NCBI RefSeq assembly: GCF_900091855.1
Contig: NZ_FMCH01000353.1
Location: 1 to 32,331 of the forward strand
From: Streptomyces sp. DvalAA-14
GTDB taxonomy: Bacteria; Actinomycetota; Actinomycetes; Streptomycetales; Streptomycetaceae
DNA length: 32,331 nt
Reading direction: 5' to 3'
Position numbers and translations under genes: made by a program. The notes below the pieces were generated by a model, which saw only the letters and a program-made list of their open reading frames with translations, did no database searches and was not told the DNA's origin. Within the stretch, counting starts at the first letter, position 1. Every line of letters starts with the position of its first letter. This document shows, piece after piece, positions 1-32,331 of this stretch.

Positions 1-142
1 CGCGCGGGCGCCGCCGCCGCTGCGCGCAAGGCGCCTGAGCTGGGTCTTTGGCCGGCGGTGCGCCGATCGGCTCAGGGGTTGGTGCGGCGGATGGGTGCGG
101 AGGGGCAGCCGGTGCGGACAACACCAGTCCTGGCCGCGGTCA

Positions 143-172
143 TTGACAGGCCCTCAGGGTCCGCGTTCTACT
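143..172 (+). promoter_or_regulatory. Candidate sigma70-type promoter of the GH92 gene
   Basis: A perfect -35 hexamer TTGACA lies at 143-148. After an 18-base spacer comes TCTACT at 167-172, which matches the -10 consensus at four of six positions. Transcription would start near 178-180 and give a leader of about 115 bases before the GH92 start codon. The LacI-type palindrome at 189-202 lies just downstream of the predicted start. The rest of 1-293 shows no convincing gene: open frames there are short, arginine-rich and lack a ribosome site. The promoter is inferred from sequence only. Confidence 0.55.
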
Positions 173-188
173 CGTGCATCGTGCAGGT

Positions 189-202
189 TGGCAACGTTGT
201 CA
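189..202. promoter_or_regulatory. LacI-family operator-like palindrome upstream of GH92
   Basis: TGGCAACGTTGTCA fits the general LacI/GalR operator pattern TGNNANCGNTNNCA at every fixed position and has the typical central CG. It sits about 10-24 bases after the predicted transcription start of the GH92 gene, where a bound repressor would block initiation or escape. Its half-site (GGCAA) differs from the GGTAA-type sites near 11.3-12.0 kb, so it may answer to a different LacI protein than the one encoded at 14261-15295. Binding is inferred. Confidence 0.5.
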
Positions 203-293
203 GACGGTCGGGGCGCACGGCGCCGGCACGCATCGAGGACGCCGCCCGTCCCTGGCACACCCATGTGCGAAGCACGAACTGCGGAGGCAACCG

Positions 294-3200
294 ATGGTTG
301 GACCCCAGCGCTTGCGAGCGCCCCGTATCAGCAGCAGATTCCGCCGACGACTCGCCGTCGTATCGGTCCTGGGCATGGTCGTCCTGCCCCTCCAGTCCCT
401 CGCCGGGGCGGACGCGGCGACCGGGCCGCAGCTCGTCACCGACCCCGCGGCCCTGATCAACCCGCTGATCGGCACCTCGGGCGCCGTCAACACCTTTCCC
501 GGGCCGGACATGCCGTTCGGCATGATGCAGTGGGGACCGGACACCACCCCCGCCCGGGCCCAGGGCGGCGGCTACGAGTACAAGAGCACCAAGATCTCCG
601 GCTACAGCCTGACCCACGTCTCCGGCCCCGGCTGCGACGTGGCCGGCGACGTACCGATCCTCCCCGTCACCGGCGCGCTCTCCGGCAACCTCTCCGACCT
701 GTCGACGCAGTTCAGCCACGACGACGAGCAGACGGGGGTCGGCTACTACGGCGTCACCGACTCCCAGGGCGTCACCACCGAACTCACCGACACCACCCGA
801 GCGGGACTGGGCCGGTTCACCTTCCCGGCCGGCGCGCAGTCGAATCTGCTGCTCAAGCTGAGCGGCGGCGCCACGCAGGTGGACGGCACCCGGGTGCGGG
901 TGGTCAGCAACCGCGAGGTCAGCGGCTCGGTCGACAGCGGGCACTTCTGCGGCGCGGACAACCGCTACACCCTGCACTTCGACATCAAGTTCAACCAGCC
1001 CTTCACCGGCAGCGGCACCTGGGTCGGCAGCACCATCAACCCGGACGCGAAGGCGCTCAGCCTCGGCCGGCCGCAGCAGAAGCTCGCCACCCATCCCAAC
1101 ACCCCGCTGCACGAGCAGCACTTCACGGTCCCCGGCACCGCGTCGCCCACGGTCCACCCCAGCGGCAGCGCGTCCGCCACCGCCGCTCGCGGCGGCTCCC
1201 CGGCCGCCCGCAGCGCGGCCGCCGCCCCGCCGGTCACCGGCGCCAACGGGATGTACCTGACCTTCGACACGTCGCAGAACGCCGCCGTGACCGCGGCCGT
1301 CGGCATCTCCTACACCAGCGACGACAACGCGGCCGGCAACCTGTCGACCGAGGTCAAGGGCTGGAATGTCGACGCCATGCGGAAGGCCAACCACGCCGCC
1401 TGGAACGACATCCTCGGCAAGGTCCAGATCGGGGGCGGCAGCCAGGACCAGCAGGTGCAGTTCTACACCGCGCTCTACCACGCGCTGCTGCACCCCAACG
1501 TCTTCTCCGACGACAACGGCCAGTACATGGGGATGGACGACCAGGTCCACAAGCTCACCAAGGGCCAGAAGGCGCAGTACGCCAACTACTCCGCCTGGGA
1601 CACCTACCGCTCCCAGACGCAGCTGATCTCCATGGTCGCCCCCCAGCAGACCGGTGACATCGTCACGTCGATGCTCAACGGCTACGACCAGACCGGTCTG
1701 CTGCCCAAGTGGGCCTCGAACAACGGCGAGAGCTACGTCATGGTCGGCGACCCGGCCGCCTCGATCATCGCCGACGCCTACGCCTTCGGGGTACGGAACT
1801 TCGACGCGGCGCACGCCCTGGACGCGATGGAGCACGAGGCGACCGCGCCGAACCAGGACCGTCCCGGCGAGTCGGTGCGCGACGCCAAGGGCTATCTGCC
1901 GCTGGACGGAACGTACGGCTGCTGCAACTTCTACGGTCCGGTCTCGACCCAACTGGAGTACGACAGCGCCGACTACGCCCTGGCCGCCTTCGCCAAGTCG
2001 CAGGGAAAGACGGCGGACTACCAGAAGTTCGCCACCCGCGCCCAGGACTGGATGAACGTCTTCAACCCGCAGACCGGGTACCTGCAGGGCAAGAACGCCG
2101 ACGGGCAGTTCGCGGGCGCCTTCACCCCCGGAACGTCCAACGGCTTCGTCGAGGGCACGTCGGCCCAGTACACGCCGATGGTCCCGTTCGACCTGCAGCA
2201 GCTCATCACCGCCCGGGGCGGCACGGCGGCCTACTCGTCCTACCTGGACAGCCTGTTGAGCGACATCACCGACCCGTCGGGGACCAACGCCGACCTGAGC
2301 AACGAGCCCAGCCTGGAGATCCCCTGGGAGTACAACTACGTCGGGCAGCCGTGGAAGACCCAGGCCGCCGTCCGGCAGGCGCAGCAGAAGCTGTACTTCA
2401 ACGCCCCGGTCGGCTCCTTCGGCAACGACGACCTGGGGGCGATGAGTTCCTGGTACGTCTGGTCCGAGCTGGGGATGTACCCGGAGACGCCGGGCACCGA
2501 CACGCTGGTGCTGGGCAGCCCGGCCTTCCCGACCGCGAAGATCACCCTCGGCAACGGCAAGCAGGTCGCGATCAACGCCCCGCAGGCCGCGCCGGACGCG
2601 CCCTATGTGCAGGCGCTCGACGTCAAGGGCAAGGCGTACAACTCCTCGTGGCTGACCTTCGCGCAGTTCGAGAAGGCCGGCACCCTCGACTACAGCCTCA
2701 ACACCGTGCCGAACACCTCGTGGGCCTCGTCGGCCGACGCCGCGCCCCCGTCCGACGCCACCGGCGGCGGCCGGGTGCTGGCGGCCACCGGCCCGACCAG
2801 CGACGGCCTGATCGTCGCCCCCGGCGCGTCCGCCGACGCCACCTTGCGGCTGACGAACCTCGGTACGAAGGCCGTCACGGTGGACTGGGCGGCGACCGTG
2901 CCGGCCGGGGTGACCCTCGGAGCCTCGTCGGGCTCGCTGACCGTGCCGCCGTCGGGCAGCGCCGAGGCCAAGGTGCCGGTCACCGCGGGTGACACGGAGG
3001 GCTCCTACGCGGTGACCTTCGCCCTCACCGACCACAGCAGCGGCGCGGCCCTGACCGGGGCGACCTTGCGAGTGGCCGTCGCGCAGCCCGGCGAGCTGTG
3101 GCCGTACGAGTCGAACGAGGGGATCTTCCCCGACGCCGCGCACTTCTCCGGCGGGTTCGACGACGGCGGATGGGCCTACTCGCAGAACGCGATGACCGCC

Positions 3201-3677
3201 GCCGGCATCAGCAGCGGTGCGAAGGTCACCGCGGACGGCATCGACTACACCTGGCCCACCATCGCGGCCGGCCGGCCCGACAACCTGGAGGTCGCCGGTC
3301 AGACCCTCCCGCAGCCCGCGGGCACTTCGGGAGCGTTCCTCGGACTGCTCGGATCGGCGACCAACGCGCCGACCGACGGCAGCGGCGTGCCCGGGGCGAT
3401 CACCGTCACCTACACCGACGGCAGCACCGCGAAGGCGACGGTCACCTTCTCCGACTGGACGCTCAACGGCGGCTCCAGCAAGCCGGTGGCGGGCAACACG
3501 ACGGCCGTCACGACCGATTACCGCAACACCGCGGACGGCGGCAAGGACACCGTCAAGGCCTACGTCTTCTCGGTGAAGGTCCCGCTGGACGCGGCGAAGA
3601 CGGTCGCGTCCGTCACCTTGCCGGTGACCGGCGCGTCGGGAACGGTCCACCTCTTCGCGCTCGGCATCGGCGGGTGA
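294..3677 (+). CDS. Secreted GH92 alpha-mannosidase with C-terminal accessory domains
   Basis: This 1127-residue exported exo-alpha-mannosidase most likely trims alpha-1,2-linked mannose side chains from mannan or high-mannose glycans. The ATG at 294 is chosen because GGAGG lies at 283-287, six bases upstream, and because it begins a clean signal peptide: an RFRRRLAVV basic region, a hydrophobic core and cleavage near ADA-AT. The frame stays open upstream to 174 but that part is not protein-like. GH92 landmarks are GTSGAVNTFPGPDMPFGM near the N-terminus, EGTSAQY with the probable acid Glu620, EIPWEYNYVGQPW around 675-687, and GNDDLGAMSSWYV at 710-722 carrying the base-catalyst aspartates. Residues from about 829 look like a NEW3-type beta-sandwich, followed by a further beta-rich module from about 945 that may bind carbohydrate. 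GH92 enzymes are calcium-dependent inverting enzymes. The gene converges on the GH38 gene, with a shared terminator between them. Confidence 0.93.
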   Translation: MVGPQRLRAPRISSRFRRRLAVVSVLGMVVLPLQSLAGADAATGPQLVTDPAALINPLIGTSGAVNTFPGPDMPFGMMQWGPDTTPARAQGGGYEYKSTKISGYSLTHVSGPGCDVAGDVPILPVTGALSGNLSDLSTQFSHDDEQTGVGYYGVTDSQGVTTELTDTTRAGLGRFTFPAGAQSNLLLKLSGGATQVDGTRVRVVSNREVSGSVDSGHFCGADNRYTLHFDIKFNQPFTGSGTWVGSTINPDAKALSLGRPQQKLATHPNTPLHEQHFTVPGTASPTVHPSGSASATAARGGSPAARSAAAAPPVTGANGMYLTFDTSQNAAVTAAVGISYTSDDNAAGNLSTEVKGWNVDAMRKANHAAWNDILGKVQIGGGSQDQQVQFYTALYHALLHPNVFSDDNGQYMGMDDQVHKLTKGQKAQYANYSAWDTYRSQTQLISMVAPQQTGDIVTSMLNGYDQTGLLPKWASNNGESYVMVGDPAASIIADAYAFGVRNFDAAHALDAMEHEATAPNQDRPGESVRDAKGYLPLDGTYGCCNFYGPVSTQLEYDSADYALAAFAKSQGKTADYQKFATRAQDWMNVFNPQTGYLQGKNADGQFAGAFTPGTSNGFVEGTSAQYTPMVPFDLQQLITARGGTAAYSSYLDSLLSDITDPSGTNADLSNEPSLEIPWEYNYVGQPWKTQAAVRQAQQKLYFNAPVGSFGNDDLGAMSSWYVWSELGMYPETPGTDTLVLGSPAFPTAKITLGNGKQVAINAPQAAPDAPYVQALDVKGKAYNSSWLTFAQFEKAGTLDYSLNTVPNTSWASSADAAPPSDATGGGRVLAATGPTSDGLIVAPGASADATLRLTNLGTKAVTVDWAATVPAGVTLGASSGSLTVPPSGSAEAKVPVTAGDTEGSYAVTFALTDHSSGAALTGATLRVAVAQPGELWPYESNEGIFPDAAHFSGGFDDGGWAYSQNAMTAAGISSGAKVTADGIDYTWPTIAAGRPDNLEVAGQTLPQPAGTSGAFLGLLGSATNAPTDGSGVPGAITVTYTDGSTAKATVTFSDWTLNGGSSKPVAGNTTAVTTDYRNTADGGKDTVKAYVFSVKVPLDAAKTVASVTLPVTGASGTVHLFALGIGG

Positions 3678-3728
3678 GCGAACGCCCCTGAAACCGCGGT
3701 CCGCCCGGGCCGCCCGAGCACCACCGTC

Positions 3729-3767
3729 ACGGGCCTGCTCCCCGCCACCGGCGGGGAGCAGGCCCGT
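3729..3767. terminator. Bidirectional hairpin terminator between convergent genes
   Basis: Two perfectly complementary 18-base arms (3729-3746 and 3750-3767) are separated by the three-base loop ACC. The hairpin sits in the 113-base gap between the stops of the convergent GH92 and GH38 genes, so it can end transcription from both sides. No U-run follows, which is common for high-GC actinomycete terminators. Confidence 0.85.
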
Positions 3768-3790
3768 CCGCTGCCCGGCCCACCCCGGCC

Positions 3791-6700
3791 TCAGTCGGGA
3801 GTTCGCACCAGCAGGGCGGCCGTCCCCCGCGCGGCCAGCTCCACCCGCAAGGTGCCGTCCGGCGCGGGCGCCACCGGGACCGCGTTCTCCCCGAGGTAGG
3901 AGCAGCGCAGCGCGGCGGTGTACGGCAGGTCCAGCCGCAGCCCGGCGGCCACCGGCTCGTCGGCGAAGGACTGCAGCCGGATCAGGAACTCACCGGCCGG
4001 CCGGCTCAGCAGGCCCACCACCCGCACGTCGGGCCGGTCCACCGCGATCAGCGAGGTTTCGGCGGCGCCGCCGGACACCCCCCGCGCCCGGACCGCGTGC
4101 AGCGGATGGCCCGGCTCCGCGGCCCGCATGCCCAGTTCGGCCGGCGCCGTGGGGTCACCGTCGCGGCGCACCGCCACGCTGTAGCGGAAGGTCTGCTCGA
4201 ACGCCTGCCGGCTCGGGAAGTTGGTGTCCCAGATGTTGTTGTGCACCCAGGAGTACAAGGTCCCCGGCTCCTGCCCCGGCACCGACGGCGGGTAGGGGAC
4301 GTAAGGGACCGCGATGTTGCCGTGCTGCACCAGGGGGGCGTCATGGGTGGCCCAGCCCACGGCGGTGCCGCCGCCGGTCAGCGTGGCCCAGCGACGGATC
4401 GCGCGCATGTGCCGGGCCGAGCCGGGGATCAGCGGCAGGTCCGTCCCCACCGCGCCGCCGCTCGCCTCCATCCGGACCACCGGGTCGGGCAGCGCGAAGG
4501 GAAAGGCGAAGAAGGCGCTCTCCTTGGTCATGGTGGCCGGTTTGACGAGGTGGTTGGCGATGTCGAGGCGCGCGACGCCGTGGGCCAGGGTGAGCGTCGT
4601 GCGCAGCTTGGCGGCGCCGGGCGGGACGCACTCGTAGACCAGGGTCTCGGCCACCGCCGAGGAGGTCCGCTCCACCAGCACCGCGGCCGGGGCCACTTCG
4701 CGGCCGGCCAGCAGGTGCAGGGAGTCGTCGGCCACCGTCTTGCTCGACTGGTGGTTGAAGCCGCCGGCCGTCGCGTACCGGTCGTAGACGTAGCCGTTGA
4801 AGCCGAACACCGCCTGGCTGTCGACGAGTTCGGTGCCGGTGGTCTTGTCCACGATGGACGCGACGCGGTTGCCGCGCAGGTCGACCCGCACCGACAGGAA
4901 CTCGTTCTCCAGCACCACGCTCTCCCCGGATACCGGCTCGTGCGCCGTGTCCGCCGCGACGACGTCGAGCCGTACCGTGCCCAGCGGCGGTACGTCCGCG
5001 ACTGTGACGTGCAGGAAGCGACCGGCCGACCGGTGCAGCGGATTGGTCTGCGGTTCGCCGGCCACCGGCAGCTCACGGCCGGTGCGGCCGTCCACCACCG
5101 CGGCCGGGATGCCGAGCGGCAGCACGCTCTCCGGCAGGAAGAAACGCACCACGTCGGTACGCGTCCGGCTGCGGGTGTTGACGACGTGGAAGCTCGCCCG
5201 CGCTCCGGGTGCCTGCGGCAGCGCCGTCCCCAGCCGGTGCGCGGCCCGCTCCAGCAGCGCGAGCGCCCCGTCGTGCGCCTGGACGGCCTGCCCGTACTTC
5301 CAGTGCCACTGCTGCTCGCCGGACCCGTGCCCGCGGCAGCCGTACGTCCACGGGTCGCCGGCGCCCCAGGTGTGCTCGTTGAACAGCGACACCGCGCGGT
5401 AGGTGCGGCCGGTCTCCCCGGCCGGCGCGGGCTCGCCCTCGGCGCCGCGCAGTGCGGCCAGGGTGTCCAGGGTCTGGGCGTCGGCGAGCGCGGACTGGGC
5501 GGTGCGGTTCATCGCCAGCGGCGCGGCGCCCGCGCCGACCCCGTCCACCCACCAGTCCGACCAGTCGCCCTCGAAGGTCTCCAGCCGGTCGCCGAGCCGC
5601 GCCTCGGCGTCCGTGAAGAAGTCCTCGTGCCGGGACAGCCGCAGCCGCGGATGGGCCCAGGTCTCGTTCCAGCGGCGTACGGTCTCGGCCGCGACCAGGC
5701 GCGGCGGCCCGTTGTCGGCGAACGTGCCCAGCACCCGCAGATGCAGGATGTCCCACGGATAGGGGTCGGCCTCGTAGGCGGCGTCGAGGATCGGGTAGCC
5801 GGGTATGCCCTTGCCCTGGTGCGGCACCGGGTGCTCGGCCAGCGCGGTCAGATAGGCCGGGAAGAGGTCGTCGACGGCCGCGTGCGACTCGTCGAAGCCG
5901 ATGATCGAGCCCTCCATGTACGCCAGCCCGTGCGGGGTGTCGGTCCGCCAGACCAGCACCGACCCGCCGTCGGCGGTGCGCCAGCGGAACAGCCGCGGCA
6001 GCCGCGCCCCGCCGACCAGGTGCGGGGCCGCCCGCCCGGCCCAGTTGTGCGCGACCGACAGCTGCCGCACACCGTGCTCGGCCAGCACGTCCTGCAGGCC
6101 GACGACCTGGCCGGGCACGTCGGTCTGCATGGCCGTGGTCAGCGGCACGCCGTAGCGCTCGCGGACGGCGACGGCGTCCCGCAGCAGTTCGTGCAGCTCG
6201 TCCACCGAGCAGGTCTCGGTGTGGAGGTTGAACGGCAGCGCGGTCAGCTCGATCCGGCCCTCGCGGATCCGCCGGACGAACTCGGCGACCTGGCTCGGCG
6301 GCCGGTGCGCGGTCCAGTCGGTGAAGGTGGACAGCCCCTCCACCGACCAGCGGTAGCGTGCCGCCTCCGGCCAGTCGTCGGTGGCCCGGATCAGCTCCAG
6401 GCAGGTGTCCAGCGCCGAGCGGGCTTCGGCCAGCACGGTGCCCTGCGGGTCGGTGTAACCGATGTCCAGGTGCGCGTGCTGCACCAGGTGCACCGTCCAG
6501 CGGCGCTGCGGGCGCAGCAGCACCGGCAGCGGCTCCGGCAGCGCGAGGCCCGGGAGTTCGAGCACGGCGGCCACCTCCCGCTCGACCGCCGGTACGAGCA
6601 CCCGTACCGAACCGGCGGGCCCGTCGATCACCTCGCAGTCGACCGGCCCGCCGCCGGCGATCCGCAGCACCGCGGAGCCGACCGGCCGTGCCGGGGCCGG

Positions 6701-6883
6701 CTCGATGTCGACCCGGACCGACTGGGTCAGCCCGCCCGAGGGGGTCCGCCGCAGCAGCGGCTCCAAGGACAGCCGCACGGTCGTCGCGCCGTGCCGGTGC
6801 TCATGGGTGACGGCACGCTCGCGCAGCGCGTCGCGGGCGATGGAGGAGTCCCACCAGGAGGGGCGGGTGTGACGGTCGCTCAT
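3791..6883 (-). CDS. Cytoplasmic GH38 alpha-mannosidase (divergent subtype)
   Basis: This 1030-residue glycoside hydrolase has no signal peptide and should cleave imported alpha-manno-oligosaccharides to mannose. An N-terminal beta domain (about 1-130) precedes the GH38 catalytic barrel. The barrel opens with HAHLD at 136-140, whose His and Asp are zinc ligands; QTDVPG at 253-258 carries the likely nucleophile Asp255. The C-terminal half shows typical GH38 beta-sandwich text (for example ENEFLSVRVDLRGNRVASI). The usual Trp after the HxHxD motif is absent (HAHLDIGYTDPQ), so it belongs to a different subgroup from the GH38 at 15363. It is the last gene of the minus-strand transporter operon, 54 bases after the GH76 gene, with GGAAG upstream of the ATG. 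The exact linkage preference cannot be read from sequence. Confidence 0.88.
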   Translation of the reverse strand: MSDRHTRPSWWDSSIARDALRERAVTHEHRHGATTVRLSLEPLLRRTPSGGLTQSVRVDIEPAPARPVGSAVLRIAGGGPVDCEVIDGPAGSVRVLVPAVEREVAAVLELPGLALPEPLPVLLRPQRRWTVHLVQHAHLDIGYTDPQGTVLAEARSALDTCLELIRATDDWPEAARYRWSVEGLSTFTDWTAHRPPSQVAEFVRRIREGRIELTALPFNLHTETCSVDELHELLRDAVAVRERYGVPLTTAMQTDVPGQVVGLQDVLAEHGVRQLSVAHNWAGRAAPHLVGGARLPRLFRWRTADGGSVLVWRTDTPHGLAYMEGSIIGFDESHAAVDDLFPAYLTALAEHPVPHQGKGIPGYPILDAAYEADPYPWDILHLRVLGTFADNGPPRLVAAETVRRWNETWAHPRLRLSRHEDFFTDAEARLGDRLETFEGDWSDWWVDGVGAGAAPLAMNRTAQSALADAQTLDTLAALRGAEGEPAPAGETGRTYRAVSLFNEHTWGAGDPWTYGCRGHGSGEQQWHWKYGQAVQAHDGALALLERAAHRLGTALPQAPGARASFHVVNTRSRTRTDVVRFFLPESVLPLGIPAAVVDGRTGRELPVAGEPQTNPLHRSAGRFLHVTVADVPPLGTVRLDVVAADTAHEPVSGESVVLENEFLSVRVDLRGNRVASIVDKTTGTELVDSQAVFGFNGYVYDRYATAGGFNHQSSKTVADDSLHLLAGREVAPAAVLVERTSSAVAETLVYECVPPGAAKLRTTLTLAHGVARLDIANHLVKPATMTKESAFFAFPFALPDPVVRMEASGGAVGTDLPLIPGSARHMRAIRRWATLTGGGTAVGWATHDAPLVQHGNIAVPYVPYPPSVPGQEPGTLYSWVHNNIWDTNFPSRQAFEQTFRYSVAVRRDGDPTAPAELGMRAAEPGHPLHAVRARGVSGGAAETSLIAVDRPDVRVVGLLSRPAGEFLIRLQSFADEPVAAGLRLDLPYTAALRCSYLGENAVPVAPAPDGTLRVELAARGTAALLVRTPD

Positions 6884-6937
6884 CGGTTACGTGCTTCCTT
6901 GCGTGGCGGGTCTCGTGCGGGCGGAGGGGGTGCCGGC

Positions 6938-8143
6938 TCAGCTGGTGCGGTCGTAGTCCTTGCGGTCCCACGCCAGCTGCGAGAAGAGCTGGACGGCGGC
7001 GGCCTGGTTGAGCGTCCCGACCGGCTGGGCGGGGTCGGGCGCGCCGCCGTTGCTCGCCTGGAAGCGGAACAGCCCGGTGGCCGGGTCGCGGTTGTCGGCC
7101 CACAGCCGCTCGGCGTAGGAGCTCAACACGGCGCGGTAGCGCGGGTCGTGGTGCTGGGAGTCCAGCAGCAGCAGGTCCTGGAAGAGGAAGGAGTTGAAGA
7201 CGGCCGGCTGGTTGTACAGGCGGTCGTCCGAAGTCCAGTACGCCAGGGCGCCGCCTGCATCCTCGACCGCCTGGTCGAGATACCGCCGGTCACCGGTGGC
7301 GCGGTACAGCTCGGTGGCGGCGCCGATCATCGCGCCCGAGTTGTACGTCCACAGCGTGCTGTCGACGCCGCCGTTGTCGTCCAGGTCGTTCCGGTAGAGG
7401 CCGGCCGACTGCCGCAGGCAGTCGCGGTTCCAGTCGTACGCCCGCCGCGCCCAGCTGAGATACGCCGGCTGCCGGGTGATCTGGTAGAGCCCGGCGGACA
7501 GTTGGGCGAACAGCCCGGTGACGTTGGCCGCCCGGATGGTGTTGGCGCCGCTGTCCACCCAGTGCATGCCGCCCGGGCATGCCTTGGCGGGGTCGTCGTC
7601 CCAGGCGCGGGTGTCGGTGGTGAAGGCGGCGCCCGCGTCGGCCAGCATCGTCCGGTCGCCGGACGCCCGGTACTGGGTCAGGAACGACAGGCCGACCACG
7701 GCGTTGTCGTCGAAGAAGAGGTCGCCGCCGGTGCCGAGCGGCGCCGGCAGGTAGGAGTCGTAGCCGGGGTGGGCCGGATCGGTCGAGGCGTACTGCGACA
7801 GCGCGGCGAACCGGGCCGCCACGTCGGCGCGGTACGGGCCCGCGTTGTGCGGGATGTTCTGCAGGTAGACGGTGGCCTGGGTGGCCTCGCGGAACTCCCA
7901 CAGGTAGGAGTAGGGGTTGCCGCCCGCGGCGGCCGGGACGGACTCGCGGTACAGGCCGTGGTCGGCGGCGCCGAGGTAGAGGTCGCGCTGGAGCGCTTGG
8001 TAGCTCGCTTCGGCGCGGGCCGCCCAGTCGGCAGGCCGGGAGCCGGCGGCCTGGGCGGCGGGAGCGGCGAGCAGGCCGGCCGCGGCGGTGGCCAGCGCGG
8101 TCAGCAGCAGGCCGGCACGGCGGGTGGCGCGGGCTGTTCCCAT
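6938..8143 (-). CDS. Secreted GH76 endo-alpha-1,6-mannanase
   Basis: This 401-residue protein starts at the ATG at 8143, with a good GGGAG site seven bases upstream. It has a clear signal peptide (MGTARATRRAGLLLTALATA onward, cleavage after AQA near residue 32). The GH76 (alpha/alpha)6-barrel signature FFDDNAVVGL carries the paired catalytic aspartates Asp145 and Asp146, and WTYNSGAMIGAATELYRATGD is the typical family helix. The length matches single-domain GH76 enzymes, which cut the alpha-1,6-mannose backbone of fungal mannan. The gene lies 14 bases after the second permease gene and before a GH38 gene, so the secreted endo-enzyme is co-expressed with the importer of its products. The DDN in place of the more usual DDE after the aspartate pair is a small deviation. 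Confidence 0.9.
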   Translation of the reverse strand: MGTARATRRAGLLLTALATAAAGLLAAPAAQAAGSRPADWAARAEASYQALQRDLYLGAADHGLYRESVPAAAGGNPYSYLWEFREATQATVYLQNIPHNAGPYRADVAARFAALSQYASTDPAHPGYDSYLPAPLGTGGDLFFDDNAVVGLSFLTQYRASGDRTMLADAGAAFTTDTRAWDDDPAKACPGGMHWVDSGANTIRAANVTGLFAQLSAGLYQITRQPAYLSWARRAYDWNRDCLRQSAGLYRNDLDDNGGVDSTLWTYNSGAMIGAATELYRATGDRRYLDQAVEDAGGALAYWTSDDRLYNQPAVFNSFLFQDLLLLDSQHHDPRYRAVLSSYAERLWADNRDPATGLFRFQASNGGAPDPAQPVGTLNQAAAVQLFSQLAWDRKDYDRTS

Positions 8144-8157
8144 GGCAGGACTCCCTG

Positions 8158-8967
8158 TCAGACGTTGAGTTTGAGGCTGGAGACGAAGAACCGCTGGGCG
8201 AGGAAGAAGACGACCACCGTGGGCAGCGACACCACCAGCGCGCCGGCCAGCACCACCGGCGGACCTACGTTGGAGTAGTTGCCCTGCAGATCGGCCAGGG
8301 CGGCCATCACCGGCCGGATGTTGCGGCTGGTGGCCAGCGTGATGCCGAAGAGCAGGTCGTTCCAGACCGCGACGAACTGGAAAACGAAGGCGGCGACCAT
8401 CGCGGACTTCGACAGCGGCACGTAGATGCTCCGGAACAGCCGCCACCACGACGCGCCGTCCAGCCGGGCCGCCTCGATCACCTCCGGCGGCAAGGTGGCG
8501 GCGAAGTTCCGCAGCACGAAGAAGGCGAACGGGATGGCGATCGCAATGTAGATGATCACCATGCCGATCTGGGTGTCGTACAGCCCGGTGTTGGCGTAGG
8601 CCAGGAAGAGCGGCCGCAGGAAGACCTGGAGCGGCAGCAGGGTGCCGGCGTAGATCAGCCAGAACCACAGCGCCCGGCGCCGGACCGGCATGATCGCGGC
8701 GGCGAAGGCGGCCAGCGACGCCAGCAGCACCGCGCCGGCCGAGCTGACCACCGCGTAGTACAGGCTGTTGGCCATGGCCGGACCGAGGTCCGCCAGATTC
8801 CAGGCCGCCTTGATGTTGTCGAACAGGCCGAAGTTGTTCGGGTACCAGCGGGGGCTGCCCGAGTAGGCGCCGACCGAGGTGAGCCCGTTGACCAGCAGCA
8901 GATAGGTGGGCACGAACCACAGCAGCGCCACCAGCAGGACCACGCTGTTCCGGACGACTCTGCTCAT
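8158..8967 (-). CDS. ABC sugar transporter permease 2 (MalG-type)
   Basis: This 269-residue inner-membrane permease has about six transmembrane helices, starting with the hydrophobic stretch VVLLVALLWFVPTYLLLVNG. The cytoplasmic EAA loop, EAARLDGASWWRLFRSIYVP, is the contact site for the ATPase. It belongs to the carbohydrate uptake (CUT1) class, where two different permeases pair. The ATG at 8965-8967 is one base away from the stop of permease 1, so the two are translationally coupled. No ATPase gene is present in the operon; CUT1 systems of streptomycetes usually share one ATPase (MsiK). From context the substrate is probably manno-oligosaccharides. Confidence 0.92.
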   Translation of the reverse strand: MSRVVRNSVVLLVALLWFVPTYLLLVNGLTSVGAYSGSPRWYPNNFGLFDNIKAAWNLADLGPAMANSLYYAVVSSAGAVLLASLAAFAAAIMPVRRRALWFWLIYAGTLLPLQVFLRPLFLAYANTGLYDTQIGMVIIYIAIAIPFAFFVLRNFAATLPPEVIEAARLDGASWWRLFRSIYVPLSKSAMVAAFVFQFVAVWNDLLFGITLATSRNIRPVMAALADLQGNYSNVGPPVVLAGALVVSLPTVVVFFLAQRFFVSSLKLNV

Positions 8968-8968
8968 G

Positions 8969-9922
8969 TCACACCTTGCCCTGGGTCGGCAGCTGGCGGC
9001 GCAGGTACGTCCACGACGCCAGCAGCACGATGATCGTCAGCAGTACGGCGATGGCGGCGCCAGCGCCGGGCCGCAGGAAGAGGAACGTCTCCTGGTACAT
9101 GGACACCGCCAGCGTCTCGGTGGCCCGGCCCGGACCGCCCTGGGTGAGGACGAAGATCAGGTCGAACGCCTTGAGACCGTTCACCAGGCTCATCCCGATC
9201 ACGATGATCGACACCGGCCGCAGCTGCGGCAGGACGATGTACCGGAACCGGGCCCAGGAGCCGGCGCCGTCCAGCGCCGCGGCCTCCAGGGTGTCCGGCG
9301 GGATGCCCTGCAGACCGACCATGAAGAGGATCACCGCGACCCCGGTGGCCTGCCACGAGCTGGCGATGATCATCACGATGGTGTTCCCCGGCCAGTCGAG
9401 CAGCCAGTTGCCGGCCAGAGAGCCCAGATGCAGGCCCCGGAGCGCTCCGTTCACCGCCCCGTCGCTGGTGAGCATGAAGTTCCACACCACCGCGACCGCC
9501 GAACCGGAGATCGCGTACGGGATGGTCACCGCGAGCCGGGCCGCGCGGCTCCACCGGGTGGCGTTGGTGAGCATCGCGATCACCAGGCCCATCCCGGTGG
9601 GCAGCACGATCGCGCCGACCACCCACATCAGCGTGTTCTCCAGGGACCGCAGCAGATTGGGGTCGGTGAAGTAGTCGCGGTAGTTGGCCAGGCCGTTGGC
9701 GGTGGAGTGCGCGTAGTCGCTGAAGAAGCTGCGGTAGAGCGTGTAGCAGAAGGGCGCCAGCAGCACCACCACGACCATGATCGCGGCCGGCAGCAGGAAG
9801 CCGCCCGCCATCAGCCGCTCCCGCCACCGCGCCGCGGCCCGCCGCCCGGTGGCCGGCGGCGTCCCCCGGGCGCCGGACGGCGGTGTGCGCCGGCCCCGGA
9901 CCGAATCGGTGGTCACACTCAT
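8969..9922 (-). CDS. ABC sugar transporter permease 1 (MalF-type)
   Basis: This 317-residue permease has a basic, proline-rich N-terminal tail (about 35 residues) followed by six predicted helices. The EAA motif reads EAAALDGAGSWARFRYIVLP. The frame stays open far upstream, but the ATG at 9920-9922 overlaps the TGA of the binding-protein gene as ATGA, which is the natural coupled start and gives a normal length. It forms the translocation channel with the 8158-8967 product and receives substrate from the lipoprotein encoded just upstream. The substrate assignment rests on the flanking mannanase and mannosidase genes. Confidence 0.92.
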   Translation of the reverse strand: MSVTTDSVRGRRTPPSGARGTPPATGRRAAARWRERLMAGGFLLPAAIMVVVVLLAPFCYTLYRSFFSDYAHSTANGLANYRDYFTDPNLLRSLENTLMWVVGAIVLPTGMGLVIAMLTNATRWSRAARLAVTIPYAISGSAVAVVWNFMLTSDGAVNGALRGLHLGSLAGNWLLDWPGNTIVMIIASSWQATGVAVILFMVGLQGIPPDTLEAAALDGAGSWARFRYIVLPQLRPVSIIVIGMSLVNGLKAFDLIFVLTQGGPGRATETLAVSMYQETFLFLRPGAGAAIAVLLTIIVLLASWTYLRRQLPTQGKV

Positions 9923-11256
9923 GAGCCGCCCTTCCGCCAGATGTCCCATTCCTGGTCCGCGCGCTTTTGCATCGAGCCGAGCGTGGAGCGGATCGCGGTG
10001 GGATGGATCATGAAATTGCCCAGGTCGAGGATGTTGCCCTGGATGAGATTGGGCGGACTGGCCTCGTTGTAGCGGGTCAGCAGCGTCCGCCGGTTGCGCC
10101 GGATGTCCTGCTGCACGGCTTCGATCACCGGATTGGCCGCCGACACGGTCGGGTTGGCGGAACTGTCCTGCAGGAAGTCCGACCACACCCGCTGCACACG
10201 CGGGTCGAGCCAGTTGGAGACGGCCGCGACGCCGCCGGCGTGGTCCGCCGCCCGCTTCGGGACCGCGAAGACACCCGACTCGGCGATCACCGACGCCTTG
10301 GTGCCGGCGTGCACGGTCGGCATGATGAACGCGCCGTAGTCGACACCGGGCCGCAGGCCGGCCGCGGCGATGGCGGCCGACTCCCAGCTGCCGTGCAGGA
10401 ACATCGCCAGCTTGCCGGCCTTCATCTGCGCGGGGCCGTTGGCGCCGTCGAAGTCCGGCGCGGTCATCCAGCCCTTGGCGTAGAAGTCCCGCCAGATGGT
10501 CATCGCCTCGGTGGCGGTCTCGTCGGTGTACTTGGCCCGGCCGGTCACCAGCCGGGTGTAGAAGTCCGGGTCCAGCTTGCTGACCAGTTCCTGGAACCAC
10601 TCGAAGGCCGGCCAGACACCGTTCTGGGTGGCGAGGAACGGGGTCACGCCGTTCTTCTTCAGCACCTCGGCGTTGTGGGTGAACTCCGCCCAGCTGGCCG
10701 GCTCGCGCAGCCCGTACCGGGTGAACACCGGCTTGGCGTAGAAGAAGACGTACGACGACTGGTAGAGCGGGATGCCGTAGACCCCGCCGTCGAAGGTGAC
10801 GGCAGGCTTCAGCTCGGGGGCGACCCAGCCGCGCCCCACCGCCGCGTCCCAGACCGCGCCGAGCTCGGTGAGCCCGCCGGAGCGGGCCAGGGAGTAGAGC
10901 GGATAGCCGGACGCCCACTTGACGACGTCGGCGGCGCGGCTGGTCTGCACCGAGGTCTGGACCACCTCCTGGTACGAGGTGGTGGACGCGTTCGACAGCG
11001 GGCGCAGGTCGAAACCGCACAGCCGCTTCAGCACCGCCCCGGCCTTCTCGTACCCGTCCGACCAGGTGGCGTTGTCGTTGTAGAGGTTCACCGCGCCGGG
11101 CACGCTCGTGGTGGAACTGCCGCGGGCGCAGCCGGCCAGTGCCGCGGCGACCGTGAGGCCGCCGAGACCGGCGAGCAGCCGGCGCCGGGTGGGACCGTCT
11201 GAGGGGGTCGTCGAGCCGTCGGGCTCGGCCCCGTGATCAGTGCGGCCAGGTTCCAT
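9919..11256 (-). CDS. Tat-exported lipoprotein sugar-binding protein of ABC transporter
   Basis: This 445-residue extracellular solute-binding protein is the first gene of the mannan-uptake operon. Its N-terminus has a twin-arginine motif (TRRRLLAGLGG, residues 23-33), a hydrophobic core and a lipobox ALAGC with Cys43 as the lipidated residue, so it should be Tat-exported and anchored on the outer face of the membrane. The mature part has features of CUT1 family 1 binding proteins, such as AGKLAMFLHGSWE and KWASGYPLYSLARSGGL. The ATG at 11254-11256 is preceded by an AAGGA-type site. A strong candidate promoter with an overlapping operator lies 65-92 bases upstream. Manno-oligosaccharide specificity is inferred from the operon partners. 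Confidence 0.92.
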   Translation of the reverse strand: MEPGRTDHGAEPDGSTTPSDGPTRRRLLAGLGGLTVAAALAGCARGSSTTSVPGAVNLYNDNATWSDGYEKAGAVLKRLCGFDLRPLSNASTTSYQEVVQTSVQTSRAADVVKWASGYPLYSLARSGGLTELGAVWDAAVGRGWVAPELKPAVTFDGGVYGIPLYQSSYVFFYAKPVFTRYGLREPASWAEFTHNAEVLKKNGVTPFLATQNGVWPAFEWFQELVSKLDPDFYTRLVTGRAKYTDETATEAMTIWRDFYAKGWMTAPDFDGANGPAQMKAGKLAMFLHGSWESAAIAAAGLRPGVDYGAFIMPTVHAGTKASVIAESGVFAVPKRAADHAGGVAAVSNWLDPRVQRVWSDFLQDSSANPTVSAANPVIEAVQQDIRRNRRTLLTRYNEASPPNLIQGNILDLGNFMIHPTAIRSTLGSMQKRADQEWDIWRKGGS

Positions 11257-11319
11257 CGACCTGTCCTTCCGTCATGTGCGCCCCGGCCGGAAATGGCGAT
11301 GGGATGCACGGCCGCCTTG

Positions 11320-11348
11320 ACGGTAACGGTAACAAGAGAGGGTGACAA
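11320..11348 (-). promoter_or_regulatory. Candidate promoter of the transporter operon
   Basis: On the minus strand TTGTCA (11348-11343) and TACCGT (11325-11320) are separated by exactly 17 bases, a good sigma70-type promoter for the operon starting at 11256. The palindrome at 11321-11334 overlaps the -10 box and the downstream half of the spacer, so a bound repressor would exclude RNA polymerase. Confidence 0.6.
11321..11334. promoter_or_regulatory. LacI-type operator, site A
   Basis: CGGTAACGGTAACA has the central A-n-CG-n-T of LacI/GalR operators and matches the TGNNANCGNTNNCA pattern with one end mismatch. It shares the core GGTAnCGnTA with sites B (11434-11447) and C (11985-11998). It lies inside the predicted promoter of the minus-strand operon. 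The LacI protein encoded at 14261-15295 is the obvious candidate ligand, by proximity only. Confidence 0.55.
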
Positions 11349-11433
11349 GGGTTCATCTGCTGGAAATCTGAAAGTGCCCTGTGTGATGGTGCCCTCAGCG
11401 CGATCGGGCGGAACATCGGCCGATCGCGCGATA

Positions 11434-11447
11434 CGGTACCGATACCG
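11434..11447. promoter_or_regulatory. LacI-type operator, site B
   Basis: CGGTACCGATACCG reads CGGTATCGGTACCG on the other strand, a palindrome of the form GGTAnCGnTACC. It lies 65 bases before the GTG start of the plus-strand isomerase gene, a position suited to controlling the plus-strand operon. I could not place an unambiguous -35/-10 pair around it. Confidence 0.5.
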
Positions 11448-11511
11448 AATGCTGGTCGGGAACGCCGGGCAGCACCGGGAAACAGCTTCCGGAACGACGA
11501 AAGGTGACCCC

Positions 11512-13275
11512 GTGCACCAGGACGGCAGCGGCCTGCCCTATCAGCCGAACCCGCGCTACGAAGCCGCCGGGGCGCCGGTCCTGCGCGGCTGGGCGGCGGC
11601 CCTGGCCGCGTTGGGGGAGCGGACGCGCGTGCTGGCCGTGGACGGGCCCTGGGCGCTGGACTGGGACGGCGTAGGCGCGGCGCTGTCGGCCGCGTTGCCC
11701 GGCCGGGTGCTGCTGGACATGCGCCGCCACCTGGCACCCTGGCCGGAGATCGAGGCCCGCACCGAGTCCGGTGCGCTGGTCGGCGACCCGCACTTCGCCG
11801 CCCTGTCGCAGGCGTCGCTCGCCGACTTCTTCGCCGAACTGCCCGCCGTGGACCCAGAGGACGCCGTGGACGCCGCAGCCGGCGGCCCGACCGTGGTGTA
11901 CGGCCCGGGCGCCGCACTGGTCGGGCACGACACCCTCTGGTACGCGGACCTGCCCAAGCGCTACGCCGAAGCGGCGGTCTCCGCCGGTACCGTTACCAAT
12001 CTCGGGCAGCGGCCGGCCGACGGTACGGCCGGCACCCGCCGGCTCTTCTACATCGACTGGCCGGTGCTCGACCGGCACCGCGACGGCCTGGCCGGCCGGA
12101 TCGACCGCTGGCTCGACCTCCAGGACCCGGCCGCCCCGGCGTCACTCGACGGGGACACGCTGCGGGCCACCGCCGCGCGACTGGCCCGCCGCCCCTTCCG
12201 CACCCGACCGACCTTCAACACCACACCGTGGGGCGGCCAGTGGGCCCGCCGCGAACTCGGCCACAACCCCGACGGCCCGAACACCGCGCTCGGCTACGAA
12301 CTGATCGCACCCGAGTCCGGCATCCTGATCGGCGGCGGCCCGGCGGGCGACGACGGCACCGGCCCGGAAGACGGTGCCGACACCCCCCAGATCGAGCTGC
12401 CGTTCCAGCTGCTGGTCGCCCTGCACCCCGAACTCGTCCTCGGACCAAGGGTGCACGACCTGTTCGGTGCCTCCTTCCCCATCCGCTTCGACTACCTCGA
12501 CACGGTGCGCGGCGGCAACCTCTCGGTCCACTGCCACCCGCGGCCCCAGTACATGAAGGACGTCTTCGGCTGGTCCTACACCCAGCACGAGACGTACTAC
12601 ATGATGGTGGGCAGCGAGCAGAACACCGTCTTCCTGGGCCTGCGCGGCGACGCCGACGTGGCCGAGTTCCACCGCCGCGCGCACGACGCCGACACGTCCG
12701 GCACCGCCTTCCCGATCGAGCGGTTCGTGCAGACCTTCCCGGCCACCCCGCATCAGCTCTTCCTCATCCCCGGCGGCACTCCGCACGGCAGCGGCGCGGG
12801 CAACGTGGTGCTGGAAGTCAGCGCCACCCCCTACCTGTACTCGCTGCGGTTCTACGACTGGCTGCGCCGCGACGCCCGGGACCGGCAGCGGGCCGTCCAC
12901 GTCGAGCACGCCTTCCGCAACCTCGACACCGACCGCACCGGCGAGGCCGTCGGCCGTGACCTCGTCCAGTCGCCCCGGGCGCTGCGCGCGGGCGACGGCT
13001 GGAGCGAAGAGGTGCTCGGGCAGCTGCCGGAGATGTTCTTCACCGTCAACCGGCTCGTCGTGCAGGGCCAGGCCGTCGCCCCGGACGCCACCGACGGACG
13101 CTTCCATGTGATCAACGTGGTCGAGGGGGAGGGCGTCCGGGTGCGGACCGAGGCCGGGGACGAGCACCGGGTGGGATACGCCGAGACGCTGGTGATCCCG
13201 GCCGCGGTGGGCGGATACACCGTCACCGGCCTCGGCCCCGGCGGGAGCCGGGTCATCAAGGCGTTCGTGAAGTGA
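11512..13275 (+). CDS. Class I mannose-6-phosphate isomerase-like protein with extra N-terminal domain
   Basis: This 587-residue protein is about 200 residues longer than ordinary class I mannose-6-phosphate isomerases. The GTG at 11512 is chosen for the GAAAGGTG site just upstream and because earlier sequence in the open frame is intergenic and carries operator B. Residues 1 to about 220 include RVLAVDGPWALDWDGVGAAL, which resembles the start of a uridine-kinase-like P-loop fold but lacks the Walker A GxxGxGKS/T. From about 225 it looks like an isomerase: FNTTPWGGQW, then zinc-site candidates His340 and His342 (SVHCHP), Glu360 (QHETYYMM) and His425 (PHGSG). The expected reaction is mannose-6-phosphate to fructose-6-phosphate in the cytoplasm. 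It is followed by a ROK kinase overlapping as GTGA, so kinase and isomerase would be made together. Isomerase activity is inferred from motifs and context. Confidence 0.8.
   Translation: MHQDGSGLPYQPNPRYEAAGAPVLRGWAAALAALGERTRVLAVDGPWALDWDGVGAALSAALPGRVLLDMRRHLAPWPEIEARTESGALVGDPHFAALSQASLADFFAELPAVDPEDAVDAAAGGPTVVYGPGAALVGHDTLWYADLPKRYAEAAVSAGTVTNLGQRPADGTAGTRRLFYIDWPVLDRHRDGLAGRIDRWLDLQDPAAPASLDGDTLRATAARLARRPFRTRPTFNTTPWGGQWARRELGHNPDGPNTALGYELIAPESGILIGGGPAGDDGTGPEDGADTPQIELPFQLLVALHPELVLGPRVHDLFGASFPIRFDYLDTVRGGNLSVHCHPRPQYMKDVFGWSYTQHETYYMMVGSEQNTVFLGLRGDADVAEFHRRAHDADTSGTAFPIERFVQTFPATPHQLFLIPGGTPHGSGAGNVVLEVSATPYLYSLRFYDWLRRDARDRQRAVHVEHAFRNLDTDRTGEAVGRDLVQSPRALRAGDGWSEEVLGQLPEMFFTVNRLVVQGQAVAPDATDGRFHVINVVEGEGVRVRTEAGDEHRVGYAETLVIPAAVGGYTVTGLGPGGSRVIKAFVK
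11985..11998. promoter_or_regulatory. LacI-type operator, site C (inside the isomerase gene)
   Basis: CGGTACCGTTACCA reads TGGTAACGGTACCG on the minus strand. It is a near-perfect member of the GGTAnCGnTACC set and fits TGNNANCGNTNNCA except at the last base. It lies about 550 bases from site B, within coding sequence (codons near 158-163 of the isomerase), where an auxiliary operator could support looping. A chance occurrence is possible. Confidence 0.4.
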
Positions 13276-14222
13276 GCGGGGAGCGTGCGAACGAGGCGAG
13301 CCGCCGGACCGTGCCGCTGCTGGAGATCGGCGGCACCCATGTCACCGCGGCGCTGGTCCGGATTGGCGCCGGCGAGTCGGCCCGGATCGTCGCCACCCGG
13401 CGCGCACCGCTCGACGGACACAGCGCCGCCGACGTGATCACCGCCGCGCTGCTGCGGGCCGGCCGGTCGCTGCCGGCGGCGCCGCCGGGCCGCTGGGCGG
13501 TCGCGCTGCCCGGTCCGTTCGACTACGCCCGCGGCATCGCCCGTTACCGCGGCGTCGGCAAGTTCGACGCGCTCGACGGCCTGGACCTCGGCGCGCTGCT
13601 GCGGTCCGGCCTCCCGCACTGCACAGGGGTCGCCTTCCTCAACGACGCGGAGGCGTTCACCCGCGGCGAGTGCGCCGAGGGCGCCGGACGCGGGCACGCC
13701 CGCGTCGTCGGCATCACCCTCGGCACCGGCGTCGGCTCCGCGTTCCTGCGCGACGGCTCGGCTGTGACCGACGGCCCGACCGTACCGGCGCAAGGCCGCG
13801 TCGACCTGCTGGAGTACGGCGGCCGCCCGCTGGAGGACACCGTCTCGCGGCGCGCCCTGATCGCCGCCTACGAGCAGCTGTCCGGGCGGCGCCGCGACGT
13901 GCGGGAGATCGCCGAAGCGGCCCGGGGCGGCGACGCCGCCGCCCGCCGGGTGCTGGCGGACGCCTTCGGCGCCCTCGGGCGGACCCTTTCCCCCTGGCTG
14001 CGCCGCTTCGGCGCCGGCGCGGTCGTGGTCGGGGGTTCGATGACCGGCTCCTGGGACCTGATCGGTCCGCCGCTGACGGCCGGGCTCGCCGCCGGCGGCG
14101 AGAACGCCGTCGCACCGGTGCTCGCACAGCGCCCGCAGGAGGCCGGCTTGATCGGCGCGGCTCGCTACGCGGCCGGTCCGGCCGCCGACGAGGTCATCCA
14201 GCAGGGCGGGGCCGGGCGATGA
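13272..14222 (+). CDS. ROK-family sugar kinase
   Basis: This 316-residue cytoplasmic protein of the ROK (repressor, ORF, kinase) family probably phosphorylates mannose or another hexose with ATP. It has no N-terminal DNA-binding domain, so it is a kinase rather than a repressor. Family marks are the phosphate-binding LEIGGTHVTAALV near residue 18, the GPFDYARGIARYRGVGKFDAL region, FLNDAEAF with the probable catalytic Asp, and the second phosphate loop GITLGTGVGSAFL. The Cys-rich zinc motif CxCGxxGC of classical ROK kinases is missing; the segment reads RVDLLEYGGRPLEDTVSRRA instead. The GTG start overlaps the isomerase stop as GTGA. Together with the isomerase it would convert mannose to fructose-6-phosphate. 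Confidence 0.85.
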   Translation: MSGERANEASRRTVPLLEIGGTHVTAALVRIGAGESARIVATRRAPLDGHSAADVITAALLRAGRSLPAAPPGRWAVALPGPFDYARGIARYRGVGKFDALDGLDLGALLRSGLPHCTGVAFLNDAEAFTRGECAEGAGRGHARVVGITLGTGVGSAFLRDGSAVTDGPTVPAQGRVDLLEYGGRPLEDTVSRRALIAAYEQLSGRRRDVREIAEAARGGDAAARRVLADAFGALGRTLSPWLRRFGAGAVVVGGSMTGSWDLIGPPLTAGLAAGGENAVAPVLAQRPQEAGLIGAARYAAGPAADEVIQQGGAGR

Positions 14223-14260
14223 CCCTATCCTCGGGTCAACGATCCGTGAGGGAGAACACC

Positions 14261-15295
14261 GTGGCAGGCGAGGCGCTCACCATCGCACCACCGACCATGA
14301 AGCAGGTCGCCACCATCGCCGGAGTCAGCGCGATGACCGTGTCGCGGGTGCTGCGCGGGGACACCGGGGTGTCCGCGGACAAACGCGCCCGGGTCGAGGC
14401 GGCGGTCCGGCAGCTCGGCTACCGTCCCAACACGCTGGCCCGCAACTTCCGGCACGGCCAGGGCACCGGCACCATCGGCCTGATCGTCACCAATCTGGCC
14501 AACCCGTTCTACGCCCGCCTCGCGCTGGGCATCGAGGCGGCGGTCGCCGAGGAGGGCCTGCGCGTGATGATCACCAACACGGCCGGCGACGCGGCCCGCG
14601 AGCGCGACGCCGTCGCCGACTTCTCCGCCCGGCGGGTCGACGGCCTGATCCTGGTACCGGCCGGCGCCGACCAGGCCTATCTGGCCGAGGAGTTGCCGGC
14701 CGGCCTGCCGGTGGTCATGGTCGCCCGGCCGCCGGCCGGATACGAGGCGGACTGCGTGCTGGTCGACGACTTCGGCGGCGCCTACGCCGCGACCAGCCGG
14801 CTGCTGGCCGCCGGCCACCGCCGGATCGGCTTCCTCGGCAACCCGCCGTCGGTCTACACCGGTTCCGAACGCTACCGGGGCTACTGCGCCGCCCTGGAGA
14901 ACGCCGGTGTCCACCCCGACGACGAGCTGGTCAAGCGCGGCCAGGAGGACCTGGCCTCGGCCGAGCGGGCCGCGAGCGAACTGCTCGCGCTGCCGCACCC
15001 GCCCACCGCGGTCTTCTGCACCAACAACCGCAATACGCTGGGCGCCTACCGGGCGCTGCGGCACCACGAACTGCGCGCGACACTGGCCGGCTTCGACGAC
15101 TTCGACCTCGCCGACGTGCTCAGCGTCCCCGTCCTGGTGGTCGACTACGACCCGGACGAGATCGGCCGCCGCGCCGCCCACCTGCTCGGCGAGCGCCTCG
15201 CCCGCCCCGCCACCGGGACGCTGCCACCGCGCCGCGTCGTGGTCCGCACCTCGATCATCACCCATGGCGCCGACCGGGGACCGACGCCGGTCTGA
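14261..15295 (+). CDS. LacI-family transcriptional repressor
   Basis: This 344-residue regulator has an N-terminal LacI helix-turn-helix (MKQVATIAGVSAMTVSRVL, residues 13-31), a hinge region (YRPNTLARNFRHG) and a periplasmic-binding-protein-like sensor domain beginning GTIGLIVTNLANPFYARL. The GTG at 14261 has a strong AGGGAG six bases upstream. An in-frame ATG at 14219 overlapping the kinase stop as ATGA is an alternative that adds 14 residues. The gene lies between the ROK kinase and the second GH38 gene. Family members usually repress sugar catabolic genes until an oligosaccharide or sugar phosphate binds. The GGTAnCGnTACC sites at 11321, 11434 and 11985 are its likely targets. Confidence 0.9.
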   Translation: MAGEALTIAPPTMKQVATIAGVSAMTVSRVLRGDTGVSADKRARVEAAVRQLGYRPNTLARNFRHGQGTGTIGLIVTNLANPFYARLALGIEAAVAEEGLRVMITNTAGDAARERDAVADFSARRVDGLILVPAGADQAYLAEELPAGLPVVMVARPPAGYEADCVLVDDFGGAYAATSRLLAAGHRRIGFLGNPPSVYTGSERYRGYCAALENAGVHPDDELVKRGQEDLASAERAASELLALPHPPTAVFCTNNRNTLGAYRALRHHELRATLAGFDDFDLADVLSVPVLVVDYDPDEIGRRAAHLLGERLARPATGTLPPRRVVVRTSIITHGADRGPTPV

Positions 15296-15362
15296 CCGCG
15301 CCGCACCCGCAGGCCCGCCCGGCGCGCACCGCCGTGGCGCCCCACACACCCGGAGCACGTGA

Positions 15363-18300
15363 ATGCACGACGACCGCCACCTCATTGAGTCCCGGCTCGA
15401 CCGCGTCCTGCGCGAGCGGATCCGGCCCGCGGTGTATCCGGAGCGGGTACCGCTGACGGTCGGGATCTGGAACGCGCCGGACGAACCGGTCCCGGTCGCG
15501 GACGGCATCGGCGCGCCCCGCGACCCGATCGGGCCCGGCGACCCGTGGGGGCCGCCGTGGGGCACCAGCTGGCTGACGGTCACCGGCACCGTGCCCGCCG
15601 CCTGGGCCGGCCGGACCGTCGAGGCGCTGCTGGACCTCGGCTTCGAGCGGGACACCCCGGGCTTCCAGTGCGAAGGTCTCGTCCACCGCCCGGACGGCAG
15701 CCCGGTGAAGGGTCTCAACCCGCGCAACCAGTACGTGCCGATCGCGGATCCGGCCACCGGGGGCGAACAGGTGCTGCTGCACATCGAGGCCGCCGCCAAC
15801 CCGATCGTGCTCGACGACCCGCCCTTCCGCCCCACCGCGCTGGGCGACAAGGAGACGGCCGGCCGCGCCCCCCAGTACGTGCTGGGCCGGATGGACCTGG
15901 CGGTCTTCGACCGTACGGTCTGGGAGCTGGTGCAGGATCTCGAAGTGCTCGGCGAGCTGATGCCGGAACTCCCGGCCGACTCGGCCCGCCGCTGGGACAT
16001 CCTGCGGGCCGTCGAACGGGCCCTGGACGCCGTCGACCTGCAAGATGTGAACGGCACCGCGGCCGCCGCACGGCAGGCGCTGACCGGTGTGCTGTCCGCC
16101 CCCGCGCACGCGTCGGCGCACCGGATCAGCGCGGTGGGCCACGCCCACATCGACTCGGCGTGGCTGTGGCCGCTGCGCGAGACCGTGCGCAAGGTGGCCC
16201 GCACCGCCGCCAACATGACGGCACTGCTCGCGGACGAGCCGGACTTCGTCTACACCATGTCCCAGGCACAGCAGTACGCCTGGATCAAGGAGCACCGGCC
16301 CGAGGTCTGGGACCGGGTCCGGCAGGCCGTCGCCGAGGGCCGGTTCGTGCCCACCGGCGGGATGTGGGTGGAGTCGGACACCAACATGCCCGGATCGGAG
16401 GCGATGGCCCGCCAGTTCGTGCACGGCAAGCGCTTCTTCCTGGACGAGTTCGGCATCGAGAACGACGAGGTGTGGCTGCCCGACACCTTCGGCTTCGCCG
16501 CCGGACTGCCGCAGATCATCCGGGCCGCCGGGTCCACCTCGCTGCTCACCCAGAAGATCTCCTGGAGCACCACCAACGCCTTCCCGCACCACACCTTCAC
16601 CTGGGAAGGCATCGACGGCAGCCGGGTGTTCACCCACTTCCCGCCGATCGACACCTACAACGCCACGATGCACGGCCGGGAAATCGCCCACGCGGCACGG
16701 AACTTCCGGGAGAAGGGCACGGCCGGCCGCTCGCTCGCGCCGACCGGGCTCGGCGACGGCGGGGGCGGCACCACCCGGGAGATGGTGGCCAAGGCGTCCC
16801 GGATGCGTGACCTGGAGGGCGCGGCCCGGGTGAGCTGGCAGTCCCCGGCGGACTTCTTCGCCCAGGCGCGTGCCGAGTCCCCCGAACCCCCGGTGTGGGT
16901 CGGGGAGTTGTACCTGGAGCTGCACCGGGGCACCCTCACCAGCCAGGCCGGCACCAAGCAGGGCAACCGCCGCAGCGAGCACCTGCTGCGCGAGGCCGAA
17001 CTGTGGTCCGCCACCGCCGCCGTCCGCACCGGACACCCCTACCCGTACGAGCAGTTGGACCGGATCTGGAAGACGGTGCTGCTCCACCAGTTCCACGACA
17101 TCCTGCCCGGCTCGTCCATCGCCTGGGTGCACCGCGAGGCCCGCCGCACCTACGCGGCCGTGGCCGAGGAGCTGCTGGCCCTCATCGAGTCCGCGCAACT
17201 CGCCCTGGCCAAGGGCGCGTCGGGCGCGGAAGAGGGCACTTTGGTCTTCAACGCGGCCCCGCACACCAGGTCGGGCGTCCCGGCCGGCGGCGCGGGCCCG
17301 GCCACGGCGGCCGGCCGGGTCGGTGCCGTCACCGCGGCCCCGCGCCCGGACGGCGGGCACATCCTCGACAACGGCCTGCTCCGGGTGGAGATCGACGCCC
17401 GCGGCCTGGTCGTCTCCGTCCGCGATCTCGACGCCGACCGCGAGGCCCTGGCCCCGGGCCGGCCGGCCAACCTGCTCCAACTGCACCCGGACTTCCCCGC
17501 CATGTGGGACGCCTGGGACGTGGACACCTACTACCGCAACACCGTGACGGACCTGACCGCGGCCGACCGGGTCGAGCTGACCGGCGCCGGCCCCGACGCG
17601 GCGTCCGTACGCGTCGAGCGCTCCTTCGGCCGCTCGCACGCCGTACAGCTGCTCAGCCTCGCCGCAGGACACAAGCGCCTCGACATCGTCACCGAGGTCG
17701 ACTGGCACGAGACCGAGAAGTTCCTCAAGGCGGCCTTCCCGCTGGACGTGCACGCCGACCGCTACGCCGCCGAGACGCAGTTCGGCCACGTGTACCGGCC
17801 CACCCACACCAACACCAGCTGGGACGCGGCCCGGTTCGAGGCGTGCAACCACCGCTTCCTGCACCTCGCCGAGCCCGGCTGGGGCGTGGCCCTGGTCACC
17901 GACTCCACCTACGGCCACGACGTCAGCCGCGCCGCCCGCGACACCGGCCGCGGTGCGACGACCACGGTCCGCCTCTCGCTGCTGCGCGCTCCCCGCTTCC
18001 CCGACCCGCACACCGACCAGGGCGTGCACCGCTTCGGCTACGCCCTGCTGCCCGGCGCCACCATCGGCGACGCCGTCCGCGAGGGCTACCGCATCCATCT
18101 GCCGGAGCGCCGCACCGCCGGCAGCGGCACGGTCGCCCCGCTGGTCGAGGTCGACCGGCCCGGGGTGGTGGTCAGCGCGGTCAAACTCGCCGACGACGGC
18201 AGCGGCGACGTCGTGGTCCGCCTCTACGAGGCGGAGGGCGCCCGGACCCGCGCCACCGTGACCACCGGCTTCGGCCTCGGCGCCGCCACCGCCTGCGACC

Positions 18301-18533
18301 TGCTGGAGCGCCCGCTGGACACCGGGCAGCCGCCGGCCGTCCGCGGTGACAGCGTCGAGCTGCGGCTGCGCCCCTTCGAGATCGTCACGCTCCGCCTGAC
18401 CCGCGAGACCGGCGCGTCGCCCGCCCCGGGATCCGCGGCCGCGTCGAGCTCACCGCACACCGCTGTACCAGCGACGGTGAACGACGGGTTCGACGCACAG
18501 CACGGTGCCGCCCGCGGCCGCACCGACCAGTAG
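15363..18533 (+). CDS. Cytoplasmic GH38 alpha-mannosidase (canonical bacterial type)
   Basis: This 1056-residue enzyme lacks a signal peptide. An N-terminal domain (about 1-250) leads into the GH38 barrel: AVGHAHIDSAWLWP with zinc ligands His260, His262 and Asp264; WLPDTFGF with nucleophile Asp374; LLHQFHDILPGSS at 574-585 with His578 and Asp579; then beta-sandwich domains. It should release mannose from imported alpha-mannosides by a retaining zinc-dependent mechanism. The ATG at 15363 has GGAG seven bases upstream and follows the LacI gene by 67 bases. The last 30-40 residues are low-complexity, and the final 84 bases overlap the convergent gene at 18450-18962, so the tail may be readthrough past an ancestral stop. 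The locus thus has two intracellular GH38 enzymes of different subgroups. Confidence 0.92.
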   Translation: MHDDRHLIESRLDRVLRERIRPAVYPERVPLTVGIWNAPDEPVPVADGIGAPRDPIGPGDPWGPPWGTSWLTVTGTVPAAWAGRTVEALLDLGFERDTPGFQCEGLVHRPDGSPVKGLNPRNQYVPIADPATGGEQVLLHIEAAANPIVLDDPPFRPTALGDKETAGRAPQYVLGRMDLAVFDRTVWELVQDLEVLGELMPELPADSARRWDILRAVERALDAVDLQDVNGTAAAARQALTGVLSAPAHASAHRISAVGHAHIDSAWLWPLRETVRKVARTAANMTALLADEPDFVYTMSQAQQYAWIKEHRPEVWDRVRQAVAEGRFVPTGGMWVESDTNMPGSEAMARQFVHGKRFFLDEFGIENDEVWLPDTFGFAAGLPQIIRAAGSTSLLTQKISWSTTNAFPHHTFTWEGIDGSRVFTHFPPIDTYNATMHGREIAHAARNFREKGTAGRSLAPTGLGDGGGGTTREMVAKASRMRDLEGAARVSWQSPADFFAQARAESPEPPVWVGELYLELHRGTLTSQAGTKQGNRRSEHLLREAELWSATAAVRTGHPYPYEQLDRIWKTVLLHQFHDILPGSSIAWVHREARRTYAAVAEELLALIESAQLALAKGASGAEEGTLVFNAAPHTRSGVPAGGAGPATAAGRVGAVTAAPRPDGGHILDNGLLRVEIDARGLVVSVRDLDADREALAPGRPANLLQLHPDFPAMWDAWDVDTYYRNTVTDLTAADRVELTGAGPDAASVRVERSFGRSHAVQLLSLAAGHKRLDIVTEVDWHETEKFLKAAFPLDVHADRYAAETQFGHVYRPTHTNTSWDAARFEACNHRFLHLAEPGWGVALVTDSTYGHDVSRAARDTGRGATTTVRLSLLRAPRFPDPHTDQGVHRFGYALLPGATIGDAVREGYRIHLPERRTAGSGTVAPLVEVDRPGVVVSAVKLADDGSGDVVVRLYEAEGARTRATVTTGFGLGAATACDLLERPLDTGQPPAVRGDSVELRLRPFEIVTLRLTRETGASPAPGSAAASSSPHTAVPATVNDGFDAQHGAARGRTDQ

Positions 18534-18962
18534 GGCCGACCAGCCGCCGCCGTTGACCGCCGCCCCCGCGCAGGCGGCGGCAACGGCCAGCGGCCGCAGC
18601 AAGGTGAGCGGGCCGAGGCCGGCGACCATCGCCAAGGTACTGGCCCGGAACGGCAGGGCGAAGTAGGCCGCCAGTGAGAGCAGCACGGCGGCGGCGTAGA
18701 CGGTGAGCGGGAGCAGGTAACCCAGGCCCCCGGCGGCCAGGGTGTCGTACCGCCGGTCGCGGTCCGGCGCGGTCCGCAGCAGCAGGACGGCGGTCAGCGC
18801 GGGGGCGAGCAGGAGGACGCCGCCGACGGCCAGGCCGCGCAGGGCGGCGCGGGCGGTGGCCCGGTGTTTGCGGATGCGGGCGTCGCTGCCGGCGTAGGCA
18901 CGAAAGCCGCTGAACGCCGCGTCCACCAGGCCGAGAAGTGCCAGCGGCAGGGCGGGCGTCAC
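18450..18962 (-). CDS. Small polytopic membrane protein of unknown function
   Basis: This 170-residue protein has about four hydrophobic segments (roughly residues 44-63, 80-103, 108-135 and 139-160) and a basic N-terminal cytoplasmic part (RIRKHRATARAALRG). I do not recognise the family. The GTG at 18960-18962 overlaps the stop of the upstream methyltransferase gene as GTGA, indicating translational coupling. Its 3' end overlaps the 3' end of the convergent GH38 gene by 84 bases. The internal repetition of Leu/Ala-rich helices gives no functional clue beyond membrane location. Confidence 0.7.
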   Translation of the reverse strand: MTPALPLALLGLVDAAFSGFRAYAGSDARIRKHRATARAALRGLAVGGVLLLAPALTAVLLLRTAPDRDRRYDTLAAGGLGYLLPLTVYAAAVLLSLAAYFALPFRASTLAMVAGLGPLTLLRPLAVAAACAGAAVNGGGWSALLVGAAAGGTVLCVEPVVHRRWYSGVR

Positions 18963-19894
18963 CGGGTGGCCGGGGCGAGGTGCTCCGGGCCGACAAGCCG
19001 GCGGGCATCGCGCCCGAGAGCCGACCGAAAGGGCGCCTCCAGTTGCGGGCGCACTCCGATGACCGGGCGCAAGGTCGTGCAGAATGGGTTCGCCGTGCCA
19101 CCCGGCTCGTACAGCAGGGGGCGGATGCCGGCTGTCCCGGCGGCGCGCAGCAGCGTCTCATCGCTGTGCGCGCGCCGCGCGGACACCACCCCGTCGTGGC
19201 GGCCGAGCGGATGGCGCATCCGGGCGCGATGGTAGATCCAGGCGCCGAGGGGCGCCAGGCGGTTCGCGGCGATGTCGAAGTGGCAGAAGGCGTCGGCCGG
19301 TGAGGCGGCTTGGGCCTGGAAGAAACGGCCCAGCGCCGGGCCGCGGAAATGATGCAGCACACCGGTGGAGACAAAGACGGTCGCCGTCTTCGGCAGGGCG
19401 AAGGCGTTCCCGTGCACGAACCGGCAGTCGAGCCCCTCCGCGGCGGCGAGGCGGCCCGCTTCGCCGACCAGCGCGGCATCGAGGTCGACCCCGACCAGTT
19501 CGACGTCCGCCCCGAGAGCCCCGGTGGCGGCCAGCCAGCGGATCAGATAACCCAAGCCGCAGCCGACGTCGACCAGGCGGTAGGGACCGCTCCGCCCGCC
19601 GGCCGCCCGGATGGCGGTGAAGAGCGGGCCGAGCACCTGCACCAGGCGTTCGCCCATCCGGAGCTCCTCGCTCAGGCGCTGGAGCTCGGTGTGCACGCCG
19701 ATGAGCAGCCGGTCCACGGCGCGCGGGTCGAACACGCCGTCCCCGTCCACCGGCAACCCCGCGACGATCCCGGCCGCGCGCCGGTCACCGCCCGCCCGCA
19801 GTCGCGCGACCACCTCGCTCCGGCGGACCGGCAGCCGCCGGCCGCTGTGCGGATCCACCGCCGTGATGAGGTCGGATATCTCAAGTCGCTGCAC
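18959..19894 (-). CDS. Class I SAM-dependent methyltransferase
   Basis: This protein of about 311 residues has a Rossmann-fold methyltransferase core: motif I LVDVGCGLGYLIRWLA, an acidic end of strand 2 in ELVGVDLDAALVGEA, and STGVLHHF as the motif IV/post-I region. A 100-residue N-terminal segment precedes the core. The GTG at 19894 is preferred because the protein-like text begins with VQRLEISDLITAVDP; the frame remains open to 20017 but that part reads as intergenic. It is followed by a coupled membrane protein gene. The methyl acceptor cannot be inferred. The genes at 19989-22815 lie upstream on the same strand with a 94-base gap, so shared transcription is possible. Confidence 0.8.
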   Translation of the reverse strand: MQRLEISDLITAVDPHSGRRLPVRRSEVVARLRAGGDRRAAGIVAGLPVDGDGVFDPRAVDRLLIGVHTELQRLSEELRMGERLVQVLGPLFTAIRAAGGRSGPYRLVDVGCGLGYLIRWLAATGALGADVELVGVDLDAALVGEAGRLAAAEGLDCRFVHGNAFALPKTATVFVSTGVLHHFRGPALGRFFQAQAASPADAFCHFDIAANRLAPLGAWIYHRARMRHPLGRHDGVVSARRAHSDETLLRAAGTAGIRPLLYEPGGTANPFCTTLRPVIGVRPQLEAPFRSALGRDARRLVGPEHLAPATR

Positions 19895-19988
19895 ACGCCA
19901 GACCCTACGCACTCCCGGTCCGGGCTCCCGTACGCCCGCCGGGAGCCGCGGCCCCGCCACCGGGTCCGTGCGCCGTCCTCGCCGCGGG

Positions 19989-20375
19989 TCAGCCGATCGC
20001 GCGGCTGACCGCCTCACGCAGCCGGTCGGCCGCCACGGCGAGCGCGGTGACCGAGGACAGTGCGGCGGTCAGGCGTCCGAGGATCCGGGCGATCCGGCCG
20101 GGATCGGGCTCCGGGGCGGCGAGCTGGTCGGTGACCTCCGCCAATTCGCCCCGGGCGCGGGCCCGGTCCTCGTCGGTGAGGTCCGAGCCGTGTTCGGCCA
20201 GCAGGGCGCGCAGCGCGTCCAGGGCCTGCTGGGGGGTGAGTTCACCCGCCGAGGGCGAAGGCCCGGGCGCCCCGCCGCGGGCCTGCGCGCCGTCCCCGAC
20301 CGCGATCGGCCCCGAGTTGTCGATCCGGCCGCTGCCGGTTTGATGGATGCCGGTGTTCCGGTTGCCGCCACTCAT
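19989..20375 (-). CDS. Small protein with N-terminal amyloid-like motif and helical C-terminus
   Basis: This 128-residue soluble protein has two parts. Residues 7-33 (NTGIHQTGSGRIDNSGP followed by IAVGDGAQAR) are Gly/Asn/Gln/Ser-rich and match the C-terminal tail of the protein encoded just upstream. Residues 45-128 are predicted largely helical (PQQALDALRALLAEHGSDLT, RARARGELAEVTDQL, then an Ala-rich amphipathic end) and may oligomerise. From memory it resembles small streptomycete proteins of unknown function that carry the same NSGPIAVG-type head. The shared motif resembles RHIM/PP-like bacterial amyloid signalling motifs, where an N-terminal copy on one protein templates a copy on a partner. 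The gene lies 37 bases downstream of that partner. No catalytic residues are visible. Confidence 0.8.
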   Translation of the reverse strand: MSGGNRNTGIHQTGSGRIDNSGPIAVGDGAQARGGAPGPSPSAGELTPQQALDALRALLAEHGSDLTDEDRARARGELAEVTDQLAAPEPDPGRIARILGRLTAALSSVTALAVAADRLREAVSRAIG

Positions 20376-20412
20376 GTCCGCTGACTCCTCTCGGGCCCGT
20401 CCGGGCCGCGGG

Positions 20413-21828
20413 TCATGACGCCCTTGCCTGTGAACCGGCCGCCACCGCGGCCGAGTTGACTATGGTCCCGCTGCCGGTCTGCAGGATCCCTATGTTGAGC
20501 GCGTTCTGCTGGGCCCGGTACTCGGTGGTGTCGACGTGGTGGTCCTCCAGGAAGTCGAGGATCACCTCGAAGGTCCGCCGCTCGATGATCTTGATGAACT
20601 TCTCGTCGTCCATCTGCTGGAAGAAGTGCAGGTAGGCGCCGGAAGCCATCTCCCGCACGCTTCTGCGGGCCCCCCAGTCGATGTAGTCCGGCTCCTCCTT
20701 CGGATCGAGCGCGGTCGTGGCGGCCGTCGCGGTGCGCAGGTCCTTGCGGTTCCACAGGGCCTTCGCGATGGCCAGCGGCCAGGCCAGCGCCCACAGCGCG
20801 CCGCCGAGCAGACCCGCGGCCGATTCCAGCGCCACCCGGCCGGCGAGCCTGCGCACTTCGGCCCCGTTCAGCCGCCGCTGGCGGTCCGCCTCGTGGTAGG
20901 CCGACTTGATCGGCATCAGGTGGTAGCCGTGGAACTGGGTGTAGATCATGCGGCCCTTGAGGTCGACGTTCAAGAACACCGACGTCACGAGTTCCTGCGA
21001 CCACGAGCCGACCCGCACGCACAGGTACTCGCGGGCCGCGTTGTAGTGGTCGGGGACCTCACCGGCCGCCTGCTGGTATTCCGCGAGGCGGTCGGCCGGG
21101 ACGGGCGCCCGGCTGCCGAGGGCCTTGGCGTAGAAGCAGCGCGAGACTTCCAGGCCCCTCAATCGCTGGCCGTGGGCCGCTACTTCGTCCAGCAGCGAGG
21201 ACCGCAGCCGCTGCTCCATGTACGCGGTGAGCTCATCGGCGGTGAACGGGTCGGGGTCCATGGCCCGGATACCGTCGGCGCCGTGGCCCGGCTCCTGCCG
21301 ATCGGCCACCGCGGACAACGGCGGCAGCAGCGACGTCCTGGCCCGCTCCAGCAGACAGGCGAACGACCAGCGGCGCACCGACTCGCCCGCGCCGATGAAC
21401 GGCACATAGCCGCCGTAGTACACGACGCCGACCGAACTGCTCTGGTCGGCACGGATCTTGTCGTAGAGGCCGGCGGGACCCGGCGCGGGCACGGGCGGGA
21501 CGCCGTCGAAGCCCTCGCCCGCCCGCCGGCTGCGGCGCAAGTGCACCGTGACGACCTGCCGTTCGAGAACAGCGGCCAGCAGGTTGACCGCCCACAGCGA
21601 CCACAGCGCCAGCACGGTGCTGACCCAGAAGCCCGTCGCGCCGTACACCCCGTCGCTCACCAGGATGCCGCCGAAGACGGCCCAGAGCACGACCACGACC
21701 ACCACGGCCGTGGTCCTGGCCCGGCGGCGACGGCGGGCGGCGAGCGCGTTGCCGAGCACGGTGGCGGCGTCGTAGCCGTACGAGGGGGCGGCGAACCGAT
21801 AGCTGTTGTTGACGAGTTCGTCGATCAC
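20413..21828 (-). CDS. Multi-pass membrane protein with C-terminal amyloid-like motif
   Basis: This is a readable frame of 471 residues from the GTG at 21828, but the true protein is probably about 524 residues and starts at the ATG at 21988, with a one-base frameshift in between. Two adjacent transmembrane helices (about 39-61 and 64-88) follow a basic RRRRRAR stretch, and a further hydrophobic region lies near 338-356. The large middle part (YYGGYVPFIGAGESVRRWSF onward) is of a type common in streptomycetes but of unknown function. Residues 400-440 form a charged helical segment. The last 27 residues contain NIGILQTGSGTIVNS, nearly identical to the start of the next gene product. The likely topology places the motif in the cytoplasm, where it could nucleate or recruit the 128-residue partner. 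I cannot assign an activity. Confidence 0.75.
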   Translation of the reverse strand: MIDELVNNSYRFAAPSYGYDAATVLGNALAARRRRRARTTAVVVVVVLWAVFGGILVSDGVYGATGFWVSTVLALWSLWAVNLLAAVLERQVVTVHLRRSRRAGEGFDGVPPVPAPGPAGLYDKIRADQSSSVGVVYYGGYVPFIGAGESVRRWSFACLLERARTSLLPPLSAVADRQEPGHGADGIRAMDPDPFTADELTAYMEQRLRSSLLDEVAAHGQRLRGLEVSRCFYAKALGSRAPVPADRLAEYQQAAGEVPDHYNAAREYLCVRVGSWSQELVTSVFLNVDLKGRMIYTQFHGYHLMPIKSAYHEADRQRRLNGAEVRRLAGRVALESAAGLLGGALWALAWPLAIAKALWNRKDLRTATAATTALDPKEEPDYIDWGARRSVREMASGAYLHFFQQMDDEKFIKIIERRTFEVILDFLEDHHVDTTEYRAQQNALNIGILQTGSGTIVNSAAVAAGSQARAS

Positions 21829-21988
21829 CTGATCGGCGTAGGCGGGGTCGGTCTGGACGCCGATGGACAGCAGGCGGGTGACCTCGCTGAGCGCCGGCGG
21901 CGTGGTCCCGGGCGGCGGGGCCGGGGGGAGTGTCGTTGTCGTCGTACGCCGGCGAACGGCGGATCTGCGGCTGGGGGTCGAAGGTCAT
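21829..21988 (-). other. Out-of-frame 5' part of the 20413-21828 gene
   Basis: The ATG at 21988 has a GGGAG site nine bases upstream and begins MTFDPQPQIRRSPAYDDNDT, which is protein-like. After a run of six C (minus strand; G6 at 21923-21928 on the plus strand) that frame degenerates. The next frame then reads ALSEVTRLLSIGVQTDPAY and runs straight into the 21828 frame with no start codon of its own. Removing one C would fuse the two parts into one protein. This is either a sequencing error, a real mutation or a phase-variable tract. Confidence 0.6.
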
Positions 21989-22038
21989 GGCTCGGTACTC
22001 CCACGAGTGCGGGCTGGCAGGACGGGATGCGGGGCGGC

Positions 22039-22815
22039 TCAGAACTCGTCGGGACTGCGGGTGGCCAGTCCGTACTGGGCCGCGATCGGGTTCCACGCGT
22101 CGACGAAGTCCGACTTGGCCTGCTGCGCCTTGGTGCTGTCCTTCCCGCCGGCCAGGAAGTCCCGCTGGCTCTGCGTGGTGCTCGGGGCGCAGTCGCCGCC
22201 GGCCAGTGCCTGGGCCCAGCGGGCGTAGTCGGCGTCGGCGTCGGCGGACCGGGACAGCGCGGTGCTGAGCAGGAGGGCCGCGTCCGGCCCACCGAGCACC
22301 GCGTCCATGCTCGCGTTCCCGGCCTGCTGGGCCAGCGAGGAGCGGGAGTCGGCGGCGTCCTGGAAGGCGGCGGCGTCGTCGCTCAGCCCGGCGCCGCACT
22401 GCTCGGCGTCGTTCACCGCCGCCGAGACCTTGGCGCGCGAATCGGCGGACTGCGTGATCAGCGCGTCCAGCGCGGCGGCCTCGGTCTGCCCGTCGTCGGT
22501 GGGCGAGGGAGTTCCGGGGTCCGGATCGGTGGTGGCGGTGTCGGTGGGCAGAAAGCCGCCGCTGCCGTCGTCGGTGCTGGTGTCGTACGGCGCGGGGTTG
22601 TAGCCGTCGCCGGGCCCCGCCGAACCCGAGGAGCCGCCCCACGTCCACGGATGGAACGCCAGCGTCAGGGCGAGCACGAGCGGTATGAGCAGTACCCGGT
22701 AGAGGCTGAGCCGGGCCCCGTGATCGATCCTGCTGAAAACGCCCCGGTTGTAGCCGGTGGGCTGGGCGCCCGGTGCGGGTAACCCCCCGCCCGCCGGGTC
22801 TTGTGTGCTGGTCAT
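22039..22815 (-). CDS. Single-pass membrane protein with exported Cys-containing domain
   Basis: This 258-residue protein starts at the ATG at 22815, with GGGGGAT upstream; the open frame extends further but is not protein-like. A short cytoplasmic proline/glycine-rich head is followed by one transmembrane helix (about residues 37-55, LYRVLLIPLVLALTLAF). Next comes a Thr/Asp/Pro/Ser-rich linker (about 75-110) and a helical, alanine-rich extracytoplasmic domain with two cysteines (EQCGAGL and GGDCAPS) that could form a disulfide. Family and function are unknown to me. It is the first gene of the minus-strand run and lies 50 bases before the ATG of the frameshifted membrane protein, so it may sense an external signal for that set. 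This role is inference from order and topology only. Confidence 0.75.
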   Translation of the reverse strand: MTSTQDPAGGGLPAPGAQPTGYNRGVFSRIDHGARLSLYRVLLIPLVLALTLAFHPWTWGGSSGSAGPGDGYNPAPYDTSTDDGSGGFLPTDTATTDPDPGTPSPTDDGQTEAAALDALITQSADSRAKVSAAVNDAEQCGAGLSDDAAAFQDAADSRSSLAQQAGNASMDAVLGGPDAALLLSTALSRSADADADYARWAQALAGGDCAPSTTQSQRDFLAGGKDSTKAQQAKSDFVDAWNPIAAQYGLATRSPDEF

Positions 22816-23000
22816 CAGCGATCCCCCCGATGTCGAGGGCCAAACCCTACTGAGAGCTTCCATCACGGACAGCCGGAACGCTGATATTTCGGCCCTGCCG
22901 GTCATAAAGATACGCTGCGGTCGCACGGTTGCCCCTGCTGGGCGGGCCGCCTGCGGCGCGGTCCGGTCCGGATCGGCCGTGGCGGAACTCCGGTGGCGGC

Positions 23001-23072
23001 GGCCCGTTCAGTGCCGGTGGCCCGTTCAGTGGCGCCGGCCCGTTCAGTGGCGCCGGCCCGTTCAGTGGCGCC
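23001..23072. repeat. 18-bp tandem repeat (four units) at the 3' end of the HxlR gene
   Basis: Four head-to-tail units of GGCCCGTTCAGTGGCGCC occupy 23001-23018 (diverged at its end), 23019-23036, 23037-23054 and 23055-23072. The last three are identical. The array begins inside the final codons of the HxlR gene, whose TGA stop is supplied by the TTCA of the last unit, and continues into the gap. It is a minisatellite-like array whose copy number could vary. Confidence 0.9.
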
Positions 23073-23523
23073 GGCCCGGGCCCGGCGTCCCGGCGGCGTC
23101 GTAGGCCTCCCGGGCTTTTTCGACCCGGGCCAGGTTGGCCTGCGACCAGTCGTTGAGCGTGGCGAACAGCGGGGAAAGGCTCCGGCCGAGCTCGCTGATC
23201 TCGTACTCCACCCGCGGCGGCACTTCCTGGTAGTAGGTGCGGACGACGAGACCGTCGCGTTCCATCTGCCGCAACCGCTGGGTGAGCACTTTCGGCGTGA
23301 TGGTGCCGATCAGCCGCTCCAACTCGACGAACCGCTGACGGCCGAACGTGTGCAGTGCCCACAGGATCGGCGTCGTCCAGCGGCTGAACACGATGTCCAC
23401 CACCGGTCCGATCGGGCAGGCCTGTTCGGGTCGCACCGCCGTCCGGGCGGCAGCTTCGGAACGCCCCGGCCGTGCGGTTCGGGGCTCCGGTGATTCGGTC
23501 ACAGTTACTCCCGGGGAAGTCAC
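23062..23523 (-). CDS. HxlR-family winged-helix transcriptional regulator
   Basis: This 153-residue regulator, or 146 residues if it starts at the GTG at 23502, which has the better-spaced GGGAG site. The HxlR domain covers CPIGPVVDIVFSRWTTPILW, the recognition region LIGTITPKVLTQRLRQMERD, and the wing EVPPRVEYEISELGRSLSPL. The cysteine at the domain start is the conserved family Cys, often used for redox or electrophile sensing. It is divergent from a truncated MFS transporter gene, the typical arrangement for an HxlR repressor of an efflux pump, with the palindrome TAGGTACCTA between them. Since the transporter is reduced to a stump, the regulator may have lost its local target. Its stop codon lies in an 18-bp minisatellite. 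Confidence 0.88.
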   Translation of the reverse strand: MTSPGVTVTESPEPRTARPGRSEAAARTAVRPEQACPIGPVVDIVFSRWTTPILWALHTFGRQRFVELERLIGTITPKVLTQRLRQMERDGLVVRTYYQEVPPRVEYEISELGRSLSPLFATLNDWSQANLARVEKAREAYDAAGTPGPGRRH

Positions 23524-23530
23524 TTTCCTC

Positions 23531-23540
23531 TAGGTACCTA
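23531..23540. promoter_or_regulatory. Candidate HxlR operator
   Basis: TAGGTACCTA is a perfect 10-base palindrome just upstream of the HxlR start, in a relatively AT-rich patch between the regulator and the divergent MFS stump. The position fits an autoregulatory site. No experimental consensus was available to compare. Confidence 0.4.
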
Positions 23541-23695
23541 CTTTAACCAGGGTGCTAGCTTCCGGAAGGCGTCCACCGAACGCCGACCGGCCGGCTCGCG
23601 CGGACCTCCGCGTCCCCTTGCGTCCCGCCGTGTCACCCCTGTCCTTCCGGTCGGACCGCACATCGCGGTACGCCCTCGGCGACTGGAGAGCGGTC

Positions 23696-23818
23696 ATGAC
23701 CATTCCAGAATCCGTGCGGGGCGCGGCACCGTCCTCCGCTCCCGCGCGGGGGCCGGTCCACCGACCGGGCCTCGTCCTCGCCTTCCTCGGGCTCGCCGGC
23801 TTCATGACCTTCCTCGGC
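23696..23818 (+). pseudogene. Truncated MFS (drug exporter type) 5' stump
   Basis: The ATG at 23696 has GGAGAG five bases upstream. It begins a normal cytoplasmic head and first helix of a 14-helix-type MFS exporter (PGLVLAFLGLAGFMTFL). Homologues continue with D-x-x-I/V-V-N-V-A-L-P, but here the frame switches after MTFL into sequence that is antisense to another transporter and runs on as unrelated arginine-rich text. Only about 40 of some 500 residues remain. The breakpoint lies near 23815-23820. Upstream promoter and ribosome site appear intact. Confidence 0.7.
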
Positions 23819-24075
23819 CACCTGTCCACCCAGGCGCCGGCGCAGAGGGAGAGCAGCAGGGCCGGTGCCTGGCCCACGGCGCGCAGGACGCCCAACTGGG
23901 TGGCGCCGGCGCCGAGGGTCAGGACCGCGAAGAGCGGAAGGACTACCAGGCCGGCTTGCTCGGCGAGTTGGGAGGCGGTCTGCCCCACCCAGAGCCCGCG
24001 GAAGTCACCGTCCAGCCACAGGCTGGACGCTGCGGGGCGACCGGCGTCGGATATGGCAGAGACAGCGGACGGCAC
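23816..24075 (-). pseudogene. Truncated second MFS transporter 5' stump
   Basis: On the minus strand the GTG at 24075 (GAGGGA five bases upstream) opens a protein with LWLDGDFRGLWVGQTASQLA, VVLPLFAVLTLGAGATQLGV and LLLSLCAGAWVDRWPRK. These are the first two helices and the loop 2-3 DRxxR motif of a 12-helix MFS exporter. After about 87 residues the frame enters the antisense of the plus-strand MFS stump at about 23818, and the rest of the transporter is missing. The two stumps therefore meet tail to tail. The start could also be at 24123 in the same frame. Confidence 0.7.
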
Positions 24076-24188
24076 AGGGATCCCTCGGGTTGCCGACAAC
24101 GAGGCCCGCGACCGGGCGCGCACCCAGGGGCGCCGGCGGTTCGGGCAGGAGAAGGCTCGCTGTGCCGCACCACCAAGGGCAGCACGCG

Positions 24189-24217
24189 ATGACAGGCCGG
24201 ACGGCCTCCAACGTCAA
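24189..24217 (-). promoter_or_regulatory. Candidate promoter of the minus-strand MFS stump
   Basis: On the minus strand TTGACG (24217-24212) and TGTCAT (24194-24189) are separated by 17 bases. A 7-base inverted repeat TGGTCGG-N4-CCGACCA at 24222-24239 sits directly upstream and could be a regulator site. The stretch 24076-24518 otherwise holds no credible gene: only these elements, the 9-bp repeat at 24252 and the hairpin at 24409. Confidence 0.4.
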
Positions 24218-24251
24218 CGCGTGGTCGGACGACCGACCATGTCTGCCACTC

Positions 24252-24284
24252 CTCGTACTGCTCGTACTCCTCGTACTTCTCGTG
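24252..24284. repeat. 9-bp tandem repeat (3.7 units)
   Basis: The unit CTCGTACTN is repeated at 24252-24260, 24261-24269 and 24270-24278, with a partial copy to 24284. On the minus strand it would encode KYEEYEQYEE within a short open frame that has no ribosome site and quickly becomes unconvincing. It lies between the MFS stump and the rodlin gene in a region of rearrangement. Confidence 0.7.
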
Positions 24285-24408
24285 TGTCGACTCGCTGCGC
24301 CAGGACACTAGCGTTCGGTCGCCCGACGTGGAATGTATTTCGTGTTCGGGACGGGTGGTCGCGGCGTGGGCGGGCCGACGGGCGGTCGGCCGGTTCCGGG
24401 GGCGGGCG

Positions 24409-24447
24409 GGCCGGGCCGGGATCCCCGTCGGGAGTCCCGGCCCGGCC
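24409..24447 (-). terminator. Hairpin terminator of the rodlin gene
   Basis: Perfect 13-base arms at 24409-24421 (GGCCGGGCCGGGA) and 24435-24447 flank a 13-base loop. The structure lies about 70 bases after the rodlin stop codon on the minus strand and has no following U-run. Confidence 0.6.
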
Positions 24448-24518
24448 TTCGCGGCGTCCTGCTGCTGGCCGCGGCGCTGCGGACCGGTCAGCTCCGTGCG
24501 CCGCTCACGGGCGCGGCG

Positions 24519-24926
24519 TCAGTGGTTGGCGACGCCGTTGCCGGACAGCACCGGGACGTCGTCGACCAGGTGGGAGAGCGGCTCGTCGCCCTTGGCCTGG
24601 GTGGAGTTCTCGGCGCACTGCTGGTTCTGCGGCGAGGACAGGACCTGGATGTCCTGCGCTGTGACCGGGATCAGGATGCCGACCAGCGAGCCGACGTTCG
24701 CCTTGACGGGGACACCGGCGCACAGCTTGTTGAGCGAACCCTGCACCAGGCCGACCTGCGGGCTGAGTTCACCGCCGGTGACCGTGTTGCCGTACGCCTG
24801 GGTGGAGCCGTTGCCGTTGGCGGTGGTGATCCCCTCGTCGTTGCCGATCGCGGAGGCGGCGCCGGCGCCGCCGACAACTACCGCCGCGGCCAGCCCGCAA
24901 GCCGTCAGGGCATTGCTGATACGCAT
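24519..24926 (-). CDS. rdl: Rodlin (spore and aerial hypha surface protein)
   Basis: This 135-residue secreted protein begins at the ATG at 24926, with GGGAGAG close upstream. The signal peptide is about residues 1-26 (cleavage after GAASA). The mature part starts IGNDEGITTANGNGSTQAYGN and contains LSPQVGLVQGSLNKLC, INVL-type text (DIQVLSSPQNQQCAEN) and STQAKGDEPLSHLVDDVPVL. All of these are signatures of RdlA/RdlB rodlins, which assemble with chaplins into the rodlet layer on aerial hyphae and spores. Two mature cysteines are present. Rodlins often occur as a divergent rdlA/rdlB pair next to chaplin genes; here there is one copy and no chaplin in the window. Expression is expected during aerial growth. 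Which paralogue it represents cannot be decided. Confidence 0.93.
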   Translation of the reverse strand: MRISNALTACGLAAAVVVGGAGAASAIGNDEGITTANGNGSTQAYGNTVTGGELSPQVGLVQGSLNKLCAGVPVKANVGSLVGILIPVTAQDIQVLSSPQNQQCAENSTQAKGDEPLSHLVDDVPVLSGNGVANH

Positions 24927-25255
24927 TTCTCTCCCATCAAGGATGAAACTCCGAAAGGGAGGAAAATACCTGCGTCAGGGGGCAGTTCCGACCATGGTCA
25001 CTCGATCGAGGGCAAGTCGCTCACGAACAGCTGACGTTAGGGAGATCCGACAACTGCTTCCTCCGCAGGGCGGAGGCAGGGTTGCCGGCTCAAGGCTCGT
25101 CGGGCTCCCGGCCGGGACCGCGAGGGGGCCGGCCCGGCGGGCGGCGCGGTGTGGTCCGGTTCGGTCCGGTGGGCGGTGCGGTGCGGACGCGGGGCGGTGC
25201 GGACGCGGAGCGCTGTGGCGGCCGCAGGTTCCGCTCGCTCGCCGATGGCGCACCT
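24927..25255. other. Intergenic region upstream of rodlin
   Basis: I see no gene here. The rodlin leader is purine-rich (GAAAGGGAGGAAAATA near 24952). A perfect 7-base stem CCTCCGC-AGG-GCGGAGG lies at 25060-25076. The stretch 25125-25215 is a GC-rich run of imperfect direct repeats (GGTGCGGACGCGG occurs twice near 25190-25210). No clear -35/-10 for rodlin was found, which fits a developmental sigma factor but does not prove it. Confidence 0.5.
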
Positions 25256-25304
25256 GTTGACTTTCCGGGCAGGAAAGTGAGATCGTGGCTTTCCCGATGG
25301 GAAA
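25256..25304 (+). promoter_or_regulatory. Promoter with twin palindromic operators
   Basis: A -35 TTGACT is at 25256-25261, with a weak -10 GATCGT at 25280-25285. Two matching palindromes CTTTCC-N5-GGAAAG lie at 25260-25276 and 25288-25304, each followed by TGAG, with centres 28 bases apart. One fills the promoter spacer and the other covers the start region up to the ribosome site (GAGG, 25306-25309) of the 25318 gene. The winged-helix protein encoded second in the operon is the likely autorepressor. Confidence 0.65.
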
Positions 25305-25317
25305 GTGAGGTGCTGTC

Positions 25318-25782
25318 ATGGACGATGTTGCCCCGGAGCAGGCCCGCAGCGCGCTCGACGTGGTCGAGCGCGCCCGGCAGGAGGTGGCCGAGGAGATCGG
25401 CCTGCCGCGTGGATACTGGTGGGCGATGGCGGCCGGCTGGGTCGTGCTGGGCACGCTGGGAGACGTGCTGCCGTCGTGGGCGGCCGGGATGGCCACGGTG
25501 GCCTTCAGTGTCGGGCACACCACGGTCGCCTCCCGTCTGCTGGACGGACGCCGTCGGACCGACCGGCTGCAGGTGAGTTCGGCGGTCGCCGGCCACCGCA
25601 TCCCGCTGGTCGTCGTCGGCATGCTGGCCGGGCTGGTCGGCCTCACCGTGGCCGCGGCGGTGGCGCTGGACGCGGACGGTGCCGGCCATGCCGGGATCTG
25701 GGCGACGGTGCTGGTCGCGGCTGTCGTCGGGTTCGGCGGGCCGGAGATCCTCCGCGTCCTGCGCCGGTGGGTTCGGGCATGA
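25318..25782 (+). CDS. Small integral membrane protein paired with a winged-helix regulator
   Basis: This 154-residue protein has a charged, helical N-terminus (PEQARSALDVVERARQEVAE) and about four hydrophobic segments: YWWAMAAGWVVLGTL, SWAAGMATVAFSVG, IPLVVVGMLAGLVGLTVAAA and IWATVLVAAVVGFGG. Its function is unknown to me. The ATG at 25318 follows GAGG by eight bases. The stop overlaps the start of the regulator gene as ATGA, a strong sign of a two-gene module. Similar pairs of a membrane protein and an HTH_34-type regulator are common in actinomycetes. Twin palindromes upstream suggest tight negative control. Confidence 0.8.
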   Translation: MDDVAPEQARSALDVVERARQEVAEEIGLPRGYWWAMAAGWVVLGTLGDVLPSWAAGMATVAFSVGHTTVASRLLDGRRRTDRLQVSSAVAGHRIPLVVVGMLAGLVGLTVAAAVALDADGAGHAGIWATVLVAAVVGFGGPEILRVLRRWVRA

Positions 25783-26099
25783 TGCCGGCGAAGTTCGACG
25801 AGCTGATCCACCCCAGCACGCGCCTGTCGCTGGTGGCGACCCTGGCAGCCGTCGACTGGGCGGAGTTCACCTTCCTCAAGGACCGTCTGGCCTTGTCGGA
25901 CTCGGCGCTCTCCAAGCAGCTCACGACGCTCGAGGAGGCGGGATACGTCGTCACGGAACGGCGTTCGAGCGGCGGCCGCCGCAAGGTGCGCGCCCGCCTC
26001 ACCAGCACCGGCCGGGACGCCTTCGACGGCCACGTGGCGGCGCTGCGGGAGATCGTCGCCGGCGGCATCGCGGCACCAACGGCGGGACATTCCTCCTGA
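25779..26099 (+). CDS. Winged-helix DNA-binding regulator (HTH_34/MarR-like)
   Basis: This 106-residue single-domain regulator (105 if the second ATG is used) begins KFDELIHPSTRLSLVATLAA. The recognition region is LSDSALSKQLTTLEEAGYV and the beta wing is ERRSSGGRRKVRARLTSTGR, the layout of the short winged-helix DNA-binding family (PF13601 type). It has no sensor domain, so it may be controlled by its membrane partner or simply autorepress. It is coupled by ATGA to the membrane protein gene. The CTTTCC-N5-GGAAAG palindromes at 25260 and 25288 are its probable sites. Confidence 0.88.
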   Translation: MMPAKFDELIHPSTRLSLVATLAAVDWAEFTFLKDRLALSDSALSKQLTTLEEAGYVVTERRSSGGRRKVRARLTSTGRDAFDGHVAALREIVAGGIAAPTAGHSS

Positions 26100-26146
26100 C
26101 AGCACCGGGCCGCCCGGCGGGCCGGCGGGGGAGCCCGCCCGCCGCC

Positions 26147-26300
26147 CGCTGGTACTTACGGCCCACCGCCGCCGACGCGCGCAACCTCCGCGACGCGGGC
26201 GGCTGGCAAGGACCGCACCAGCTGGACGAACGCGGTGCTGCTGACGCTGCTGGGCGTGCCCCGGGCCACCGTCGAAGCGTTGTCGGCGGGGTGGCAGTCG
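26147..26300 (+). pseudogene. Remnant of a tyrosine phosphatase with internal deletion
   Basis: In one frame 26147-26203 reads RWYLRPTAADARNLRDAGG, which matches the N-terminal NxRDxGG motif of PF13350-type protein-tyrosine phosphatases. From 26205, in another frame, it reads GKDRTSWTNAVLLTLLGVPR, matching the end of the catalytic loop CxxGKDRT and the helix after it. The central part of about 100 residues, including the catalytic Cys, is missing, and the two ends are joined out of frame. The piece ends before the phosphotransferase gene. The identification rests on two short motifs in the correct order. Confidence 0.6.
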
Positions 26301-26343
26301 GCGGCGCGGATCGGCGGATCGGCACAAGCAGAGGGGGGACCTG

Positions 26344-27129
26344 ATGGCGGCGGCAGGCGGGGAGGAAGTCCTGGCCGGCGGGGGCGTCAACCACGTCGTA
26401 CGCACCGGCAGGTTCGTTCGGCGGCCGGCCGGCCCCTGGAGCCCTGCGGTGCACGCTCTCCTTGCCCACGTCCGTGCGGCAGGTTTCGCCGGGGCTCCGC
26501 TGGCGCACGGCTTCGATGACCAGGGGAGGGAAATCCTGGACCATCTGCCGGGCGACGTGCCGGACTACCCGCTGGCGCGGGCCGTGCGGTCGGACGCGGC
26601 CCTGGTAGCCGTGGCCGTGCTGCTGCGCGGCTACCACGACGCGACGGTCGGGTTTGTCCCGCCCGCCGGTGCCCGGTGGTACCGCCCCACGCGTGAACCC
26701 GCCGATGTCGTCTGCCACGGCGACATCGCCCCCTACAACTGCGTGTTCCGGCAGGGCCGGCCGGTCGCCTTCATCGACTTCGACACCGCCCACCCTGGCC
26801 CCCGGGTCTGGGATGTCGCGTACGCCGCCTACCGCTTCGTGCCCCTGACCGGCCCCGGCAACCCGGACTTCACGGCGCCGGTAGCCGAACAAACCCGTCG
26901 GCTGGCGCTGTTCGCCGACGCCTACGGACTGGACGCCGCCGCCCGCGTGGCGCTCCCCGTGGTCGCCCGGGGCCGACTGGCGGATCTGGTAAGGCACATG
27001 CACGACCGGGCGGCGGCCGGTGTGGCCGCCTTCGCGGAGCACATCGCGCAGGGGCACGATGTGCTCTATCGCGCCGACCAGGCGCACATCGCGGGCCATG
27101 AAGCGGCCTTCGTCGCGGCATTGCGCTGA
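26344..27129 (+). CDS. Aminoglycoside-phosphotransferase-like (APH family) protein
   Basis: This 261-residue kinase-fold protein has the APH catalytic motif CHGDIAPYN with His125, Asp127 and Asn132, the metal-binding IDFD with Asp145 in VAFIDFDTAHPGPRVWDVAY, and helical C-terminal substrate lobe features. The N-terminal lobe is short (about 75 residues before ILDHLPGDVP), and the usual ATP-anchoring Lys is not evident; GGVNHVVRTGRFVRRPAGPW is the likely strand pair. The ATG at 26344 follows a purine-rich AGAGGGGGGA site. Many such proteins are not resistance enzymes but phosphorylate small metabolites, so no antibiotic should be assumed. It stands alone downstream of a phosphatase remnant. 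Confidence 0.85.
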   Translation: MAAAGGEEVLAGGGVNHVVRTGRFVRRPAGPWSPAVHALLAHVRAAGFAGAPLAHGFDDQGREILDHLPGDVPDYPLARAVRSDAALVAVAVLLRGYHDATVGFVPPAGARWYRPTREPADVVCHGDIAPYNCVFRQGRPVAFIDFDTAHPGPRVWDVAYAAYRFVPLTGPGNPDFTAPVAEQTRRLALFADAYGLDAAARVALPVVARGRLADLVRHMHDRAAAGVAAFAEHIAQGHDVLYRADQAHIAGHEAAFVAALR

Positions 27130-27458
27130 GCGGTCAGGCAGCGCGACGCACGGCGGCGCGCCGAGTCGGCGGCAACGCGGCACCCCGATACGCGCGGACA
27201 GAACTCCTGAAGCGCCGCATTACGTGTGCGGCGTTCACGTATTCTCCAACGCCTCGGCGGTGCCGCTTCGTTCCGCGAATCCGTGTGAGATTTCCCGCCC
27301 GGCCCGTGCCTTCTCGCGGTAGCGACCGGGACTCCATACTCCGAGGTCGGCAGCGGTGAACTCGGCCCATCCTGGCGCCCTCAGGAAAGGACGCCGGCCG
27401 CGCCGAACGATCGGCACGCCCTTTTCCGGGCGCTCCCCATGCGAAGGAGAGGCAGGAC
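27130..27458. other. Intergenic region before the aldo/keto reductase
   Basis: No well-supported gene is seen. An inverted repeat TACGTG-N9-CACGTA (27221-27241) could be a regulator site. A 60-codon minus-strand open frame at 27235-27417 reads partly protein-like (WAEFTAADLGVWSPGRYREK) but has mediocre codon use and no clear ribosome site, so I leave it unannotated. The last 15 bases carry the reductase ribosome site. Confidence 0.4.
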
Positions 27459-28373
27459 ATGGTGATTTCAGAACCGATGACGGCGGCTGCGGCAGGCACC
27501 TGGAAGCTCGGCGACCGGAAGGTCAATCGGCTCGGCTTCGGAGCAATGCGTCTGACGGGGAACGGGATGAGGGGGAACTCCGACGGCGCTCCGATCGACC
27601 GCGATCGCGCGATTCGTCTCCTGCGCGTGGCGGTTGAGCTCGGCGTGAACCATATCGACACCGCCGCGTTCTACTTTTCACCCGCGCGTTCGGCCAATGA
27701 ACTGATCAACCGTGCGCTGGCCCCTTATCCCGAAGACCTGGTCATTGTCACCAAGGTCGGGCCGGGACGGGATCCGTCGGGCGCGTGGCTGCCCCCGGCC
27801 ACGCCCGAGCAGTTGCGCGGCCAGGTCGAGGAAAACCTGCGTCAACTCGGCCGTGACCACCTCGATGTCGTGAACCTGCGCAGGATGAACCAGGAGTCGA
27901 TCGCCGAGCACTTCGGCGCCCTGGCCGAGTTGCGCGACTCCGGCCTCATCCGCCACCTGGGCATCTCCAGTGTCAAGCCCGAGCATCTCGCCGAAGCCCA
28001 AGCCATCGCGCCGGTGGTCTGCGTGCAGAACTGGTACGGCCTCGACCGCCGGCTCTCGGACGCCAACGGTCTGCTGGACAGCTGCGGCGAGCAGGGCATC
28101 GCGTTCGTCCCGTACTTCGCGATCGCCGGTGAGCGGCGCGAGGCGCGTGCGAGCGACACGCACCACGACGAAGTGCTCGCCGTCGCCCGCGCACACCGCG
28201 CGACGCCCGCCCAGGTCCGGCTGGCGTGGACCCTGCACCGCGGACCGCATGTGCTGGCCATCCCGGGCACCGGCGACCCCGGCCACCTGACCGAGAACAT
28301 CGCCGCCGGCGCACTGCGGCTCTCGCCGGACGAACTGACCCGCCTCCGCGGCCTCGACCAGAAGGCGGTGTGA
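27459..28373 (+). CDS. Aldo/keto reductase with Asn in place of the catalytic His
   Basis: This 304-residue (alpha/beta)8-barrel NADPH-dependent oxidoreductase starts at the ATG at 27459 behind AAGGAGAGG. Family residues are Asp67 and Tyr72 (HIDTAAFYF) and Lys99 (VIVTKVG). The fourth member of the catalytic tetrad, normally His in a L-H-x-W/P strand, is Asn139 here (DVVNLRRMN). The C-terminal region has the NADP-binding text VLAIPGTGDPGHLTENIAAG. The reaction is probably reduction of an aldehyde or ketone in the cytoplasm; the substrate is unknown. The gene is monocistronic, with a long leader on the 5' side and a 460-base gap after it. Confidence 0.92.
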   Translation: MVISEPMTAAAAGTWKLGDRKVNRLGFGAMRLTGNGMRGNSDGAPIDRDRAIRLLRVAVELGVNHIDTAAFYFSPARSANELINRALAPYPEDLVIVTKVGPGRDPSGAWLPPATPEQLRGQVEENLRQLGRDHLDVVNLRRMNQESIAEHFGALAELRDSGLIRHLGISSVKPEHLAEAQAIAPVVCVQNWYGLDRRLSDANGLLDSCGEQGIAFVPYFAIAGERREARASDTHHDEVLAVARAHRATPAQVRLAWTLHRGPHVLAIPGTGDPGHLTENIAAGALRLSPDELTRLRGLDQKAV

Positions 28374-28835
28374 GCCGGGCCCCGGTTCGGGCAGCCACCG
28401 GACCCGGGGGTGAGCGGCCTTCCCGCCGGAACGCTCATCGCGGATTGCGCACCGGAATTCCGGGCCATTTCCCGCACCGGCATCAGCGCCGGCATCAGCA
28501 CCGGCACCGGCACTAGCCGCCACCGTCGCCGACCAGCCGGTACAGCGGCAAGAAGACCTTGTGGCTCCCGATCGGGGTCCCCGGAACGGATGTCTCGTCC
28601 GGTCCGCATATCCCGGCGCATAAATGCGGCGAGTTGATACGTGCCGGTCGGTCACCGTGCCCCATCCGAAACGCCAGCACCGTCTGACCCCATCTCACAC
28701 CATCGGGGGAATTGAGGTTTCCCGGTGCTCCGTACCGGAAATCCCAGTGGCAAGAACGGTGCGCCGGTGGTGAATCGCGTCGGCGCGGCGCAATAAGTCT
28801 GCCGGGGGGCGGATGGATGGACAGCAGGGGGAATC
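28374..28835. other. Intergenic region between reductase and lipoprotein genes
   Basis: There is no convincing gene. An imperfect GC-rich hairpin (28376-28410, GGGCCCCGGT pairing with ACCGGACCCG) may terminate the reductase transcript. A short GGCATCAGC/GGCACC direct repeat lies at 28481-28515. The AT-richer patch around 28600-28640 and the stretch before 28836 may hold the lipoprotein promoter, but no clean hexamer pair was found. A 61-codon minus-strand open frame at 28513-28698 lacks support. Confidence 0.4.
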
Positions 28836-29786
28836 ATGAGAGCAATTACTCGGCGTACCATGGGCGGTCTTGTCCTGGTCCTGGCGCTGACCGGCGGTGC
28901 GAGCGCGTGCGGCTCCGGCACCGGTGACCGCCGTGCCACCGGCGCACCCACCGCCGCGGGGCCGACCCGGCCGACCGCGACCACCGCGCCGACCACGGCA
29001 ACGACGACAACCGCGACAGCCACGACCACGACCACCGGCTCGGCCGAGCCGTCACCCACGTCCACGCCTCCCGGGAAAGGCGGTCAGCTCAGCGCCGCCC
29101 CGACCGCGAGCCGGCCCGGCACCACGTCGGCCCCCGCCGGTTCGCCGCCCGGGCACTCCCCGCACTCCCCGCACCCGCCGAAACCGCCGAGCCGCCCCAG
29201 CCGGACCCCGAGCGCCCGCCCGGCCACCACCCGTCCGCCGGCCACCCATGTCCCGTCGGCCGCCGACCTCAGGGCGGCGCTGCTCGCCGTCGCTGACGTC
29301 CCGGACGGATTCACCCGGCAGACCGGGCCGGCCCCCGGCTCGGGCGATTCGTCGCTGGCCGCCTGCCCCGTTCTGGCGTCCGACCCGAAAGGCGCGAGCG
29401 CCTCCGCCAGCGTGGTGTTCGCCGACGCCACCGGCACCTCGCTCAGCGAGACCCTGCTGCAGTACACCGGCAGCGGAGCCGCCCGCGCGATGGCGGCCTA
29501 CCAGGGCATGCCCAGCGCCTGCGCCTCGTTCTCGGGCGAGGTCGACGGATTCGAGGTCTCCTTCCGCGCGGCGCCGCTCTCCCTGCCCGCCGTCGGCGAC
29601 CAGTCGACCACCACCCGCTTCACCGGCACCATTCCCGCGCTCGGCGCGGCCCTGTACATGGACGTGCGGGCCATCCGGCACAGCGGGACCGTGATCGTCG
29701 TCTCGCACGACGGACTCGCCGTGGACACCGCGCTCACCCGCGACACCGCCGCCACCGCCTACCGGAAGGCAGCCGCGCGATGGTGA
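28836..29786 (+). CDS. Thr/Pro-rich lipoprotein with C-terminal extracytoplasmic domain
   Basis: This 316-residue protein begins with RAITRRTMGGLVLVLALTGG, a signal with a twin arginine, then an ASAC lipobox (Cys25) followed by GSG, so it is probably a membrane-anchored lipoprotein. Residues 33 to about 142 are a long Thr/Ala/Pro/Ser linker that may be glycosylated or span the cell wall. The C-terminal domain (DLRAALLAVADVPDGFTRQT to the end, about 170 residues) has two cysteines (LAACPV and SACASF) and resembles PknH/LpqN-like sensor domains of actinobacterial lipoproteins, though I cannot confirm the family. The ATG at 28836 follows GGGGGAA. The stop overlaps the start of the metallopeptidase gene by seven bases, so the two products probably work together at the cell surface. 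Confidence 0.8.
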   Translation: MRAITRRTMGGLVLVLALTGGASACGSGTGDRRATGAPTAAGPTRPTATTAPTTATTTTATATTTTTGSAEPSPTSTPPGKGGQLSAAPTASRPGTTSAPAGSPPGHSPHSPHPPKPPSRPSRTPSARPATTRPPATHVPSAADLRAALLAVADVPDGFTRQTGPAPGSGDSSLAACPVLASDPKGASASASVVFADATGTSLSETLLQYTGSGAARAMAAYQGMPSACASFSGEVDGFEVSFRAAPLSLPAVGDQSTTTRFTGTIPALGAALYMDVRAIRHSGTVIVVSHDGLAVDTALTRDTAATAYRKAAARW

Positions 29787-32331
29787 GCGACACCGGCGCC
29801 GCAGCAGGCGCCGCGACGGGCGAACCGGCCGCCGATCCGTCGGCCGCCGCCCGTTGGCGCAGAAGGCTGCTCACCGGCCCCGACGTCGTGCCGTCCGCGA
29901 CGACCCTGCGGTTCGCCACGCTGGTCCTGGTGATCCTGGCCAGCACCGGCTCGCTGTACGGCTATCTCTCCCTGCTGGTCCACCCCGAGAGCGACCGGCA
30001 GGCGGCGCGGTGCATGTCGGCCGTGCGCCTGACCGGCGTCGTCAACGGCAAGGGCCCGCTCACCGACACCGCGGTGGTGCTGGGCTGCACCTCCCCGTAC
30101 GTCGGCTCGCTCACCCGCTGGTCGCTGTCCGGAATGCTCCTGGTGGCCGCGATCAGCGCGGTCGCCTACGCCCTGACACCCTGGTTCATCCTGCACACCG
30201 CCCACCCCGCGACCGCCGGACTGCGCCGCGGCTCGCCGCGGTGGCTGTGGCGCCGACTGCCCCGGCTCCGGCGCGAGGGACTGACCCTGCTGCGCCTCGA
30301 CCGTCCCGACCAGCAGGCGATGGGCGCCCGCGTGGCCGAACTGGCGGAGCGGGTCGGACCAGGGGGCGGGCCGCGACCGCAGTGCCGGCTCAATTCCTAC
30401 GCGCGCGACACCGGCGCCCGCGCCTTCGGGCACCAGCGGCGGACCTACCTCAAGCTCGACGCCGGCCTGCTGCTCCTGCGGACCACCGATCCCCAGAAAT
30501 TCGACGGCATCGTGCTGCACGAGTTGGGCCACCTCGCCAACCGGGACAACCGCCCCACCTACGTGACCTACGCGGCCTGGCGGACGTACGTCGCCGTCGT
30601 CGTGCTGCCCTTCCTGGTGGCCTTCTTCGCCCCCGGCGTCTTCCGGCACCCGGCGCACCCGAGCGCGTACGACGTCCGGGCGCGCACCCCCGACCTGCAC
30701 TCCATCCTTGCGCTGGTCCTGCTCACCGGCCTGGTGTACCTCACCCGCAACGCTGTGCTGCGGGTCCGCGAGACACACGCCGACGCCCGCGCCGCGCTCA
30801 CCGACGAGGCCGCGGTGCGCCGCGCCCTGGCGACCGGGGACCGCGCGGGGGCGGCGCCCACGCCCATCGCCCGGCTGCGGACCTCCGTCGGCCACCACCC
30901 CTCCCCACGACAGCGCGTCAGCGACCTCGACGACTCATCGGTGCTGTACGCGCCCGGTGTGCCGGCGGCGTTCGCGGCCGGCATGGCGATCTCGCTGATC
31001 GCCGTCAACCTCGGTTTCACCGGGTGGATCAGCTACCTGGTGTCTCCCTCCGGCCACGGCACCCCGGTCGCACACCTGATGCGGCGCATGGTCCGGGGCA
31101 GCGCCGGCTCGGTCCTGCTGGCCCAGATCGGGATCCTCGGACCTGCCGTCGCCGTCGCCCTGCTGCTGATCGTCGGCTTCGTCTGCGTCACGACGTGGCG
31201 GGCCCAACTCGGCGTACTGCCGGGGGGAATCCGTCCCTCACCGTGGCGGACCACGCTCCCGTTGACCGCGGGCCTGCTGCTGGGCCAGCCCCTGTCGGTC
31301 CTCTACGCCAATGCCGGCACCTGGGGCGTGTTCGCGGACGGGTGGACTCGGCAGTCGGCCGTCGTCGCCACCACCGCGCTCACGCTGGCCGTCATCGTGA
31401 TCGTGCTCCACCAGTGGGCCACCGAAGCCGCCATCGCCTGGATACCCGTCAGCCGCCGTTCCCTGCGCGCCGGGATCGCCGCGACCATCGCCCTGGGCGC
31501 CCTCGGCGCGGCCCCGGTGTTCTTCGCCTGGTTCGCCATGCGGGACACCGTCAGCATCGTCGATGTCTCCCTGGGCGATCCGCCGGCCGCCATCAGCCAC
31601 TGGGCACTGGCCGCCGGCGGCTACCTCAACATCCTCCCGCTCGACTACTTGTCGGCCCTTCCGGGATGCGCCCCGGCGCTGGCGCTGCCGGTGCTGTTCG
31701 TCATCGCCGGTGCGTCCCGGCGGGCGCTGCCGGTCGCTCCCGACTGGGCGCGGGAGGCGCTCGGCCCCGACCCGGAGCCGCTCGCCCGGCCGGCCCGCCC
31801 GGCCCGGTCGCGCCGGCCGGTGGTCGTCGCCTCCGTCGCGGCGCTCCTCGCCGTCGCCGGCTCCTTCGGGTTCGTCCTCGTCCTGCAGGGGGTTGTCGGG
31901 GGTGCCCGGCTGTACGCCCACGTCCCGGACGAGGTCACCTACGTCTCGATCGTCACCGAGTGGATAGCGATCGCCGCCTGCGCCGGGGCGGCCTTCGCGG
32001 CCGGCCGGGGACCGGGCGGCAGCCGGCTGTCCCGCGGGCTGCTGGCCGCCCTGATCACCGCCGCCCTGGCCGGGCTGGCGATGCCCGCGCCGGTGTACAT
32101 CGGCGTGTGCGGTACGAAGGCGTGGAACTGTGTGAGCAACCGGCCGGACGTCTACCGCGTCCTGTTCGGCTTGATGAGCCAGACGGTCGCGGTCGCGGGT
32201 GTCGCGCTGGCCCTGTGCGCGCTGCTCCTGGCCCGGCTGCTCCCGCCGCCGCGCCCGGTCCCGCCGCTACGGCTGGGTCGGCTGGGCCGAGTGGTCCCGC
32301 CACCCGTCCGGCGCCCGGCTGCCGAGGGCCC
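29780..32331 (+). CDS. Polytopic M48-type membrane metallopeptidase (3' end cut by window)
   Basis: At least 850 residues, with no stop before the window end. A first helix (RFATLVLVILASTGSLYGYL) and a second near 120-140 precede a cytoplasmic domain with VLHELGHLANRD: HExxH zinc ligands His247 and His251 with catalytic Glu248. The third ligand is probably Glu331 in VRETHADARAAL, the Ste24/HtpX-type ExxxD helix. After this come roughly ten more transmembrane segments, far more than in HtpX or ordinary Ste24 (four to seven), so the C-terminal half is a large extra membrane domain. The ATG at 29780 overlaps the lipoprotein stop and has GGAAGG upstream. M48 enzymes degrade or process membrane proteins; the substrate is unknown. 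Confidence 0.85.
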   Translation, partial: MVSDTGAAAGAATGEPAADPSAAARWRRRLLTGPDVVPSATTLRFATLVLVILASTGSLYGYLSLLVHPESDRQAARCMSAVRLTGVVNGKGPLTDTAVVLGCTSPYVGSLTRWSLSGMLLVAAISAVAYALTPWFILHTAHPATAGLRRGSPRWLWRRLPRLRREGLTLLRLDRPDQQAMGARVAELAERVGPGGGPRPQCRLNSYARDTGARAFGHQRRTYLKLDAGLLLLRTTDPQKFDGIVLHELGHLANRDNRPTYVTYAAWRTYVAVVVLPFLVAFFAPGVFRHPAHPSAYDVRARTPDLHSILALVLLTGLVYLTRNAVLRVRETHADARAALTDEAAVRRALATGDRAGAAPTPIARLRTSVGHHPSPRQRVSDLDDSSVLYAPGVPAAFAAGMAISLIAVNLGFTGWISYLVSPSGHGTPVAHLMRRMVRGSAGSVLLAQIGILGPAVAVALLLIVGFVCVTTWRAQLGVLPGGIRPSPWRTTLPLTAGLLLGQPLSVLYANAGTWGVFADGWTRQSAVVATTALTLAVIVIVLHQWATEAAIAWIPVSRRSLRAGIAATIALGALGAAPVFFAWFAMRDTVSIVDVSLGDPPAAISHWALAAGGYLNILPLDYLSALPGCAPALALPVLFVIAGASRRALPVAPDWAREALGPDPEPLARPARPARSRRPVVVASVAALLAVAGSFGFVLVLQGVVGGARLYAHVPDEVTYVSIVTEWIAIAACAGAAFAAGRGPGGSRLSRGLLAALITAALAGLAMPAPVYIGVCGTKAWNCVSNRPDVYRVLFGLMSQTVAVAGVALALCALLLARLLPPPRPVPPLRLGRLGRVVPPPVRRPAAEG

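Follow-up and report, generated by a model that had tools for sequence, protein, structure and literature searches.

Bacterial amyloid signalling sequences (BASS) were reportedly described by Dyrka et al. in 2020 in pairs of Bell and NLR genes. According to parts of two papers, BASS and HET-s motifs hand an amyloid fold from one product of adjacent genes to the other (PMC7889193, PMC8086366), and in these pairs the C-terminal motif is located on a membrane-active effector and the N-terminal motif on a receptor (PMC7889193). For CAP12 TIR-STING, PMC9402430 states that the NADase activity of the TIR domain requires filament assembly. A 2021 review raises the question whether fungi and bacteria have signalling amyloids that act independently of NLRs (PMC7889193). 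The gene pairs described here fit best with a paired-motif layout that is already known but contains new elements: a membrane protein without an NLR, partners of the DUF5955 and CAP12-TIR families and a link to Macro-domain genes. No prior report of such a membrane protein, of these partners or of the Macro link was found in the open-access literature.

The window analysed here is one entire contig of 32,331 bases from the 7.94 Mb draft genome of Streptomyces sp. DvalAA-14. On its minus strand, the gene of a single-pass membrane protein (22039-22815) is followed by a gene encoding the membrane protein of interest (20413-21828) and by the gene of a 128 amino acid protein (19989-20375), which is referred to as the partner. 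The last 27 residues of the membrane protein form the motif NIGILQTGSGTIVNSAAVAAGSQARAS (20416-20496, minus strand), and residues 7 to 33 of the partner form the motif NTGIHQTGSGRIDNSGPIAVGDGAQAR (20277-20357, minus strand); translation confirmed both positions given in the original prediction. The prediction had also claimed a high identity between one C-terminal and one N-terminal copy, and this holds: tail and head align with a score of 67 and 15 identities over 26 aligned residues, which is the best local alignment between both proteins, and shuffled tails had a mean score of 21.4 and a maximum of 40, with none of 5000 shuffles reaching 67. When the draft genome was searched with the tail, the partner was the top non-self match (E 0.0104); two further listed matches, with E-values of 0.68 and 2.24, fall in reading frames that appear non-coding by eye. 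The idea that the motif is common to further proteins of the genome, for example an NLR, was rejected, since only the protein itself, the partner and two chance matches were recovered. Asn and Gln residues are few in the window motif, and the partner copy is disordered and of low confidence in an AlphaFold2 model. A rodlin gene (24519-24926, minus strand; NCBIfam NF041022, E 4.3e-53) is located about 3 kb from the pair, and no link between them is shown; rodlin is a surface amyloid known from streptomycetes. The window further contains a short tandem repeat in coding DNA (22847-23156), which reads PFSGAGPFSGAG in one frame and NGPAPLNGPAPL on the opposite strand.

The membrane protein has 471 amino acids as called and comprises a pair of hydrophobic segments, TTAVVVVVVLWAVFGGILV and FWVSTVLALWSLWAVNLLA, together with a large region predicted to be cytosolic and the C-terminal motif. 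Based on the two N-terminal hydrophobic segments and their flanking charges, the tail is predicted to be cytosolic as well. The ORF as called starts too late: the open frame and homology extend upstream to 21984, and the probable true 5' part of the gene covers 21829-21988 (minus strand), with homology of the relatives starting at 21879 at least. A frame slip of 1 nt near a run of C at 21921-21934 (minus strand), which could be an assembly error or a real change, is probable because the likely start codon, an ATG at 21988, is out of frame with the rest of the gene. The protein has no match in Pfam, PDB or PADLOC and only a sub-threshold match to the NCBIfam SCO2097 family (15 of 110 bits), and its assignment to a known family was rejected on these results. 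Scattered weak Pfam matches were obtained for the cores of 23 related membrane proteins, the best of which had an E-value of 0.0035 and none of which was convincing. The structure model of the window protein has a mean pLDDT of 37.8 and is unusable. A second locus of the same genome (L002) encodes a paralogous membrane protein with 32% identity, whose C-terminus reads NHGVLQQGGLSVVGNQAVG, and the next gene encodes a DUF5955-type protein starting with NHGFQVLGGQVRIGNQAVG; the layout is thus that of the window, with a different yet matching motif.

The membrane protein is present in 22 of 35 genomes of the genus (E 1e-10). A profile of the 23 cores, built from an alignment (A1) that lacks most of the tail, matches 240 of 297 genomes of the family at E 1e-15, which does not give the number of matched pairs because remote paralogues with another tail are included; across a sample of the phylum, the same profile matches 15 of 396 genomes, 12 of which belong to the same family. 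From the better-scoring matches of the genus and family searches, with weaker ones left out, 139 loci were parsed, of which one (L045) duplicates another (L007), leaving 138 distinct loci, nearly all from Streptomycetaceae. Two loci outside the family (L171, L172) also contain matched pairs, whose motifs are again different and which score 74 and 76; no matched pair was found at L178 or at L170, which lies near a contig end.

Rather than homologues in which the motifs fail to co-vary or to be adjacent, which would have spoken against a pair, the reverse was found across the 138 distinct loci. The tail scored above 40 against the N-terminus encoded by the next gene in 133 of them, using slightly longer segments than for the background pairs and the best of several ORFs. 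In 21 neighbourhoods, the membrane-partner pairs scored 46 or more (mean 83.7) versus a maximum of 40 among 130 other adjacent gene pairs on the same strand. Taking the longest ORF as partner was abandoned: because alternative frames remain open in GC-rich DNA, this choice recovered the motif-best ORF at only 69 of 139 loci, compared with 128 of 139 for choice by codon usage. With codon usage as the sole criterion, the same ORF was obtained in 127 of the 138 distinct loci, and the score exceeded 40 in 125 of them. The five loci at or below 40 comprise L036 and L055, whose partner matches weakly, L047, where a tail motif is present without a partner directly downstream, and L144 and L146, which lack both the tail motif and the partner.

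In permutation tests with codon-picked partners, own pairs scored 67.5 versus 33.3 for cores less than 80% identical (n=112), 67.4 versus 33.0 below 60% (n=57) and 69.9 versus 32.8 below 50% (n=34), with 0 of 5000 permutations reaching the observed value in each case. A control with a core segment was flat (z 0.4, 0.0 and -0.8 for the three cut-offs), and a control comparing the tail with the last 60 partner residues was weakly positive (z 3.1, 2.2 and 2.0). A swap test of 124 loci, binned by core identity, gave a higher score to the cognate than to the swapped partner in 4215 of 4219 locus pairs (20-30% identity), 1653 of 1672 (30-40%), 777 of 867 (40-50%) and 508 of 570 (50-60%), that is, in 1,285 of 1,437 pairs between 40 and 60%. 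The excess fades for closer cores (134/197 at 60-70%, 58/73 at 70-80%, 8/20 at 80-90%) because loci that close share a motif; for the same reason, namely that closely related loci share motifs, only 35 of 112 tails had their own partner at the top rank when redundancy was set at 80%. Tail and head similarity are correlated (Mantel r 0.684), and a modest partial correlation of 0.188 (0 of 2000 permutations) is left once core and partner-body similarity are allowed for; independent clustering of tails and heads agreed moderately (adjusted Rand 0.31-0.34). Among 18 TIR-type loci, mean identity is 72% for the TIR bodies, 52% for the membrane cores, 34% for the tails and 26% for the heads, and own tail-head pairs scored 98.7 versus 38.1 for swapped ones. 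It is well supported that the motifs differ greatly among loci yet match inside each locus. Chance, or a compositional artefact of Gly/Ala-rich termini, might be suspected for some of the motifs named here MSGGA-type, which are compositionally simple, and for L036, where the weak match lies in a low-complexity stretch; however, the shuffles, the background pairs and the far lower scores of swapped partners rule this explanation out and leave it a negligible probability.

Local duplication of DNA, or gene conversion, could also be the main force that maintains the likeness between two neighbouring stretches, and the likeness would then be without function. The same codon is used at 1233 of 1849 matched degenerate residues (0.667 versus 0.563 expected, z 9, and 0.561 in mismatched loci), and codon identity exceeds 85% in 13 of 122 pairs; in some pairs, the likeness is therefore partly due to local DNA copying. 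This does not apply to the window pair, which uses the same codon at 8 of 15 positions (8.9 expected, thus no excess) and shares 49 of 81 bases between the two 81-nt motif blocks. Functionless copying as the main cause is also hard to combine with the persistence of matching between loci whose cores are less than 50% identical and in the two loci outside the family, as well as with the joint absence of motif and partner in two loci, and we consider it very improbable.

We favour, with a rough probability of 60%, the reading that the pair constitutes an NLR-free signalosome of the amyloid type, in which the two motifs would be the halves of a homotypic assembly switch and the membrane protein would nucleate the assembly of a cytosolic effector. 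Of the overall interpretation offered by the original prediction, the adjacency, the co-variation and the layout without an NLR were borne out, and the amyloid nature, the cross-seeding and the assignment of the sensor role are inferred. A different kind of assembly would be formed if the motifs were matched docking strands that close into a small, for instance trimeric, beta-roll or a small beta-solenoid and thereby give a specific and stable complex that is not amyloid. Many motifs, such as SGGAVATGSGAQAKH and STFAIGSHAHAESH, show an AxAxGxxAxA rhythm, which is known from the head rolls of trimeric adhesins, and every co-variation result would fit such a complex equally well. The Asn/Gly-rich motifs of the TIR-type loci (e.g., DNNNNSGTGNTMNTRTGGNRTSGANS), however, look like fungal sigma-type motifs as presented in part of PMC8086366, a resemblance only. 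Furthermore, one of the 20 fetched neighbourhoods (L197) contains, just upstream of its TIR-type operon (8544-12063, minus strand), what resembles a RHIM-like Bell/STAND-type pair: a protein of 167 amino acids ends with IGGDNIQIGSARDVRI, and a protein of 950 amino acids, which has weak STAND and TPR matches, starts with IGGHNIQIGDVTGDVAI; by eye, and again as resemblance only, this motif pair is similar to the RHIM-like BASS3 peptide in PMC8086366. Taken with these points, a closed beta-roll seems unlikely, though it has to be taken seriously.

The partner of the window consists of the motif followed by a four-helix bundle (helices 48-65, 68-86, 92-106 and 110-127). Past the motif, residues 49-125 (20001-20231, minus strand) match the DUF5955 domain (PF19380, E 1.5e-10, 41.8 bits versus a cut-off of 27.1), and the AlphaFold2 model shows a disordered head and four helices, with a pLDDT of at least 90 for 78 residues. 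A Pfam match to Metal_resist was below its cut-off and was set aside. Foldseek found no match to the bundle at E 0.001; VIA-align returned Z-scores of up to 10.8 against many unrelated helical bundles, scores that the tool itself warns against reading. MLKL-, HeLo- and RPW8-type folds were not among the structure matches listed for the bundle, which excludes nothing. When 135 partners were compared with Pfam (E 0.01), 33 matched DUF5955 and 18 matched CAP12-PCTIR_TIR; a sequence pattern counts 19 of the 135 as TIR-type. An iterated profile search starting from the window partner reached 111 of the 116 non-TIR partners, and 0 of 116 shuffled sequences passed the final profile. The 19-mer of highest hydrophobicity ends at most 12 residues from the C-terminus in 111 of these 116 small partners; its mean hydropathy reaches 1.6 in 51 of 116 and is 1.63 in the window partner.

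These partner domains bear on the direction of signalling. If the signal ran in reverse, or if the partner were a regulator, the membrane protein would be the effector, for instance a pore or channel, and the DUF5955-type protein would sense or restrain it. Such an arrangement would agree with BASS and HET-s pairs, where the C-terminal motif sits on the membrane-active effector (PMC7889193, in part) and here sits on the membrane protein, and with the fact that no effector function is known for DUF5955. Against it stand the 19 of 135 partners that combine the N-terminal motif with a TIR domain of an effector family, and the hydrophobic 19-mer near the C-terminus of nearly all small partners, which would suit a membrane-acting effector; we regard the reverse direction as rather improbable.

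The motif behaves as a modular tag. A DUF5955 paralogue elsewhere in the same genome (G000:C439, L159; 99.6 bits), which has another gene context, carries no visible motif, remote membrane paralogues (L173, L175, L179, L180, L181, L183, L186) have a conserved K/A-AD-(V/T)Y-(D/N)A tail in its place, and L144 and L146 are devoid of both tag and partner. The remote paralogues with this tail adjoin a gene that is HIT-type by eye.

The neighbourhood set comprises 20 fetched loci and the window, and seven of these are TIR-type. ThsA_Macro genes adjoin the pair in all seven (L197, L198-L203); each of these neighbourhoods contains a ThsA_Macro copy fused to a BTAD transcription activator, and four have a second, separate Macro gene. 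All 11 Macro genes form one cluster, to which the other 14 neighbourhoods, the window included, contribute no gene, and Pfam finds neither TIR nor Macro in the window pair. The BTAD-fused proteins are possible candidates for transcription factors that read the TIR product. The TIR-type relatives are thus similar to Thoeris with a TM-Macro ThsA, as described in part of PMC11204291, but differ from it in that their TIR domain is of the CAP12 type and bears a motif and that the Macro genes include BTAD-fused copies; the window pair itself does not consist of a TIR protein ThsB with an adjacent ThsA.

A single-pass membrane protein of one family precedes the membrane gene in five of the seven TIR-type neighbourhoods. 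The product of the window gene at 22039-22815 (minus strand) has a large outer part and a hydrophobic segment at residues 36-54, a predicted transmembrane helix; it resembles the product of the upstream gene of a TIR-type relative weakly, over the transmembrane segment and linker (BLAST 33% over 84 amino acids), and the E-value of 2e-7 refers to a database of 12 sequences and a match that is partly of low complexity. It is likely the third gene of the system and a candidate sensor. In five non-TIR neighbourhoods (L206-L210), the second gene downstream encodes a single-pass protein that starts with W(N/D)xxxQxW, and in L144 and L146, where the partner is absent, a gene of this type directly follows the membrane gene. 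Near four small-partner loci (L207-L210), there is a gene that looks like malate dehydrogenase by eye (one sequence cluster); these loci appear to represent a conserved chromosomal place in which the motifs diversify.

Compared with the BASS Bell/NLR pairs, as far as the cited parts of the literature describe them, the family shares adjacent and often overlapping genes (the spacing between membrane gene and partner is -4 in 50 of 135 loci), a C-terminal motif that matches the N-terminus of the neighbour, as found in the 133 loci and in the swap test, and many unrelated-looking motif families in actinomycetes. Unlike in BASS, neither side is an NLR: STAND, NACHT and NB-ARC families were absent from the Pfam matches of the 23 membrane cores, the 135 partners and the window pair, which agrees with the earlier claim that a membrane protein takes the place of the NLR. 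Because the NLR (a STAND NTPase) is absent, the family does not belong to the Bell/NLR class. In addition, where a BASS pair has the C-terminal motif on a small helical Bell-type effector, the family has it on a membrane protein of about 500 residues. The matching N-terminal motif belongs to either a TIR domain or a DUF5955 bundle, so that the helical protein carries its motif at the other end.

Similarities to the fungal HET-s/NWD2, sigma and PP systems include the homotypic layout, a one-sided duplication of the motif in part of the family and the Asn/Gly-rich TIR-type motifs. The duplication was observed in MSGGA-type loci (L029-L034 and others), where the motif occurs twice in 17 of 29 partners and once in 28 of 29 tails, comparable to r1/r2 versus r0 of HET-s as described in part of PMC8086366. 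Unlike the fungal systems, the family lacks an NLR, is known from sequences alone and gave no Pfam match to an amyloid-motif family among the sequences scanned: the RHIM, HET-s, PP and sigma profiles, which are short and insensitive, found nothing in the 135 partners (E 0.01) or the window pair (E 1). With CAP12 TIR-STING, the TIR-type partners share the TIR family by Pfam, and the requirement for assembly described there (PMC9402430, in part) fits activation by assembly; they differ in that no STING domain was found by Pfam in 10 partners listed in full or in the tally of families over all 135 partners. EACC1, according to part of PMC7159879, is likewise a two-gene system, in which a constant component associated with the membrane lies upstream of an effector that varies, but that component is small, with a single transmembrane segment, and the effectors are of the caspase type, in contrast to the larger, unrelated membrane family and the motif-tagged DUF5955 or TIR partners. 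Neither EACC1 nor caspase families were detected in the window pair, the 23 membrane cores or the 135 partners, and the pair is thus not an EACC1 system.

For the amyloid-type signalosome, the following sequence of events can be proposed. The membrane protein, perhaps informed by the neighbouring single-pass protein with its outer domain, would respond to some cue and thereby expose or cluster its cytosolic C-terminal motif. The tail motif would then nucleate a beta-arch or beta-solenoid stack, which the N-terminal motif of the partner would join, and the C-terminal domain of the partner would thereby be drawn into the assembly and activated. In TIR-type loci, the output may be the cleavage of NAD+ or an ADP-ribose-type signal that the adjacent Macro-domain proteins would read; in the window, it may be the four-helix DUF5955 bundle with its hydrophobic C-terminal helix, which would plausibly act on the membrane. 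Since the motif sequence is particular to each locus, cross-talk between paralogous systems would be avoided. An extended version of this proposal, to which we give even odds, is an NLR-free, prion-like relay that starts at the cell envelope. The membrane protein would nucleate an amyloid with its cytosolic tail and so activate tagged effectors in the cytosol, namely either a TIR enzyme, whose product would be read by Thoeris-type Macro proteins that are in part fused to transcription regulators, or a four-helix bundle acting on the membrane. Its two motifs would co-diversify with the help of local gene conversion, which would keep paralogous relays insulated from one another.

DUF5955 was named in no paper of the open-access literature searched, and the proposed signalosome would give this domain a role; it would also connect immune modules of TIR and Macro proteins with a membrane family that has no known relatives. 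The family would make the question of NLR-independent signalling amyloids directly testable, would provide more than 100 natural co-varying motif pairs for work on specificity and would show how specificity survives while both partners change. Matched and co-changing tags in more than 100 gene pairs suggest that they may form part of a previously unrecognised route by which a signal at the membrane reaches an effector of the immune type.
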